NCBI RefSeq assembly: GCF_900104605.1
Contig: NZ_LT629960.1
Span: 310,001-374,000, forward strand
Origin: Tidjanibacter massiliensis
GTDB lineage: Bacteria > Bacteroidota > Bacteroidia > Bacteroidales > Rikenellaceae
Direction of reading: 5' to 3'
DNA: 64,000 bases
Positions within the stretch are counted from its first letter, which is position 1, and each line of letters begins with the position of its first letter. Made by a program: the position numbers and the translations under genes. Positions 1 to 64,000 of the stretch are shown here, in pieces. The notes beneath the pieces are model-generated. The model did no database searches. It had not been told where the DNA came from and saw only the letters and a program-made list of their open reading frames with translations.

Positions 1-1044
1 GAGTCCTACACCGGCTTCCCGGGCCATGAAACGGAGCAGTTCCTCGTGTCCCAGCCCCAGGCCCCGCAGGTCGAGCCACATGAGGTAGGTGCCTTCGGGA
101 ATGGCGGTCCTGATTTCGGGAAGGTGTTCTGCGAGGAACCGGACGGTGAATTCCATGTTGCCGTGTACGTAGTCGAGCATCTGGCCGAGCCACTCTTCGC
201 CTTCGTTGTAGGCGGCGATGAGCGCCGCCGTGCCGAAGATGTTGCCCTGGTCGACATGGTACCTGCCCAGTTCCGTCCGCAGCGCTTCCCGGGCGGCGGG
301 GTCGGGCGTGATGGCCGCGGAGGTCGAAAGCCCGGCGATATTGAAGGTTTTTGTAGGGGCGATGAGCGTGATGCACCGCTGTCCTTCGGCGCACAGCGAA
401 GCGATGTGGGTGTGGCGGCAGGGAGCGAATATCAGGTCGGAGTGTATCTCGTCGCTCACTATCGCGACATCGTGTTTCCGGCACAGGTCGGCTACTCTGC
501 GCAGCTCCTCCGCAGTGAATACGCGGCCGGTGGGGTTGTGTGGATTGCAGAAGAGCAGTACCGTGGCCTCTGCCAGTTTGCGGTCTAGGTCGTCGTAGTC
601 TATCCGGTAGCATCCCTTTTCGGGAATGAGCGGGTTTTCCACTACCCGCCGGCCGTTGGCTTTTATCTGGGCGGCGAACGGAGGATAGACGGGAGGCATG
701 ATGACGATACCGTCGCCCTCGGCCGACAAGGCCCGTAGGGCGAAGACGAACCCCGCAACCACACCCGGCGTGAAATCTATCCATTCGCGGTCGATGTGCC
801 AACCGTTGCGGCGTTCCACCCAGTTCGTGATTGCAGCGTAATAGGCATCGGTACGCATGCCGTAGCCGAATACCCGGTGTGCGGCGCGGCGCGCTATCGC
901 CTGGCAGATGAACTCCGGAGCTTCGAAATCCATATCGGCTATCCACAGCGGTATGACATTTGCATTGCCGAAGGCCGAAAGGTCGTCGTATTTGACGCAT
1001 CCGCTGCCCCGGCGGTCGATGATGTCGTCGAAATTATATCTCAT
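1..1044 (-). CDS. PatB/MalY-type pyridoxal-phosphate aminotransferase/C-S lyase (partial, runs off left edge)
   Basis: This is a fold-type I PLP enzyme of the MalY/PatB cystathionine beta-lyase group, which in characterised members cleaves C-S bonds of cystathionine-like substrates in the cytoplasm. The ATG at 1044-1042 opens a frame of 348 codons that is still open at base 1, so roughly the last 40 residues of a usual ~390-aa protein are outside the window. The N-terminus carries the family signature around IPLWIADMDF. SDEIHSD (PLP-phenol contact region) and APTKTFNIAG follow, with Lys232 as the expected Schiff-base lysine. The gene is divergent from the RluB-like gene, sharing a ~90-bp promoter gap. 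The exact substrate cannot be told from sequence; a class I aminotransferase role is the alternative. Confidence 0.85.
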   Translation of the reverse strand, partial: MRYNFDDIIDRRGSGCVKYDDLSAFGNANVIPLWIADMDFEAPEFICQAIARRAAHRVFGYGMRTDAYYAAITNWVERRNGWHIDREWIDFTPGVVAGFVFALRALSAEGDGIVIMPPVYPPFAAQIKANGRRVVENPLIPEKGCYRIDYDDLDRKLAEATVLLFCNPHNPTGRVFTAEELRRVADLCRKHDVAIVSDEIHSDLIFAPCRHTHIASLCAEGQRCITLIAPTKTFNIAGLSTSAAITPDPAAREALRTELGRYHVDQGNIFGTAALIAAYNEGEEWLGQMLDYVHGNMEFTVRFLAEHLPEIRTAIPEGTYLMWLDLRGLGLGHEELLRFMAREAGVGL

Positions 1045-1099
1045 GGACGTTTTATGATGAACAAATTTTATGACAGGTGTAAATGTATGAAAAATGCGT

Positions 1100-1107
1100 T
1101 ACATTTG
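1100..1107 (+). promoter_or_regulatory. Bacteroidetes -7 box upstream of the RluB-like gene
   Basis: TACATTTG matches the -7 consensus TAnnTTTG and ends 28 nt before the ATG at 1136. No clear TTTG -33 element lies 19 nt upstream, so the call rests on the -7 box and its position in the divergent gap. Confidence 0.4.
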
Positions 1108-1135
1108 TTGTCCGTATGGCATTAATACTTAAATA

Positions 1136-2725
1136 ATGAAAGATTTCGGAAACAGTGACGGCCGTCCTCATCGGGAAGATACGGATGGCTCGCAGGAGGG
1201 ACAGCCTGCTTATAAGGCATTTGCAAAAGACAAGCGGACGCGGATAACGACTTCGAGGCCGGTTGAAAAGGTGGATTACCGGCGTGAGGGACACGAACCC
1301 GCCGAGGGGGCCCGTTACGACGGAGAGCACCGGCGTCCGCAGGAGTACCGGAGCGGCAGTGGTTATGCCGGTTCGGGGCGTTACGGGGGGGAAAGCGGTG
1401 ATGACCGCAACCGCAACAGAACGGAGGGCGGCTACCGTCCGCGCGAGCGGGCGCCATACGAGCAGCGAGGCGAAGGTGGTAGCTCTGACCGTTCCGGTTA
1501 CCGCCGGAACAGTTACGACACTCGGACTTATCCGTCCGACGGCCGTCCGCAGGGACCGTCCGGCGAAGGGGCAGCGAGGCGCAAATCCTACAATCCCAAT
1601 TTCGATGAGTACAACCGGCCGGTTGGCCGGAACCGTTACGACTCCTCCCGCGATACGGAGGGGGGCGAGCGCCGGAGCGGCGGATACCGCAGACCGGAAG
1701 GCGGTTTCGAGGGAGGCAGCCGTTACGGGAACGACCGTTCGCAGGAGGGGCGTCCGGAGCGTTATGCCCCGCGGTACGGTCACGGCGAAGGTGAACGCGG
1801 CGAACGGCGTTATGGCGACGGCAAGCGTCCTTACGGCGAACGCGGTACGGGGGACAGGAAAGGGTACGGCAGCAAACCTTACGGAACTCAGGGCGGCGGT
1901 GCTTCCGGCGGCCGGCCGAACGACAGGCGTCGTCCGGCCGGTCAGCGGGGCCCCAGGGTGCCCAAGTACAATTCGGAGAACTATCCGACTTTTCCGGCGC
2001 CGGTTATCGAGGATAAGATACGGCTCAACCGTTATATCGCCATGTCGGGTATCTGCTCGCGCCGTGAAGCGGACGAATTCATCCAGTCGGGTGTGGTTTC
2101 GGTCAACGGACTGGTCGTGACCGAACTCGGAGCCAAGGTGTCGCAGCAGGATGAGGTGCGTTTCAACGGGAACGTCATCCGCAACGAACGCAAGGTATAT
2201 ATCGTGATGAACAAACCCAAGGGATATGTGACTTCGGTGGAGGACCCCCATGCGGACAAGACGGTGATGGAGCTGCTGAAAGAGGGCTGCCGGGAGAGGG
2301 TATATCCGGTGGGACGTCTGGACAAGAACAGTCTCGGCGTACTGCTCATCACCAACGACGGCGATATGGCCAAGAAACTGATGCACCCTTCTTTCGAGAA
2401 GAAAAAGGTATATCAGGTCTCGTTGGATAAACCGCTGACGCATGCCGACATGGATGCGTTGGTGCAGGGATTCGAGCTCGACGACGGAGAGATACATGCC
2501 GATGCGGTCAGCTACGTGGGGACGAAGAAGACGGAAATAGGTATCGAGATACACTCCGGGCGCAACCGTATCGTGCGGCGCATGTTCGAGCATCTGGGCT
2601 ATAAGGTGACGAAGCTCGACCGTGTCTATTTCGCCGGACTGACGAAACAGCGTCTCAAGCGCGGCGAGTGGCGTTTCCTGACGCCGCGGGAGGTGCAGGC
2701 ATTGCGTTCCGGACAGTATGAGTGA
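1136..2725 (+). CDS. rluB: RluB/RsuA-family rRNA pseudouridine synthase with long disordered N-terminus
   Basis: The C-terminal ~245 residues are a complete pseudouridine synthase that isomerises a uridine in rRNA. An S4 RNA-binding domain (starting near IRLNRYIAMSGICSRREAD, residue ~287) is followed by the RsuA/RluB catalytic block VGRLDKNSLGVLLITNDGD, with the catalytic Asp in GRLD. Ahead of these lie about 280 residues dominated by Gly, Arg, Tyr, Ser, Glu and Pro with recurrent RYG/GGYR/YGE-like patches, predicted to be disordered. The protein is 529 aa against ~250-300 for Escherichia coli RluB. Such RG-rich extensions occur in other Bacteroidetes RluB homologues. A strong hairpin terminator follows immediately. 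The RluB rather than RluE/F assignment is by overall similarity and is less certain than the family. Confidence 0.88.
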   Translation: MKDFGNSDGRPHREDTDGSQEGQPAYKAFAKDKRTRITTSRPVEKVDYRREGHEPAEGARYDGEHRRPQEYRSGSGYAGSGRYGGESGDDRNRNRTEGGYRPRERAPYEQRGEGGSSDRSGYRRNSYDTRTYPSDGRPQGPSGEGAARRKSYNPNFDEYNRPVGRNRYDSSRDTEGGERRSGGYRRPEGGFEGGSRYGNDRSQEGRPERYAPRYGHGEGERGERRYGDGKRPYGERGTGDRKGYGSKPYGTQGGGASGGRPNDRRRPAGQRGPRVPKYNSENYPTFPAPVIEDKIRLNRYIAMSGICSRREADEFIQSGVVSVNGLVVTELGAKVSQQDEVRFNGNVIRNERKVYIVMNKPKGYVTSVEDPHADKTVMELLKEGCRERVYPVGRLDKNSLGVLLITNDGDMAKKLMHPSFEKKKVYQVSLDKPLTHADMDALVQGFELDDGEIHADAVSYVGTKKTEIGIEIHSGRNRIVRRMFEHLGYKVTKLDRVYFAGLTKQRLKRGEWRFLTPREVQALRSGQYE

Positions 2726-2751
2726 CCGGAGGCGTCGGATGAAAGCACGGA

Positions 2752-2779
2752 ACGGCACGCAATCTTTGCGTGCCGTTTT
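2752..2779 (+). terminator. Rho-independent terminator after the RluB-like gene
   Basis: There is a perfect 11-bp stem (ACGGCACGCAA with its complement), a 3-nt loop and a run of four T. It lies 27 nt after the stop codon. Confidence 0.85.
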
Positions 2780-2813
2780 CGCTGTGATGTGATGATTGAG
2801 GGGAGCTGTCGTT

Positions 2814-3014
2814 TCAGTGGGTAGTGCTGCTGACTACGAAGTAGGCGATGCAGGCGAAGAGGAGAAAGACGGCGGCGAAAACCAGGATGCCGGCGATGCG
2901 CCGCATGACGCTGTTCGCCCCCTTGCCGTCGTGTTCCCGTTCGGCGAGTTCCGCCCCCTCCTTTTCGGTCTGGCGGATGATTTGCTGCTCTTCCGGTGTG
3001 AGTTGCCTGGGCAT
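2814..3014 (-). CDS. Small single-pass membrane protein, unknown function (66 aa)
   Basis: A 66-aa frame starts at ATG 3014-3012. The N-terminal half is hydrophilic and charged (MPRQLTPEEQQIIRQTEKEG and onward, likely helical), then Arg-Arg and one strong transmembrane segment (about residues 40-61) with a short polar C-terminus. The topology suggests a cytoplasmic N-terminus. The frame has its own well-formed promoter directly upstream (TTG-19 nt-TACTTTTG), which is the main reason to accept so small a gene. It is convergent with the RluB-like gene and divergent from prmC. The in-frame reading extends much further upstream through prmC antisense, but that extension is not credible. No family was recognised. 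Confidence 0.7.
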   Translation of the reverse strand: MPRQLTPEEQQIIRQTEKEGAELAEREHDGKGANSVMRRIAGILVFAAVFLLFACIAYFVVSSTTH

Positions 3015-3031
3015 GGCCGTTCGTGTTTCTG

Positions 3032-3061
3032 CAAAAGTAGTGATAAAAAGCGGATGGGCAA
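3032..3061 (-). promoter_or_regulatory. Promoter of the 66-aa membrane protein gene
   Basis: On the minus strand, TTG (3061-3059) is separated by exactly 19 nt from TACTTTTG (3039-3032), matching the Bacteroidetes -33/-7 arrangement. The start codon follows 17 nt after the -7 box. Confidence 0.6.
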
Positions 3062-3123
3062 GCGGCATCTGTCGGACGGGAAACGGTTCGATGCGGAACG
3101 TGGTTCCGGCCAGGGACGGACGG

Positions 3124-3154
3124 TTGGATTTTAGGTGCCGTTTGCGTAATTTTG
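3124..3154 (+). promoter_or_regulatory. Promoter of the prmC-recX gene set
   Basis: TTG (3124-3126), 20 nt, then TAATTTTG (3147-3154). Only 7 nt separate the -7 box from the prmC ATG at 3162, implying a transcript with almost no 5' leader. Confidence 0.6.
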
Positions 3155-3161
3155 ACGGGAA

Positions 3162-4025
3162 ATGAAACGCAGGGAAGTGTTGGAAAGAGTACGGCGTGCC
3201 GTGCCCGATGCCTATACGGCAGGAGAGGCGCGTGCCATTGCGTTCGAGGTGGCCGAATGTTTCTGCGGCTTCTCGCGGGCGGAGGCCGTGGCCGACCCCG
3301 GCGCAGAGGCCGTGGCTGACGAAGGAGTGCTGGAGGAGGCGTGTCGGCGGATTGCAGCGCATGTCCCGTTGCAGTATGTGACCGGACGGACGGAATTTTA
3401 CGGTCTGCCGTTCCGTGTCGGGGAGGGGGTGCTGATACCTCGCCCGGAGACTGAGGAGCTCGTGCAGTGGATTGCGGCCGACTGTGCCGGTATTGCGGGA
3501 GTGTGTCTGCTGGATATCGGGACGGGCAGCGGGGCCATTGCTGTCGCGCTTTCCCGTTTGCTTGTCGCCCCGACGGTCGATGCGGCGGACATCTCGCCCG
3601 ATGCGCTGGTTTTTGCGGCGGAAAATGCGGCCGTGAACGGCGCAACGGTGCATTTCGTACAGGCCGATGCGACGGCGCCGTACGATACGTTCGCCGGACT
3701 GCTGCCGCGGCACCGTTACGATGTCGTCGTATCCAATCCGCCCTATATTCCCCGCTCGGAGTATGCCTCCATGCGTGACAATGTGCGGTTGTACGAGCCC
3801 GCCGGGGCACTGTTCGTGGAGGACGCCGACCCATTGCTTTTCTATCGGGAAATCGGACATAAGGCCGCCCGGCTGCTGGATGCCGGAGGCCGGCTCTTTT
3901 TCGAGGTGCACGAAGATTATGCCTGCGGCGTTTGCAAGCTGTTGTCGGGGCAGGGGTTCGTCGGGGTGGAGTGCCGGTACGATATGAACGGCAAGCCGAG
4001 GATGGTACGGTGTGTGAAGGAGTGA
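3162..4025 (+). CDS. prmC: Release factor glutamine N5-methyltransferase PrmC (HemK)
   Basis: PrmC methylates the Gln of the GGQ motif in peptide-chain release factors RF1/RF2 using S-adenosylmethionine. The 287-aa protein has the family layout: an N-terminal helical domain (1-~85), the SAM-binding motif LLDIGTGSGAIAVAL (near 115-130) and the diagnostic NPPYIPRSEY motif that holds the substrate glutamine. It lies 3 nt upstream of recX, so the two are probably cotranscribed. The start at 3162 follows the only good -7 box. Length and motifs are typical. Confidence 0.95.
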   Translation: MKRREVLERVRRAVPDAYTAGEARAIAFEVAECFCGFSRAEAVADPGAEAVADEGVLEEACRRIAAHVPLQYVTGRTEFYGLPFRVGEGVLIPRPETEELVQWIAADCAGIAGVCLLDIGTGSGAIAVALSRLLVAPTVDAADISPDALVFAAENAAVNGATVHFVQADATAPYDTFAGLLPRHRYDVVVSNPPYIPRSEYASMRDNVRLYEPAGALFVEDADPLLFYREIGHKAARLLDAGGRLFFEVHEDYACGVCKLLSGQGFVGVECRYDMNGKPRMVRCVKE

Positions 4026-4028
4026 ACG

Positions 4029-4556
4029 ATGAAGGAGAAGGAAGAGGAGGCAGGGCCCCACGGAAAGCGGGCCAAAAGTGCGGAGGAGGCGCTGGCAGGG
4101 TTGATGCGCTATGCTGCCCGGGCGGAGCGTTCCAGCGGCGATGCGCTGCGGCTGATGCGTCGGTGGAACGTGCCCGAAGCCGATAGGGAACGGATACTGC
4201 ATCGGCTGTGCGAGTCGGGATTCATCGACGACCGTCGCTTCGCCGCTGCCTATGTGCGCGAAAAGTCCTCGCTGGCGGGATGGGGCGTGCACAAGATACG
4301 GGCGGGACTCCGTGCCAAGGGAATACCGTCCGACCTTGTCGAAGAGGCCGTTGTGCGGGAGTACGAAACCGGCGCCGTGGCCGACCGACTGCAGGAGCTG
4401 CTCGACCGGAAACTTCGGAGCGTGTCGGGCACGGCATATGAAGTGAAGGGGAAACTCGTCCGTTTCGGCCTCTCGCGCGGTTACGATTACGATATTGTGG
4501 TAGAGGCGGCTTCGCGGGCCGTCGCACGGACGGGAGCGGAGGAAGAGGAGGAGTGA
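4029..4556 (+). CDS. recX: Regulatory protein RecX
   Basis: RecX binds RecA filaments and limits RecA activity. The 175-aa product shows the RecX helical repeats, including the characteristic GFIDDRRFAAAYVREK block followed by a K-I-RAGLRAKGI segment. It starts 3 nt after prmC stops. The N-terminus is rich in Lys/Glu, and the C-terminus ends in a run of Glu. RecX next to prmC rather than recA is the notable context. No internal defects are visible. Confidence 0.9.
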   Translation: MKEKEEEAGPHGKRAKSAEEALAGLMRYAARAERSSGDALRLMRRWNVPEADRERILHRLCESGFIDDRRFAAAYVREKSSLAGWGVHKIRAGLRAKGIPSDLVEEAVVREYETGAVADRLQELLDRKLRSVSGTAYEVKGKLVRFGLSRGYDYDIVVEAASRAVARTGAEEEEE

Positions 4557-4764
4557 CAGATATTGTTCCGAATGGGGCGGATGTGGCTGCTTTCTGGCAG
4601 AAGGTGCCGCCGGTTGTCGGGACGGAAGCTGTTCGCGGTCTGTCCGGCAGGCTGTCGGGAGTGTTGCGGGTGATAAAGGCGCACTCCGGAATAAAGGAAA
4701 CCGTATGTTGAAACGATATAAGCAGGGAGCGCTTCGTAATGGGGCGGCCGAAACGAGGGAGCGT

Positions 4765-6525
4765 ATGAAAGAGATGGTTCGGACCGGATGCCGGAGACTG
4801 CGGCTGTCGGTGGGCGTGTGTTTGGTTTGTGCGGCGTTGCAGGGCGGTACGGCGCATGCACAGGATTATGGAAAGCCGCTCGATATGCCGGTACTGCAAA
4901 GCTCTTCCAATTTCGGGAAGCTTCGTTCCACCCGTTTCCATTCGGGCGTTGATTTCCGTACCGGGGGCGTCGAGGGGAAGCGGGTGCTTGCCGTCGAGGA
5001 CGGACAGATTTACCGTATTGGCGTGAAGCCTTACGGTTACGGCAATGTGGTCTATGTGGCGCATCCGGACGGCAATATCTCGGTCTACGGCCATCTCAGT
5101 AAATTTACTCCGGAGGTGGAGGCGTACGTGCGCAGTGAGCGTTACCGGCAGCAACGCAACGACATCGACCTTTTTCCCGAGGCGGGTCGTTTCCCCGTAA
5201 AGCGGGGCGAAGTCATCGGCCTGTCGGGCAATTCGGGCAACTCGTTCGGCCCGCATCTCCACTTCGAGATACGCGAAGGGGCCTCGCAGCGGACGGTGAA
5301 CCCTATTGCAAGGGGATATTACCGAGTGAAAGATGACCTGCCGCCCCGGATATTTGGTGTCAGCTACTATCTGGTGGATACGCTCATGGGCGTCCCGGTG
5401 CACACGCTTGCGGGAAGGGCTGCCGCAATCGGAGGAAGCGGTGCCCGTTATACGCTGGAGGCTCCCATGGTACTGCCCGGCCGGGGGTATTTCTGCGTGG
5501 AGACGATGGACAGGAAGAACGATGTAAGCGGCTCGATGGCTACCTACCGCATCGTACTTTCGGTTGATGGCCAAACGCGTTTGGAATATCTGATGGACGG
5601 CTTCACTTTCGGGGAGAACCATTTTGCCAAGGTGCTGTCGGATTACGTGCTGAACGGTACCACCTCCAACGACGTATTCCGCCTGGCCGTACTGAACGAG
5701 GGGGCGATGCCTTTCTACCCTCGGGCCGTGGGGCGCGGCCTGATAGACCCCGCATCGGGCATCGACGAGGTCCGTATCGAGGTGGAGGACGACAGCGGCA
5801 ATACGGCCGTACTGACTTTCCCCGTGACGTATGACCCCTCGGCCGCCGCTGCGACGGTCAGTATCCCGACCGATGCCGAGGCGGTGGATTTCCGGCGTCA
5901 CTACTCCCGGACGACGGACGGGCTCAAGGTCACCATTCCTGCCGGCGCACTTTACGAATCGCTGTTCTACGAGCAGGAGAAACTCTCCGGCCGGCCTGCC
6001 GTGACGGTGGGAAAAGGGACGCATATCCTGTCGGATTTCTATGCCGTCCATGATGCGTCGGTACCCTTGCAGGCTCCCGTGACACTCTCTTTCCGGGCCG
6101 ACGTGCCGGAAGAGCTGCGCGAACGGGTGGTCATTGCACGTCTTACCGATAAGGGGCGGCTTGCCGCCGCACCGGCGAAATATGCCGACGGTGCCGTGAC
6201 GGGGCGTGCTTCCCTCTTCGGGATATGGTGTGCCGCGGCTGATACGGTAAACCCGACCGTCACGCCATCGTTCAGGTCGGGAACCGATATGTCCGGCGAG
6301 CGGCGCATCGGTTTCCGTATAAGCGACGATTTTTCCGGCGTCGCCTCCTATTCCGCGACGGTGGACGGAGAGTGGGTGATGCTCGAACACGATACGGTGC
6401 ACGGGATGCTTTACCACTATTTCGATGACGAGGTGTGCGGTACGGGCAGGCGGCACGAGGTGGAGCTCCGGGTTACGGACGGTGCCGGCAATACCGCTGT
6501 TTACAGGGGCAGCTATTACAGATAG
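4765..6525 (+). CDS. Secreted M23-family (LytM-type) metallopeptidase
   Basis: This is a probable peptidoglycan endopeptidase or a LytM-type regulator acting outside the inner membrane. From ATG 4765 the product is 586 aa with a signal peptide ending near TAHA-QDYG. The LytM zinc site is intact: RFHSGVDFRTGG (HxxxD) and GPHLHFEIREG (HxH) lie in the first 200 residues. The remaining ~380 residues look like beta-rich Ig-type domains of unknown role. An upstream in-frame ATG at 4705 would add 20 residues. The 4765 start was chosen because GGGAG lies just before it and the signal peptide has normal length. The gene follows recX after ~200 bp without other features and ends at a strong terminator. 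Confidence 0.85.
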   Translation: MKEMVRTGCRRLRLSVGVCLVCAALQGGTAHAQDYGKPLDMPVLQSSSNFGKLRSTRFHSGVDFRTGGVEGKRVLAVEDGQIYRIGVKPYGYGNVVYVAHPDGNISVYGHLSKFTPEVEAYVRSERYRQQRNDIDLFPEAGRFPVKRGEVIGLSGNSGNSFGPHLHFEIREGASQRTVNPIARGYYRVKDDLPPRIFGVSYYLVDTLMGVPVHTLAGRAAAIGGSGARYTLEAPMVLPGRGYFCVETMDRKNDVSGSMATYRIVLSVDGQTRLEYLMDGFTFGENHFAKVLSDYVLNGTTSNDVFRLAVLNEGAMPFYPRAVGRGLIDPASGIDEVRIEVEDDSGNTAVLTFPVTYDPSAAAATVSIPTDAEAVDFRRHYSRTTDGLKVTIPAGALYESLFYEQEKLSGRPAVTVGKGTHILSDFYAVHDASVPLQAPVTLSFRADVPEELRERVVIARLTDKGRLAAAPAKYADGAVTGRASLFGIWCAAADTVNPTVTPSFRSGTDMSGERRIGFRISDDFSGVASYSATVDGEWVMLEHDTVHGMLYHYFDDEVCGTGRRHEVELRVTDGAGNTAVYRGSYYR

Positions 6526-6545
6526 GCAATGCGGACGGAGATATC

Positions 6546-6580
6546 GGGCCCGGTACGGATACGTATCGGGCCCTGTTTCT
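6546..6580 (+). terminator. Terminator after the M23 peptidase gene
   Basis: A 12-bp GC-rich stem (GGGCCCGGTACG with its complement, one G-T pair) with a 4-nt loop GATA is followed by TGTTTCT, 20 nt downstream of the stop. The rest of the ~180-bp gap to the convergent aminotransferase-like gene shows nothing identifiable. Confidence 0.75.
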
Positions 6581-6764
6581 GGTGCGGACGGAGTGCCCGT
6601 CCGGATATATGCGGTTTCCGGCAGAAGCCTGTCGAGGCGGCGTCTCTTGTTCCGCACCGGAGACGGTGCCCCGGTCCGTCTTTTCCGGGCGCCGTTCTTT
6701 TCGGTGTGCGATATTCCGGTATCCGGACGGGGACCGGAACTACGCGTCGGGGCGGGAGCGGGCG

Positions 6765-7598
6765 TCAGGCTTGCAGCCCCTCTTCCGTAACGGTACGGAG
6801 CACCTTTTCGATGCGCAGGGCGAGCAGGTTGTAGAAGTAGTAATTTCCCAGCGAGAGGAGGCTTTGGAGCCCCGTATGGTTGAAGACCATCAGTTCGTCG
6901 GCGCCGGGGATTTCCGAGGCGGCGATGTTGCGTTCCGTGATGGGGATGCCCGCCAGGGAGCAGGCCCGGAACATCAGGTCGCGTTCGGTGCAGGCGGGAA
7001 ACGTCTCTGCCGGCGGGGTGAAGAGGGCGCCGTCGCGGGCAAGGAAAACCGGGTATTCGCCGCATGATATGAGGCGTTCGGCCCGGTTGCAGTGCAGGGC
7101 TACATGGCAGCCGGTACGCTCCGCGAACGCCTGCATGTAGCGTGAGGTCGTAAGCGATACGGCGGTACGATGGCCGCAGAAGGGAATCTCGTAGTTGGTT
7201 AGTATCGCTTTGGGGCGGATGCTGATGAGCTCGTAACCGCGGTATATGGTGGAGTGGTCGGCCATTGCCAGCAGGTCGGGCACGGCATCGCCGCTCCGCT
7301 GCGAAGGCAGCAGGTAGATGCGGACGATGTTGCCCAGCCGGGGCATGCGGTCGGCATCCAGCAGGGCCGCTATTCCTTTGCGCAGTTGCATTGTATCGAA
7401 CTGCGGCACGGTGCCGTAGAGTTTACGGTAGGATTCGGCGGCGTATGCGAGGTGCTTCTCCAGATAGAGCGGACTGTGGGCGGAAGTGTTCACCGCGGCA
7501 TGGACGTAGTTGTCTTGTAAGAGTCTCTGTGCGGAGAGCGTTTCCTGTCTTCCGTCGAGCAGGACACCGTTGAGGTAGATGTGCTGCGGCGGGGTCAT
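6765..7598 (-). CDS. Class IV aminotransferase homologue, apparently lacking the catalytic lysine
   Basis: The 277-aa product follows the IlvE/PabC/D-amino-acid aminotransferase fold: an N-terminal HIYLNGVLLDG strand, YLEKHLAYAAESY, a RTAVSLTTSRYMQAFAERTG segment, FLARDGALFTPP and C-terminal ADELMVFNHTG. In active members the middle segment reads like LKTLNYL with the PLP lysine. Here that position aligns to Thr150/Thr151. The usual Glu of the V-T-E...N-x-F motif aligns to Ser178. The protein may therefore be catalytically inactive, or use an altered chemistry. Its start overlaps the holA stop (ATGA), so it is translationally coupled in the murB-tilS-holA cluster. An intact folate or branched-chain aminotransferase function should not be assumed. 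Confidence 0.75.
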   Translation of the reverse strand: MTPPQHIYLNGVLLDGRQETLSAQRLLQDNYVHAAVNTSAHSPLYLEKHLAYAAESYRKLYGTVPQFDTMQLRKGIAALLDADRMPRLGNIVRIYLLPSQRSGDAVPDLLAMADHSTIYRGYELISIRPKAILTNYEIPFCGHRTAVSLTTSRYMQAFAERTGCHVALHCNRAERLISCGEYPVFLARDGALFTPPAETFPACTERDLMFRACSLAGIPITERNIAASEIPGADELMVFNHTGLQSLLSLGNYYFYNLLALRIEKVLRTVTEEGLQA

Positions 7599-8671
7599 GT
7601 CATGAAGATTTTGAGCAGCAGTTCCCGCAGCAGTTCGCCGTCGTCCTGCGGGCCGCCTCCGATGCCTTTGCTTCGCATGTCGTATTCGCGTAGCAGGCCG
7701 AGGATATTGAATACCTTACGGTTGGGGTAGAGGTTGGCCGCCTGTTTGTATTCATTGAGGAAGAAGGGGTTGGGCAGTTTCAGCAGGGCGCTCAGTTCGG
7801 CGTCCGAAGGGGCCGGAACGTTTTTGTGACGAATCTCCCACCGTTTGTAATTGACGATGAAGATGCGCTGGAAATGGGTGAACAGGGCGCTCAGTGTCAC
7901 CGTCAGCGGATTGTCCTTCGGGTTGCGCCGGAAGTGGTCGGCAATGAGCATGGCGCGGGCCATGTTCTTCTCCGAAATAGCTTTCGTCAATTCGAAGTTG
8001 TTGAAATCCTTGCTGATACCTATGTTGTCCTCGATGTGCTGCGCGGTGATTCGTTTCGTTCCTTCGGGCAGGAAGGTAAGCAGCTTGGCAAGTTCGTTGG
8101 AGATGCGGGAGATGTCCGTGCCGAGATGGTCGGTAAGCATTCCCAGCGCCTTGGGCTCTATCGTGCACCCCTTCGATTGGACGAAGTCGCCCAGCCAGGC
8201 CGTGATTTCGTAGTCGCGCGGACGTACCGATTCGAGTACTTCGCCCTTTTGCACGATGTGCTTGTAGAGCTGCGTGCGCTTGTCGAGGCTCTTGCCCTTG
8301 TAGCAGACGACGAGGATGGTGGAGGGCGAGGGGGCAGCCGTGTAGAGCGAGAGCTGTTCGGGTTTGCGGAGCGACTGCGCCTCCTTGACGATGACCACTT
8401 CGTAGTGGCCCATCATGGGCATTTGCCGTGCGTAGTTGATGATGGTTCCCTCGTCGGTATCTTTCCCGTAGACCACGATTTGGTTGAAGTCCCGTTCGGC
8501 CTCGGTGAGTACCGTGCCGGCCAGTTGGTCGGCGATGCGGTCGATGAAGTATCCCTCCTCGCCCATGAGCAGATAGACCGGAGCGTACCTGCCGGCGGCA
8601 ATCTCCCGCCGGAGCCTTTCGTAGGCCGTTACGGTATCTTTGAATGTCGTCTTTCCGCTCCCTTTCGCCAT
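7595..8671 (-). CDS. holA: DNA polymerase III subunit delta
   Basis: HolA is the clamp-opening subunit of the clamp-loader complex. The 358-aa product has the expected AAA+-like N-terminal domain beginning with PVYLLMGEEGYFIDRIADQL (~residues 31-50), and the helical collar domain at the C-terminus. It is unlike HolB and lacks a working Walker A motif, as is normal for delta. It begins 27 nt downstream of tilS and overlaps the next gene by 4 nt. Length and organisation match Bacteroidetes delta subunits. Confidence 0.9.
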   Translation of the reverse strand: MAKGSGKTTFKDTVTAYERLRREIAAGRYAPVYLLMGEEGYFIDRIADQLAGTVLTEAERDFNQIVVYGKDTDEGTIINYARQMPMMGHYEVVIVKEAQSLRKPEQLSLYTAAPSPSTILVVCYKGKSLDKRTQLYKHIVQKGEVLESVRPRDYEITAWLGDFVQSKGCTIEPKALGMLTDHLGTDISRISNELAKLLTFLPEGTKRITAQHIEDNIGISKDFNNFELTKAISEKNMARAMLIADHFRRNPKDNPLTVTLSALFTHFQRIFIVNYKRWEIRHKNVPAPSDAELSALLKLPNPFFLNEYKQAANLYPNRKVFNILGLLREYDMRSKGIGGGPQDDGELLRELLLKIFMT

Positions 8672-8698
8672 GGTTTCCCTTTCCGCCGCTGTGTCGGC

Positions 8699-10039
8699 CT
8701 ATATGATTTCCCTTCTCAGCAGAAGGATGTTCTCGGTCCTGTCCGATACCCGGTAGCGGTCGTCGATACGCCGGCCGACAACCCAGACGATGTCGTCTCC
8801 GCTCACGAGTACGAACTGCCGGTTCTTCTCCGGCAGCGATACCTTCTCGTTTATCAGAAAATCACTGACTTTCTTGCGGCCGTTCATTCCGAAGGGGACG
8901 AACGCGTCGCCTTCGTGCCATCTGCGCAGCTTCAGCGGCCACTGGAGCAGGTCGGCATCCAGCAGTGCGACGTTTTCGGGCTGGCGGAGGCTCTCGATAT
9001 TGTCGATGTCGGTGTGGCGGGCGAGTATCACGCTGTTGCCGCAGTAGACCTTGTGTGCCGTGGCGGTGAGCTCCGTTTCGCAGGGGTCTTCTCCGGCGAC
9101 CGGGACGACGATTATCCGTCCCCGGTCGATGTAGGCGGCGTAATCCTTCGAATAGAACCGCCGGCCGGTGGCTCCGCGCTGGAGCGCCTCCATCAGTCCG
9201 TCCACGACGTCGCCCTTGAAACCGTATCCGGAACTCATGATTTCATATATCACGTAGTTGAGCGGCATCCGCGGGTCTATCGCTGCGGGGTCGATGGTGA
9301 CGATTCCGTCCGCAGGCGTCACCGCCTGCTGCATGATTGTTTCGATGCAGCGGTCAATGAAGAGCTGGGCATCGGTCAGCCTGCTGATGTTGGCCCCCAT
9401 GAGTTCGGTGAAGTTCGGATTGATGGTGCGCAGTATCGGGACGATGCCGAGCCGTATCTTGTTGCGCATGTACTTCGTCGAGCGGTTCGAGGAGTCCTCC
9501 CGGAAGGGGATGCCGTGGGCCGTGGCGTAGTCGAGTATCTCCCGGCGGGAGGCGAAGAGCAGCGGGCGGATGATTTTCCCGTTTACCCTGTGGATGCCGG
9601 TGAGCCCCTTGAGCCCCGTGCCCCGCATCAGGTTGATGAAGAACGTTTCGATGGAGTCGTCGGCATGGTGGGCGATGGCGATGGCGTCGTAGCCGTGCTC
9701 GGCGCTCAGTTCGCGGAACCATTCATAGCGCAGCCTCCGGGCGGCTATCTGTACCGATTCTCCGGTGGCTTCCATTTCGCCCTGCGTGTCGAACCGGCGG
9801 TTGAAAAAGGGGAGACCGTACCCTGCGGCACGCATCTGTACGAGCGTTTCGTCCTCGTCCGACTCCTCTCCGCGCAACTGGAAGTTGCAGTGCGCAACAC
9901 CGACCTTGTAGCCGGACGACACGAAAAGGTCCATCATGACCATCGAATCCACGCCTCCGCTGACGGTGAGCAGTATCCTGTCGTCCGGTTCCACCAGCGC
10001 GTGTTCTCTGATATACCTTTGAAATTTCTCTTCGAGCAT
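8699..10039 (-). CDS. tilS: tRNA(Ile)-lysidine synthetase TilS
   Basis: TilS attaches lysine to C34 of the CAU-anticodon tRNA-Ile so that it reads AUA. The 446-aa protein carries the PP-loop ATP pyrophosphatase motif LLTVSGGVDSMVMMDLF near residue 25, and the IAHHADDSIETFFINLMRGT block typical of TilS. The C-terminal TilS substrate-binding domain is present (KVSDFLINEKVSLPEKNR region). The gap to murB upstream is 88 bp with no terminator, so the genes are probably cotranscribed. Confidence 0.93.
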   Translation of the reverse strand: MLEEKFQRYIREHALVEPDDRILLTVSGGVDSMVMMDLFVSSGYKVGVAHCNFQLRGEESDEDETLVQMRAAGYGLPFFNRRFDTQGEMEATGESVQIAARRLRYEWFRELSAEHGYDAIAIAHHADDSIETFFINLMRGTGLKGLTGIHRVNGKIIRPLLFASRREILDYATAHGIPFREDSSNRSTKYMRNKIRLGIVPILRTINPNFTELMGANISRLTDAQLFIDRCIETIMQQAVTPADGIVTIDPAAIDPRMPLNYVIYEIMSSGYGFKGDVVDGLMEALQRGATGRRFYSKDYAAYIDRGRIIVVPVAGEDPCETELTATAHKVYCGNSVILARHTDIDNIESLRQPENVALLDADLLQWPLKLRRWHEGDAFVPFGMNGRKKVSDFLINEKVSLPEKNRQFVLVSGDDIVWVVGRRIDDRYRVSDRTENILLLRREII

Positions 10040-10127
10040 AGTTCCGTATGATTGCGGCGTCTCTTCCGTCCGCCGGCTTCGTTTCTGTCGTTGCGGGGAC
10101 GCTGTGTTTCCGTTCCGTCCGCTTCCG

Positions 10128-11141
10128 TCACCATATGTTCACTTCGGTCGCTATTCGGATACCGAACCGGGTCTCCACGTCGTCGGTTATCCGTCGGGCC
10201 AGCGCCGTGACCTCGTTGCCCGTTGCTCCGCCCAGATTCACGAGGATGAGCGCCTGTTTGCCGTAAACGCCTGCCCGGCCCAGCGAGGCTCCTTTCCAGC
10301 CGGTCTTTTCTATCAGCCAGCCGGCCGGTATCTTCACCCCCTCCGGCACCGGATAGGAGGGCATGTCGGGATATTCCCGTTTTATTCTTTCGGCCAGTTC
10401 GCCGTCCACTACCGGGTTCTTGAAGAAGCTGCCCGCGTTGCCCGTGACGGCCGGGTCGGGCAGTTTCTCGCCGCGTATCCGCCGGACAGCCGTCCGTATG
10501 TTCTCCAGTGTCGCCCCGCCAGCATCCTCCACTTCGCGTGCGAGTGCGTCGTAGCCGAGGTTGGGGCGCGGGGTGCGCGAGAGCCGGAAAGTGACGGCCG
10601 TAATGACCGCCCGGCCTTTCAGTACCCCCTTGAAAATGCTGTCGCGGTAACCGAAACCGCAGTGGCATCCTGCGATGGAGACCTCCTTAAGCGTGGCCAG
10701 GTCGAGGGTCTCGACGGATTCGACGATATCCTTCGCTTCGGCTCCGTAGGCTCCGATGTTCTGTACCGGAGCGGCGCCGACCGTTCCCGGTATCGCCGTC
10801 AGGTTTTCCGTCCCCCACAGACCGAGGCCGATGCACCGTTCCACGAACTTCTCCCAGTCGAGTCCCGCTTCTGCCCGTACCGAGACGCTGTTGCCCGAGG
10901 AGCCCGTGACCGAGAAACCTTCGCCTGCGGGGTGCAGCAGCGTTCCGTGAAAATCCTCCGTAAAGAGGATGTTGTTGCCTCCGCCCAAAACACCGAGCTT
11001 TCCCTGCCGGATGTCTTCGTGTGCAGCGAGGTAGTCGCGCAACGAGGCTGCATCGCTGAACTCCACGATGCGGTCGGCGGTGGCGGCGACGCCGAAACTG
11101 TTCCGTCCCAACAGGTCGGCATGCAGGATTTCCCTTGTCAT
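10128..11141 (-). CDS. murB: UDP-N-acetylmuramate dehydrogenase MurB
   Basis: This FAD enzyme reduces enolpyruvyl-UDP-GlcNAc to UDP-MurNAc in peptidoglycan synthesis. The 337-aa product has the FAD-binding VLGGGNNILF motif, IPGTVGAAPVQNIGAYG, and GNAGSFFKNPVV with the proton-donating serine. The long C-terminal domain and presence of the Tyr loop region suggest an E. coli-like type I enzyme. The -7 box TAAATTTG ends 7 nt before the ATG, so the message is probably nearly leaderless. It is the first gene of the murB-tilS-holA-aminotransferase-like cluster. Confidence 0.95.
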   Translation of the reverse strand: MTREILHADLLGRNSFGVAATADRIVEFSDAASLRDYLAAHEDIRQGKLGVLGGGNNILFTEDFHGTLLHPAGEGFSVTGSSGNSVSVRAEAGLDWEKFVERCIGLGLWGTENLTAIPGTVGAAPVQNIGAYGAEAKDIVESVETLDLATLKEVSIAGCHCGFGYRDSIFKGVLKGRAVITAVTFRLSRTPRPNLGYDALAREVEDAGGATLENIRTAVRRIRGEKLPDPAVTGNAGSFFKNPVVDGELAERIKREYPDMPSYPVPEGVKIPAGWLIEKTGWKGASLGRAGVYGKQALILVNLGGATGNEVTALARRITDDVETRFGIRIATEVNIW

Positions 11142-11148
11142 AACGGCG

Positions 11149-11156
11149 CAAATTTA
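11149..11156 (-). promoter_or_regulatory. -7 box of murB
   Basis: TAAATTTG on the minus strand lies 7 nt from the murB ATG (11141). No good -33 TTG is seen at 19-20 nt. Confidence 0.5.
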
Positions 11157-11310
11157 CCCAAAATTTCCGGATTTGTCCCCTGTCTCCGGTAATTTGGGCG
11201 GCTCCGAGGAGGCTCTCCGGAGGCACTGCCGAAAGAGGCGGAGAACAAGGTTGTTCGTTTTTTCGCATATTTTTAAATCCCTTGCGTTATACGATAATCA
11301 AAATAATTGT

Positions 11311-11318
11311 TATCTTTG
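11311..11318 (+). promoter_or_regulatory. -7 box that decides the DUF4301 start
   Basis: TATCTTTG lies 28 nt before ATG 11347. A possible TTG start at 11323 would fall at or before the expected transcription start, which argues for the ATG. No -33 TTG is seen at the right distance. Confidence 0.5.
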
Positions 11319-11346
11319 AAGATTGTTGGATTTAACAAGATGGAAT

Positions 11347-12819
11347 ATGCTGGATAGACGCGATTGGGAGTGCGTGAAGGCCCACGGTATCGATCCGGAA
11401 GCGGTGGAAGCGCAGCTTGTCGGTTTTAGAGAGGGATTTCCGTACCTCGATGTGGTGCGTCCCGCTTCCGTGGGCGACGGTATTCTCCGTCTCGATGACA
11501 GCCGGCTGGCCGCTTTGGGGCGTCGTTACGACAGGGCCTGCGGCGTATGCCGCGTGGTGAAGTTCGTGCCTGCCTCGGGTGCGGCGACGAGGATGTTCCG
11601 GGAGCTGTTCGGGTATCTCTCCTCCGGGGAGGAGAACCGGGTGACTGCCGAGGTACTCGGTGCGCTGGAGCGATTCGCGTTTTACGACCGTTTGCGGCGG
11701 CTTCTGCCCCCCGGCGCTTCGCCGGAGGATGTCGTCCGCGGTATCGTAGGGCCCGGCGGACTCGGGTACGGAAATATGCCCAAGGCGCTGATACTTTTCC
11801 ACCGCTATCCCGCCGAAGTGCGCACGGCTTTGGAAGAACACCTGACCGAGGGGGCGCAGTATGCGGCGTGCGGGGGCCGGGTAGCGGTGCATTTTACCGT
11901 ATCGCCCGAACATGCCGGCGATTTCGGCAGAGTGTTCGATGCCGCGCTTCCGAAGTACGGCGAGCGGTTCGGTGTGGAGTACGATGTCACCGTGTCGGTA
12001 CAGAAAAGCTCGACCGATACGATAGCCGTGAATCCGGACAATACGCCTTTCCGGAACGGCGACGGTTCGCTTCTGTTCCGTCCGGCCGGTCACGGAGCGT
12101 TGATTGAGAACCTGAACGAGATGGATGCCGACCTCGTTTTCATCAAGAATATAGACAATGTGACCACCGATTCCCGTCGGGGCGATACGGTGGTTTACAA
12201 GAAGGCGCTGGCCGGGCTGCTCCTCGAAGTGCAGGAGAAGATTCACGGCTACCTGAGAATGCTGGAAGAGGAGACGCCTGCCGCCGAAGGCGTCGATGCG
12301 GCGGAGGCTTTCGTGCGCGATATCCTGCATGTGGAACTGCCCGAAGGATTCGGGGCGCGTGCGGCGGCCGACCGGGTCGCGTTTCTGTGCCGGGTGCTCG
12401 ACCGGCCGGTACGGGTGTGCGGCATGGTGCGCAACGAGGGGGAACCGGGCGGAGGCCCGTTCTTTGCACGCAGTGCCGACGGGCTCGTATCGCTGCAGAT
12501 AGCCGAGTCGTCGCAGATAGCGCCTGAACGGAGGGAAGCGGTCATGGGCGGCGCCACCCATTTCAATCCGGTGGATATCGTGTGCGGCGTGCGCGGCCCA
12601 AGGGGGCGCAAATACGACCTGACACGCTATGTGGACCGTTCGACCGGATTCATCTCCGAAAAGTCCAAGGACGGAAAGCCGCTGAAGGCGATGGAGCTGC
12701 CTGGATTGTGGAACGGTGCCATGTCGGATTGGAACACCTTGTTCGTAGAGGTTCCCGCGACGACCTTTACCCCGGTAAAAGTGGTGACCGACCTGCTTCG
12801 TCCCGGCCATCAGGAGTGA
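11347..12819 (+). CDS. DUF4301 family protein, possible nucleotidyltransferase
   Basis: The 490-aa cytoplasmic protein (no signal peptide or membrane segment) belongs to the Bacteroidetes DUF4301 family, whose function is not established. The visible motifs are FVPASGAATRMF (residues 73-84), MPKALILFHRYP (144-155), FRPAGHGALIENL (244-256) and VFIKNIDNV (264-272). Their order and spacing recall the UDP-sugar pyrophosphorylase (UDPGP) family, where GGQGTRLG, a K-G-L-I-type segment, PPGHGD and N-V-DNL line the nucleotide site. A sugar-nucleotide transferase role is therefore an inference. The gene stands alone, divergent from murB and upstream of the V-ATPase operon. The start is ATG 11347, chosen over an in-frame TTG at 11323 because of the promoter position. 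Confidence 0.8.
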   Translation: MLDRRDWECVKAHGIDPEAVEAQLVGFREGFPYLDVVRPASVGDGILRLDDSRLAALGRRYDRACGVCRVVKFVPASGAATRMFRELFGYLSSGEENRVTAEVLGALERFAFYDRLRRLLPPGASPEDVVRGIVGPGGLGYGNMPKALILFHRYPAEVRTALEEHLTEGAQYAACGGRVAVHFTVSPEHAGDFGRVFDAALPKYGERFGVEYDVTVSVQKSSTDTIAVNPDNTPFRNGDGSLLFRPAGHGALIENLNEMDADLVFIKNIDNVTTDSRRGDTVVYKKALAGLLLEVQEKIHGYLRMLEEETPAAEGVDAAEAFVRDILHVELPEGFGARAAADRVAFLCRVLDRPVRVCGMVRNEGEPGGGPFFARSADGLVSLQIAESSQIAPERREAVMGGATHFNPVDIVCGVRGPRGRKYDLTRYVDRSTGFISEKSKDGKPLKAMELPGLWNGAMSDWNTLFVEVPATTFTPVKVVTDLLRPGHQE

Positions 12820-12873
12820 TGTTTCGGACAAAAACGTGGCCGAACAGGACAGAAAGGGTGCGCCGGCGGATAC

Positions 12874-12881
12874 TATTTTTG
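12874..12881 (+). promoter_or_regulatory. -7 box upstream of the V-ATPase operon
   Basis: TATTTTTG lies 75 nt before the subunit E ATG. No -33 TTG is seen at 19-20 nt. The 137-bp gap after DUF4301 holds no other visible element. Confidence 0.4.
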
Positions 12882-12956
12882 CAGGACGGGCGTTACCCCG
12901 GTATCCGCGGTAGCGGATGAGGAGTGCAGTGCAAGGAATAATAAAACATATACAGC

Positions 12957-13574
12957 ATGGAAAACAAACTTCAGGAACTGACCAACAAGCTCTATGAGGA
13001 GGGGCTTGCCAAAGGGCGCAGCGATGCGGAGAGACTCGTAGCGGATGCGCAGGCGAAGGCCGACGCTATCGTAAGGGAGGCCGAGGAGAAGGCAGCCGCC
13101 GTCGTGGAGGAGGCCCGCCGTAAGGCGGAGGAGCTTCGCAGAAATACCATGACGGAAGTGACCTTGGCCGGGCGTCAGGCCGTCGGTGCGCTCAAGGAGC
13201 ACATTTCGGAGATGATAATCGCCAAAACCCTCTCCGGACCGGTGCATGAGGCGGCAGTGGACCCCGCATTCGTGCGGGAGATGCTGCTCGCCGTCGCGGC
13301 GGGCTGGCGCGCCGATTCGGCGGGAAAGGTGACGCTCTCGGCGCTGCTTCCGGCCGAGTGGCAGGAGCGGTTCGGCAAGGAGTTCGAAGCCGCGGCCAAG
13401 AGCCTGCTGGCGCAGGGGGTGGAGGTCGGTTATTCCGACAGTGTCCGCAGCGGATTCCGGATAGGCGAAAAAAACGGCGGATATTATATCAGCTTTTCCG
13501 AAGCCGATTTCGAGGCGCTGCTGTCTGAATTTCTGAAGGAGCGGGTGGCGAAAATGCTGTACGCCGAAAAATAG
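12957..13574 (+). CDS. atpE: V-type ATP synthase subunit E
   Basis: This is the peripheral-stalk subunit linking the catalytic A/B head to the membrane part. The 205-aa product has the expected long N-terminal coiled coil, rich in Ala, Glu, Lys and Arg (residues ~8-65), followed by a globular C-terminal domain. It is the first gene of the operon E-DUF2764-A-B-x-y-D-I-K. No separate G/H subunit, the usual coiled-coil partner, is encoded in the operon. Confidence 0.88.
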   Translation: MENKLQELTNKLYEEGLAKGRSDAERLVADAQAKADAIVREAEEKAAAVVEEARRKAEELRRNTMTEVTLAGRQAVGALKEHISEMIIAKTLSGPVHEAAVDPAFVREMLLAVAAGWRADSAGKVTLSALLPAEWQERFGKEFEAAAKSLLAQGVEVGYSDSVRSGFRIGEKNGGYYISFSEADFEALLSEFLKERVAKMLYAEK

Positions 13575-13580
13575 GTCGAT

Positions 13581-14429
13581 ATGTTTCGGAAAGATTACTA
13601 TTGTCTCATCGCAGGGCTCAGGGAGTATTCGCTCGATGCAGAGAAGAAGGGTTTCGATGCCCCGGCCATCATCGCGGAGATAAAGGAGGAGCTCTCTGCG
13701 CGTGACCGCAGGACGGTGGAGCTGTTCTATACGTATTACGATATAGAGAATATCGTCAGCCTCCGGGCCGGTAGGGAGCACTTCTCGGCGTTGGGCAATC
13801 TTTCGCGCGAGGAGCTGCAGGAGGAGCTCGTCTCCCCGTCGCGGCTTCCCCTCTTCCTCGGCCGGGTGATAACCGCTTTCAATGCGGCCGACAAGGAGGG
13901 GGAAGGTACGGACGTCAGCGAGGAGGTGGATATGGAGAAGTCTCTCGAACGGAATCTGTTCGCTGCCTATTATGCCGCGTGCGCCCGGTCGTCGTCGAAG
14001 TTCATGAGGAGGTGGGCGGAGTTCGACCGGACACTGCGTAACATAGCGGCCGCATTCGCCGCACGGCGTCGCGGGATTCCCGTGGCGGAGGTCATCGTGG
14101 GTACGGGCGATATAGAGAGTGCGCTCGCACGCAGCTCCGCAGCCGATTTCGGAATCAAGGGAGAAGTCGCTTATGTGGACCGCGTGATGCTTGCCGTGGC
14201 CGACGACAGCAATCTGGTGGAGAAGGAGAACCGGATGGATGCCATCCGTTGGGAAATGGCCGACGAACTCACCCTGACGAACTATTTCGATTTGGATTTC
14301 ATCCTCGGCTATCTGGTCAAGGTGAATATCATCCACCGGTGGGCGGCGCTCGACCCGCAGCGCGGACGGGAGATGCTCGGCAGACTCGTGGAGGGTCTGA
14401 CGGCGTCCGGAACGCTGCCCGACATGTAA
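13581..14429 (+). CDS. DUF2764 family protein in the V-ATPase operon (subunit C position)
   Basis: This 282-aa soluble, largely helical protein begins MFRKDYYCLIAGLREYSLD and carries DIENIVSLR, which place it in DUF2764. That family is found almost only in V-type ATPase operons of Bacteroidetes and some other bacteria. It sits 6 nt after subunit E, where other operons encode subunit C (the d-type subunit bridging rotor and stator), and no recognisable subunit C occurs elsewhere in the cluster. A role as the C/d equivalent is inferred from position and size. Confidence 0.85.
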   Translation: MFRKDYYCLIAGLREYSLDAEKKGFDAPAIIAEIKEELSARDRRTVELFYTYYDIENIVSLRAGREHFSALGNLSREELQEELVSPSRLPLFLGRVITAFNAADKEGEGTDVSEEVDMEKSLERNLFAAYYAACARSSSKFMRRWAEFDRTLRNIAAAFAARRRGIPVAEVIVGTGDIESALARSSAADFGIKGEVAYVDRVMLAVADDSNLVEKENRMDAIRWEMADELTLTNYFDLDFILGYLVKVNIIHRWAALDPQRGREMLGRLVEGLTASGTLPDM

Positions 14430-14453
14430 ACCGACAAAAACAAAGAGACAGAT

Positions 14454-16214
14454 ATGAAAACGAAAGGTAAAGTAACCGGCATCATTTCCAACATCGTTAT
14501 CGTGAAGACGGAGGGACCGGTGGCACAGAACGAGATAGCCACCGTGAAGCTCGGCGAGGTGAGAATGATGGCCGAAGTCATCAAGGTCGTCGGCGACGAT
14601 GCCTATATACAGGTGTTCGACAGTACCCGCGGCCTGCGGATGGGGGCCGAGGTGGAGTTCGAGGGGCACATGCTCGAAGCCACGCTCGGACCGGGCATCC
14701 TCTCGAAGAATTACGACGGTCTGCAGAACGACCTGGCCGATATGGACGGTCTGTTCATCCGGCGCGGGCAGCGTACCTCGCCGCTGAACGAGGAGACACT
14801 CTGGGAGTTCCGTCCGCTGGCCAAACCGGGCGACCGGGTAGAGGCAGGCGACTGGCTCGGCGAGGTGAAGGAGCAGTGGATAATGCACAAGATAATGGTG
14901 CCTTTCGCGTTCGAGGGTAGCTATACCGTCCGTAGCGTGGCCGGAGCAGGAGAGTATAATATCAACCATACTGTGGCCGTGCTCGAAGATGCGCAGGGCG
15001 GGGAACATCCGGTGACGATGGTGCAGAAGTGGCCGGTGAAGCGTCCCATCAAGGCGTATGTGTCCAAGCCGCGTCCTTCGCGCATACTCGAAACCGGTGT
15101 CCGGCCGATAGATACTTTCAATCCGATAGCCGACGGCGGTACGGGATTCATTCCCGGGCCTTTCGGTGCGGGCAAGACGGTGTTGCAGCACGCTATCGCC
15201 AAGCAGGCCGAGGCCGACATCATCATCATGATTGCCTGCGGGGAGCGCGCCAACGAGGTGGTGGAAATCTTCGCGGAGTTCCCCCATCTGGACGACCCCC
15301 ATACGGGACACAAGCTGATGGAGCGGACGACTATCATCTGCAACACCTCCAACATGCCCGTCGCCTCGCGCGAGGCGTCCGTCTATACGGGAATGACCAT
15401 CGGGGAGTATTACCGGGCCATGGGGCTGAAGGTGCTGATTCTCGCCGACTCCACCTCGCGCTGGGCGCAGGCGCTGCGCGAGATGAGCAACCGTCTGGAA
15501 GAGCTTCCGGGACAGGACGCCTTTCCGATGGACCTCTCGGCCGTCATATCCAATTTTTACGCCCGTGCCGGACTGGTGCACCTGCGCAACGGTGCGACGG
15601 GTTCGGTGACTTTCCTCGGTACGGTGTCGCCGGCGGGCGGTAACCTGAAGGAGCCGGTGACGGAGGCCACCCAAAAGGCGGCCCGCTGTTTTTACGCCCT
15701 TTCGCAGCAGCGTGCCGACAGCAAGCGCTATCCGGCCATCGACCCGCTGGACAGCTACTCCAAATACCTCGAATATCCGGAGATAATCGAATACCTCGAT
15801 GAACGGGTGGAACCGGGATGGGTGGACCTCGTGAACAGAGGCAAGACCATCGTCCAGCGCGGCAAGGAGGCCTCCGAGCAGATTGACATTCTCGGCGACG
15901 ACGGTGTGCCGGTGGAGTACCACGACCGCTTCTGGAAGAGCGAGCTGATAGATTTCGTGATATTGCAGCAGGATGCTTTCGATGCGGTGGATGCCAATAC
16001 GCCGCTCGACAGACAGCGGTACATGTACAATCTCGTACTCGACATCTGCGACCGCAAATTCGGTTTCGACGATTTCCAGAGCTGCGTCGAGTTCTACAAA
16101 TCGCTCATCAACCTTTTCAAACAGCTCAACTATTCCGAATGGGAGAGCGACAAGTTCGCCGAATACCGTGCGCGAATCGACGAGATGGTCGCCGCGAAGG
16201 AGTCAAACAAATAA
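14454..16214 (+). CDS. atpA: V-type ATP synthase subunit A (catalytic)
   Basis: This is the catalytic subunit that hydrolyses or makes ATP at the A/B interface. The 586-aa product has the beta-barrel N-domain, the A-subunit-specific insertion, a Walker A motif GPFGAGKT (near residue 235), and SRWAQALREMS. LIGHT-type IACGERANEV contacts and the C-terminal helical domain are also present. Length equals the family norm, and it is followed closely by subunit B. Confidence 0.97.
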   Translation: MKTKGKVTGIISNIVIVKTEGPVAQNEIATVKLGEVRMMAEVIKVVGDDAYIQVFDSTRGLRMGAEVEFEGHMLEATLGPGILSKNYDGLQNDLADMDGLFIRRGQRTSPLNEETLWEFRPLAKPGDRVEAGDWLGEVKEQWIMHKIMVPFAFEGSYTVRSVAGAGEYNINHTVAVLEDAQGGEHPVTMVQKWPVKRPIKAYVSKPRPSRILETGVRPIDTFNPIADGGTGFIPGPFGAGKTVLQHAIAKQAEADIIIMIACGERANEVVEIFAEFPHLDDPHTGHKLMERTTIICNTSNMPVASREASVYTGMTIGEYYRAMGLKVLILADSTSRWAQALREMSNRLEELPGQDAFPMDLSAVISNFYARAGLVHLRNGATGSVTFLGTVSPAGGNLKEPVTEATQKAARCFYALSQQRADSKRYPAIDPLDSYSKYLEYPEIIEYLDERVEPGWVDLVNRGKTIVQRGKEASEQIDILGDDGVPVEYHDRFWKSELIDFVILQQDAFDAVDANTPLDRQRYMYNLVLDICDRKFGFDDFQSCVEFYKSLINLFKQLNYSEWESDKFAEYRARIDEMVAAKESNK

Positions 16215-16227
16215 ATCCGTCACTGTC

Positions 16228-17553
16228 ATGACAACGAAAGCATTTCAGAAAATATACACCAAGATAGACAACATTACCAAAGCCACCGTGACGGTCAGGG
16301 CGCAGGGCGTCGGCAATGACGAGCTGGCCACCGTCGGCGGTAAGCTGGCTCAGGTGGTGCGCATTTCGGGCGACGACATCACGCTGCAGGTATTTCAGGG
16401 AACGGAGGGTATCGCCACCGATGCGGAGGTGGTTTTCCACGGCGAGCCGCCGGTGCTGAAGGTGAGCGACGAACTGGCGGGCCGATTCTTCGATGCCTAC
16501 GGAAATCCGCTCGACGGCGGCATGCCGGTGGAGGGCGAGGCACGGGAGATAGGCGGCCCGACGGTGAACCCCTTCAAACGTATCCAGCCCTCGGAACTCA
16601 TCGCCACCGGTATCGCCGGTATCGACCTGAACAATACGATAGTTTCCGGGCAGAAGATACCTTTTTTCGCCGACCCCGACCAGCCCTACAACCAGGTGAT
16701 GGCCGATGTGGCGCTGCGTGCGCAGGCCGATAAAATCATCCTCGGCGGTATGGGCATGACCAACGACGACTATCTCTATTTCAAGAATCTGTTCGAGAAT
16801 GCCGGGGTGCTCGACCGCATCGTATGTTTCGTGAACACGACCGAGAACCCGCCTGTGGAACGGCTTCTGGTGCCCGATATGGCGCTCACTGCGGCCGAAT
16901 ATTTCGCCGTGGACAAGGGCGAAAAGGTACTCGTGCTGTTGACGGACATGACGCTGTATGCCGATGCGCTGGCCATCGTGTCGAACCGTATGGACCAGAT
17001 ACCCTCGAAGGACTCCATGCCGGGGTCGCTCTATTCCGACCTGGCGAAGATATACGAGAAGGCCGTGCAGCTTCCCAACGGCGGTTCGATAACCATCATT
17101 GCCGTGACCACCCTTTCGGGCGGCGACATTACCAATGCCGTGCCCGACAATACGGGGTATATCACCGAGGGACAGCTCTTCCTGCGTAAGGACAGCGATA
17201 CGGGCAAGGTTATCGTAGACCCTTTCCGAAGCCTTTCACGTCTGAAACAGCTTGTGATAGGGAAGAAGACCCGCGAGGACCATCCGCAGGTGATGAATGC
17301 CGCGGTGCGGCTCTATTCCGATGCGGCCAACGCCAAGACCAAGCTGGAGAACGGCTTCGACCTCTCCGATTACGACGAACGGACGCTGAAGTTCGCCAAG
17401 GAGTATTCCGAAAAGCTGCTGGCCATCGACGTCAATATCGAAATTACCGAGATGCTCGATACGGCATGGCGGCTCTTCGCGAAATATTTTACCAAGAGCG
17501 AGGTCGCCATCAAGGAGGCGCTGACCGAGAAGTATTGGCCCCGGACAGCCTGA
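16228..17553 (+). CDS. atpB: V-type ATP synthase subunit B
   Basis: This non-catalytic nucleotide-binding partner of subunit A alternates with it in the hexameric head. The ATG at 16228 gives 441 aa beginning MTTKAFQKIYTKIDNITKAT. The same frame stays open upstream through the end of subunit A, but the family start and a 13-nt gap support 16228. B-family blocks GGPTVNPFKRIQPSELIATG and SKDSMPGSLYSDLAKIYEKA are present. The Walker A lysine motif is absent, as expected for subunit B. Confidence 0.96.
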   Translation: MTTKAFQKIYTKIDNITKATVTVRAQGVGNDELATVGGKLAQVVRISGDDITLQVFQGTEGIATDAEVVFHGEPPVLKVSDELAGRFFDAYGNPLDGGMPVEGEAREIGGPTVNPFKRIQPSELIATGIAGIDLNNTIVSGQKIPFFADPDQPYNQVMADVALRAQADKIILGGMGMTNDDYLYFKNLFENAGVLDRIVCFVNTTENPPVERLLVPDMALTAAEYFAVDKGEKVLVLLTDMTLYADALAIVSNRMDQIPSKDSMPGSLYSDLAKIYEKAVQLPNGGSITIIAVTTLSGGDITNAVPDNTGYITEGQLFLRKDSDTGKVIVDPFRSLSRLKQLVIGKKTREDHPQVMNAAVRLYSDAANAKTKLENGFDLSDYDERTLKFAKEYSEKLLAIDVNIEITEMLDTAWRLFAKYFTKSEVAIKEALTEKYWPRTA

Positions 17554-17560
17554 ACGGAAT

Positions 17561-17800
17561 ATGGCGGGGCGCATGAATTGCTGGTTGTACGGTTTGTTGA
17601 CGAGTGTCGTCATGCTGGTGCTTGTGCATGTGCCGATGCTGGTCGCAGGAGGATTTCCCGAAAAGGGGCAATGGATGCCTGCGATAGCGGTTTGGGTGGT
17701 GACGCTTGCGGCGGGAACGCTGATTTTCGGCATCCTCGAAAGGCGGAAGGAGCGTAACCGACAGGGTGGAGAAGAGAAACAGGCGCGAGACGGCCGTTAG
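17561..17800 (+). CDS. Small membrane protein with one W-x-Y-G-L two-helix unit, V-ATPase operon
   Basis: This 79-aa protein has two predicted membrane helices (about residues 9-30 and 40-60) and a charged, Arg/Glu/Lys-rich C-terminal tail. It opens with the motif W-L-Y-G-L and ends its second helix with GTLIFGILERR. The same 56-residue unit occurs twice in the next gene. It lies 7 nt after subunit B and before subunit D, on the same strand and inside the operon. A later ATG at 17573 is possible, but 17561 keeps the same distance to the first Trp as in the neighbour. No known V-ATPase subunit or assembly factor was recognised. Confidence 0.75.
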   Translation: MAGRMNCWLYGLLTSVVMLVLVHVPMLVAGGFPEKGQWMPAIAVWVVTLAAGTLIFGILERRKERNRQGGEEKQARDGR

Positions 17801-17823
17801 GAACCGGTTACGGAATCGGATAT

Positions 17824-18255
17824 ATGAAAAGAAGCGGAGACAGTTGGTTGTACGGTTTGATGGTGAGTACGGCATATTGGGTACTCATTGTCGTGACGGT
17901 CATGTTGCTGTCCGAATACGATAGACACGACCTCGTGCTGCTCCTGCTGATAGGGGTGTTCGTTGCAGGGGGCGGTACCCTGCTTGTCGGCGGTATCGAC
18001 CTCAGGGAGCGTCGGTATGCGGTACGGCCGGCGGAGACGGCGATGCCGCCGTGGAGATACGGTTTGTGGCAGGGTATCAAGCTGCTGGCGGTGGTCGTTC
18101 TTGTCAAAGGGGTGAATGGTACGCTTTGGGACGCTTCGGTGTGGATGTGGTGTGCCGCTGCGGTATGTCTGCTGGGCGGAAGTACGTTGCTGCTGGGCGC
18201 CGTGGAACGCTGGCGCCGTACGCAATGGGAAAAAGAGAAGAACTATGGCAATTAA
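17824..18255 (+). CDS. Four-helix membrane protein made of two W-x-Y-G-L units, V-ATPase operon
   Basis: This 143-aa protein contains two tandem copies of the unit seen once in the preceding gene. Unit 1 (residues ~8-63) runs from SWLYGLMVST to GGTLLVGGIDLRE. Unit 2 (~79-134) runs from PWRYGLWQGI to GSTLLLGAVERWR. Each unit has two predicted helices, and a charged linker separates them. The stop overlaps the subunit D start by 11 nt, so the gene is tightly built into the operon. The role is unknown; position suggests a factor that binds or assembles the membrane sector (inference). Confidence 0.78.
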   Translation: MKRSGDSWLYGLMVSTAYWVLIVVTVMLLSEYDRHDLVLLLLIGVFVAGGGTLLVGGIDLRERRYAVRPAETAMPPWRYGLWQGIKLLAVVVLVKGVNGTLWDASVWMWCAAAVCLLGGSTLLLGAVERWRRTQWEKEKNYGN

Positions 18256-18850
18256 ATTTCAATATAACAAGACGTCGCTCGGCGAGATGCGCAAGAAGCT
18301 CCAGATGCGCCAGCGTGCCCTTCCGACCATTAAAAGCAAGGAGTCGGCGCTGCGGCTGGAGGTGAAGAAGGCGCGCGATGCGGCTGCCGGTGCGCAGGAG
18401 CGCATGGAGGCGCTGCTCGGCCGGTATGAATACATGTCGGCGCTCTGGGGCGAATTCGACCCCGGTCTGCTGACGGTGAAGGGGGTGGATCTGCGCATGT
18501 CGAAGATAGCCGGCGTGAATGTGCCGGTTCTCGGCGCGGTCGATTTCGAGGAGAAGGATTACGACCTGTTCAGCAGTCCGGTGTGGTATGCCGACGGCAT
18601 CGCCCTGCTCAAGGAGGTTGCGCAGGCGGGTATCGAGTCCGAGGTCTATATGCGCCGTATGGAGGTGCTCGACCATGCCCGCAAGAAGACCACCCAGAAG
18701 GTAAACCTGTACGAAAAGGTGCAGATACCGGGTTATGAAGCCGCCATTCTCAAGATAAGGCGCTTTCTGGAGGATGAGGAGAACCTCTCCAAGAGCGCAC
18801 AGAAGATAGTGAAGAGCAAACACGAACAACAGGAACCGGAAGCCGTATGA
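18245..18850 (+). CDS. atpD: V-type ATP synthase subunit D
   Basis: This is the central rotor shaft. The ATG at 18245 gives 201 aa starting MAIKFQYNKTSLGEMRKKLQ, the standard opening of subunit D. Long N- and C-terminal helices form the antiparallel coiled coil, and the KVNLYEKVQIPGYEAAILKI block near the C-terminus is conserved. The start lies inside the previous gene. The end overlaps subunit I by 4 nt (ATGA). Subunit F, which normally pairs with D, is not found in the operon. Confidence 0.95.
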   Translation: MAIKFQYNKTSLGEMRKKLQMRQRALPTIKSKESALRLEVKKARDAAAGAQERMEALLGRYEYMSALWGEFDPGLLTVKGVDLRMSKIAGVNVPVLGAVDFEEKDYDLFSSPVWYADGIALLKEVAQAGIESEVYMRRMEVLDHARKKTTQKVNLYEKVQIPGYEAAILKIRRFLEDEENLSKSAQKIVKSKHEQQEPEAV

Positions 18851-20655
18851 TAGTGAAGATGAGCAAATATACTTTTGTGCTCTATCATGAGAGGCAAAAG
18901 GAGTTTCTCGCGGCGCTGCAGGAGCTCGGTCTGGTCGATATAACGACCACGGGCTGGGAAGCGAACGGCGAGGAGCGGGCAATGCTGGCCGAACTCGAAC
19001 AGCACCGTGCGGCGAAGAGCTGTTTCGCCGAACTCGCCAAAGAGGAGGGATTTGAGCCGGGCGAGCCTTTCAGCGACGGGGAGGAGGCTTTCAGGCAATA
19101 CCTGCAGGCTTCGGCTGCCATCGAGGAGTTGAAGGGGCGGCTGGAGAAGGCACGCAGGGAGGCGGACGAGTTGGCCGTTTGGGGCGACTTTTCGCCGGAA
19201 GCGGTGAAAAAACTTGCGGAGGATGGAGTGGTGCTGCGCTTTTTCTCTGTTTATGACAGCGAATTTGCGGCTGTGCGGCGGGCGGCCGGCGATGCGATTA
19301 TCGTGGAACCGGTAGCCGAACGGGAGGGACGCACTTATTTCGTGGTCGTCGCACCCGACGGCGGAGAGATTCCGTTCGATGCACAGGAACAGAAGGCACC
19401 GGAAACGACCGCTGCCGGAAAACGCCGGGAGATAGCGGCCATGGAGGCGCAGATGGATGAGCTGCGGGCGGTAATGGCCCGTGCGTATGCTTCGCGCGAT
19501 GCCATCGAGGCACATGGCGAACGGCTCCGTGAACGGCTCGATTTCAGTCGTGCGGCGGGCAGCGGCCGCCGCGAAGTGGAGAACCGGCTCGTTATCATGG
19601 AGGGCTGGGCCACGCAGGAGACTTCGGCGCGGGTGGACGAGCTGCTGGAGGGATATCCGGATGTCGTCTATTTCAAGGAGAAGCCTACGCCGCAGGACGA
19701 TACTCCCGTCGTTCTGAAAAACAACCGGTTCGTCAATCCGTTCGAGGTCATCGGACAGTTCTATGCGCTTCCGAAATACGGAACGATGGACCTGACCGCT
19801 TTTTTCGGACCTTTCTATATGATATTTTTCGGGTTCTGCCTCGGCGATGCCGGTTACGGACTGATTCTCGTGCTGGCTTCGTTCTTCCTGCGCAGGAAAA
19901 AGACGACTGCCATGAAACAGATAGCCAACCTGACGCTGCTTTGCGGTCTCGCTTCGGTGCTTTTCGGGTTTCTGGCCGGTTCGTTTTTCGGGGTACAGCT
20001 TGCCGGTGTGAAGATGTTCGCCGGCATACGCGAGAAGTTTTTCGATACGGACATGCTCTTTACGCTGTCGCTGGGGCTCGGTCTCGTGCAGATAATTTTC
20101 GCGCTGGTGCTCAACATCGTCAATGTGTCGCGCCGCTTCGGATTCAAATATTCGCTCGGAACGCTCGGATGGCTCATGATACTCGTCGGCGGGCTCGGCA
20201 TGATGTTTCTGCCGGGAGTGGGAATCGTATTGCCTTCCCCGGTCTATTATATCGTGATGGGCGTCGGTGCGGTGCTGATGCTGTTTCTCCACAATCCGGA
20301 GAAGAACCCGCTGGTCAATTTCGGCAGCGGACTCTGGAATACCTACAACAACGTCACGGGCTTGCTGGGCGATGTGCTGAGTTATATCCGGCTCTTCGCA
20401 CTCTGCCTGTCGGGCGGTACGCTCGCACTGGTCTTCAATGACCTCGCATTCGGTCTTACGGCCGACATGCCCGTGGTCGTGAGCCAGATAGTGGCCATCA
20501 TCATCCTGCTCTTCGGTCACAGCATCAATCTCTTCATGTCAGCGCTCGGTGCTTTCGTACATCCGATGCGTCTGACCTTCGTGGAGTTCTACAAGAACGC
20601 CGGTTTTGAAAGTACGCAGCGGGAGTTCTCTCCGCTCAGAAAAGCAGAAAAATAA
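18847..20655 (+). CDS. atpI: V-type ATP synthase subunit I (a-type stator subunit)
   Basis: This is the membrane stator subunit that forms the ion half-channels against the K ring. The product is 602 aa: a cytosolic N-terminal domain with coiled coil (about 1-315), then seven or eight membrane helices. The conserved arginine segment is present as GDVLSYIRLFALCLSGGTLA, as is the FGPFYMIFFGFCLGDAGYGL signature. It begins within the stop of subunit D (ATGA), indicating coupled translation. Confidence 0.95.
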   Translation: MIVKMSKYTFVLYHERQKEFLAALQELGLVDITTTGWEANGEERAMLAELEQHRAAKSCFAELAKEEGFEPGEPFSDGEEAFRQYLQASAAIEELKGRLEKARREADELAVWGDFSPEAVKKLAEDGVVLRFFSVYDSEFAAVRRAAGDAIIVEPVAEREGRTYFVVVAPDGGEIPFDAQEQKAPETTAAGKRREIAAMEAQMDELRAVMARAYASRDAIEAHGERLRERLDFSRAAGSGRREVENRLVIMEGWATQETSARVDELLEGYPDVVYFKEKPTPQDDTPVVLKNNRFVNPFEVIGQFYALPKYGTMDLTAFFGPFYMIFFGFCLGDAGYGLILVLASFFLRRKKTTAMKQIANLTLLCGLASVLFGFLAGSFFGVQLAGVKMFAGIREKFFDTDMLFTLSLGLGLVQIIFALVLNIVNVSRRFGFKYSLGTLGWLMILVGGLGMMFLPGVGIVLPSPVYYIVMGVGAVLMLFLHNPEKNPLVNFGSGLWNTYNNVTGLLGDVLSYIRLFALCLSGGTLALVFNDLAFGLTADMPVVVSQIVAIIILLFGHSINLFMSALGAFVHPMRLTFVEFYKNAGFESTQREFSPLRKAEK

Positions 20656-20661
20656 TTGTAA

Positions 20662-21156
<495 letters not shown>

Positions 21157-21176
21157 GCTCCGGTATCGGCCGAATG

Positions 21177-21206
21177 ACCGGGGCGGCGCATGTGCGCCGC
21201 CCCGGT
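21177..21206 (+). terminator. Terminator of the V-ATPase operon
   Basis: A near-perfect GC-rich inverted repeat (ACCGGGGCGGCGCA with its complement) sits about 20 nt after the subunit K stop and is followed by TCGTTG. The T-run is weak, but the position and stability support termination. Confidence 0.65.
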
Positions 21207-21248
21207 TCGTTGTGGTACGGGCATCCGGGAATAGACTGGTTTCCGATG

Positions 21249-21271
21249 GCTGCCGGAGGGACTCCGGCAGC
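21249..21271. terminator. Second hairpin between the V-ATPase and beta-lactamase genes
   Basis: A 10-bp perfect stem (GCTGCCGGAG with its complement) with a 3-nt loop lies between convergent genes. It may terminate transcription from the beta-lactamase side, although no T-run is obvious on either strand. Confidence 0.35.
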
Positions 21272-21364
21272 GGTTGTTGAAGCGGTACCGGTCGGCGTGA
21301 TACTTATGCTGTCCGGAGACCGTTGCCTCCCGTGCGTGAAAAGAGCGGCAGTGCGGACGTGAGA

Positions 21365-22273
21365 TTATTCCTGCCGTTCCATGTATCGATAGACGATGTC
21401 GGATGCCTCTGCGATTATCCGTTCGGTCTCCTGCAGACTCTCCTGCGAATCCTTGACGAATACCGCAATCGTGTAGTGCCGGCCGTCGGGCAACTGTACG
21501 AATCCGATGTCATTCGTTCCGATGAGGGCTCCGGTGCTGTTCCGGTCGCCGCTGCCGGTCTTGTGGCCGATAACCGCTCCCGTGGCGGCCAGCGGTTTCG
21601 GCAGCCGTTCCGGTCCCGTATTGCATCCCGTCATGGTTCGGATGATGAACTCCTGCAGGGAGGCGTCCCGGAACAGGGGGCGGGTAATCAGCATCTCCAG
21701 CAGCCGTGCCGCATCGAGCGGATGGCTCCAGTTTCGGTAACAGGCTGTCAGGTCGCGGTGCATCTCCTCTTCCGTCGCTTCAACGGCGAATCCCTCGATT
21801 CCCAGTGTACGAATATACCGGTCGGCGGCAGTCGGACCGCCGATGTATCTGAAAAGGAGGTCGCAGGCGTTGTTGTCGCTCAGTTGCAGCGTGTAGACGA
21901 GCAGCTCCCCGATACTCATCTCGATGCCGCCCTGCGGGTATGCATCCCGTAGCGGACTATAGGTGTCGGGCAGCAGGTCGCTTTCCCGAATCGGCAGGGG
22001 CGTGGAGAGCGGCAGGCCGTTCCGGTCGAGGAAGTCTGCCACTGCGAGTGCCTGGTGGAATTTGAAGACGCTCATCATGGGATACCGCCCGGCGTCGTTT
22101 ACCGTGACGGTATCCGTTCCGTTCAGGATGACGGCGATGCCCGTCTCCGCCCGCTTCCTTTCGACGAGGGTGCGGAGTGCCTGTTCCAATTCGGTCCGGT
22201 CCCTCTCCTGTGCCGGCAGGGACAGGGAGAGGAAGAGCAGAAGGGAGAGGATGATGCCGGATGTCCGTTTCAT
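21365..22273 (-). CDS. Class A beta-lactamase (subclass A2-like)
   Basis: A serine hydrolase predicted to open beta-lactam rings in the periplasm. The 302-aa product has a signal peptide (to about LPA-QE), S68-V-F-K71, S132-D-N134, Glu170 in the region before NWSHP, and K238-T-G240. The NW-S-P pattern after the omega loop resembles the Bacteroidetes CfxA/CepA/PER-like A2 enzymes rather than TEM/SHV. It starts 24 nt after the TonB receptor stop on the same strand, so the two are likely cotranscribed. The substrate range cannot be predicted. Confidence 0.92.
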   Translation of the reverse strand: MKRTSGIILSLLLFLSLSLPAQERDRTELEQALRTLVERKRAETGIAVILNGTDTVTVNDAGRYPMMSVFKFHQALAVADFLDRNGLPLSTPLPIRESDLLPDTYSPLRDAYPQGGIEMSIGELLVYTLQLSDNNACDLLFRYIGGPTAADRYIRTLGIEGFAVEATEEEMHRDLTACYRNWSHPLDAARLLEMLITRPLFRDASLQEFIIRTMTGCNTGPERLPKPLAATGAVIGHKTGSGDRNSTGALIGTNDIGFVQLPDGRHYTIAVFVKDSQESLQETERIIAEASDIVYRYMERQE

Positions 22274-22297
22274 TCGTACAGTCTTTCCTTATCTTTT

Positions 22298-24646
22298 TTA
22301 CATGGTCAGTTTGAGTCCTGCGAAGAACATGCGAGGCAGCGCGGGGCCGTAGACGTAGCCTGCATCTTTCAGCGGCCCAAAGTCGAGGTCTTTCTGGTAG
22401 CTGTTGAAGATGTTTTTGACGCCCGCACTCAGTTCGAGGTTCACGCTCGTCGAGAGCCGGAAAGTGTAGGCGAGTTTGAGGCCCATGTCGAAAAAATCGG
22501 GCGTCAGCGTCTCCGCATCCTGCATGCTGTCGGTTTGGGCGTTGTAGAACGTGTGTTGGACGAGCATGGTGCCCGTATAGGTTCCGAACAGCGAAGCGCG
22601 GAACCGGGGGGCGATGTTCCAGGTGGAGGTGAAGTAACCGTAGCTGTCCGGGGTACGGAACATTTTGCGCTGTGCGGGCAGGTCGGAGTTTTCGGCCCAC
22701 TCGAAGGGCCGGTCGTACAGGCTGCTCTGCAGGGTGTATCCCAATTGGAGTTCGAACAGATTGGGTATCCCTATCTTGCCCTCGAAATTGAATCCCTTGA
22801 CGGTAGCTCCCGAAGCGTTGCGGCGCTCCATGATGAAGTTGCCGTCCGCATCCTCGCCTATCTGGACGAGGGTGAAGACGTCGTCGAGTTTGGTATAGAA
22901 TCCCTCGATGAGCAGGTTGGTCTGTACCCGTCCGAAGTTGTGGTAGAGGTCGGCCGACAGGCTGAAACTGTTGGAATACTCCGGTTTCAGGCCCGGTGCG
23001 AGGACAATCAGTTTGAGGGCGCCTCCCACGGCATCCACGTGCAGGTCTTCGTCGTAGGCCTGCGGTGCGCGGAAGCCGCTCGAATAGCTGGCACGCAGCC
23101 CTACCGATTCGGTAGGACTGTACCGGATGTTGGCCCGCGGACTGAATACCGCCTTGTCCATCAGGTTGTGTTTGTCGAGCCGTCCGCCGATGAGCAGGCT
23201 GAACTTCTCCGTGCGCCACTCGTTCTGGAGGAAGCCTCCGACGATGTGCGTCACCTGGTCCATCTCCCTGCCCAGACCGAGGTACCGGTCGGTGAGGTGG
23301 TTGTAGTTGTACTCCACACCTGCGGTCAGTTGGGCGGGCATGAAGAGCAGGCGGTCCATGTCGTAGGTGTACTGTCCGCCCGCGACGAACGTCCGGTCGT
23401 GGGTGGCTCCGTAGGAGTCGAGCTGCCTCTCTGTTCCGAAATAGGTCTGGCGGGCGATATTCTGGGCGGAGGTATAGAGGGCCCCTTTGTGGCGCGTGTC
23501 GGGCGAGAAGATGTCGAATCGCAGGCCTCCGCCGTCTATCGTATTGTTGAGCTGTTCGGCGATGACCGCCTCGTGCGGAGGCCGGTCGAACATCTCCTGG
23601 CCGTCCTCTCCGACCATTTCGCCTCCTCGTCTGAACTCGTGGATGTGGTGGTATTCGGCTGTGAGTTTGGAGCGGAGGCCGGTGCGGTAATAACCCCGGA
23701 AGCCTACCGTTTCCGACTTGATGCCGGGAACGTCCGAAAAGTTGTCGCCGTTATGGTCGTAAGGCGAGCGTTCCTTCACCATGCCGAAGATATACATGCC
23801 GGCTTTGTGGTCGTCGGAGACGAATGCGCCTCCGATGGAAGTGTTGATGTCGAGTTTGCCGTTGCCGAAGACATTCGTGATGTTGGAGACGTTCAGGGTG
23901 TTGTAGAGGGGCTCCTTGGTGATGATGTTTACGACGCCGCCGATGGCGTTGGCTCCGTAGAGGGCCGAGCCGCCCCCGCGTACCACCTCCACCCGCTCTA
24001 TCATGGAGACGGGAAGCTGGTCGAGGCCGTAGACCGTGGCCAGCGAACTGAATATCGGGCGGCTGTCGAGCAGTATCTGTGAATAGTGGCCTTCGAGTCC
24101 GTTGATGCGGAGCTGCGTGACGGCGCAGTTGCCGCAGTTGTTCTCTATGCGGAGGCCCGGCGTGAAGTTCATGGATTCGGAGAGTGTCGAGGAACCGACG
24201 GCCGAGAAGAGCTTGCCCGATGTGATGTTCACGATGGTGGAGCTCTCTTTTTTGTTGGTTTCGTTCCGGTTGGCCGTGACCACGATTTCATCCATGCGTT
24301 CGGAGTCCTCCGTTAGTACGAAGTTGACCTCGATGGTCTTGCCGCTCGTGGTCGTAACCCTCTTCTCTACCGTCCCGTAGCCGAGCATCGATGCTTCGAG
24401 GACAAATTCGCCTGCGGGCAGATTCTTCAGGAAATAGTGTCCCGTTCCGTCGGTTGCCGTCCCGATGGTGGTGCCTTTGACGACGACGGTGATATAGGGA
24501 AGGTGTTCGCCGGTGGCGGCGTCCTGTACGTGTCCTGTAATATTGGCGTCGCTGAGCGGTTTGCGGGGACTTTCTTCGGTGTTTTCCGCGGCGAGCATGG
24601 CCGGAAAGAGGAGGGAGAGAAGCAGTCCGGGAAATATCTTTTTCAT
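22298..24646 (-). CDS. TonB-dependent outer-membrane receptor with CNA-like/CarboxypepD_reg-like domain
   Basis: This outer-membrane transporter is energised by TonB. The 782-aa product has a signal peptide (to ~MLAA-E), an N-terminal carboxypeptidase-regulatory-like domain (~35-112, ITGHVQDAATGEHLPYITV), a TonB box area (MDEIVVTANR) and a plug domain. The plug carries a Cys pair (ENNCGNC, Cys171 and Cys174) and RVEVVRGGGSALYGANAIGG, followed by a ~22-strand barrel ending in an aromatic-poor FAGLKLTM. The gene is preceded by an HxH-motif membrane protein and followed by a beta-lactamase. The substrate is unknown; metal or metal chelate is suggested by the Cys pair and the neighbour. Confidence 0.9.
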   Translation of the reverse strand: MKKIFPGLLLSLLFPAMLAAENTEESPRKPLSDANITGHVQDAATGEHLPYITVVVKGTTIGTATDGTGHYFLKNLPAGEFVLEASMLGYGTVEKRVTTTSGKTIEVNFVLTEDSERMDEIVVTANRNETNKKESSTIVNITSGKLFSAVGSSTLSESMNFTPGLRIENNCGNCAVTQLRINGLEGHYSQILLDSRPIFSSLATVYGLDQLPVSMIERVEVVRGGGSALYGANAIGGVVNIITKEPLYNTLNVSNITNVFGNGKLDINTSIGGAFVSDDHKAGMYIFGMVKERSPYDHNGDNFSDVPGIKSETVGFRGYYRTGLRSKLTAEYHHIHEFRRGGEMVGEDGQEMFDRPPHEAVIAEQLNNTIDGGGLRFDIFSPDTRHKGALYTSAQNIARQTYFGTERQLDSYGATHDRTFVAGGQYTYDMDRLLFMPAQLTAGVEYNYNHLTDRYLGLGREMDQVTHIVGGFLQNEWRTEKFSLLIGGRLDKHNLMDKAVFSPRANIRYSPTESVGLRASYSSGFRAPQAYDEDLHVDAVGGALKLIVLAPGLKPEYSNSFSLSADLYHNFGRVQTNLLIEGFYTKLDDVFTLVQIGEDADGNFIMERRNASGATVKGFNFEGKIGIPNLFELQLGYTLQSSLYDRPFEWAENSDLPAQRKMFRTPDSYGYFTSTWNIAPRFRASLFGTYTGTMLVQHTFYNAQTDSMQDAETLTPDFFDMGLKLAYTFRLSTSVNLELSAGVKNIFNSYQKDLDFGPLKDAGYVYGPALPRMFFAGLKLTM

Positions 24647-24738
24647 GAATTATGTGTTTCGTTTATATATGGTATCGGTAGTCCGCTCTGCATGGGGCCA
24701 TGCGGAACGGAGAATCTTGATGAGGAAAGGTTCGGAAG

Positions 24739-25086
24739 TCAGGCCGATACCGGAGGGCCTCGGAGCGATACCGCCCGAGTATGCGGGGCCGTGGTGCCGC
24801 AGGGAAGGAGGTGGCGTAGTAGCCTGCCCGTTTCCGGAGCGGCGGCCGCCGCTCCGGCCAGCATGGCGGCGAGTGCCGTGAAAGCCGACAGCAGGGCGAT
24901 GGTCAGAAATTGGGCCGCCGTGTGCGAATGGCACGGATTGTCGGAAGTGCCCGTGTAGGGATGCGAGTGGGTGATGCGGTAACTGCCTATCGTATGGGTA
25001 TGGCTGAAGAGGGTGGTACAGCATTGATACCACACCGTCAGCGACAGCAGCAGCGCCGCTATGTATTTTATCCTCTCTTTACCCAC
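24739..25086 (-). CDS. Small membrane protein with three HxH motifs, upstream of the TonB receptor
   Basis: About 115 aa, with an N-terminal hydrophobic segment, a histidine-rich loop and a second membrane segment. The loop has three His-x-His pairs (residues 29/31, 40/42 and 53/55) and three cysteines (22, 23, 52), a pattern suited to binding Zn, Cu, Co or Ni. Such proteins are seen next to TonB receptors in Bacteroidetes, but no characterised family name was recognised. The start is uncertain. A TTG at 25095 overlaps the -7 box, so GTG 25086 is chosen, which would make the message nearly leaderless. The stop is 92 nt before the receptor. Confidence 0.6.
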   Translation of the reverse strand: MGKERIKYIAALLLSLTVWYQCCTTLFSHTHTIGSYRITHSHPYTGTSDNPCHSHTAAQFLTIALLSAFTALAAMLAGAAAAAPETGRLLRHLLPCGTTAPHTRAVSLRGPPVSA

Positions 25087-25092
25087 GGAGCC

Positions 25093-25124
25093 CAAAGGTA
25101 CGACATATATCTTGTACCCGCAAA
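25093..25124 (-). promoter_or_regulatory. Promoter of the HxH protein/TonB receptor/beta-lactamase set
   Basis: Minus strand: TTTG (25124-25121), 20 nt, TACCTTTG (25100-25093), a very good match to the Bacteroidetes consensus. It ends 6 nt before the proposed GTG start. Confidence 0.65.
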
Positions 25125-25166
25125 TGAAGGTCTTTTATCCGGGTTAGCGGCCGCAGACGGCTGCCG

Positions 25167-27470
25167 TCAGAAGGTTTTCCCCAGACTGAAATAGACGCCG
25201 AGCGATTTGTCGATGTTGGAGACGTCGAAGAGAATCGAGATGGGGCCGATGGGTGAGTTATAGGCGTATTTCAGCCCTATTCCGAACAGGTTGCGGCTTT
25301 CGGTGAACATCTTGAAAAAGTTCTCGTTCTGTATGCCGTATGCCCCTTTCAGGGATATATAATGGCGTGCGAAGAGCCGCATGCGGGCTTCGAGGTTCAC
25401 CGTGAGTACCGACCGGTTGGCCGTTTCCATGTGGTTGATGCCGACGAAGGGAATCTGCTGTTCCATGTAGCGGCCGGCCACCTCTCCGCCTATGTAGTTG
25501 TAGTAGGAGTAGGCCACTTCGTTGCCGATGAGCGTGCGCCCGTACAGCGAGGGGATGAACGTCAGACGGTCGGTGGCCGACAGCGCCCAGCGGAAACTGT
25601 ACGATACGGATGCGAACGGCGTTCCTTTGTTGTAACCGTAGCCGTTGTCGGTATGGAGAGCCGCTTTTGCGTAGACCGATACGCCCCGCGTGGGAAAGTA
25701 GTGGTCGTTCAGCGTTTCGAGGTTGCCCGTCAGGTAATAATTGACGAACCCTTCGGGTTTCACGGCGATGCGGTCGTCGTCCGAGGCGAAAAGGAACGAG
25801 TTGTAGTTGAAATGTTCGTAGCTGACTCCTACCTTGGGATTGAAGACGATGGGGTTGGCGGGTGAGAAGAAGAGTTCGACGCGGTTTTGGCCGAAGGTGA
25901 TGTTGTTGATGCCCCTGCCGTTGCGGTAGAGCCGGTAGTTGTTGCTTTTGTACATGTACGACAGGCTGAGCCGGCCCATCAGGATATTGCTGGAGCGGAA
26001 ATCGAGCTTGATGTAGGGATTTTCGTTGAGTCTGACAGTCAGACCGAGCCGTGGCCCCTGCAGTCCGCGCAGGGTAAGGGTGGTGTTGAGAAGGATGCTC
26101 GCCATCTCCTCCGTGTCGAACCGGAAGCCTACGTTTATCATCGCCTCCTGTTTCTCGTCCACGGAGACGGTGAGCGTATAGGGGGGTCTGCTTTCGAGCG
26201 TATAGGTGACATAGGAGAAGGCTCCCGACCCTCTGAGTTTCGTGATGGCGTCGTTGAGATGCCCCTTCGTTATCACCGTCTGTTCGTCAATGCCGAAAGA
26301 GGGGCGGAGGAACGTCTCCTCGTTGCGTGTCAGCCCCACGAATTCGATGTTGCCTATCCGGACGGAATCGGTGTCGCTGGCGAGGATGCGCTCCTTGCGT
26401 ATCATGTAGGTGTTGCCGGTGTAGATGCTGTCCTGCAGGGCCACGATTTTATCCCAGTTCTGCCGTGCGCACCGCTCGCCGCGTACCAGCAGACTGTCTA
26501 CTGCTTCGGGGTTGAAACTGCCCGAATTGTACGGTTTGATGTCGGGTTTGAGGTAAAGATCTACGTCCTGCAGGTTCTTCGTGTATTCGTCCCGGCCGAG
26601 GAAGGTGGTTATCTGGTCGATGAGTCCCATCATGGAGGTGAGTCCCTCCATGTCGTGAGGGCCTGCAGCGAGGTCTACGCCTATGATGATGTCGGCTCCC
26701 ATGTCGCGGGCGACGTCTACCGGAAAATTATTGTATATACCGCCGTCCACCAGCACCATACTGTCGCGTATGACCGGTGCGAACGCCCCCGGAATGGACA
26801 TGCTCGCCCGGATGGCCAGCGGCAGGTTGCCGTGGCGGTAGACCTGCTCCTCGCCTTTCACCATGTCGTAGGCCACGCATGCGAAGGGGATGGGCAGCGA
26901 ATCGAAATCGAGGTCGTCGTCGTGATAGCCGAGCGTCATCTCGTTGAGCAGGTTGAGGACGCTCTGTCCGGCCAGCACGCCGGAGGGTATGGAGAACTTC
27001 TTGTCCAGCGAGAGCGGGACGGAGAGGATGTACATGTCGGTTATCTCCTTCTCCGAGAGCAGTTTGTCGCGTCGGGGTATCTTGTCGCTCAACAGTGCCA
27101 TCCAATCCTGGTTCCTGACCAGCGAATCGAGCTCCTGCGTGGACCAGCCTATCGAATAGAGGCCGCCGATGATGGCACCCATGCTTGTCCCCGCGATGTA
27201 GTCGATGGGGATTCCCGCCTCTTCCAGCACTTTGATGACGCCGATGTGCGCGACGCCTTTGGCCCCTCCTCCGCTGAGTACGAGGCCTACTTTCCGGCGC
27301 TCCTGTTCTTCGCCGGAGGAGGGCTCGTCTGACGGTGTAACGGACTGCAATGCACATGCTTTTCCTGTCTCGGCATTCCCGCCGCGTATTCCATCCGCCG
27401 GCATGGACACTCCGGCTGCCGGCAGTAGTAGCATGCAGGTTGTGAAGAGGATGCGGAGAAATCTGTCCAT
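25167..27470 (-). CDS. Patatin-like phospholipase fused to POTRA and outer-membrane beta-barrel
   Basis: The 767-aa exported protein combines a lipid hydrolase with a BamA/TamA-like barrel, the layout of type Vd autotransporters (PlpD, FplA). A signal peptide (~1-22) is followed by the patatin domain with oxyanion motif GGGAKG (67-72), nucleophile GTSMG (Ser96) and catalytic Asp in VLVDGGIYNNFP. A POTRA-type region (~residues 355-430) and the Omp85-type barrel follow, ending in GVYFSLGKTF with a terminal Phe. The gene stands alone with its own -7 box. The enzymatic substrate is presumably membrane phospholipid, as in the family. Confidence 0.92.
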   Translation of the reverse strand: MDRFLRILFTTCMLLLPAAGVSMPADGIRGGNAETGKACALQSVTPSDEPSSGEEQERRKVGLVLSGGGAKGVAHIGVIKVLEEAGIPIDYIAGTSMGAIIGGLYSIGWSTQELDSLVRNQDWMALLSDKIPRRDKLLSEKEITDMYILSVPLSLDKKFSIPSGVLAGQSVLNLLNEMTLGYHDDDLDFDSLPIPFACVAYDMVKGEEQVYRHGNLPLAIRASMSIPGAFAPVIRDSMVLVDGGIYNNFPVDVARDMGADIIIGVDLAAGPHDMEGLTSMMGLIDQITTFLGRDEYTKNLQDVDLYLKPDIKPYNSGSFNPEAVDSLLVRGERCARQNWDKIVALQDSIYTGNTYMIRKERILASDTDSVRIGNIEFVGLTRNEETFLRPSFGIDEQTVITKGHLNDAITKLRGSGAFSYVTYTLESRPPYTLTVSVDEKQEAMINVGFRFDTEEMASILLNTTLTLRGLQGPRLGLTVRLNENPYIKLDFRSSNILMGRLSLSYMYKSNNYRLYRNGRGINNITFGQNRVELFFSPANPIVFNPKVGVSYEHFNYNSFLFASDDDRIAVKPEGFVNYYLTGNLETLNDHYFPTRGVSVYAKAALHTDNGYGYNKGTPFASVSYSFRWALSATDRLTFIPSLYGRTLIGNEVAYSYYNYIGGEVAGRYMEQQIPFVGINHMETANRSVLTVNLEARMRLFARHYISLKGAYGIQNENFFKMFTESRNLFGIGLKYAYNSPIGPISILFDVSNIDKSLGVYFSLGKTF

Positions 27471-27567
27471 CGTTAGCGGTTCGCTTTGGTAAAATTATCG
27501 TAAAGCCGGGAAAGTCGTCTTCATCCGGATATATGCATGATGCATTCCGGAGGAATTCCGTTGCATG

Positions 27568-27575
27568 CAAAATTA
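27568..27575 (-). promoter_or_regulatory. -7 box of the patatin gene
   Basis: TAATTTTG on the minus strand is about 98 nt before the ATG. The implied leader contains several short palindromes (TTGCATGCAA partly within the box region, GGAATTCC, ATGCATCATGCAT). No good -33 element is seen. Confidence 0.4.
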
Positions 27576-28006
27576 GTTTTTTTTGGCGTCATTCCCGCAT
27601 GCCGCTCCTACCTTTCCGTATGAATGTCTTTCTCCGGGCTTCTCCTGTAACGGTAGACGGATGGTGAACGGTCCCGTTTCCGTATTCAGGGCTTTGCCGT
27701 ACTGCCTTAAAATACTGTCCGGCGGATATGTATCCGCCGGAACAGCCGCTGCATCCGGAATGGAACGATAGGCCGATACAGTTCTGAATCTCCGGATGGG
27801 CAGGTTTTCTGCCGCATGTTACGGAATGTGCAGCAGTCGTGTTTCGGCTCCGAGCATACACGTTCATTGTGTAAATAAAATTATGGAATATAAATTGAAC
27901 AAACAAGTTTTGGATGTGTTGTAATTGTGGATTTTTGTCGTTATCTTTAACGATTGTCTGTCGGTACGGTCGCGTTCGGCCGTCCGTTTCGGTGTGTCCG
28001 GAAACG
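27576..28006. other. Intergenic region without recognisable gene
   Basis: About 430 bp between the patatin gene and the gadC terminator. Reading frames here are short, Cys/Arg-rich and unconvincing. The only clear element is a perfect 11-bp inverted repeat at 27718-27741 (TCCGGCGGATA with its complement). An A/T-rich stretch lies around 27868-27950. Confidence 0.5.
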
Positions 28007-28042
28007 ACCGTCCGCCGCCTTCTCCGAAAGGCGGCGGACGGT
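28007..28042. terminator. Hairpin downstream of gadC
   Basis: A perfect ~14-bp stem (CCGTCCGCCGCCTT with its complement) with a short loop lies beyond the main gadC terminator. It may act as a back-up terminator. Confidence 0.4.
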
Positions 28043-28053
28043 TTGATTGTAAG

Positions 28054-28090
28054 AGAAAAAAGGCACGGAGCTGTGAAAAGTCCGTGCCTT
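28054..28090 (-). terminator. Rho-independent terminator of gadB-gadC
   Basis: On the minus strand a perfect 10-bp stem (AAGGCACGGA with its complement) and an 11-nt loop are followed by TTTTTTCTCTT, 21 nt after the gadC stop. Confidence 0.85.
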
Positions 28091-28110
28091 CTTGTCGAAT
28101 TGGAGAGGGA

Positions 28111-29634
28111 TTACTTGCCCGTTCCGGAGCCTTTCGTCCCTGCACTCGCAGCGGTTCTTTTTTTCGCCATGACGCTGCTGACGATGAGCGGGATGGCTAC
28201 GAACAGTATCGTTCCGCCCGCCACGAGCGCCGTGTAAGTGGCCGGACTGCCGACCGGAAGCTGCGACGGCGGGAAGAAGGTGAGTACGAACGAGAACAGC
28301 ACCGCGAGGAATCCGATGCCGGCTATCAGCCACATCCCGGCGTTGCCGCCCGGAACCTTGTAGGCCCGCGGAAGGTCGGGCTGCGTCCTGCGCAGTTTGA
28401 TTGCGGAGGCGTACATCAGCATGTACATGATGAGGTAGAGCCCTACGGTCAGTGCGCTGAGCAGGAACCATGCGACATTCACGTTCTTGATGAAGATGTA
28501 GAACAGCGACAGCAGGGTCACTATACCACCCTGTATAAGGAGGATGTTTTTCTGGACACCGTTCTTGTTGGTCTTCGTGAGCGATTGGGGGAGTTCTCCG
28601 TCACGTGCCGTCCAGAGCAGTCCGCGGCTCGGCCCCGCTATCCAAGAGAGGACGCCGGCGAGCGCTCCGAATGCGACGAGCAGCGAGACGACGTTGGTCA
28701 TCCAGCCGATGTGGTAGTGGTCGAATACGTAACGGAAACTCTCCATGAGTCCCGACTGCAGGCTGATGTCCTTGTAGGGAGTTATCACCGCCATGGCGAG
28801 CGCTCCGAGCGTGAATATCAGGAACGACATGATTGCGGCGATGAACATGGCCTTCGGGTACTGCTTCTGCGGGTTGCGGAGTTCGTTGGCGTGTACGGCA
28901 TGTACCTCGACGCCGGCGAACAGAAGCACGATGCCTGCGAGGAAGGCCAGGTCGCTGAGGCCGGTCATATGGGGGAAGAAACGCGGGTGGGGATGCCCTG
29001 CGGTCACGGAGGCGATTTCCGGCACGGATGCGGGAAGCTCCTTGAATGCGATGGGGTTGCCGCCGATTATCCATACCAGTGCCATCACGATTATCACGAT
29101 GCCCGGCAGGACGGTGCCGATGAGGAACCCCCGGCTGGTTATTTTCGATACGATGGAGCTTCCCTTGAAGGTCAGCAGGGTAGCCAGCCAGTAGACCGCT
29201 ATCGAGAAGATACCGACGAACTTGCCGTTATCGGCGAGTTCCGGCTTTCCTATCGTGTAGGCGATAGCCGCTGCGGCGAATCCGAGTACAATCGGGTACC
29301 ACGCCACGTTCTGTATCCATTGCAGGAAGATGGCGAGAAAGCCCGCCTTTTTGTTGTAGGCCTCCTTGACCCATGTATAGACGCCGCCGCCCTTGGCCGC
29401 GAATGCCCCTCCCAGCTCGGCACTGACCAGCGAGGCGGGGATGAGGAACAGTACGGTGGCGAAGAGAATATAGAAAAACATGGTCAGTTCTTCCTGTGCC
29501 ATCATAGGCAGTCCCCGCAGGCTGATGACGGCCGCGGCCGTCATCAGCGCGAGTTGCCATGTACTCATGCTACCCGGTTTGCCCAGGCCGGTACTGCTGC
29601 CGGCCGTGGGCTTCTTGGTATTTGTCTTGGCCAT
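28111..29634 (-). CDS. gadC: Glutamate/gamma-aminobutyrate antiporter GadC
   Basis: An APC-superfamily inner-membrane exchanger that imports glutamate and exports GABA, removing protons together with GadB. The 507-aa product has 12 predicted helices and the GadC-like opening (MTAAAVISLRGLPMMAQEEL), and the GGGVYTWVKEA segment in TM2-3. The hydrophilic C-terminus is rich in Lys/Ala/Gly but appears shorter than the pH-gating plug of E. coli GadC. It begins 11 nt after gadB, and a strong terminator follows. Confidence 0.92.
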   Translation of the reverse strand: MAKTNTKKPTAGSSTGLGKPGSMSTWQLALMTAAAVISLRGLPMMAQEELTMFFYILFATVLFLIPASLVSAELGGAFAAKGGGVYTWVKEAYNKKAGFLAIFLQWIQNVAWYPIVLGFAAAAIAYTIGKPELADNGKFVGIFSIAVYWLATLLTFKGSSIVSKITSRGFLIGTVLPGIVIIVMALVWIIGGNPIAFKELPASVPEIASVTAGHPHPRFFPHMTGLSDLAFLAGIVLLFAGVEVHAVHANELRNPQKQYPKAMFIAAIMSFLIFTLGALAMAVITPYKDISLQSGLMESFRYVFDHYHIGWMTNVVSLLVAFGALAGVLSWIAGPSRGLLWTARDGELPQSLTKTNKNGVQKNILLIQGGIVTLLSLFYIFIKNVNVAWFLLSALTVGLYLIMYMLMYASAIKLRRTQPDLPRAYKVPGGNAGMWLIAGIGFLAVLFSFVLTFFPPSQLPVGSPATYTALVAGGTILFVAIPLIVSSVMAKKRTAASAGTKGSGTGK

Positions 29635-29645
29635 ATCCGATTATT

Positions 29646-31040
29646 TTAATGGTGGTATCCGCCGGCCGTCTTTTCGTCGAGGCTGTGCGTCATGGGATTC
29701 TTGCGGAGGTATTCGATACTGCGCTGCAGGTCGTCTATCAGCAGTTGGGCCATGTCGTGGCTGAAGCCGTGGCGGATGAGCACACGCTGTATGGCCATGT
29801 CCTGGCAGTTTACCGGGAGCGTATAGGAGGCTATCTGCCATCCGCGCACACGCATCCTGTCCGAAAGGTCGAAGATATTGAAGCCGAGGTCGGTTCCTTT
29901 CTTGAGCATCCATGCGGCGCCCGGAATACCGGTCGAACCGTCGTAAAGGATGTCGAAGATACCCATTTTTTCAATCTCTCCGGCAATGAACATGCCGTGT
30001 TCCTGACAGGCCTTGTGGATGCGTTCGTATCCCTTGCGGCCGTTGCGCAGGAAGTTGTAGTACTGTGCGATGATTTGTCCGCCGGGCCGCGAGAAGTTGA
30101 GGGCGAAGGTAGGCATCTCTCCGCCGAGGTAGTTGACGTTGAAAATCAAGTCTTTCGGTAGGTCGCTTTCTTCGCGCCATACCACCCAGCCCACACCCAG
30201 CGGCGAGAGACCGAACTTGTGGCCCGAAGCATTGATGGATTTTACGCGCGGCAGGCGGAAATCCCATACGATATCCTGCTGGATGAAGGGGGCGATGAAA
30301 CCGCCGCTGGCACCGTCCACATGGATGGGGATATCGAGCCCCGTCCGCTTCTGGTAGTCGTCCAGCGCGTCGCTTATCTCCTTGACCGGCTCGTACTGTA
30401 GGGTGAAGGTCACGCCGAAAGTCGGCACGACACCGATGGTATTTTCGTCGATACGCTTTATCACCTCTTCCGGGGTCATGAGCAGGCGGTCGTGTTCCAT
30501 CGGTATCTCGCGCAGTTCTACATCGAAGTAGCGGGCGAACTTCTCCCAGCATACCTGTACGGGACCCGTGATGAGGTTCGGTTTGTCGGTTGGTTTTCCC
30601 TCTTTCTGCCGTTTTTCGCGCCATCTCCATTTCATGGCCAGGCCGCCGAGCATGGCGGCTTCGCTCGAACCGATGGTCGAACATCCGATGGTCGTCTTGC
30701 TCTCGGGCGAGTTCCAGAGGTCGGCGAGTATCTGTACGCAGCGCCGCTCGATTTCCGCCGTCTGGGGATATTCGTCCTTGTCTATCATGTTCTTGTCGAT
30801 GCAGGCGTCCATTATCTTGCGGATATAGGGGTCTGCATAGGTCTGGCAGAATGTGGAGAGGTTCTGTTTGGCATTGCCGTCAAGCAGCAGTTCGTCCAGA
30901 ATAAGGTCGGTAATGACCTCCGGGTCGTGGGAATCGTCGGGCATTTTGTATTTGGCGATGGTGCCTTCCGAGGGCTTCTGTGCATAAGCGTCGTACACGC
31001 TTTCCGAATCGCTTTGGCCGATTTTGTGTAATAGTGCCAT
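29646..31040 (-). CDS. gadB: Glutamate decarboxylase
   Basis: A PLP enzyme converting glutamate to GABA and CO2 while consuming a proton. The start is ATG 31040 (464 aa, MALLHKIGQ), 6 nt after an AAAGG ribosome-binding site. The frame stays open upstream, but that part is Arg-rich non-coding sequence. Key motifs are [33 protein letters not shown] and the PLP lysine in [15 protein letters not shown]. The protein ends in Tyr-His-His, similar in character to the C-terminal His that closes the active site at neutral pH in E. coli GadB. It forms an acid-resistance pair with gadC. Confidence 0.96.
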
Positions 31041-31187
31041 AATCATCCTTTCTTTTAAGTTGTTATTCCGTTGCCGGGAATTTTCCGGTCTGCGGAAAGG
31101 GTGCAAAACATGTGCCACGGAGCCGCATGCTGCGGGGACTTTCCGCTTTCGCCTGTGGGAAGAAGCGGGAGTAACGGCCCCGGTACC

Positions 31188-31218
31188 TTGTATGTGAAGG
31201 GGCGTTTTCATAACTTTG
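31188..31218 (+). promoter_or_regulatory. Promoter of the ybaK-like gene
   Basis: TTG (31188-31190), 20 nt, TAACTTTG (31211-31218), 22 nt before the ATG at 31241. Confidence 0.6.
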
Positions 31219-31240
31219 CGGCGTCAAACGGTCGTCCCGG

Positions 31241-31723
31241 ATGAAGAGAGAGAACAAGACCAATGCGGCCAGGCTGCTCGACAGGGCGGGGATAGCGTAT
31301 GAACTGAATACCTATCCGGTGGATGAGAACGACCTCTCCGCGATACACGTAGCCGAATCGCTCGGTGTGGATGCGGGGGCGCTGTACAAGACGCTCGTGC
31401 TGCGCGGCGACCGGACGGGTATTTTCGTATGCGTCGTACCCGGCGATGCCGAGGTAGACCTGAAGAAGGCGGCCAGGGCATCGGGCAACAAGAAGGCCGA
31501 CCTCGTTCCGGTAAAGGAGCTGCTGCCGCTGACGGGGTATGTCCGCGGCGGGTGTTCACCCATAGGGATGAAGAGACGTTACCCCACATTCATCGATGCG
31601 GGTGCCGGGCGGCGGGAGCGGATATATATCAGTGCCGGTGTCCGGGGGGTACAGATTGTCATCGCCCCGGCAGACCTCATGGCTTTCGCGGAGGCGGTGC
31701 CGGCGGATTTAATCATAGAGTGA
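31241..31723 (+). CDS. ybaK: Cys-tRNA(Pro)/Cys-tRNA(Cys) deacylase YbaK/EbsC
   Basis: A trans-editing hydrolase that removes cysteine mischarged onto tRNA-Pro. The 160-aa product matches the YbaK fold: N-ter KTNAARLLDRAGIAYELNTY, the invariant substrate lysine region ALYKTLVLRGD, ASGNKKADLVP and GYVRGGCSPIGMKRRYP. Length and motif order are standard. It lies 8 nt upstream of the C_GCAxxG_C_C gene, so they are likely cotranscribed. Confidence 0.94.
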   Translation: MKRENKTNAARLLDRAGIAYELNTYPVDENDLSAIHVAESLGVDAGALYKTLVLRGDRTGIFVCVVPGDAEVDLKKAARASGNKKADLVPVKELLPLTGYVRGGCSPIGMKRRYPTFIDAGAGRRERIYISAGVRGVQIVIAPADLMAFAEAVPADLIIE

Positions 31724-31731
31724 ATTAAGAT

Positions 31732-32148
31732 ATGGAAAGCAGGGTGGAGCAAGCGGTGGAACGTTTCAAAAAGGGGTGTAACTGTGCGCAGGCGGTGTTC
31801 GTTACTTATGCCGATCGTTTCGGGCTCGACGAGGGGATGGCCATGAAACTGTCGTCGCCGTTCGGCGGAGGGCTGGCGGGCATGCGCCATGTTTGCGGTA
31901 CGGTGAGCGGCATGTCCATGCTGGCCGGTCTTCATAACGGTGCGGTATCGGAAGGCAAGGAGGCCCGGAATGCCAATTACGATACCGTGAAGATGATGGC
32001 GGAAGCGTTCAGGGCAGAACACGGTTCCATCCGGTGCGGTCAGTTGTTGGGACTCGAACCCGGCCTGCCCGAAGGATTCAGGAAAAAACCCTGTACGGAA
32101 TATGTGCGTACCTGTGCTGCACTGGTCGAGAAATACCTGCTCGGCTGA
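31732..32148 (+). CDS. C_GCAxxG_C_C family (redox-type) protein
   Basis: The 138-aa cytoplasmic protein has the signature cysteine arrangement of the C_GCAxxG_C_C family. It includes GCNCAQAVF (Cys16, Cys18), the glycine-rich SSPFGGGLAGMRHVCGTVSG, RCGQLLG and a C-terminal CTEYVRTCAALVEKYL. Members are thought to bind a metal or carry redox-active thiols, but the biochemical role is not established. It follows ybaK directly. Cysteine-related function of both genes (Cys-tRNA editing and a Cys-rich protein) is suggestive only. Confidence 0.88.
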   Translation: MESRVEQAVERFKKGCNCAQAVFVTYADRFGLDEGMAMKLSSPFGGGLAGMRHVCGTVSGMSMLAGLHNGAVSEGKEARNANYDTVKMMAEAFRAEHGSIRCGQLLGLEPGLPEGFRKKPCTEYVRTCAALVEKYLLG

Positions 32149-32235
32149 CCTTTCCGTGACGGAAAGTGCCGTTGCAGAGGGCTATGGCACCGGTTATTTA
32201 TTTTTCCGGGGTGAACTGCGTATTGGTTTTTGTAC

Positions 32236-32243
32236 TATTTTTG
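32236..32243 (+). promoter_or_regulatory. -7 box upstream of the small secreted protein gene
   Basis: TATTTTTG lies 20 nt before ATG 32264. It favours that ATG over longer in-frame readings that overlap the previous gene. The -33 element is not clear. Confidence 0.45.
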
Positions 32244-32263
32244 CCCCCGAAATCGCTCGGGAA

Positions 32264-32623
32264 ATGAAATGGAAGCAATTCATCGTATTGTTGACGGCGA
32301 TACTCTTCAATGCGTTCGCGTACTGTTTCGCGTCGCGGAGTCCGATTGCGTTCGGCAGTGAGACGGCGGAGCATCCCGGTCTCGTGCTGACGGTCGACTG
32401 CGACGGGGGAGACACTGCGTGCGAACAGGGGAGTTTCGGTCTGTCCAACGGTTTCTCGTGTGCTTATTCTGTGCTGAACATCAAGGATTTCCATAAATTC
32501 ATCAGTTTCCAGCCGGCCGCGGAGAGTGCCGTTGTCGGCGAACTGCGTTTTTATGAGTCCGTGTTTAACGGCAGTGTCCGTTCGGGCGGTTCTCTCAGCG
32601 AACTCAGGCGGCTCAACCTTTGA
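32264..32623 (+). CDS. Small secreted protein, unknown function
   Basis: The 119-aa product starts at ATG 32264 with a signal peptide-like segment (MKWKQFIVLLTAILFNAFAY), possibly cleaved near FAS or retained as an anchor. The mature part is ~95 residues with three Cys (in VDCDGGDTACEQG and FSCAYSV), mixed polar, without known motifs. Its own -7 box supports it as a real gene. It lies between the Cys-rich protein gene and the nuo operon, with a 142-bp gap to nuoA in which no promoter box was identified. No family was recognised. Confidence 0.6.
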   Translation: MKWKQFIVLLTAILFNAFAYCFASRSPIAFGSETAEHPGLVLTVDCDGGDTACEQGSFGLSNGFSCAYSVLNIKDFHKFISFQPAAESAVVGELRFYESVFNGSVRSGGSLSELRRLNL

Positions 32624-32765
32624 CGTCTGTATAGTCCGTCTGTCGTGGCGGACGCCGAGCTCTGCAGCTTTCCACGGTCGGTGGAGAGGGGTGCGGCATT
32701 CCCTCGGCTTCGTTTCCGGGCGGGTCGTGCCGCAGTTGTCGAAAATACATAAAATCATTCATGAA

Positions 32766-33119
32766 ATGAGCAATTCAGCATTATTCCTTGTTGTCCTGAT
32801 AACCGCCGTCGTGTTGGTGGGAGCGGCCCTGTTGATAGCCCTGTGGCTCGCGCCCCGTTCGACGAACCCGCTGAAGGGAGAGGTGTATGAGTGCGGTATT
32901 CCTACCCGCGGTACGTCGTGGATGCAGTTCCGTGTGGGGTATTACCTGTTTGCGATACTTTACCTCGTGTTCGATGTCGAAACGGTGTTGTTGTTTCCGT
33001 GGGCTACGGTGATGAGGGACCTCGGCCCCGAAGGGCTGGAGAGCGTGCTGTTCTTCTTCATTATCCTCGCCCTCGGTCTGGCCTATGCGTGGAAGAAAGG
33101 AGCGTTGAAATGGAAATGA
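32766..33119 (+). CDS. nuoA: NADH-quinone oxidoreductase subunit A
   Basis: Small membrane subunit of complex I. The 117-aa product has three helices and the conserved loop YECGIPTRGTSWMQFRVGYY, then ILYLVFDVETVLLFPW. It is the first gene of an operon nuoA-B-CD-H-I-J-K-L-M-N. An alternative ATG at 32761 is out of frame. The stop overlaps the nuoB start. Confidence 0.95.
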   Translation: MSNSALFLVVLITAVVLVGAALLIALWLAPRSTNPLKGEVYECGIPTRGTSWMQFRVGYYLFAILYLVFDVETVLLFPWATVMRDLGPEGLESVLFFFIILALGLAYAWKKGALKWK

Positions 33120-33745
33120 GCAAAAGGACGCATATCAAGAATATGCGCTACGAAGATTTCAAGGATAACGAGTACCTCGAACAGTATGTCGAGGAGCTCC
33201 GCAAGGGCGGCGCTCCGGTGGTCGTGACCCGGCTGAGCGACATGATTAACTGGGGTCGGTCGCATTCGGTATGGCCGCTGACCTTCGCCACGAGCTGCTG
33301 CGGCATTGAGTTCATGTGTGTGGGCGGCGCCCATACCGATTTTGCCCGCTTCGGCTGGGAGGTGTACCGCAACAGCCCCCGTCAGGCCGATGTCATCTTC
33401 GTGTTCGGTACCATCGTGCACAAGATGGCCCCCGTGCTGAAACGTCTGTACGACCAGATGGCTGAACCGAAATACGTCGTTGCCGTGGGAAGCTGCGCCA
33501 TTTGCGGCGGACCGTTCCGCAACTCCTATCATGTGGTCAAGGGGGTGGACGAGGTGATACCGGTCGATGTCTACGTGCCGGGATGTCCTCCGCGACCGGA
33601 CGCCATCCTGTACGGGATGATGCAGCTCGAACGCAAAATCAAGGTACAGAACTTTTTCAAACTGCCGCAGCAGCCTGCGGTGAAGGAACATGTCACACCC
33701 GAAGAGAACGAAGCCGTGTATGATAAGGGAAAAAATGAGAAATAG
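33110..33745 (+). CDS. nuoB: NADH-quinone oxidoreductase subunit B
   Basis: This subunit carries the terminal iron-sulfur cluster N2 next to the quinone site. The 211-aa product has the cluster ligands in TSCCGIEFMC, VGSCAICGG and VPGCPPRPDA. ATG 33110 has an AAAGGAG site 7 nt upstream and is preferred; ATG 33116 is the alternative. It overlaps nuoA by 10 nt and nuoCD by 11 nt. The C-terminal ~35 residues are a polar extension. Confidence 0.96.
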   Translation: MEMSKRTHIKNMRYEDFKDNEYLEQYVEELRKGGAPVVVTRLSDMINWGRSHSVWPLTFATSCCGIEFMCVGGAHTDFARFGWEVYRNSPRQADVIFVFGTIVHKMAPVLKRLYDQMAEPKYVVAVGSCAICGGPFRNSYHVVKGVDEVIPVDVYVPGCPPRPDAILYGMMQLERKIKVQNFFKLPQQPAVKEHVTPEENEAVYDKGKNEK

Positions 33746-35354
33746 ATTCGGTTGGCTCGCCGAAGAGGCGGTGACCGAGGCCGACGGACGCGAAGCGTTC
33801 AACGTTCCGTCCGAACGGCTGCCGGAAGCGGCTGCTTTCCTGAAGGAGTGCGGTTACGATTTCCTCGTGGATATGGTCGGCATGGATTACGGCGACGCGC
33901 TCGGCATAATCGACTATGTGGCTCGCAGCGAGGATACGGCCGATGTGGTGGTACTCAAAACTGTCGTGGCGGACCGGGAACGGCCGGTGATTCCTTCGGT
34001 GGGGGACGTATGGGAAGTCGCCCTGATGTACGAACGCGAAGTGCATGACTATTTCGGTATCCGCTTCGCGGGCAACGGCGACATGCGCCGTCTCTTCCTG
34101 CGCGAGAGCTGGAACGGCTATCCGCTGCGCAAGGATTACGACGCTTCGCCCGAAGCCAATCCCGTACCGCTGGAGAACGAATCCCTGGCCGACATGGATA
34201 CCGTACCTTCGGTGGAGGTCGGGCCCGACGGCAACGAGCGCACGGTGCTCCGGCCGTTGTACGGCGAGGACGATTACGTCATCAACTTCGGACCGCAGCA
34301 CCCTGCCATGCACGGTGTGCTGCACCTGCGCGTGGCGCTCGACGGCGAAATCGTCCGGTCGGTGGACCCCCATTTCGGATACATCCACCGCGGGGTGGAG
34401 AAACTGTGCGAGGGGTATACCTATCCGCAGATACTGCACCTGACCGACCGGCTCGATTACCTGTCCGGTACGATGAACCGGCATGCCTTCTGCCTCTGCT
34501 GCGAAAAGGCGCTGCAAATGGACGTTCCGGAGCGGGCGGTGGTCATCCGCACCATTTTCGACGAACTGACGCGCATCGCCTCCCACCTGCTGGGTTGGGG
34601 GTCCATGTGCATGGATATGGGAGCGGTGACGGCTTTCATGTACGGTTTGCGCGATCGCGAGAAGATTATGGACATCTTCGAGGAGACGGCCGGGGGAAGG
34701 CTCATGGCGAACTACAACGTCATCGGTGGCGTGGCGTGCGACCTGCATCCCAACTTCCGGAAGCGGGTGAAGGAGTTCATTCCCTACATGCGCAAGATGC
34801 TGCGGGAGCATCACATGCTCTATACCGGCAATCCGATAGCCACGGGGCGTATGGCCGGTACCGGCTATCTTTCGCGCGAGCGGGCTATCGCGCTGGGGGT
34901 CACGGGACCGTCGGGCCGGGCGTCGGGCTGGGCCAACGACCTGCGCCGGGCGGAACCTTATGCCGCTTACGGAAAAGTGGAATTCGAAGAGCTGCTTCGC
35001 ACGGGCGGCATGACCTTCGACCGCTACATCATCCGTCTGCACGAGATAGAACAGTCGCTGCGCATCATTGAACAGCTCATAGACAACATTCCGGAGGGGC
35101 CGTATGCCGAGAAGGTGAAGGGCGTCATCAAACTTCCGCAGGGGGATTACTTCCAGCGGGTGGAGAATGCCCGCGGGCAGTTCGGCGTGCACATCACCAG
35201 CCGCGGCGATAAGACGCCCTATCGCGTCAAGTTCCGTTCGCCGTCGATGGTGCTGGTGGGAGCGCTGAAGGATGTGGCGCCGGGAGGCAAGGTGGCCGAC
35301 CTCATCATGCTCGGCGGTTCGTTCGATTACGTGATACCGTGCATCGACCGGTAA
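33735..35354 (+). CDS. nuoCD: NADH-quinone oxidoreductase fused subunit C/D
   Basis: A 539-aa fusion of the 30-kDa (NuoC, ~1-150) and 49-kDa (NuoD, ~175-539) subunits that form part of the quinone cavity. NuoC shows [13 protein letters not shown]...RLFL. NuoD shows [22 protein letters not shown], the [15 protein letters not shown] block and a C-terminus ending YVIPCIDR. The start at 33735 has AAGGGA upstream, while an ATG at 33720 lacks one. Fused nuoCD is common in Gammaproteobacteria and Bacteroidetes. Confidence 0.96.
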
Positions 35355-35364
35355 GTGGATATTA

Positions 35365-36447
35365 ATGAATGAGGAATGGATTATGTGGAGTTTTGAAAAA
35401 CTGACGCAATGGATTGACACTTCGCTGCACGGCTGCATGAGCGACGGTTGGGCGCTGCTGGTGGAGTTCGTGCTGATAGGAGTGGCGGTACTCGTCGCCT
35501 ACGCTCTGATAGCGCTCTTCCTGATTTATGCCGAACGGAAGATATGCGGATTCTTCCAGTGCCGCCTCGGCCCCAACCGCGTGGGCAAGTGGGGCATCTT
35601 CCAGTCCGTGGCGGACATGATAAAGATACTGCTCAAGGAGCTGGTGCACATCGACAAGTCCGACAAGGTGCTTTTCCGGATGGCATCGTTCTTCGTGATT
35701 ATCGGTTCGATATGCACGTTCGGGGCGCTGCCTTTCGCCAAAGGGTTGCAGGCCATCGACTTCAACGTGGGCGTATTCTACCTGCTCGCTGTCTCGTCGC
35801 TCGGCGTGGTAGGCATCCTGCTGGCCGGATGGTCGAGCAACAGCAAGTATTCGATGATAGGCGCCATGCGCAGCGGGGCACAGCTTATCAGTTACGAAAT
35901 ATCGGCCGGGTTGTCGCTGATGGTCATCGTGGTCTTTTCCGGCACCATGCAGCTCTCCGAAATCGTGGCCCAGCAGGCCGACGGATGGTTCATCTTCAAG
36001 GGACACGTTCCGGCGTGCATCGCCTTCCTGACCTACCTCATCGCGGGCCATGCCGAGACCAACCGCGGACCGTTCGACATGCCGGAGGCCGAATCGGAGC
36101 TGACGGCCGGTTACCATACCGAGTATTCCGGCATCCAGTTCGGGTTCTTCTACCTGGCCGAGTACCTCAACCTGTTCATCGTGGCGGCCATCGCGTCGAC
36201 CATGTTTCTGGGGGGGTGGCAGCCGCTGCACGTTCCCGGCTGGGAGGGGTTCAACCACGCGATGGACTGCATCCCGTCGCTGCTGTGGTTCTTCGGCAAG
36301 ACGTGCGTCTGCATGTTCCTGGCCATGTGGGTGCGGTGGTCGTTCCCGCGTCTGCGCATCGACCAGCTGCTCAACCTGGAATGGAAAATCCTGATGCCCG
36401 TCTGCCTGCTCAACCTGATACTCATGTCGGTGGTCGTTATCTTGTAG
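35365..36447 (+). CDS. nuoH: NADH-quinone oxidoreductase subunit H
   Basis: Membrane subunit forming the base of the quinone chamber. The 360-aa product has about eight helices, the [19 protein letters not shown] loop, the conserved acidic loop [20 protein letters not shown] and [14 protein letters not shown]. It lies 10 nt after nuoCD and 4 nt before nuoI. No anomalies are visible. Confidence 0.97.
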
Positions 36448-36451
36448 CCTT

Positions 36452-37003
36452 ATGAAAGTCGTGAATTACATAAAGAACATATTCGTCGGGATATGGCATT
36501 TGGGGCAGGGGATGTATGTCACCATGCTCAACTTCTGCCGTCCGAAGGTGACGCAGCAATATCCGGAGAACCGCGGCAGGCGGGAATACGGCGAGCGGTT
36601 CCGTGCGCTGCTCACCATGCCGCACGACGCGGAGAACCACCACAAATGCATCGCCTGCGGCATGTGCATGAACAACTGTCCGAACGGTACGATACAGGTC
36701 GTCGCACGGACGGAGACCGACCCCGCGACCGGCAAGCCGAAGCGGGTACTCGACAAACACCTCTACAACCTCGGAAGCTGCATTTTCTGCGGTCTGTGCG
36801 TTTCGGTCTGCCCGACGGGAGCCATCCGGTTCACGAACGAGTTCGAGCATGCCGTCTTCACGAAGGAGCGGCTGCTGCTTCAGCTCAATCGGCCGGGCTC
36901 TTCGCAAGCTCCGAAACCGGCACCCGCTCCGAAACCGGCCGCTCCGGCACCGGAAGGAGGGGCGGCATCGCCGGAGGCCCGAACGGAATCAAAAACGGAA
37001 TAA
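36452..37003 (+). CDS. nuoI: NADH-quinone oxidoreductase subunit I
   Basis: Ferredoxin-like subunit with two [4Fe-4S] clusters (N6a/N6b). The 183-aa product has CIACGMCMNNCP and CIFCGLCVSVCP, both complete. It ends with a ~35-residue low-complexity tail rich in Pro, Ala, Lys and Glu (from about residue 150), not needed for cluster binding and absent from most NuoI. It lies between nuoH and nuoJ with gaps of 3-4 nt. Confidence 0.96.
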   Translation: MKVVNYIKNIFVGIWHLGQGMYVTMLNFCRPKVTQQYPENRGRREYGERFRALLTMPHDAENHHKCIACGMCMNNCPNGTIQVVARTETDPATGKPKRVLDKHLYNLGSCIFCGLCVSVCPTGAIRFTNEFEHAVFTKERLLLQLNRPGSSQAPKPAPAPKPAAPAPEGGAASPEARTESKTE

Positions 37004-37006
37004 GTC

Positions 37007-37528
37007 ATGGAAGGGATAGCTAACGTAATCATTTTCTATCTGCTGGCCGCGGCGATAATCGTATCGTCGGTGCTGGCGGTCACCTCGCGCAAGATATTCC
37101 GTGCGGCGACCTATCTGCTTCTCGTGCTGATAGGCACCGCGGGGCTTTACCTTATGCTGAATTACCACTTTCTGGCGGTCGTGCAGCTTTCGGTCTATGC
37201 GGGCGGCATTCTCATCCTCTTCATTTTCGCCATCCTGTTGACGAGTTCCAAAGGCGACCGGACCGAACCGCACGACCGGCGCAGGGTGCTTTCCGGTGCC
37301 GTCACGGCCTTCGCCGGACTGCTCATCACCACCTGGGTGACGCTGAAGCACCGTTTCCTCTACGGGAGCAATCCCACGGTGCTGGGCGACCACGAGACCG
37401 ATATGAAGGCGGTCGGGCAGACCCTCATGGGGACGGACAAGTACGAATACCTGCTGTCGTTCGAGGCGCTCAGCATCCTGTTGCTCGTGTGCGCCATCGG
37501 CGGCATCCTGATAGCGCGCAAACGGTAA
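37007..37528 (+). CDS. nuoJ: NADH-quinone oxidoreductase subunit J
   Basis: Five-helix membrane subunit with the pi-bulge region of helix 3, here QLSVYAGGILILFIF. The 173-aa product begins with a typical hydrophobic N-terminus and contains the RKIFRAATYLLLVLIGTAG segment. It lies directly between nuoI and nuoK, with the same transcriptional direction and no sign of a separate promoter. Confidence 0.94.
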   Translation: MEGIANVIIFYLLAAAIIVSSVLAVTSRKIFRAATYLLLVLIGTAGLYLMLNYHFLAVVQLSVYAGGILILFIFAILLTSSKGDRTEPHDRRRVLSGAVTAFAGLLITTWVTLKHRFLYGSNPTVLGDHETDMKAVGQTLMGTDKYEYLLSFEALSILLLVCAIGGILIARKR

Positions 37529-37550
37529 ACGACAAAAAAACGGCAAGACT

Positions 37551-37862
37551 ATGATGATATCCATGGAGCATTACCTGATTGTCAGTTCAATCATGTTCTT
37601 CGTAGGAATCTACGGGTTCATCGCCCGCAAGAACCTGCTCGCGGTGCTCATATCCATCGAGCTCATCCTCAACTCGGTCGAGATAAATTTCAGCGTGTTC
37701 AACCGATACCTCTATCCGGAACACATGGAGGGACTGTTCTTCAGTCTTTTCGGCATCGCCATATCGGCGGCCGAAACGGCGGTGGCCATCGCCATCATCA
37801 TCAACGTGTACCGCCTGGCGAACAACATCGACGTCCGGCATATCGACAAAATGAAATATTAG
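37551..37862 (+). CDS. nuoK: NADH-quinone oxidoreductase subunit K
   Basis: Three-helix antiporter-like subunit. The 103-aa product has the conserved glutamates of NuoK in SIELILNSVEINF and GIAISAAETAVAIAI. The start may be any of three nearby ATG codons (37551, 37554, 37563); the first is used. It is followed 4 nt later by nuoL. Confidence 0.95.
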   Translation: MMISMEHYLIVSSIMFFVGIYGFIARKNLLAVLISIELILNSVEINFSVFNRYLYPEHMEGLFFSLFGIAISAAETAVAIAIIINVYRLANNIDVRHIDKMKY

Positions 37863-37866
37863 GAGT

Positions 37867-39774
37867 ATGGGATATACCGTATATATCATTCTCGTCCCGA
37901 TGGTGATGTTTCTCTTCATCGGGCTCGGCAGCAAATGGCTGCGGCCCCGGGCCGCCGGCCTTTGCGGTACGCTCGGAATGGCCGTCTCTGCGCTGCTGTC
38001 GTACCTGACGGCATACCGCTATTTCTTCGTCGAAGGGCTGGAGGGAGACGCCTACCGCGCCCTGACGGCATGGTCGGCGCAGTGGCTCCGGTTCAGCGAC
38101 ACGCTGCACATCGACATGGGCGTGCTGCTGGACCCCATTTCGGTGATGATGCTGGTGGTGATAACGACCGTTTCGCTGATGGTCCATATCTACAGTTTCG
38201 GCTACATGAAGGGCGAGCGGGGGTTTCAGCGCTACTATGCCTTCCTGTCGCTCTTCAGCTTCTCGATGCTCGGACTGGTCGTGGCTACCAACATTTTCCA
38301 GATGTATATTTTCTGGGAACTCGTGGGGGCTTCCTCGTATCTGCTTATCGGTTTCTATTATACGAAGCCCGCTGCGATAGCCGCCTCCAAAAAGGCGTTC
38401 ATCGTGACGCGGTTCGCCGACCTGGGCTTTCTAATCGGCATTCTTATCCTTTCGTTCTATACGGGTACGTTCGACTTCGGACTGCTGACGGCCGACGATG
38501 CTTCCCTGGCGGTGACCTCCCTGGCGGGCGGTTCGTTCCTCGGCCTTTCGGCCGCGACGTGGGCGATGGCGCTCCTCTTCATGGGGGCGGCCGGCAAGTC
38601 GGCAATGTTTCCGCTGCACATCTGGCTTCCGGACGCCATGGAGGGTCCGACGCCGGTGTCGGCGCTCATCCATGCCGCCACGATGGTGGTGGCGGGCGTC
38701 TACCTTATCGCGCGGATGTTCCCGCTCTACTATTTCGCCGCGCCCGATGTACTCACGCTGATAACCTACGTGGGTGCTTTCACGGCGCTTTTTGCCGCGG
38801 TCATCGCTATCACGCAGACCGACATCAAACGGGTACTGGCCTTTTCCACCATTTCGCAGATAGCCTATATGATGGTCGCGCTCGGCGTGTCGGGTATGGG
38901 CGGTCATGCGGGCGAGGGCTATACGGCCTCCATGTTCCACCTCTTTACGCACGCTTTCTTCAAGGCGCTGCTCTTCCTCGGTGCCGGTGCGGTGATTCAT
39001 GCCGTGCACAGCAACGAGATGGAGGCCATGGGCGGCCTGCGGAAATACCTGCCCGTCACCCATATTACCTTCCTTGTCGCCTGTTTCTCCATAGCGGGTA
39101 TCCCGCCTTTTTCGGGTTTTTTCAGCAAGGACGAGATTCTGTCGGCCGCCTTCGGGCACGACAAGTTCATCTTCGCCGTGCTGCTGCTCGTGGCGGGGCT
39201 GACGGCCTTCTATATGTTCCGGCTCTATTTCCGCATCTTCTGGGGAACGGAACGGAAGTACGAAGTGCGTCCGCACGAGGCGCCGGCTTCGATGCTCGTG
39301 CCACTGGTATTCCTCGCACTGCTCTCGTGCGTGACGGGGTGGCTTCCCTTTTCGCGGCTGGTCAGCAGCGACGGCATCCCTTACAGGCTGGACATCGACT
39401 GGGCGATTGCCGCCGGCGGCATTCTGGTGAGCCTGGCGGGTATCGCCGTGGCGACACGCTTCTATATGCGGGAGCGGGGACTGGCCGCGCGGGTCGCCGC
39501 GAAGTGGGCCGGTTTTTGGCGGGCGGCCTACCATCGCTTCTATATCGATGAGGCATGGCAGTTCGTCACCAAAAAGATTCTGTTCCGTTGCGTGAGTGCT
39601 CCCGTGGCATGGTTCGACCGCCATGCGATAGACGGCGGTATCAATGCCCTCGGAACGGGGACGGAGAGCCTGTCGCGTGCCGTGAAGGGAATGCAGTCGG
39701 GCCGTGTACAGACCTACGCGGCGGTATTCGTATGGTCGGTACTCGTTATCGTGGTTTGTGTATTTATATTCTGA
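37867..39774 (+). CDS. nuoL: NADH-quinone oxidoreductase subunit L
   Basis: Distal antiporter-like proton-pumping subunit with a long lateral helix. The 635-aa product contains the Mrp-type core with IFWELVGASSYLLIGFYY, KSAMFPLHIWLPDAMEGPTP (pumping lysine region) and HLFTHAFFKALLFLGAGAVI. The C-terminal extension ends in a last membrane segment, consistent with the lateral helix. Position between K and M is standard. Confidence 0.97.
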   Translation: MGYTVYIILVPMVMFLFIGLGSKWLRPRAAGLCGTLGMAVSALLSYLTAYRYFFVEGLEGDAYRALTAWSAQWLRFSDTLHIDMGVLLDPISVMMLVVITTVSLMVHIYSFGYMKGERGFQRYYAFLSLFSFSMLGLVVATNIFQMYIFWELVGASSYLLIGFYYTKPAAIAASKKAFIVTRFADLGFLIGILILSFYTGTFDFGLLTADDASLAVTSLAGGSFLGLSAATWAMALLFMGAAGKSAMFPLHIWLPDAMEGPTPVSALIHAATMVVAGVYLIARMFPLYYFAAPDVLTLITYVGAFTALFAAVIAITQTDIKRVLAFSTISQIAYMMVALGVSGMGGHAGEGYTASMFHLFTHAFFKALLFLGAGAVIHAVHSNEMEAMGGLRKYLPVTHITFLVACFSIAGIPPFSGFFSKDEILSAAFGHDKFIFAVLLLVAGLTAFYMFRLYFRIFWGTERKYEVRPHEAPASMLVPLVFLALLSCVTGWLPFSRLVSSDGIPYRLDIDWAIAAGGILVSLAGIAVATRFYMRERGLAARVAAKWAGFWRAAYHRFYIDEAWQFVTKKILFRCVSAPVAWFDRHAIDGGINALGTGTESLSRAVKGMQSGRVQTYAAVFVWSVLVIVVCVFIF

Positions 39775-39781
39775 CGGGGTT

Positions 39782-41254
39782 ATGAATATATTGTCTTTAT
39801 TGGTTATCATACCGTTGCTCACCCTGCTCGCGCTTTTCACGGGAAAGGGGCAGCGGTTCGTGCGCACGGTGGTCACGGCGGGGTTCGGACTGCAACTGGT
39901 GTGCGCGGTGGTGGTAGCGGTCGTGTTCCTGCAGCAGCGGGCGGTGTCGGACGAGGCGATGCTGCTTTGCAGCGACACCGTATGGTATGCGCCGTTCAAT
40001 ATCCATTATACGGTGGGTGTGGACGGTATCTCGGTGGTGATGCTGTTGCTTTCGGCCGTCGTGGCCTTCGCGGGCGTCTTCTCGGCGTGGAACATGGAGC
40101 GCGATTTCTTCGTGTGGTACAGCCTGCTGGCGGTGGGCGTTTTCGGCTATTTCATCTCGCTCGACCTCTTCACGATGTTCATGTTCTACGAGATAGCCCT
40201 CATCCCGATGTTTCTGCTGATAGGGGTATGGGGTACCGGAAAGAAGGTCTATGCCGCCACGAAGCTGACGCTGATGCTCATGGGCGGTTCGGCCTTCCTG
40301 CTGACGGGGATTCTCGGCATCTACTTCACCGCCGGGGCGACCACGATGAATATCATGGAGATTTCGCAGCTCAGTATTCCCATGAATCATCAGTATTGGA
40401 TATTCTGCCTGACATTTATCGGTTTCGGAGTGCTCGGGGCGCTCTTTCCGTTCCATACGTGGTCGCCCGACGGCCATGCCGCGGCGCCGACTTCGGTCTC
40501 GATGCTGCATGCCGGCGTATTGATGAAGCTGGGCGGCTACGGCTGTTTCCGTGTGGCGATATTCCTGATGCCGCAGGCGGCGCAGGAGCTGTCGTGGATA
40601 TTCCTTATCCTTACCGGTATCGGGGTGGTATACGGCGCCTACGGCGCGGTGGTGCAGACCGACCTGAAGTACATGAACGCCTATTCGTCGGTGAGCCACT
40701 GCAGCCTCGTGCTCTTCGCCATTCTGATGCTTAACCGGACGGCCATGACCGGCGCGGTGCTTCAGATGCTTTCTCACGGCTTGATGACGGCCCTGTTCTT
40801 TTCGTTGATAGGCGTCATTTACGGCCGCACCCACACGCGCGACATCCGCGAGATGGGCGGCCTGATGCGTATCATGCCCTTCGCATCGGTTTGTTACGTG
40901 ATAGCCGGTTTCGCTTCGCTCGGCCTGCCGGGATTCAGCGGGTTCGTGGCCGAAATGACCGTTTTCATCGGTTCGTTCGAACATGCCGACCTGCTGCGCC
41001 GCGTACTGACGATACTGGCGGCGACCTCCATCGTGGTGACGGCCGTCTATATCCTGCGTACGGTCGGCAAGATACTCTACGGTCCGGTGCAGAATCCCGA
41101 CCACTTGAAGCTGGACGATGCGCACTGGTACGAGCGTTTCTCGGCCGTGGCGCTCATCGCCTGCATCGTGGCGGTAGGCGTGTGGCCCTCCGGTGCGCAG
41201 GGATTGATTTATGAGAGCCTCGGACCGATAATGGAACATTTAAACCTCTTTTAG
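39782..41254 (+). CDS. nuoM: NADH-quinone oxidoreductase subunit M
   Basis: Antiporter-like subunit. ATG 39782 gives 490 aa starting MNILSLLVIIPLLTLLALF; the open frame extends into the end of nuoL but the family start fits here. It contains FMFYEIALIPMFLLIGVWG (the conserved Glu in helix 5), FPFHTWSPDGHAAAPTSVSM and LMTALFFSLIGVIY. About 14 helices are predicted. Confidence 0.96.
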   Translation: MNILSLLVIIPLLTLLALFTGKGQRFVRTVVTAGFGLQLVCAVVVAVVFLQQRAVSDEAMLLCSDTVWYAPFNIHYTVGVDGISVVMLLLSAVVAFAGVFSAWNMERDFFVWYSLLAVGVFGYFISLDLFTMFMFYEIALIPMFLLIGVWGTGKKVYAATKLTLMLMGGSAFLLTGILGIYFTAGATTMNIMEISQLSIPMNHQYWIFCLTFIGFGVLGALFPFHTWSPDGHAAAPTSVSMLHAGVLMKLGGYGCFRVAIFLMPQAAQELSWIFLILTGIGVVYGAYGAVVQTDLKYMNAYSSVSHCSLVLFAILMLNRTAMTGAVLQMLSHGLMTALFFSLIGVIYGRTHTRDIREMGGLMRIMPFASVCYVIAGFASLGLPGFSGFVAEMTVFIGSFEHADLLRRVLTILAATSIVVTAVYILRTVGKILYGPVQNPDHLKLDDAHWYERFSAVALIACIVAVGVWPSGAQGLIYESLGPIMEHLNLF

Positions 41255-41257
41255 CGT

Positions 41258-42682
41258 ATGGATTTGGGTAATTTCTTGGTAATGCGCCAGGAGCTCGGTC
41301 TGCTTGCCGTGTTCGTGGTACTGCTCCTGTTCGATATATTCGCCGGCGAAACGCGTGCGATGCGGTGGTTCCGGCCGCTGGCGATTGTCCTTTTCGCACT
41401 GCATACCGTGGCCGGATTCTTCTGTTGTCTGCCCGAAGGGAGCGCCTTCGGGGGAATGTATATCACGAGCCGGCTTACGGTGCTGATGAAAAATATCCTG
41501 AATCTCGGTACGCTCGTGGTCTTCATGCAGGCCGGCGAATGGCTGCGGGGCCGGGAGACGGCCATCCGCGAGGGGGAGTATTACGTCATCACGCTCGCCA
41601 CGCTTCTGGGCATGTATCTGATGGTCTCCGCCGGGAACTTCATGCTGCTCTACATCGGTATCGAGATGGCATCGCTGCCGACGGCATGCCTCGCGGCGTA
41701 CAACAAGTACCGGGAGAAGTCGGCCGAGGCAGGAGCGAAATACATCCTGATGTCCACGCTCTCGTCGGGTATCATGATGTTCGGCCTCTCATATCTCTAC
41801 GGTGCGATGGGGACGATGTATTTCGCCGACATGCAGCCGCTGGTGAGCGCCGATTTCATGACGGTGTTGGGATTCGTCTTCTTCTTCGCCGGACTGGCTT
41901 TCAAGATTTCGCTCGTGCCTTTCCATATGTGGGCTCCCGATGTCTATGAAGGGGCACCTACGGCTACCACAGCCTACCTTTCGGTAGTTTCCAAAGCGGC
42001 GGGTTGCTTCGTGCTGCTGCTGACGCTGCATCATGTATTCGGCAACATCGGTCGTATCTGGTACTATATCCTGTGGGCGGTTACGGTGGCGACCATTGTG
42101 GTGGGCAACCTGTTCGCCATCCGTCAGCGGGACATCAAACGTTTCTTTGCCTACTCGTCCATTTCGCAGGCGGGGTACATCATGCTCGGCGTGCTGCACG
42201 GTACGCCGGAGGGACTCTCCGCTGTAGTGTACTACGTGCTGGTCTACCTCTTCGCCAACATGGCGGCGTTCGGTGTCATCGCTTCCGTCGAAAACCACAG
42301 CGGCCGTACGGACATCGGCGCTTACGACGGACTGTATAAGTCCAATCCGAAACTCGCCTTGGTGATGATGCTCGCGGTCTTTTCGCTCGCGGGTATCCCT
42401 CCGGTCGGCGGTTTCTTCAGTAAATTTTTCATTTTCGCGGCAGCTGCGGCGAAGGGGGATTACCTGCTGGTCTTCATTGCGCTGGTCAACACGGTAGTAT
42501 CGCTCTACTACTACCTGAGGATAATCAAGGCCATGTTCATCAACGCTCCGGAAGGCGGCATTTCGGAACGTCTTCGTACGGACGGTTATAACAGGGCGAG
42601 CCTCGTATTCTGTACGGTCGGGATACTTGCTTCGGGTGTTGTGAGCAACCTCTACGGCTACATCAGCGGAATCGGGTTTTAA
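41258..42682 (+). CDS. nuoN: NADH-quinone oxidoreductase subunit N
   Basis: Third antiporter-like subunit and last gene of the operon, 474 aa. It contains LLYIGIEMASLPTACLAAYN, FKISLVPFHMWAPDVYEGAP and FSLAGIPPVGGFFSKFFIF. It begins 4 nt after nuoM. A hairpin with a UUCG loop follows 45 nt after the stop. The operon has no nuoE, nuoF or nuoG anywhere in or next to it. Confidence 0.96.
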   Translation: MDLGNFLVMRQELGLLAVFVVLLLFDIFAGETRAMRWFRPLAIVLFALHTVAGFFCCLPEGSAFGGMYITSRLTVLMKNILNLGTLVVFMQAGEWLRGRETAIREGEYYVITLATLLGMYLMVSAGNFMLLYIGIEMASLPTACLAAYNKYREKSAEAGAKYILMSTLSSGIMMFGLSYLYGAMGTMYFADMQPLVSADFMTVLGFVFFFAGLAFKISLVPFHMWAPDVYEGAPTATTAYLSVVSKAAGCFVLLLTLHHVFGNIGRIWYYILWAVTVATIVVGNLFAIRQRDIKRFFAYSSISQAGYIMLGVLHGTPEGLSAVVYYVLVYLFANMAAFGVIASVENHSGRTDIGAYDGLYKSNPKLALVMMLAVFSLAGIPPVGGFFSKFFIFAAAAAKGDYLLVFIALVNTVVSLYYYLRIIKAMFINAPEGGISERLRTDGYNRASLVFCTVGILASGVVSNLYGYISGIGF

Positions 42683-42726
42683 CGGATACAGGCAACCGGA
42701 GCGACTGCCTTCCCGGATGATTGCGT

Positions 42727-42759
42727 ACGCCTGCGGCTTCGGCTGCGGGCGTGTGTTTT
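42727..42759 (+). terminator. Terminator of the nuo operon
   Basis: An 11-bp stem (ACGCCTGCGGC with GCTGCGGGCGT, two G-U pairs) closed by a UUCG tetraloop is followed by GTGTTTTCC. Confidence 0.65.
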
Positions 42760-42832
42760 CCGGTCGGCGTGTCTTGTTCTGCGCCTTGTTCCGAAAAAGA
42801 GGCGGGGCCGAATATCCGCAGGCATATCGGCG

Positions 42833-42840
42833 TATATTTG
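42833..42840 (+). promoter_or_regulatory. -7 box of the threonine aldolase gene
   Basis: TATATTTG ends 23 nt before ATG 42864, deciding against longer in-frame starts upstream. The -33 element is not obvious. Confidence 0.5.
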
Positions 42841-42863
42841 CACCGTTAAAAACGATACGGACT

Positions 42864-43883
42864 ATGAGGAGTTTTGCGAGCGATAACAATTCGGGCGTCC
42901 ATCCGGAGGTGATGGCCGCCATTATCGAGGCGAACCGTGACCATGCAGCCGGGTACGGCGACGACCGCTGGACCGAACGGGCCGCGGAGTGTGTACGGCA
43001 GGTCTTCGGGGAGGAGGCCCGTCCCTTTTTCCTGTTCAACGGAACGGGGGCCAACAGTGTGGCGCTGCAGGCGGTGACGCGGTCGTTTCACAGCATCCTG
43101 TGTGCCGCTACGGCACATATCTACGTGGATGAGTGTAACGCTCCGGCGCGAATGACGGGGTGTCAGCTCATCGCGGTCGCCACGCCCGACGGCAAACTGA
43201 CGCCCGACCTGCTCCGTCCCCATTTGCAGCACTTCGGTGACTGCCACCATGCGCAGCCCGGCGCCGTCTATATTTCGCAGGCTACGGAGCTCGGTACGCT
43301 CTATACGGTGGAGGAAGTGCGGGCTATCGCCTCGCTCGTCCACGCCCACGGTATGAAGCTTCACATGGACGGGGCACGTCTGGCCAACGCCTGTGCGGCG
43401 CTGGGGTGTACCATGCGCGAGGTCACCGTAGATGCCGGGGTGGACATTCTCAGCCTCGGCGGGACGAAAAACGGAATGATGATGGGGGAGGCTGTCGTGG
43501 CTTTCAGGGAGGAGGTCGCTGCCGACATCAAGTATTACCGCAAACAGTCGGCACAACTGGCCTCCAAGATGCGTTACCTGTCGGCCCAGTTCATCCCTTA
43601 TCTCGACGGTTTGTGGCTCCGTAATGCACAGCATGCCAACCGGCAGGCCCGCCGCCTGGCTGCGGCATTGGCCCGCTTCCCGCAACTGCGCCTCACCCAG
43701 CCGGTGGAGACGAACCAGCTCTTTATCGCCATGCCCCGTACGGTTATCGCACGGCTTTCCGAACGCTACTTCTTTTACGTGTGGAACGAGGCCGCCGATG
43801 AAGTGCGGTTCGTGACCTCATGGGATACTACCGACGAGGATATCGACGCGCTGGTGGATGCGCTGGCCGAAATCATGGAGTGA
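42864..43883 (+). CDS. ltaE: Low-specificity L-threonine aldolase (beta-eliminating lyase family)
   Basis: A PLP enzyme cleaving threonine or allo-threonine to glycine and acetaldehyde. The 339-aa product starts MRSFASDNNSGVHPEV and shows FNGTGANSVALQAVTR, HMDGARLANACAALG and LSLGGTKNGMMMGEAVV, with the PLP lysine in GGTKNG. It is a single-gene unit with its own -7 box. A related beta-elimination lyase activity is the alternative, but the overall pattern fits threonine aldolase. Confidence 0.9.
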   Translation: MRSFASDNNSGVHPEVMAAIIEANRDHAAGYGDDRWTERAAECVRQVFGEEARPFFLFNGTGANSVALQAVTRSFHSILCAATAHIYVDECNAPARMTGCQLIAVATPDGKLTPDLLRPHLQHFGDCHHAQPGAVYISQATELGTLYTVEEVRAIASLVHAHGMKLHMDGARLANACAALGCTMREVTVDAGVDILSLGGTKNGMMMGEAVVAFREEVAADIKYYRKQSAQLASKMRYLSAQFIPYLDGLWLRNAQHANRQARRLAAALARFPQLRLTQPVETNQLFIAMPRTVIARLSERYFFYVWNEAADEVRFVTSWDTTDEDIDALVDALAEIME

Positions 43884-44173
43884 TGCGTTTGGCTCTGGCG
43901 CGTGTCCGATAGCAGCGGAAAAACACCGTCAGCGGGCAGGATACATCTTTCGATGAAGGTTCCTGCCGGTTGTTTGGTGCGGAGCGGATGTATGGATTTC
44001 GGCAAGGAAGATTGGCATATGTTTCCCGCACGGATGATGTCGTTTCTTTGGCGGAACAAAAGCGCTGTCTCGTTCCGCTCATTTCGTGCCGACCGCCGTA
44101 TGCGGTACGAATGGAACTCTTCGAGGAAAATCTCCATGCCGCAGCGATTTTAGAGGCAGACAAAAGTAAAACA
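43884..44173. other. Intergenic region without recognisable gene
   Basis: About 290 bp between the threonine aldolase and the tRNA. A minus-strand frame starting at 44137 (about 120 codons) runs antisense into the aldolase and was not accepted. No repeats or RNA motifs were recognised. Confidence 0.5.
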
Positions 44174-44196
44174 CCCGAAAAGTCCCGAAAAACGGG
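44174..44196 (-). terminator. Possible terminator of tRNA-Ser
   Basis: Minus strand: a short CCCG/CGGG hairpin with a T5 loop, followed by ACTTTT, about 50 nt beyond the tRNA 3' end. The stem is short, so the call is tentative. Confidence 0.35.
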
Positions 44197-44245
44197 TTCC
44201 TTTTTGGGCGTCTTATTTGTAAGGCCTTAATAATTAAGGTTATCT

Positions 44246-44334
44246 GCGGAGAGAGAGGGATTCGAACCCCCGGTACAGTAATCCCGTACGTCAGTTTAGC
44301 AAACTGGTGGTTTAAGCCACTCACCCATCTCTCC
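44246..44334 (-). tRNA. tRNA-Ser (anticodon GCT)
   Basis: The minus strand folds as a class II tRNA of 89 nt. The acceptor stem is GGAGAGA/TCTCTCC with discriminator G. The D arm contains GTGAGTGGCTTAAACCAC. The anticodon stem CAGTT closes the loop with GCT (reading AGC/AGU serine codons). A long variable arm (ACGTACGGGATTACTGTA region) and the T arm with GGTTCGAATCC follow. CCA is not encoded. It has a near-ideal promoter 23 nt upstream. Confidence 0.95.
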
Positions 44335-44357
44335 GGGCTTCTTGTCTTAAGCGGATG

Positions 44358-44388
44358 CAAATATAAGCCAAAAAAACGATTATCCAAA
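44358..44388 (-). promoter_or_regulatory. Promoter of tRNA-Ser
   Basis: Minus strand TTTG (44388-44385), exactly 19 nt, TATATTTG (44365-44358). This is the best match to the Bacteroidetes consensus in the window. Confidence 0.7.
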
Positions 44389-44696
44389 GCCTGGTGGCGG
44401 AGAAAATGCCGGAGACCGTTTGTGGCATTCGGTCCGGGGTATTTTTTGGGACCGGTCAAGACGACGGAGCAGTCGGGGAAATGTTTATGTAGGGTCGGCA
44501 GGCGGTATGGGGAGCCGTGAGGTACGGCGAAGAGCGGTTTCGGGGAGAGAGGCGGCGGGCGCTACTCTTTACGACAGGAGATATCGGCTTGATTGTGCGT
44601 ATTGTGCGGAGGAGGATTCCGCAGGGGGCATGGCGTATGGGCCGGAAAAAAGATGATATAATGGTCGGGCATGACACTGTAATGCCGGTGATTTTG

Positions 44697-44704
44697 TATC
44701 TTTG
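44697..44704 (+). promoter_or_regulatory. -7 box of purB
   Basis: TATCTTTG ends 24 nt before ATG 44729. An in-frame TTG at 44702 overlaps the box and so cannot be the start. The ~350 bp between the tRNA promoter and this box holds no accepted gene. Confidence 0.5.
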
Positions 44705-44728
44705 TTCCTTAGCAAAACCAATGCAGAT

Positions 44729-46045
44729 ATGATAGAGAGATACAGCCGGCCTGCCATGCGGGCCATTTGGACGGAACAACGGAAATTCGAGGCATACCTG
44801 AGGGTGGAGATACTTGCTGCGGAGGCGTGGAGCGAGCTCGGCGTCATTCCGAAGGAGGATGTCGCCAAGCTGTGGGAGAAGGCGTCGTTCAGCATAGACC
44901 GTATAAAGGAAATAGAGGAGCAGACGCATCACGATATCGTGGCTTTCACGCGTGCCGTCAGCGAGACGCTTGGCGAGGAGCGCAAGTGGGTGCATTATGG
45001 TCTGACGAGTACCGATGTGGTGGATACGGCCAACGGGTATCTCATCAAGCAGGCCAACGAGATATTGCTGAAAGATATCGAGGATTTCATCGAGATGCTG
45101 CGCCGGCAGGCACTTCGTTTCAAGGATACGCCCTGCATCGGACGCACGCACGGTATCCATGCCGATATTACCTGTTTCGGCCTCAAGTGGGTGCTGTGGC
45201 ACGAGGAGATGATGCGGAATTTGGAGCGTTTCCGTGCGGCGGCCCGCAATATCGAGGTGGGCAAACTCAGCGGGGCGGTCGGTAATTTCGCCAACATTCC
45301 GCCTTTCATACAGGATTATGTATGCGAAAAGCTCGGTATCCAGAGTGCCAATATCTCCACGCAGGTCATCCAGCGCGACCGGCATGCCTACTACATGGCG
45401 ACGCTCGCTGTCATTGCCGCTTCGCTCGAACAGATGGCGTTCGAGGTGCGGAACCTGCAGCGCACCGAGGTGCACGAAGTGGAGGAGGCCTTCGGTAAGG
45501 GTCAGAAGGGGTCGAGTGCCATGCCGCACAAGCGTAATCCCATCAGCAGCGAAAACATTACGGGGTGTGCACGCGTGATGCGCGGATACATGCTTACGTT
45601 CTATGAGAACGTGGCGCTGTGGCACGAGCGGGATATCTCCCATTCGGCTACCGAGCGCATCATCCTGCCCGACGCCACCATGCTGCTCGACTATATGCTG
45701 ACGCGTTTCCGTGGCGTGCTCGAAAACCTGACGGTCTTTCCGGAGGTGATGCTGGAGAACATCTACCGCACGCGCGGCGTCATCTTCGCCCAGCGCGTCA
45801 TGAACGCCCTTATCGGGAAGGGGCTTTCGCGCGAGGGAGCCTACGACATGGTGCAGCCCATCGCCATGCGGGCCATGGGCGAGCGGCGCGATTATCAGGA
45901 GCTGCTGCACGAGAGCCCGGAGGTGATGAAGTATCTGACCGGCGAGGAGCTGGATGCATGTTTCACACTGGATTACTATATGAAGAATGTAGATTACATC
46001 TACCGCAGGGCGGGGATTAAAGAAGATTCAGAAGAAGAACGATAG
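44729..46045 (+). CDS. purB: Adenylosuccinate lyase
   Basis: Catalyses two beta-eliminations in purine synthesis (SAICAR to AICAR, adenylosuccinate to AMP). The 438-aa product starts [19 protein letters not shown]. It carries [16 protein letters not shown] and [13 protein letters not shown], and the fumarase-superfamily signature [12 protein letters not shown] with the catalytic serine loop. It lies 2 nt upstream of purA, so the two steps from IMP to AMP are encoded side by side. Confidence 0.97.
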
Positions 46046-46047
46046 CG

Positions 46048-47331
46048 ATGAAAAAGAGGCTGGTTGTCGTCGGAACCCAGTGGGGGGACGAGGGAAAAGG
46101 AAAGATAACCGATTATTATGCCGGGAACGCCGATGTGGTGGTGCGTTATCAGGGCGGAAACAATGCCGGTCACACCATTACGTTCGACGGGCAGCGGTTC
46201 GCCTTGCAAAGCATACCGTCGGGTATATTCAATCCGCACATCAAGAATGTGATGGCCAACGGCATGGTGGTGAACCCGGTGAGCGTCGTCAGCGAGCTGG
46301 AGGCGCTGGAGGCGCGCGGTATCAGGGAGTATAATCTCTACATTTCCGACCGGGCAGCGGTCGTGATGCCTTACCATTCGGTGCTCGACGGGGCGATGGA
46401 ATCCATGAAAGGAGGCAAGCTTATCGGGACGACCAAGAAGGGAATAGGCCCGGCGTATGCCGACAAGTACGAACGGACGGGCATCCGCATGGGCGACCTG
46501 CTCGATGCGGACTATTTCGCTGCGAGGCTGCGCGACGCGCTGGAGGAGAAAAACATGGAGCTGCGCATGTTCGGATGCGAACCCATGTCGTTCGACACGA
46601 TTTATGCGCAGTACATGGAGCTTGCCGGCAGGCTTGGCAAATACATATGCGATACGTCCGTGCTGATAAACGAGGAGATAGAGAAAGGGTCGAAAATCCT
46701 TTTCGAAGGGGCTCAGGGCGTCATGCTCTGCATCGACCACGGAACCTACCCCTATGTGACCTCCTCCAGTCCTACGGCGTCGAGCGTTCCGCAGAATACG
46801 GGCATCGCTCCGCGGTATGTCGATAACGTATTGGGGGTCTGCAAGGCCTACACCACGCGGGTGGGCGAGGGTCCTTTCCCGACGGAGCTCGAAGGCGCCA
46901 CGGCGGATTATATCCGCGAACGCGGACACGAATACGGTACCGTGACGGGGCGTCCGCGCAGGGTGGGCTGGCTCGACGCGGTAGTGCTCAACCATACCCG
47001 CCGGGTGAGCGGCATCGATTATCTGGCGCTCATGCTGTTTGACGTCCTTTCCGGGCTCGACACGGTGAAGATATGCGTCGCTTACGAGCTCGACGGAAAA
47101 CGTATCGAGACCATGCCGCCTACCATTCCGCAGTTCCAGCGCTGCAAGCCGGTCTATATCGAGCTGCCGGGCTGGAAAGAGGATATTTCCGGTATCAAGA
47201 GTTTCGGGGAGCTGCCGCAGGCGGCGCAGGATTATGTGCGTAAAATCGAGGAGCTGACGAAAATCAAGGTGGCCGTACTGTCCGTAGGGCCCGACCGGTT
47301 GCAGACCGTGCGGCTTTGCGATATATTTTAA
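46048..47331 (+). CDS. purA: Adenylosuccinate synthetase
   Basis: A GTP-dependent ligase joining IMP and aspartate. The 427-aa product has the P-loop variant GTQWGDEGKGKITDYYA at the N-terminus, NNAGHTI, GTTKKGIGPAYADK and GRPRRVGWLDAVVL, all family-diagnostic. It follows purB by 2 nt and is closed by a strong hairpin terminator. Confidence 0.98.
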   Translation: MKKRLVVVGTQWGDEGKGKITDYYAGNADVVVRYQGGNNAGHTITFDGQRFALQSIPSGIFNPHIKNVMANGMVVNPVSVVSELEALEARGIREYNLYISDRAAVVMPYHSVLDGAMESMKGGKLIGTTKKGIGPAYADKYERTGIRMGDLLDADYFAARLRDALEEKNMELRMFGCEPMSFDTIYAQYMELAGRLGKYICDTSVLINEEIEKGSKILFEGAQGVMLCIDHGTYPYVTSSSPTASSVPQNTGIAPRYVDNVLGVCKAYTTRVGEGPFPTELEGATADYIRERGHEYGTVTGRPRRVGWLDAVVLNHTRRVSGIDYLALMLFDVLSGLDTVKICVAYELDGKRIETMPPTIPQFQRCKPVYIELPGWKEDISGIKSFGELPQAAQDYVRKIEELTKIKVAVLSVGPDRLQTVRLCDIF

Positions 47332-47361
47332 ATCTTCGCGGACACGCCGTGTCTTTGGAAT

Positions 47362-47400
47362 CGTTTCCCGGCCGCCACGGCGGCCGGGAAACGTCGTTTT
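47362..47400 (+). terminator. Terminator of purB-purA
   Basis: A perfect 14-bp stem (CGTTTCCCGGCCGC with its complement) with a 4-nt loop is followed by TCGTTTT, 30 nt after the purA stop. Confidence 0.8.
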
Positions 47401-47813
47401 CGCCCATATCTTTCTGCTTTCGGCGGGATAGCGGGTGCGGCGGATGCTGGACGTCCGGCATCTTTCCGGCGGAACCCGCAGTGACGAGTCCGTTTTCGGA
47501 ACGTTGTATCCGGCGATTGTCCGTTTGTTTTACGGGTTCCTCCGTCGTGTTCGGAAAACATTTCGTTCTTGGTGGCGTGATGTCCAGGGAGCATTCGGAA
47601 GTCTGGCGAAACGCAGCTCCTCTTGCGGAAAAGAAAGCACGGCAAAAGGTAGGTACTTGGTATCGGTTCGTGGAGCAGGCTGCTGTTCCGCGCGGAAAGA
47701 TAGCGGTACGGTATTTCTGTTCCCTGGCGTGGGCCGTACGTGCGGTATGATTCGTGCCGCGGTCTGTACGGGAGAGACCGGGGTTGCGGAATGGGATTTT
47801 TACGAAATAATTC
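47401..47813. other. Intergenic region without recognisable gene
   Basis: About 410 bp of ordinary composition. Several frames are open on both strands, but they are Arg/Cys/Gly-rich, overlap one another and have no promoter or start signal. None is supported. Confidence 0.5.
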
Positions 47814-47827
47814 CTATCTTTAGATAG
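47814..47827 (+). promoter_or_regulatory. Near-consensus -7 box within a palindrome upstream of a small exported protein
   Basis: CTATCTTTAGATAG is a 14-nt palindrome containing TATCTTTA, one base from TAnnTTTG, 19 nt before ATG 47847. Confidence 0.35.
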
Positions 47828-47846
47828 TGTTTTAAAAAGCCTGTGT

Positions 47847-48302
47847 ATGTGGAGAAAGAGAATAACGGTATGGCTTGTCCTGCTCCTTGCGGGAGGAGGG
47901 AGTCTGTTGGGCGGAGAGCCTGTACCGGAGACCGACAGCATCGTACTCGGACTGACGCCGGTATTTCCCGTATCCGACAGAACGGATGCGGCCGGAGAGA
48001 AGGACGGATTTTATGTCTACTCCGAGCTCGGGTTTCGGTTGGTATGGGGCGGCATCGCGGTTTATCTGGATTTCGGAGTGGACAAACTCCGGCCCTATCT
48101 GATGGATGACCAGGGGAACCGCTTGGTGTTCGACAGCCTGCTCGAAGCGCTCAACTACCTTTCGGCACGGGGATGGGAACTGGCGGAGGTCTATCCGGAG
48201 GTAGATGACGGCGATTCCTCGGCATGCTATCTGATGAGGAAGAAGCTGTGCGATTTTACGCTGCAGGAGCGGGAAATTTACGATAGCTATGTCAGGAGGT
48301 GA
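47847..48302 (+). CDS. Exported protein of unknown function with a DUF4177-like C-terminal segment
   Basis: The 151-aa product has a signal peptide (MWRKRITVWLVLLLAGGGSL, cleavage near LLGG-EP), so it is periplasmic or surface-located. The C-terminal part reads SLLEALNYLSARGWELAEVY and ends with a strand containing CYLMRKK. This recalls the small DUF4177-type fold (L-N-x-x-G-W-E-L-V), but the match is by eye only. It is convergent with the next gene across a long palindrome. No partner genes suggest a function. Confidence 0.65.
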   Translation: MWRKRITVWLVLLLAGGGSLLGGEPVPETDSIVLGLTPVFPVSDRTDAAGEKDGFYVYSELGFRLVWGGIAVYLDFGVDKLRPYLMDDQGNRLVFDSLLEALNYLSARGWELAEVYPEVDDGDSSACYLMRKKLCDFTLQEREIYDSYVRR

Positions 48303-48346
48303 CGGGCCTGTCCGGAGACTTCCGGGGTGACCCGTCGCGGGATAAG

Positions 48347-48386
48347 CGGACAGGGATGCCGGGCAATTGCCCGGCATCCCTGTCCG
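48347..48386. terminator. 40-nt perfect palindrome between convergent genes
   Basis: A 20-bp inverted repeat with no loop (CGGACAGGGATGCCGGGCAA and its exact complement). It probably works as a bidirectional terminator. Its outer arms recur at 63701-63730. Confidence 0.55.
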
Positions 48387-48420
48387 CGTCCGTTCGGTAG
48401 ACGGCCGCAGTATTTTCCGG

Positions 48421-48894
48421 TTATTCGGAAAGCCGGCAGACGGTCGTTTGACCGGCGTGTGCGAAATAAGTGTCGTATGCGACTACGATACTTGCCGCAC
48501 CTCCCAGCAGGCAGCCTATTATCGCCCCTTTGATGAGCACTCGCTTGACAGTGAACTTGGTGCGGCTGAAAAGCCCTGCGGCCACTCCGCCGGTGATGGC
48601 ACCGAAACCGAAGCCAATGATGAGGTCGCGCAGGCAAAAGAGCGTTGTCTTGAAGTAGAACCAGAAGCCGCGGAGCCTGGGGGCGTCGTGTGCTGCCGAC
48701 AGAGCCGGTGCAGCGGCGGTATCGGCCGGAATGTATTCCCTGCACTCCGTGCCGACAGGGGTGTCCGTTGCGGGGGACTCTCCGTAACCGGTATCGGTAG
48801 TGGGGGTGGCAGATGTGGATGTGTCGGCATGTGCCGGTGTGCTGGATGAAAGCGCCAGAACGAGTACGGCGCAGAAAAGGTAAACGGCTTTCAT
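48421..48894 (-). CDS. Exported/membrane protein of unknown function with two C-terminal helices
   Basis: The 157-aa product has an N-terminal signal peptide (cleavage near AHA-DT), a Thr/Ser/Ala/Pro-rich linker (~23-80) with one Cys, then two glycine-rich membrane helices. These are the segment around DLIIGFGFGAITGGVAAGLF and the segment around KGAIIGCLLGGAASIVV. Glycine-zipper-like spacing in the helices is reminiscent of small Gly-zipper membrane proteins, without further support. It has its own -7 box and is convergent with the gene ending at 48302. Confidence 0.6.
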   Translation of the reverse strand: MKAVYLFCAVLVLALSSSTPAHADTSTSATPTTDTGYGESPATDTPVGTECREYIPADTAAAPALSAAHDAPRLRGFWFYFKTTLFCLRDLIIGFGFGAITGGVAAGLFSRTKFTVKRVLIKGAIIGCLLGGAASIVVAYDTYFAHAGQTTVCRLSE

Positions 48895-48929
48895 GATGGC
48901 AATGGTTTTAAGGTTCGTGAGTCGTTTCT

Positions 48930-48937
48930 CAAATATA
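48930..48937 (-). promoter_or_regulatory. -7 box of the two-helix exported protein gene
   Basis: TATATTTG on the minus strand, 35 nt before ATG 48894. No -33 TTG at the usual spacing. Confidence 0.4.
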
Positions 48938-49207
48938 ATGATAAAAAACGGATATATGATGCTGCTTATCGGTTCTTTGGATTGTAGAAAAGTGTAATTT
49001 GTCTCTGTTATTGGACGCTTTCGGTTGGCTTGGTTGCTGTGGTACGCGTATTTTGTGGAGGCAATCGTTTATCGCAATGACGGGTTATGCGCCGTTCGCT
49101 GTCTTCGCTCGGAATATGAAGCGGTCATGTCGGTTGGGGTCGGCAATGAATGTGTTTTTTATCTCTCTCTTCTTTTCTGAGTTCGGCCGGGCTGATAAGG
49201 ATGTGTC
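48938..49207. other. Intergenic region without recognisable gene
   Basis: About 270 bp on the far side of the inverted-repeat element. It is T-rich in part (49150-49180). No supported reading frame. Confidence 0.5.
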
Positions 49208-49301
49208 GTGTTCCGGATTGTCGGTAACAGTCTACAGTCCATGGTATGGGGTGGCCATCTTTTACCGACAGGATAAACAGTACCGACAATTCCGGAAACA
49301 C
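49208..49301. repeat. 94-nt element with ~20-bp terminal inverted repeats, downstream of hutI
   Basis: The left arm GTGTTCCGGATTGTCGGTA (49208-49226) and the right arm TACCGACAATTCCGGAAACAC (49281-49301) are complementary except for two single-base gaps. They enclose 54 nt that contain another TACCGACA copy (49263-49270) and an ATGG/CCAT mini-hairpin. It could be a miniature inverted-repeat element or a structured 3' region of the hut transcript. Confidence 0.5.
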
Positions 49302-49304
49302 AAA

Positions 49305-49329
49305 CGGGGAAGCCCGAAGGGCTTCCCCG
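49305..49329 (-). terminator. Terminator of the hut operon
   Basis: Minus strand: an 11-bp perfect stem (CGGGGAAGCCC with its complement), 3-nt loop, then TTTGTGTTT, 24 nt after the hutI stop. Confidence 0.7.
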
Positions 49330-49352
49330 TTGTCATGATGACGACTTATGAC

Positions 49353-50591
49353 TTACAATACCCTTTTGCCTCCGAGTATGAGCCCTGCGGTGAGGGAGGT
49401 GCCGTAAGCGTAGGGGATGAATTCGAGCGACGACACGGGCTGCGTAATCCAGAGGTTCGCCCGCTTCCCTTTGGTAATGCTGCCGTGCGACGCTTGCAAT
49501 CCCATGGCGTAGGCGCCGTTCAGGGTGGCCGCATTGAAAGCCTCCTGCGGATTCATGCGCAGCTTGATGCAGGCGAGCGACACGATGAACTTCATGTTGC
49601 CGGAGGGCGACGAACCGGGATTGAAATCGGAGGCGATGGCCACGCCCAGTCCGGCATCAATCATCCTGCGGGCCGGCGGATAGTTCATGCCGAGGAAGAA
49701 GGCGGCTCCGGGCAGGATGGTCGGCATGGTCTGCGAACCGAGCAGCGCGGCGATTTCTTCTTCGCCTGTGAATTCGAGGTGGTCTACCGAGAGCGCACCG
49801 TGCGCCACGCCTACCTGGATGCCTCCCGATGCGGCGAGCTCGTTGGCGTGGATTTTCGGACGCATACCGTACTTCGCGCCGCATTCGAGCATGTGTGCGG
49901 TCTCCTCCGGAGTGAAGAAGCCGCGGTCGCAGAAGACGTCCACGAAATCGGCGAGTCCTTCGGCTGCCACGGCCGGTATCATCTCCCGGCAAATAAGGTC
50001 CACGTATTCGGCCTGTCGACCAATGTAGTCGCGTGCTACGGCATGGGCGCCGAGGAACGTGGCGCGGATGGTCATGGGCGATGCTTCGGCCATGCGGCGG
50101 ATGACGCGCAGCATCTTCAGCTCGTCCTGCGTGGAGAGTCCGTAGCCGCTCTTGATTTCCGCCGCACCGGTTCCGGATTCCATCATTTGGTGCAGGCGCG
50201 GCATCGCCTCGTCGTAGAGTTCCTGTTCGGTGGCCGTGTGCAGCCGGTCTGCCGAGTTGAGGATGCCTCCGCCGCGGCGGGCGATTTCCTCGTAGGAGAG
50301 GCCGTTGATTTTGTCCACGAATTCTCCTTCGCGGCTTCCTGCATAGACGATGTGCGTATGCGAGTCGCAGAAGGCGGGCAGCACGACGCCTCCGCGGGCG
50401 TCTATCTCTTCATCGGCCCTCCCTTCGGGCAGCTCTTCCATCCGTCCGTAGGATGCGATGAGGCCCTCTTCGGCGGTCAGGTAGGCGTTCTCCACGACCT
50501 CCAGCCGGGCCATATCGGCACCCGCGATGCGGTCGCGGCCGCTCTCGTCGATGCCGGCGAGTATCCCTATGTTTTTAATCGTCAGTTTCAT
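49353..50591 (-). CDS. hutI: Imidazolonepropionase
   Basis: The third step of histidine degradation, hydrolysing imidazolone-5-propionate to N-formimino-glutamate. The 412-aa amidohydrolase has the metal-binding DSHTHIVYAGSREGEF motif, VDVFCDRGFFTPEE, HANELAASGG with metal-site histidine, and SDFNPGSSPSGN. It is the last gene of ftcD-hutU-hutH-hutI, 98 bp after hutH, followed by a terminator. Confidence 0.96.
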   Translation of the reverse strand: MKLTIKNIGILAGIDESGRDRIAGADMARLEVVENAYLTAEEGLIASYGRMEELPEGRADEEIDARGGVVLPAFCDSHTHIVYAGSREGEFVDKINGLSYEEIARRGGGILNSADRLHTATEQELYDEAMPRLHQMMESGTGAAEIKSGYGLSTQDELKMLRVIRRMAEASPMTIRATFLGAHAVARDYIGRQAEYVDLICREMIPAVAAEGLADFVDVFCDRGFFTPEETAHMLECGAKYGMRPKIHANELAASGGIQVGVAHGALSVDHLEFTGEEEIAALLGSQTMPTILPGAAFFLGMNYPPARRMIDAGLGVAIASDFNPGSSPSGNMKFIVSLACIKLRMNPQEAFNAATLNGAYAMGLQASHGSITKGKRANLWITQPVSSLEFIPYAYGTSLTAGLILGGKRVL

Positions 50592-50689
50592 TGGATGTTG
50601 TTTTGCGGGCCGGAGCCCGGTTGTTTATAAATCACCGCTTCCCGTCGTTTCGGCGGAAAGCGGCGACTTGTAAAGACTATGCTGCGGCG

Positions 50690-52174
50690 TTACATGCCCC
50701 TGACGAACTGTACCGAACTTTCGATGTGCGGGTACATGATTTCGTCGTTGGAAATGAACGGAACACGTTTGCGGTATTCGGTGAATATCGCTTCGATTGC
50801 GGGTGACGACTTGAGGGGACGGCGGAACTCCAGCGCCTGTGCAGCGTTGAAAAGTTCGATGGCGAGTACCCGTTCGGTGTTGTTCACCACACGGTAGAGC
50901 TTGGTTGCCGCATTGGAGCCCATGCTCACATGGTCTTCCTGCCCCTGCGAGGAGGGAATCGAGTCGGCCGACGCCGGCATGCACAGTCCCTTGCTCTGGC
51001 TGACAATCGAGGCGGCCGTATACTGTGGAATCATGAAACCGCTGTTGAGGCCCGGATTGGCCACGAGGAACGAGGGCAGCCCGCGCGAACCGGAGATGAG
51101 CTTGTAGGTGCGGCGTTCGGAGATGTTGCCCAGCTCGGATACCGCGATGGCGAGGAAATCCATCGCCACGGCTATCGGCTGGCCGTGGAAGTTGCCGGCC
51201 GAGATGACGATGTCCTCGTCGGGGAATACCGTGGGGTTGTCCGTCACGCTGTTGATTTCCGTGGTGATGACGCTCTCCACGTAGTCGATGGTATCTTTCG
51301 ATGCGCCGTGTACCTGCGGGATGCAGCGGAAGGAGTAGGGGTCCTGTACGTGCTCCTTGTGGCGTGCTATCAGCTCGCTGCCCTTGAGCAGCTCGCGGAA
51401 GTTGCGTGCCGTTTCGAGCTGGCCGCGGTGGGCGCGCACCTTGTGAACCGGTTCGTAGAAGGGTTCGATGCGGCCGTCGAAGGCGTCGAGCGACATGGCG
51501 CCGATTTTGTCGGCGCACTCGGACAGGCGGCGTGCGTTCACCACGCACCATACGCCGAACGCGCTCATGAACTGCGTGCCGTTCAGCAGTGCCAGCCCCT
51601 CTTTGGACTGGAGTTCGATGGGCTCCCAACCGAACTTTTTCAGCACTTCGGATGCCGGTACATCTTTCCCTTCGAATTCCACTTCGCCCAGGCCGAGCAG
51701 CGGGAGCGACATGTGGGCGAGCGGAGCGAGGTCGCCCGATGCACCCAGCGACCCCTGCTGGTAGATGACGGGCAGGACGCCGTTGTTGAAGAAGTCGATG
51801 AGCCGTTCCACGGTCGCTACCTGTACGCCCGAATGACCGTAGGAGAGCGACTGGATTTTCAGCAGCAGAATCAGGCGGACGATTTCCGACGGAACCCGTT
51901 CGCCCGTTCCGCAGGCGTGCGACATGACGAGGTTTTTCTGGAGTTCGCCCAGACGCTTCTTGTCTACCGATATGTTGCAGAGCGAACCGAAGCCGGTCGT
52001 TACACCGTAAATCGGTGCTGCGTCCTTCTCTTCGGTCTTGCTGTCGAGATAGTCGCGGCAGCGCTGGATGCGCGTGCGCGCATCGTCCGACAGTTCGAGC
52101 CTGTATCCTCCGCGGGCAATTTCGTAGGCCTGCTGCGGAGTGATGTGTGCGGATGAAATCTTATGCGTTTTCAT
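50690..52174 (-). CDS. hutH: Histidine ammonia-lyase
   Basis: The first step of histidine degradation, releasing ammonia to give urocanate. The 494-aa product has the MIO-forming Ala-Ser-Gly in GSLGASGDLAPLAHMSLP, YGVTTGFGSL with the catalytic Tyr near residue 59, and QEDHVSMGSNAATK. Length is standard (~500). It is the third gene in the operon, with 103 bp to hutU upstream. Confidence 0.97.
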   Translation of the reverse strand: MKTHKISSAHITPQQAYEIARGGYRLELSDDARTRIQRCRDYLDSKTEEKDAAPIYGVTTGFGSLCNISVDKKRLGELQKNLVMSHACGTGERVPSEIVRLILLLKIQSLSYGHSGVQVATVERLIDFFNNGVLPVIYQQGSLGASGDLAPLAHMSLPLLGLGEVEFEGKDVPASEVLKKFGWEPIELQSKEGLALLNGTQFMSAFGVWCVVNARRLSECADKIGAMSLDAFDGRIEPFYEPVHKVRAHRGQLETARNFRELLKGSELIARHKEHVQDPYSFRCIPQVHGASKDTIDYVESVITTEINSVTDNPTVFPDEDIVISAGNFHGQPIAVAMDFLAIAVSELGNISERRTYKLISGSRGLPSFLVANPGLNSGFMIPQYTAASIVSQSKGLCMPASADSIPSSQGQEDHVSMGSNAATKLYRVVNNTERVLAIELFNAAQALEFRRPLKSSPAIEAIFTEYRKRVPFISNDEIMYPHIESSVQFVRGM

Positions 52175-52277
52175 TTGGTTGTCTTGTTACTGCTTCCTTC
52201 CGCGTGGGTCGCGGAAGGGCTGCGTTATTGATTGTGTATGTGCCGTGCGCCGGTGATGACCGGCGGAGCCGGAAACC

Positions 52278-54302
<2,025 letters not shown>

Positions 54303-54363
54303 GGGTGTTTCTGTTTTTGGAACCTGCGGCGGGATAACGGTGCACCCCGCCGCAGGCGGTTTG

Positions 54364-56064
54364 TCAATCTATTTTTTCGTGTACTATCTCCAGCACCTCT
54401 TTTTCGAGCTTTTCGGCCTCGCGTGCGATGCGTTCCGCTTCTCCGATGAGTTCTTCCGCAACGCTGCGGTCTTTGAGCCCGGCGGCGTTGATTTTCACGT
54501 TGAGCATGGCGCCGAGTACGGCCGAGCGGGCCATCAGGGCACCGACGCCGGCGTCGGATACCGAATTGGGATTGCCCTGGGCGGCCATCGCCTTCACGAT
54601 GTCGAAGACCTTCACCGATGCCTTCATCGTCCGCAGGGGCACCTGCGTCGCGTAGAGCGTGGCCTCCTGAAGGGCTTTGGAGCGGGCGGCCTTCTCTGCA
54701 TCGGTTCCTTTGGGCATGGCGAAGACGTCCATGATGCGGTTGAACGCTTCGGTGTCTTCATCCACGAGCATGAGCAGTTCGCTCATGAGCGCCTGCCCCT
54801 TGTCGGCCCAGTCGGAGAACTCCTCCCAGCGGGCGTCCCACCCGGCCTTGTGCGAGGAGAGGTTGGCGACCATGGTGCCCAGCGCGGCGCCCAGCGCACC
54901 GGCGTATGCCGAGATGGAGCCGCCGCCCGGTGCGGGCGATTCGCTTGCGGTCTCTTCGGCGAAGCCCTTACAGGTCAGGTCTATCAGCCGGTTTTTCTTG
55001 TTCTCCGCTTCGAGCAGGTATTCGATGACTTTCTCTTCGGGTTTGAAGGGTGCCAGGTCGCTCAGTCCCATGCTGTGGATGGCGATTTTGAGCAGCTCGC
55101 TTTCCGATACGCCCGTCGAGCGCTGCTGTTTGCGCAGGAAATATTTGCCCGCCTCGATGAGGGAGTTTCTCGGTACGAGGCCGACGATTTCCGTTCCCGT
55201 CACCCGGACGCCGCGGGCTGCCGCAGCGCGGCACACTTCATCGAACGCCACATGGAGCGGGGTCTGTTTGATGTCGGTGATGTTCATCGAAACCTGGGCC
55301 ACGCCGTATTCGGGAATGAACCAGCCGATGGCCTTCGTGCCCTTGAGTGTGCCGGGTATCATAATCGTGTTGCCTTCGGCATCCTTCAGCGGCTTCCCTA
55401 CGGGCGAACCGCCTTCGCGCATCGGCCGGCCCTTCTCGCGCACGTCGTATGCGATGGCGTTGGCGCGGCGGGTGGAGGTGGTGTTGAGGTTGAAGTTCAC
55501 GGCGATGAGGAAGTCGCGTGCGCCCACGACCGTCGCACCGCTGCGGGCCGCCTGCTCGGTGTATTTGCCGGGGCCGAAGTCGGGCGCTTCGTTCGGGTCG
55601 GAAATCCGTTTCTCCAACCCTTCGTATTCGCCCTTGCGGCATACGGCGAGGTTGCGCCTTTCGGGGCGCTGTGCCGCCGCTTCGTAATTATAGGTCGGGA
55701 TGCCGAGTTCGTCGTATATCCGTTTGGCCAGCGTGCGGGCTATTTCGGCGCACTCTTCGAGGGTGATGCCCGCCACCGGAATAATCGGCAGCACGTCCGT
55801 CGCCCCGATGCGCGGGTGCGTTCCCTTGTGATGACGCATGTCGATGACCTCCGAAGCCTTCTTCACGCCGCGGAAAGCCGCCTCGGCCACCGCTTCGGGT
55901 TCGCCCACGAAAGTCACCACCGTCCGGTTGGTCGCCTGGCCGGGGTCTACGTCCAGCAATTTGATGCCCTCCACGGAGGTGATGGCGTCGGTTATCTCCT
56001 TGATGATACCCATGTCGCGCCCCTCGCTGAAGTTGGGGACACATTCCACAAGCCGTTTGTTCAT
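54364..56064 (-). CDS. ftcD: Bifunctional glutamate formimidoyltransferase / formimidoyl-THF cyclodeaminase
   Basis: The last step of the pathway: it moves the formimino group of formiminoglutamate to tetrahydrofolate, releasing glutamate, then deaminates it to methenyl-THF. The 566-aa product is a full mammalian-type fusion. The transferase domain (~1-300) has VECVPNFSEGRD, the His region MRHHKGTHPRIGA and PGTLKGTKAIGWFIPEYG. The cyclodeaminase domain (~365-566) has SPAPGGGSISAYAGALGAAL. It is first in the hut operon, 48 nt after a -7 box. Confidence 0.96.
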   Translation of the reverse strand: MNKRLVECVPNFSEGRDMGIIKEITDAITSVEGIKLLDVDPGQATNRTVVTFVGEPEAVAEAAFRGVKKASEVIDMRHHKGTHPRIGATDVLPIIPVAGITLEECAEIARTLAKRIYDELGIPTYNYEAAAQRPERRNLAVCRKGEYEGLEKRISDPNEAPDFGPGKYTEQAARSGATVVGARDFLIAVNFNLNTTSTRRANAIAYDVREKGRPMREGGSPVGKPLKDAEGNTIMIPGTLKGTKAIGWFIPEYGVAQVSMNITDIKQTPLHVAFDEVCRAAAARGVRVTGTEIVGLVPRNSLIEAGKYFLRKQQRSTGVSESELLKIAIHSMGLSDLAPFKPEEKVIEYLLEAENKKNRLIDLTCKGFAEETASESPAPGGGSISAYAGALGAALGTMVANLSSHKAGWDARWEEFSDWADKGQALMSELLMLVDEDTEAFNRIMDVFAMPKGTDAEKAARSKALQEATLYATQVPLRTMKASVKVFDIVKAMAAQGNPNSVSDAGVGALMARSAVLGAMLNVKINAAGLKDRSVAEELIGEAERIAREAEKLEKEVLEIVHEKID

Positions 56065-56111
56065 GATGTCAGTTCGTTATTTGTTTTTAAATATTGGTTT
56101 CAATCCGCCTC

Positions 56112-56142
56112 CAAATTTAACGGTTTTATTTTAAACCCTAAA
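56112..56142 (-). promoter_or_regulatory. Promoter of the hut operon
   Basis: Minus strand TTTA (56142-56139), 19 nt, TAAATTTG (56119-56112), in an A/T-rich stretch that stands out from the GC-rich surroundings. No regulator gene such as hutC is nearby. Confidence 0.55.
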
Positions 56143-56425
56143 TATAAAAGGTGTTATAAAATCACATTTTTCAGGGAGGAGGCACAGTAACAGCAGATGG
56201 CCGTATTATGAAAAGTACAGACGGGTAATTTATTGATGTGCGGGTCTTAACTGTGGTTTGTGCTTTAGCGGCATCTTTCTTTTGTCGGTAATGTTATTTT
56301 GCTTATCATTGTTTAGTCTGAAGGAACCGGGGATTGTAGAAAAATCACATGAACTTGTATGTTGTCTTTTTGTATTGTGGGGCGCAGTTGTGTAAAATGA
56401 ATTGTTGCCCTATATCGAAATACCG
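56143..56425. other. A/T-rich intergenic region
   Basis: About 280 bp between the hut promoter and a small ORF. It is clearly lower in GC than its surroundings. No supported gene, repeat or terminator. Confidence 0.5.
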
Positions 56426-56575
56426 ATGGAGCATCATCCGGAAGAGCAATCGTTCTCTTTCCGATTTCCGGATGGTTTCCCGATAGATTATGTAGCGTGG
56501 TTGTCTTATCGGCGGTATGGTGTGGAACACATGACGCCGGCTCTTTTTTCAAATTATAGAGAAACAATGAATTAA
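56426..56575 (+). CDS. Possible small protein (49 aa), unknown
   Basis: A 50-codon frame from ATG 56426 ends 12 nt before the lipoprotein gene. Its translation (beginning MEHHPEEQSFSFRFPDGFPI) is rich in aromatic and acidic residues and looks protein-like rather than random, with no membrane segment. It is preceded in frame by a stop only 12 codons upstream. No ribosome-binding site or -7 box is evident, so it could equally be part of a leader region. No family was recognised. Confidence 0.3.
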   Translation: MEHHPEEQSFSFRFPDGFPIDYVAWLSYRRYGVEHMTPALFSNYRETMN

Positions 56576-56587
56576 AAACAGTGCGTT

Positions 56588-57076
56588 ATGGGAACGAGAC
56601 GAAATCGGTGTTTGTTGTGGGCGGTGCTGTGTGCGGCGGCGCTCGTTGCGGGTTGCGACAAGCGGCCGGCACCGCAGGAGGAAGAGGGCGGAAAGGGAGA
56701 ACATGTCGATTATGTTTGCACATCCTGTTATCGTTATGTGAACGGGACATCCGAGCCTGTAACCGTGGAATTTCATTCCGCGCAGTACGACCTGACGCCC
56801 CCGCCTGTAGAGGAGGCCTTTACGGTTGCCGTTGGCGGACGTCATGAAGTTAGTTTTGCCGGATTCGGCCTCTTTCCCGGGCCCTTCTGCCTCGGTGATG
56901 ATACGTGGGTGAAGGTGTCGCAGGGGGAGCGGGAGTTCGTGCAGCGGGCGGGGGATGAGTCGGCTTTTCTGCTCGATTCGACCGCATATGAACGGCTCGA
57001 AGGAGACCGCCTTACCCGCGTGTACGAGTATCGTTTCACGGACGATGATTTTGCAGGGGCGGAAATCATCGATTGA
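56588..57076 (+). CDS. Lipoprotein of unknown function
   Basis: The 162-aa product has a type II signal sequence: MGTRRNRCLLWAVLCAAALV followed by the lipobox LVAGC (Cys at residue 23), then a charged linker. The mature domain is beta-rich, with CTSCYRYVNGTSEPVTVEF, and appears suited to an immunoglobulin-like or similar sandwich. No catalytic motifs are visible. It is convergent with the glycerate kinase gene across 41 bp. Surface or periplasmic localisation follows from the lipobox; function is unknown. Confidence 0.75.
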   Translation: MGTRRNRCLLWAVLCAAALVAGCDKRPAPQEEEGGKGEHVDYVCTSCYRYVNGTSEPVTVEFHSAQYDLTPPPVEEAFTVAVGGRHEVSFAGFGLFPGPFCLGDDTWVKVSQGEREFVQRAGDESAFLLDSTAYERLEGDRLTRVYEYRFTDDDFAGAEIID

Positions 57077-57117
57077 CAAGTAAGCGTCCGATTGGAGAAG
57101 CGCCGGCGGTGCGGAAG

Positions 57118-58272
57118 TTATTTGGTCAGCAGATAACCGAATACTTCCGCGCTGAGGTGTGCGAGGCTTTCGGCGGGGCGGGTGAAGGCTTCGTGCCGCG
57201 GAACGCGGTCGGTCAGGGCGAAGAGAGCCGATATGCCTGCCGGGGCGAGGATGTCGGCGGTCATATCCTCTCCGCGCGAACCGCACAGGACGATGGTCGG
57301 TATGCCGTGGGCATGTGCGAACGAGGCTATATGGCCGGCTACCTTGCCGTGGAGACTCTGGCTGTCGAACCGCCCCTCGCCGGTGACTGCGAGCGCAGCC
57401 TTGCGTATGGCCGCGTCGGTACCGGTCAGCGCGGCAATGGAGGCCGCACCGGGGATGAAGTCGGCTCCGCAGAAAGTTTTCAGCGCCCAGGCGATGCCGC
57501 CCGCAGCACCGCTTCCGGCTACCGCGCGGCAGTCGTGCCCGGTCGCCGCTGCGGCTTTCGCGGCGAAGTGTTCCGCTCCCGCTTCGAGTAGGGCGACCGC
57601 AGCCGCGTCGGCCCCTTTCTGCGGCGCGAAAACAGCCGCAGCTCCCTTCGGACCCGTCAGCGGATTGTCCACGTCGCACAATACCTTGAACCGGCACCCT
57701 TGCGTAAGGTGGTAGAGGGGGGCCGTGTCGATGGCATCGAACCGTATCAGGTCGCCGCCGGCGGGGTAATCGATAAGGCGGTTCTGTCCGTCGAGAAAAC
57801 GGCATCCCAGCGCGGCGAGCATGCCCGCGCCGCAGTCGCTCGTCGCCGTACCGCCCACCGCGGCAATTAGCTCCGTACAGCCTGCCTCGATAGCTTCGCG
57901 CATGACTTTTCCCACTCCGTAGGAAGTCGTCCGGAGAGGGTTGCGTTCCCCTCTGTCCAGCCGGTAAAGCCCGACGGCGGAGGCGGCCTCCACGGCAGCG
58001 TACTTTCCGCTGTTGCCCGGGAGTACGGCATAGGCCGACTGCACGGGGCGCATCAGCGCATCGAAAGTCTCCACCGGATGGTATTCTCCTTCGTCCCCGG
58101 CCAGAATGCCGAGGCTCCCTTCGCCTCCGTCGGCCATGGGTTTCAGTACGAGGCGCACGTCGGTGCGGCCTGCGCGGCGGGCCGCACGGTCTATTCCGTC
58201 GGCAATGGCTCCGGCTGCTTCGGCTGCCGTCAGCGTGCCTTTGAATTTGTCGGGTGCTATGACTATCTCCAT
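57118..58272 (-). CDS. Glycerate kinase (GarK/GlxK type)
   Basis: Phosphorylates D-glycerate using ATP, feeding 2-phosphoglycerate or 3-phosphoglycerate into glycolysis. The start ATG 58272 gives 384 aa beginning MEIVIAPDKFKGTLTAAEAA, the classic family opening. KPMADGGEGSLGIL, GGTATSDCGAGMLAALG and TGEGRFDSQSLHGK are also present. An in-frame extension upstream is not supported: the -7 box TACTTTTG lies 45 nt before ATG 58272. It is a single-gene unit. Confidence 0.93.
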   Translation of the reverse strand: MEIVIAPDKFKGTLTAAEAAGAIADGIDRAARRAGRTDVRLVLKPMADGGEGSLGILAGDEGEYHPVETFDALMRPVQSAYAVLPGNSGKYAAVEAASAVGLYRLDRGERNPLRTTSYGVGKVMREAIEAGCTELIAAVGGTATSDCGAGMLAALGCRFLDGQNRLIDYPAGGDLIRFDAIDTAPLYHLTQGCRFKVLCDVDNPLTGPKGAAAVFAPQKGADAAAVALLEAGAEHFAAKAAAATGHDCRAVAGSGAAGGIAWALKTFCGADFIPGAASIAALTGTDAAIRKAALAVTGEGRFDSQSLHGKVAGHIASFAHAHGIPTIVLCGSRGEDMTADILAPAGISALFALTDRVPRHEAFTRPAESLAHLSAEVFGYLLTK

Positions 58273-58317
58273 TTCTCGTGCGTCGGTCCTTTGGAACCGT
58301 TTACAGGACTTGCAGCT

Positions 58318-58325
58318 CAAAAGTA
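58318..58325 (-). promoter_or_regulatory. -7 box of the glycerate kinase gene
   Basis: TACTTTTG on the minus strand, 45 nt upstream of the ATG. No clear -33 TTG. Confidence 0.45.
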
Positions 58326-58422
58326 ACGAAAAAAAACGCATGGCCGGTTCGTCCGCACCGCGTTGCGGCCAATTGCCGGGTCGCCGGAGGCAGCCGCTTG
58401 CGGTTTTCATGGAATATATTCG

Positions 58423-58430
58423 TATATTTG
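58423..58430 (+). promoter_or_regulatory. -7 box of the OPT transporter gene
   Basis: TATATTTG is followed immediately by a perfect hairpin (58431-58461). A TTG at 58398-58400 is 22 nt upstream, slightly further than usual. Confidence 0.5.
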
Positions 58431-58461
58431 CTCACCTTACGGAAAGGTGCCGTAAGGTGAG
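58431..58461 (+). promoter_or_regulatory. Leader hairpin of the OPT transporter message
   Basis: A perfect 12-bp stem (CTCACCTTACGG with its complement) and a 7-nt loop AAAGGTG start directly after the -7 box and end 29 nt before the ATG. It may be an operator (inverted repeat) or a 5' stem-loop of the mRNA. Confidence 0.5.
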
Positions 58462-58490
58462 GCGTGCGCACTGAACTAAATTTAAATCAT

Positions 58491-60470
58491 ATGGAGGAAA
58501 ATCAACAGAACTACTCTTTGCCCGACAATGCCTACACCGAGCTGAAGCCGGGCGAATCGTACAAACCCATCCTGCCCGCCGGCTCGAAGCCGAAGGAGGT
58601 TACCCCCTATTCGGTTACGATGGGGCTCATCATGGCCATCCTCTTCTCGGCGGCTGCGGCTTATCTTGGTCTGAAAGTGGGGCAGGTGTTCGAGGCGGCC
58701 ATACCGATAGCGATTATCGCCGTCGGCGTGGGCAACATCTTCGGAAAGAAGAACACGCTCGGACAGAACACCATTATCCAGTCCATCGGCGCAAGCTCCG
58801 GGGTTATCGTCGCCGGAGCTATTTTTACGCTTCCGGCACTCTATATTCTGGGGCTGGAGGCGCAGTTCTATCAGATTTTCCTTTCGTCGCTTTTCGGCGG
58901 CCTGCTCGGTATCCTGCTCATTATACCGTTCAGGAAATATTTCGTCAAGGACATGCACGGAAAGTTGCCTTTCCCGGAAGCCACCGCGACTACCGAGGTG
59001 CTTGTGTCGGGCGAGAAGAAGGGCAATCAGGCCAAGGTGTTGGCTGTCAGCGGGCTCGTGGGCGGTCTGTATGACTTCATCGCGAGCAGCGTAGGGCTCT
59101 GGACGGAGACCATCTCGACGCGGGTACTCACCTGGGGCGAAATGATAGCCGATAAGTTCAAGGTGGTGTTCAAGGTGAATACGGGCGCGGCGGTGCTCGG
59201 CCTCGGTTATATCGTGGGGCTGAAATATGCCGCGTTCATCTGCGCCGGTTCGTTCACCGTCTGGTTCGTGCTCATCCCGCTCATCAGCTACTTCGCACCC
59301 GGCATGACGTTGCCCGTAGGCGAGGGTATTCTGCAGACGGTGGGGAACATGACGCCCGAGGAGCTCTTCTTCAACTACGGCCGTCCGCTCGGTATCGGCG
59401 GTATCGCCATGGCCGGTATCATCGGCATCATCAAATCCTCGAAAATCATCCGTCAGGCGCTGGGGCTTGCCGTTAAAGAGCTCAAAGGTAAAAAGAATGT
59501 GGAAACGCGCGAGCGGACCGAACGCGACCTGCCCATGAAGACCATCCTGTCGGTGCTGATTGCCGTACTTGTGGCGGTGCTCTTCTTCTTCCAGTTCGGT
59601 GTATTGCACAACTGGCTCTTCACGGTCATTTCGCTGCTGCTGGTCTTTATCATCTCGTTCCTCTTTACGACGGTGGCGGCCAATGCCATCGCCATCGTGG
59701 GGTCCAACCCGGTGTCGGGCATGACGCTGATGACGCTCATCCTCACCTCGCTCGTGCTCGTGAGCGCGGGGTTGAGCGGAACGAGCGGCATGACGGCGGC
59801 CATGATAATCGGCGGCGTGGTGTGCACGGCGCTCTCCATGGCCGGCGGCTTCATTACCGACCTCAAGATAGGCTATTGGATAGGGGTGACGCCCGCCCGG
59901 CAGGAGAAGTGGAAATTCCTCGGTGCGGCCGTATCGGCGGCTACGGTGGCCGGTGTCATGATGCTGCTTAACAAGACTTATGGTTTCGGCCCAGACAGCC
60001 AGCTCGTCGCACCGCAGGCGAATGCCATGGCGGCGGTCATCAAACCGCTGATGGAAGGCGGTGCCACGCCGTGGATGCTCTATTTCGCAGGTGCGGTATT
60101 CGCGCTGATACTTACTATGATAGGCGTTCCGGCACTGGCGTTTGCGCTCGGCATGTTCATCCCGCTCGACCTCAATACGCCGCTCCTGATAGGCGGGCTT
60201 ATCAGTTGGTTCGTTTCGACACGCAGCAAGGATGCTGCGCTCAACAAAGCCCGCAAGGACCGTGGAACGCTTATCGCATCGGGTCTGATTGCCGGCGGAG
60301 CGCTCATGGGTGTCGTCAGCGCCATTCTCAAATACCTGAACGTAGACTTGATGCTTACCTCGTGGTACGGTACGACCGGTTCCGAAGTGGTAGCCATCCT
60401 CGTCTATGTCGCGCTGATTGCCTATGTCGTATGGGATTCCAAGCGGGCCAAGCCGGAAGTTTCGGAATAA
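58491..60470 (+). CDS. OPT-family oligopeptide transporter
   Basis: An inner-membrane proton-coupled carrier of the OPT/YSL family, likely importing short peptides. ATG 58491 gives 659 aa: a ~45-residue cytosolic N-terminus and about 15-16 membrane helices, with VTMGLIMAILFSAAAAYLGLK and the PFPEATATTEVLVSGEK loop typical of bacterial OPT proteins. The gene lies upstream of peptidase T and a secreted C1 peptidase, supporting a peptide rather than a metal-chelate substrate, though YSL-type metal chelate transport cannot be excluded. Confidence 0.92.
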   Translation: MEENQQNYSLPDNAYTELKPGESYKPILPAGSKPKEVTPYSVTMGLIMAILFSAAAAYLGLKVGQVFEAAIPIAIIAVGVGNIFGKKNTLGQNTIIQSIGASSGVIVAGAIFTLPALYILGLEAQFYQIFLSSLFGGLLGILLIIPFRKYFVKDMHGKLPFPEATATTEVLVSGEKKGNQAKVLAVSGLVGGLYDFIASSVGLWTETISTRVLTWGEMIADKFKVVFKVNTGAAVLGLGYIVGLKYAAFICAGSFTVWFVLIPLISYFAPGMTLPVGEGILQTVGNMTPEELFFNYGRPLGIGGIAMAGIIGIIKSSKIIRQALGLAVKELKGKKNVETRERTERDLPMKTILSVLIAVLVAVLFFFQFGVLHNWLFTVISLLLVFIISFLFTTVAANAIAIVGSNPVSGMTLMTLILTSLVLVSAGLSGTSGMTAAMIIGGVVCTALSMAGGFITDLKIGYWIGVTPARQEKWKFLGAAVSAATVAGVMMLLNKTYGFGPDSQLVAPQANAMAAVIKPLMEGGATPWMLYFAGAVFALILTMIGVPALAFALGMFIPLDLNTPLLIGGLISWFVSTRSKDAALNKARKDRGTLIASGLIAGGALMGVVSAILKYLNVDLMLTSWYGTTGSEVVAILVYVALIAYVVWDSKRAKPEVSE

Positions 60471-60475
60471 ATACG

Positions 60476-60483
60476 TAAATTTG
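60476..60483 (+). promoter_or_regulatory. -7 box of pepT
   Basis: TAAATTTG lies just after the OPT stop codon and 80 nt before the pepT ATG, followed by a long hairpin. Confidence 0.5.
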
Positions 60484-60496
60484 CATACGGACGTCG

Positions 60497-60532
60497 GCGT
60501 ATTCGTGCGGTAGGGTTGCCGCACGAATACGC
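60497..60532 (+). promoter_or_regulatory. Leader hairpin of the pepT message (or terminator of the OPT gene)
   Basis: A perfect 14-bp stem (GCGTATTCGTGCGG with its complement) with an 8-nt loop TAGGGTTG; GACG/CGTC outside extends it. There is no T-run after it, so a leader or operator role is as likely as termination. Confidence 0.5.
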
Positions 60533-60563
60533 TGCGTCAAGGAAAACAGTATAACCAAAAAAG

Positions 60564-61787
60564 ATGCATATGGAATTGCTTGAAAGATTCCTGAAATACG
60601 TCGGCTTCGATACGCAGAGCGACGAGAACAGTACGACTTTCCCTTCGACCGAGAAGCAGAAGGTGCTGCTCGCCTGTCTGGCCGAGGAGATGAAGGCGCT
60701 CGGCCTGCAGGAGGTGGAGATGGACCGTTACGGCTATGTCATGGGGACGATTCCTGCGACGCCGGGTTATGAGGACCGGCCGGTGATAGGGTTCATATCC
60801 CATGTGGATACGAGTCCCGACATGAGCGGCAAGGATGTGAAGCCGCAGATTATCGAACATTACGACGGCGGGGATATCCGGCTGAACGATGCCGTGACGA
60901 TGACCGTGGCCGAATTTCCGGAGCTTCCGCTCTTCAAGGGGCAGACGCTCATCGCCACGGACGGGACGACGCTGCTCGGTGCCGACGACAAGGCGGGAGT
61001 GGCCGAAATCATGACCGCTGCCGAATACCTTATGTCGCATCCGGAGGTGAAGCACGGGAAGATACGCATCGGTTTCACGCCCGACGAGGAGATAGGACGC
61101 GGGGTGGACTATTTCGACGTGACGCGGTTCGGTGCGCAGTATGCCTACACCGTGGACGGCGGTTACGAAGGCGAGCTGGAGTACGAAAACTTCAACGCCG
61201 CTTCGGCCCGTTTCGAGGTGCAGGGGAAGAACATCCATCCCGGTTCGGCGAAAGACAAGATGCTGAACGCCCTGCAGGTGGTGTGCGAGATAAACGCCAT
61301 GCTTCCGCCCGTACAGCGTCCCGAACATACCGAAGGGTACGAGGGTTTTTACCATCTGGTGGGCATCGGCGGCAGTGTGGAGGCGGCCGAATCGAGCTAC
61401 ATCATTCGCGACCACGACCGGGCGAAATTCGAACGCAAAAAGGCTTTCGCGCAGGAGGTGGCCGATTTCCTGAATCGCAAGTACGGCGAGGGAACGGTGA
61501 AGCTGACGCTGAAGGACCAGTATTACAACATGCGCGAGATGGTGGAGCCGCATCCGCAGGTAATCGCCAAGGCCGAGCAGGCCATGCGTATGGCCGGTGT
61601 GGAACCGTTGGTGAAGCCCATCCGCGGCGGTACGGACGGTTCGCGTCTCTCCTACATGGGGCTTCCTTGTCCGAACCTGTTCACGGGCGGTATGAACTTC
61701 CACGGCAAATACGAGTATGCATCGCTCGACACGATGAAGAAAGCCATGCAGACCATCATCAACCTGGCCGGCCTCTGGGCCGAATAG
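60564..61787 (+). CDS. pepT: Peptidase T (tripeptide aminopeptidase)
   Basis: A cytoplasmic zinc aminopeptidase releasing the N-terminal residue of tripeptides (M20 family). The 407-aa product has the metal-site motifs GFISHVDTSPDM, LLGADDKAGVAEIMTA and GFTPDEEIGRGVDYFDV. RGGTDGSRLSYMGLPCPNLF and GGMNFHGKYE near the C-terminus complete the site. A second ATG at 60570 would shorten it by two residues. It follows the OPT gene with its own -7 box; both serve peptide use. Confidence 0.96.
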   Translation: MHMELLERFLKYVGFDTQSDENSTTFPSTEKQKVLLACLAEEMKALGLQEVEMDRYGYVMGTIPATPGYEDRPVIGFISHVDTSPDMSGKDVKPQIIEHYDGGDIRLNDAVTMTVAEFPELPLFKGQTLIATDGTTLLGADDKAGVAEIMTAAEYLMSHPEVKHGKIRIGFTPDEEIGRGVDYFDVTRFGAQYAYTVDGGYEGELEYENFNAASARFEVQGKNIHPGSAKDKMLNALQVVCEINAMLPPVQRPEHTEGYEGFYHLVGIGGSVEAAESSYIIRDHDRAKFERKKAFAQEVADFLNRKYGEGTVKLTLKDQYYNMREMVEPHPQVIAKAEQAMRMAGVEPLVKPIRGGTDGSRLSYMGLPCPNLFTGGMNFHGKYEYASLDTMKKAMQTIINLAGLWAE

Positions 61788-61865
61788 GATGGCCGTGCGG
61801 TGGTTGCGGAACGGCAGGCATGTACGATTTATTTACCAATCAATAAAAAACAACAGACTATTGGA

Positions 61866-63065
61866 ATGAAGAGATTTTTTGTGACGGCGGCCGCCCTGTT
61901 GGCGGCTTTCAGCCTCGGTGCCCAGACGCCCGACAAGGAGGAGGTGAAGACTCCCTATGAGTTTACGGCAGTGAAGGATATCCCCGCTACCTCCGTCAAG
62001 GACCAGTACAGCAGCGGTACCTGCTGGAGTTTTGCCGGCATCGCTTTTCTGGAGAGCGAACTGCTCCGTACCGGCAAAGGTGATTACGACCTTTCGGAGA
62101 TGTGGATAGCGCGCCATGCCTATCTCGACAAGGCCAAGAAGTACACCCGCATGCACGGCAAGGCCGAATTTTCGCAGGGCGGTGCGACGCACGACGTATT
62201 CAACGTGATACGCGAATACGGCATTGTGCCCGACGAAGTCTATACGGGCTTGCAGTACGGTACCGACAACCACCAGCACAGCGAGGTGGAGGCTGTCCTC
62301 AAAGGATATATGAAGGGCGTAGTGGCCAATCCGAACGGAAAACTTACCCCCGTATGGGCCGACGGGCTCGACGGTATTCTCGATGCCTATTTCGGGGAGC
62401 TGCCCGAAACGTTCGTTTACAACGGCAAGGAGTACACGCCTCAGAGTTTTGCTGAGGAGCTGGGCCTGAATATGGACGATTACGTTTCGTTCACTTCGTT
62501 CACCCACCATCCTTTCTATACGCAGTTCGCGATGGAGGTGCCCGACAACTGGGCCTGGGGCTTGTCGTGGAATGTGCCTCTCGATGAGTTCATGGCGATT
62601 ATCGACAATTCGCTGGAGAACGGCTATACGGTCGATTGGGCTGCGGATGTCAGCGAACCCGGTTTCCAGTATTCCAAAGGCTTTGCAGTGATTCCCGCCG
62701 GTGTAGGCGAAGATGCCCAGAACACCGAGTGGTCGAAGTGGGAGACCATGTCGGCCAATAGCCGCAGGAACATGATTGCCAATGCGACGGAGCCCATCAA
62801 GGAGATGGAAATCACACAGGAGCTCCGCCAGCAGGGATACGATAACTACGAGACGACCGACGACCACGGCATGCTCATTACCGGTCTTTACAAGGACCAG
62901 AACGGCAACACTTTCTACAAGGTGAAGAATTCGTGGAATACGGACAACATTTACGACGGTTATTTCTTCGCTTCCGCACCTTTCGTGGCGTACAAGACGC
63001 TCAACATCGTGGTACATAAGGATGCCGTACCGAAGGATATCCGGAAGAAGCTCGGTATCAAGTAG
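61866..63065 (+). CDS. Secreted C1-family cysteine peptidase (aminopeptidase C/bleomycin hydrolase type)
   Basis: The start ATG 61866 gives 399 aa with a signal peptide (MKRFFVTAAALLAAFSLGAQ), so unlike cytosolic PepC the enzyme is exported. The papain-type triad is visible: Gln47 and Cys53 in KDQYSSGTCWSFAG, His in TTDDHGMLITG, Asn in KVKNSWNT. The overall length and C-terminus fit bleomycin hydrolase-type peptidases. It is the third peptide-use gene in a row and is followed by a strong terminator. Substrates are presumably peptides in the periplasm or outside. Confidence 0.93.
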   Translation: MKRFFVTAAALLAAFSLGAQTPDKEEVKTPYEFTAVKDIPATSVKDQYSSGTCWSFAGIAFLESELLRTGKGDYDLSEMWIARHAYLDKAKKYTRMHGKAEFSQGGATHDVFNVIREYGIVPDEVYTGLQYGTDNHQHSEVEAVLKGYMKGVVANPNGKLTPVWADGLDGILDAYFGELPETFVYNGKEYTPQSFAEELGLNMDDYVSFTSFTHHPFYTQFAMEVPDNWAWGLSWNVPLDEFMAIIDNSLENGYTVDWAADVSEPGFQYSKGFAVIPAGVGEDAQNTEWSKWETMSANSRRNMIANATEPIKEMEITQELRQQGYDNYETTDDHGMLITGLYKDQNGNTFYKVKNSWNTDNIYDGYFFASAPFVAYKTLNIVVHKDAVPKDIRKKLGIK

Positions 63066-63096
63066 GTTTGCTGCGGACTTCGTGCCGCATGAATGC

Positions 63097-63136
63097 GCCA
63101 TCCCCGGAACAATGGTTCCGGGGATGGCTGTTTTTT
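63097..63136 (+). terminator. Terminator after the C1 peptidase gene
   Basis: A perfect 14-bp stem (GCCATCCCCGGAAC with its complement), loop AATG, followed by TGTTTTTTG, 31 nt after the stop. Confidence 0.85.
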
Positions 63137-63212
63137 GTACCGGGAGAACCGACGGGCGCATGTGACCCGTATCGGGAGCGTGGGCGGGCGGAATCAAGAG
63201 TGCGTTCGCCCG

Positions 63213-63660
63213 TCAAAAGCTCACGTAGGTTGCGACATGGTAGTATTCGTATCCGTATGGTTCGGCGGTGTGCCGGACGAGTATCATCGTATCGGCCGAC
63301 ATCTCTTCCACCCGATAGGTGCGCTCGTCTCCGGCCTCGGTGTAGTGGATTGTCAGCGTCGTCTCTTCGGACGGTATTTCCATCGAACTGCCGAAACGGA
63401 GGTAGTTTCCTCACCGTTGGAATATTCGCCGGGCGGTGTAGTACCGGTATGGTCGTCGCGGAACAGATAGGTGGCGTCGAAATCGTCTGCCTTGTCGCTC
63501 CATTCCTCCAAATAATCTCCGCTTCGTTCGTAACCCTGCTCCGTTATCAATTGCCAGGCGGTATCGGTGAGGACGTTCTCGTCGTTGCTGTCGCCGGTCG
63601 GAGCCAGGGCTTTTCCGCGTACTGGAAAAAGCGGTCGAAGTCCGAGGTGATGGGCGGGGC
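63213..63660 (-). pseudogene. Lipocalin-like protein gene broken by two single-base frameshifts
   Basis: Three consecutive minus-strand frames join into one plausible protein if one A is restored at each of two A-runs (near 63611-63614 and 63406-63408). The pieces read ITSDFDRFFQYAEK, then TDTAWQLITEQGYERSGDYL and onward to GEYSNGE, then NYLRFGSSMEIPSEETT to HVATYVSF and a stop at 63215-63213. The W-x-L opening and strand pattern suggest a small lipocalin-like beta-barrel. No start codon or signal peptide was found upstream. Both breaks sit in homopolymers, so sequencing error is possible. Confidence 0.55.
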
Positions 63661-63700
63661 AGACCGAAAAGAGAGAATATTCCGCGCTGTGTCCCGGAAG

Positions 63701-63730
63701 CGGACAGGGAAAGGTAAATTGCCCTGTCCG
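63701..63730 (-). terminator. Hairpin downstream of the PAP2 gene
   Basis: CGGACAGGG (63701-63709) pairs with CCCTGTCCG (63722-63730) across a 12-nt loop, 10 nt beyond the PAP2 stop. The arms are shared with the palindrome at 48347-48386. The T-run is poor. Confidence 0.5.
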
Positions 63731-63739
63731 GCGCGTCTC

Positions 63740-64000
63740 TTAGAACACGCAGGCGAATCCGGCTCCGTAGTAGCCGTATCCGACGGCCGGGGCGAACATC
63801 ATGCTCGTCCGTCTCGTCGTTTCCTCCTTTTTACCGTAAATCCACCGGTCGAATACGGGCAGCAGGAGGTAGGCGATTTCGACGCTGGCGATGCCGATGC
63901 CCGCACCCGTGACGACGTCGCTCAGCCAGTGGCGCCTGTTGAGTATGCGCATGACACCTGTCGCCGTGGCGGCCGCGTAGCCTGCGATGCCTATCCACGG
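63740..64000 (-). CDS. PAP2-superfamily phosphatase (partial, runs off right edge)
   Basis: Only the C-terminal 86 residues are in the window; the frame is open to base 64000. It carries the third PAP2 motif, RILNRRHWLSDVVTGAGIG, with the catalytic His and Asp of the H-x-x-x-D arrangement. A membrane helix (IASVEIAYLLLPVF), a short Lys/Arg-rich loop and a C-terminal beta-type segment ending GYYGAGFACVF follow. Relatives dephosphorylate membrane lipids such as undecaprenyl diphosphate or lipid A. The substrate is not determinable from this part. Confidence 0.85.
   Translation of the reverse strand, partial: PWIGIAGYAAATATGVMRILNRRHWLSDVVTGAGIGIASVEIAYLLLPVFDRWIYGKKEETTRRTSMMFAPAVGYGYYGAGFACVF

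Follow-up and report, generated by a model that had tools for sequence, protein, structure and literature searches.

Which purpose do two small genes serve that sit in the middle of the V-ATPase operon of a Tidjanibacter species from the gut (Rikenellaceae, Bacteroidales), and are their products part of the enzyme, helpers of the enzyme or unrelated to it? The operon is found in the window analyzed here, i.e. a stretch of 64,000 nucleotides from a genome (G000) with a completeness of 99.98%. Its seven V-ATPase genes occupy positions 12957-21156 of the + strand in the order E, DUF2764 (C-like), A, B, D, I, K, and the two small genes, p79 and p143, are located between those for subunits B and D:

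12957..13574, + strand: V-ATPase subunit E (NCBIfam NF002424, E = 5.8e-27, under the curated cut-off)
13581..14429, + strand: DUF2764 protein, a C/AC39-like subunit (PF10962, 1.8e-48, and PF01992, 5.1e-07, both above cut-off)
14454..16214, + strand: V-ATPase subunit A (NF003220, 5.5e-222, above cut-off)
16228..17553, + strand: V-ATPase subunit B (NF002555, 5.5e-206, above cut-off; searched from 16225, with the start codon set by hand at 16228)
17561..17800, + strand: p79, 79 aa, one hairpin unit with two predicted helices and an R/K-rich tail (ortholog in G065)
17824..18255, + strand: p143, 143 aa, two tandem hairpin units with four predicted helices (orthologs in five other Tidjanibacter genomes)
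18245..18850, + strand: V-ATPase subunit D, the rotor axle (NF002565, 1.9e-65, above cut-off)
18847..20655, + strand: V-ATPase subunit I (PF01496, 5.8e-14, above cut-off; NF004429, 1.5e-70, under cut-off)
20695..21156, + strand: V-ATPase subunit K with a duplicated c hairpin (PF00137, 4.1e-24, above cut-off)

This layout agrees with a previous sequence-only reading of the window, which had described the 79-aa and 143-aa open reading frames (ORFs), their gaps and an overlap with D. The stop codon of B (17551-17553) is separated from p79 by 7 nt and p79 from p143 by 23 nt, while the 3' end of p143 overlaps the start of D (18245) by 11 nt. No terminator-like site was detected within the insert, and a promoter inside the operon was rejected because all sigma-70-like matches (5 sites in the operon vs 3.5 expected) as well as the single match near the operon to the Bacteroidetes-type pattern lie on the opposite strand. 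From the gene spacing, it can fairly be inferred that p79 and p143 are co-expressed with the enzyme. Comparable contacts are found in the other genomes that carry a gene of this kind (see below): where p79 is missing (six carriers), 4-8 nt separate the stop codon of B from the hairpin gene. An 11-nt overlap with D is shared by five of the six two-unit genes, that of G053 stopping 4 nt upstream of D with no overlap, and the one-unit genes of G259 and G246 both extend 23 nt into D. Such tight contacts and overlaps suggest that translation of the hairpin gene is likely coupled to that of D.

The sequence-only reading had also associated the insert with the apparent lack of F and G subunits, a connection that found no support. 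Among 103 mapped loci, 85 show the plain order E-C-A-B-D-I-K, another 8 read as E-C-A-I-B-D-K, an order put down to misplacement of the I match, as an I-like ORF is present between D and K, and 10 are incomplete or without a detected gene. Judging from the gap lengths (only 5 of 425 gaps other than B-D exceed 200 nt), the mapped operons would as a rule have no room for F and G. The V-ATPase of B. fragilis is likewise described with seven genes (PMC10197588). Missing F and G genes hence look normal for Bacteroidales operons and therefore explain nothing about p79 and p143. Moreover, F and G are soluble stalk proteins, whereas p79 and p143 harbor two and four predicted membrane helices, respectively, and match no V-ATPase profile. 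A few operons contain additional sequence at other positions, such as a 239-aa ORF with six predicted helices (L210) or, by eye, a 148-aa lipoprotein-like ORF (L213), both between the C-like subunit and A, and long gaps of 1869 nt between A and B (L203) and 957 nt between C and A (L159).

The two proteins are built from a common unit that begins with W-x-Y-G and finishes near G-x-x-E, occurring once in p79 (W-L-Y-G ... G-T-L-x-x-G-x-x-E-R-R) and twice in p143, with W8, G11 and G57 (p79 numbering) invariant in 12 units. The proposed repeat is supported by shuffling that kept hydrophobic and polar positions, in which the score of p79 against each half of p143 was matched in 0 of 2000 shuffles; the similarity between the two halves is weaker (20 of 2000 shuffles reach the score). 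A profile from the six first halves gave 18.0-38.3 bits for the six second halves (best of 540 shuffles, 12.6), and the reciprocal profile 9.7-34.6 bits for the first halves (best shuffle, 14.0), those of G037 and G053 falling below the best shuffle, i.e. into noise. Held-out units exceeded the best of 540 shuffles in 9 of 9 cases with the first-half profile and in 7 of 9 with the second-half profile, and for a p79 profile the best of 780 shuffles was surpassed by 12 of the 13 units held out, the exception being the first half of G053. Thus, the units of p79 and p143 are homologous. Merely the spacing given earlier needs correction: instead of 45-46 residues, counting by hand between the first Trp and the Thr in the (G/S)-T-L motif gives 45, 44 and 44. 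In a tree of units, the first halves cluster (support 80), as do the second halves (86), in keeping with a single internal duplication that preceded the split of the six two-unit species; the placement of p79 and the one-unit protein is poorly supported.

Structure prediction is consistent with the two membrane helices per unit that had been proposed. An AlphaFold2 model of p143 from six sequences comprises helices at 3-29, 34-64, 76-98 and 106-141 with moderate confidence (pLDDT 75, pTM 0.66), and the model of p79 helices at 5-29 and 39-77 with low confidence (pLDDT 69, pTM 0.33). Each unit would accordingly be a helical hairpin with both ends predicted in the cytoplasm. The charges favor this orientation of the ends and the middle loop, as Lys and Arg account for 85 of 344 residues in the presumed cytoplasmic stretches vs 15 of 165 in outer loops, with stretches assigned by hand from the motifs. 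The conserved residues would lie at the cytoplasmic helix ends, where W-x-Y-G starts helix 1 and G-x-x-E ends helix 2, most second units also having W-R-R at the end of helix 2, and conserved glycines would lie within helix 2. Invariant positions of the six two-unit proteins include W8, Y10, G11, R64, W77, G80, E128, W130, R131 and R132 at or near the cytoplasmic side. Others are found within helices 2 and 4 (G51, G56, G118, L122 and G125) or close to the outer loop (G99 and W109). The sole invariant charged residues, R64, E128, R131 and R132, are at helix ends outside the hydrophobic spans.

Neither protein has a match in Pfam or NCBIfam that attains its cut-off. Residues 10-69 of p79 align to DUF4199 (PF13858, E = 0.013), yet with 16.4 bits vs a cut-off of 32.3 and a match to just 1 of 14 unit sequences, p79 falls outside this family; in NCBIfam, p79 weakly matches a family of 4-TM transporters (E = 0.006, 16 of 100 bits). 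At E <= 0.1, the 14 units hit 13 Pfam families, each in at most two units (best 0.002), and the six two-unit proteins nine families in one protein each (best DUF805 at 6e-4), the cut-off being shown for the first member only where several families matched weakly; this scatter was taken as chance. The best PDB sequence match has an E value of 0.17, and a fold search with the moderate-confidence p143 model alone gave 1.4 in the PDB and 2.0 in viral models as best values. A phage, plasmid or defence origin was rejected, as p143 had no tblastn match and PADLOC returned none; in PHROGs, p79 has two weak matches to families of unknown function (best E = 0.006).

Several known proteins nevertheless invite comparison. 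Subunit K is, like p143, a tandem duplicated two-helix hairpin of ~150 aa from the same operon, but paralogy was rejected based on hhalign probabilities of 0.2% and 0.4% (E = 0.36 and 0.16). AtpI/UncI (PF03899), the four-helix chaperone of the F-type c ring, is likewise a small membrane protein from a rotary ATPase operon. It goes with F-type genes, however, while p79 and p143 reside in a V-type operon of a genome without F1-beta over cut-off, and PF03899 is absent among matches of p79 and p143 at E <= 1 and of the 14 units and six two-unit proteins at E <= 0.1. AtpZ/ATPase_gene1 (PF09527), which is similar to p79 in size and helix number, and AtpR (PF12966) also are small membrane proteins accompanying ATPase genes; both families are absent among the p79 and p143 matches, and none of the 23 Tidjanibacter genomes contains a PF09527 match at E <= 0.01. 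Eukaryotic V-ATPases possess small membrane proteins that aid assembly or structure, i.e. Vma21, subunit e and RNAseK, none of which is among the above PDB sequence or fold matches. In agreement with the initial impression that known subunits and assembly factors look different, p79 and p143 represent an orphan membrane family to which nothing in Pfam, NCBIfam or the PDB is convincingly related.

As far as genomes were searched, this family is confined to a narrow set of them. Subunit D is matched in 20 of the 23 Tidjanibacter genomes, and the B-D junction is visible in 19 of them, that of G090 being interrupted by a contig end. Six of the 19 (G000, G065, G053, G059, G019 and G037) have the two-unit gene at this junction and only two of these, G000 and G065, also p79; the lengths of the remaining 13 junctions range from 10 to 184 nt (66 nt in G101). 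A one-unit protein of 90 or 87 aa is encoded at the B-D junction of G259 and G246 (E = 1.6e-11 and 1.5e-10) from genus g22, which probably is Alistipes. The unit profile was searched in overlapping genome sets from the family (268), the order (393) and the phylum (296). Within the family, convincing matches are limited to the six Tidjanibacter carriers, G259 and G246, with seven further genomes having weak matches (E = 7.8e-4 to 0.005), and among the order and phylum genomes nothing outside Tidjanibacter is better than 2.4e-4 (weak matches in seven genomes at 2.4e-4 or worse and in eight at 1e-3 or worse, respectively). Another search yielded 12 weak genomes (E = 0.008 to 0.09), and carrier G053 had a second, weak match (E = 0.05). 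The other weak matches are taken as chance; at the four loci viewed by eye (L096, L097, L098 and L105), V-ATPase genes were not seen. In all eight carriers, the gene occupies the B-D junction, the unit profile detects no second locus in them at E <= 0.01, and each genome holds one to three hairpin units. Family members away from V-ATPase genes had been named at the outset as evidence against a link to the enzyme; as the convincing members are confined to V-ATPase operons among the genomes searched, the proposal passed its own test.

A survey of 153 loci, one per genome, combined the 50 best matches of the D searches (L044-L063 and L112-L141) with 103 hand-chosen regions, carriers included. Of the 150 visible junctions, 8 contain an ORF with a predicted membrane helix, all from the p79/p143 family. 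The other 142 have a median gap of 17.5 nt, and five of them hold a helix-free ORF of 40 aa or more. One of these five junctions (L138 in G354) is 732 nt long and contains an unrelated gene for 209-215 aa, presumably peptidase S51-like. The possibility that the junction of sister species is a genomic repeat was rejected, since searches in four genomes returned only the junction copy of G045 itself and a 27-base piece in G088.

Separately, in five of the 13 non-carrier Tidjanibacter loci, picked by eye (L229, L234, L235, L236 and L238), an RNA hairpin was found between B and D with folding z-scores of -5.7, -3.2, -4.7, -5.7 and -2.3, respectively. Of its 37 consensus pairs, 13 are changed on both sides in at least one of the five sequences. 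No Rfam match was obtained for the four loci searched, and the L152 junction, which was run alongside, lacks the hairpin (z = -0.3). This element may set the ratio of A/B to D; in the carriers, the membrane genes take its place.

As to the history of the insert, a protein tree of B, D and K from 66 genomes unites the six two-unit carriers in one clade (UFBoot 100), next to which G103 branches without insert. G259 and G246 nest inside g22 beside G125, which also has none, so that the junction is occupied in two separate branches, and a scenario of two gains or of a transfer looks simpler than a single gain followed by many losses. For p143, dN/dS values of 0.355 (G000/G065) and 0.262 (G053/G059) were obtained, with 0.427 and 0.277 for two wider pairs and no value for G000/G019, where dS is saturated; p79 gave 0.265 (G000/G065). 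The seven V-ATPase subunits range from 0.007 to 0.268 over the two closer pairs. Both p79 and p143 exceed all seven subunits in G000/G065, and the C-like subunit (0.268) equals p143 in G053/G059. Hence, p79 and p143 are under purifying selection that is weak, i.e. the genes are loosely kept, with frame and motifs maintained across six species. Between G259 and G246, the hairpin gene shows zero synonymous differences. Their DNA (L092 and L093) is near-identical from the 3' end of B through the insert, much of D being somewhat more diverged, and this near-identity from B into the insert points to a likely recent recombination.

Taken together, p79 and p143 can tentatively be proposed as dedicated membrane accessory factors of the V-ATPase, a reading we favor with some reserve, most likely with a transient role in assembly. 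They would have been recruited in one Tidjanibacter lineage and, with a single unit, in a branch of another genus. By analogy, and not by descent, this role could resemble that of the small membrane proteins in F-type operons, among which AtpI (in c-ring assembly), AtpZ and AtpR are reported (PMC4453477, PMC4154653). The hairpin protein, probably made together with D by translational coupling, would most likely hold the K ring and/or subunit I, either during ring building or when D and the C-like subunit are being placed on the ring. Since 142 of 150 junctions lack a hairpin gene, the enzyme presumably works without such proteins in most relatives.

A rather unlikely alternative is that p79 and p143 belong permanently to the membrane sector as extra subunits and stabilize the interface of the K ring with I, comparable to subunit e and RNAseK, small membrane subunits of eukaryotic V-ATPases. 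The operon position, the hairpin architecture and the one to three units per carrier genome would suit this role, but constraint is weak and the genes are missing in sister species. Furthermore, under a strict criterion, Q18K in D and N478D in A are the only carrier-specific changes at otherwise conserved sites, and the absence of any in subunits B, C, E, I and K speaks against an interface that is tight and permanent.

In the window species, as in most of the family genomes searched, the V-ATPase may be the sole rotary ATPase. In its subunit K, L53, T56, Q57, Q102 and E131 lie at a constant offset of 8 from the Na+ ligands of E. hirae. A search for F-type synthase, conducted with the beta subunit only, detected F1-beta above cut-off in none of the six two-unit carriers, and in 16 of the 17 other Tidjanibacter genomes, the exception being G088 (85% complete). 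Conceivably, the hairpin proteins could be regulators, for example by blocking ATP hydrolysis or determining the direction of the enzyme, in cells where the V-type is the only rotary ATPase. Among Tidjanibacter with a visible junction, the contrast of 0 of 6 carriers vs 12 of 13 non-carriers is striking (Fisher p 2.6e-4), and none of the eight carriers has F1-beta above cut-off. However, the Tidjanibacter association amounts to one phylogenetic event, and G259 and G246 are just 85% and 86% complete. F1-beta is moreover rare in the family (45 of 268 genomes, or 46 with the split fragments of G016, many genomes being incomplete), so that its absence from eight of eight carriers is not unusual (Fisher p 0.36). 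Loss of the F-type synthase was therefore rejected as a driver, and regulation appears improbable.

Equally improbable would be a passenger gene in a permissive junction, maintained for reasons that have nothing to do with the ATPase, or for no reason at all. Such permissiveness is illustrated by the unrelated gene at L138 and would tally with the weak constraint, yet the same junction was occupied in two lineages with only weak matches elsewhere, and frame and motifs persist in six species. Least probable, if by little, is a small transporter for Mg2+, Na+ or K+ travelling with the ATPase genes, for which the predicted four-helix tandem hairpin and the precedent of AtpZ, reported to act in Mg2+ supply in alkaliphilic Bacillus (PMC4453477), could be adduced, but no transporter family exceeds a shown cut-off, the nearest being the weak 4-TM match of p79, and the invariant charges lie at helix ends outside the hydrophobic spans.

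Membrane helpers dedicated to the V-ATPase, which would assemble or tune the enzyme, stay the preferred, if tentative, reading. In B. fragilis, subunit K is reported with all Na+ ligands and V-type mutants were almost lost in deoxycholate (PMC10197588); a dedicated membrane helper for this enzyme was not found in searches of the openly licensed literature. A helper found in certain species but not in their sisters would offer a direct test of what small proteins add to a rotary ATPase. More speculatively, and with considerable doubt, a new V-ATPase subunit could be in the making: a one-unit gene would have entered the junction and become a two-unit gene in one lineage, with a one-unit copy beside it in two species, where three hairpins would now be a lineage-specific part of the apparently only rotary ATPase.
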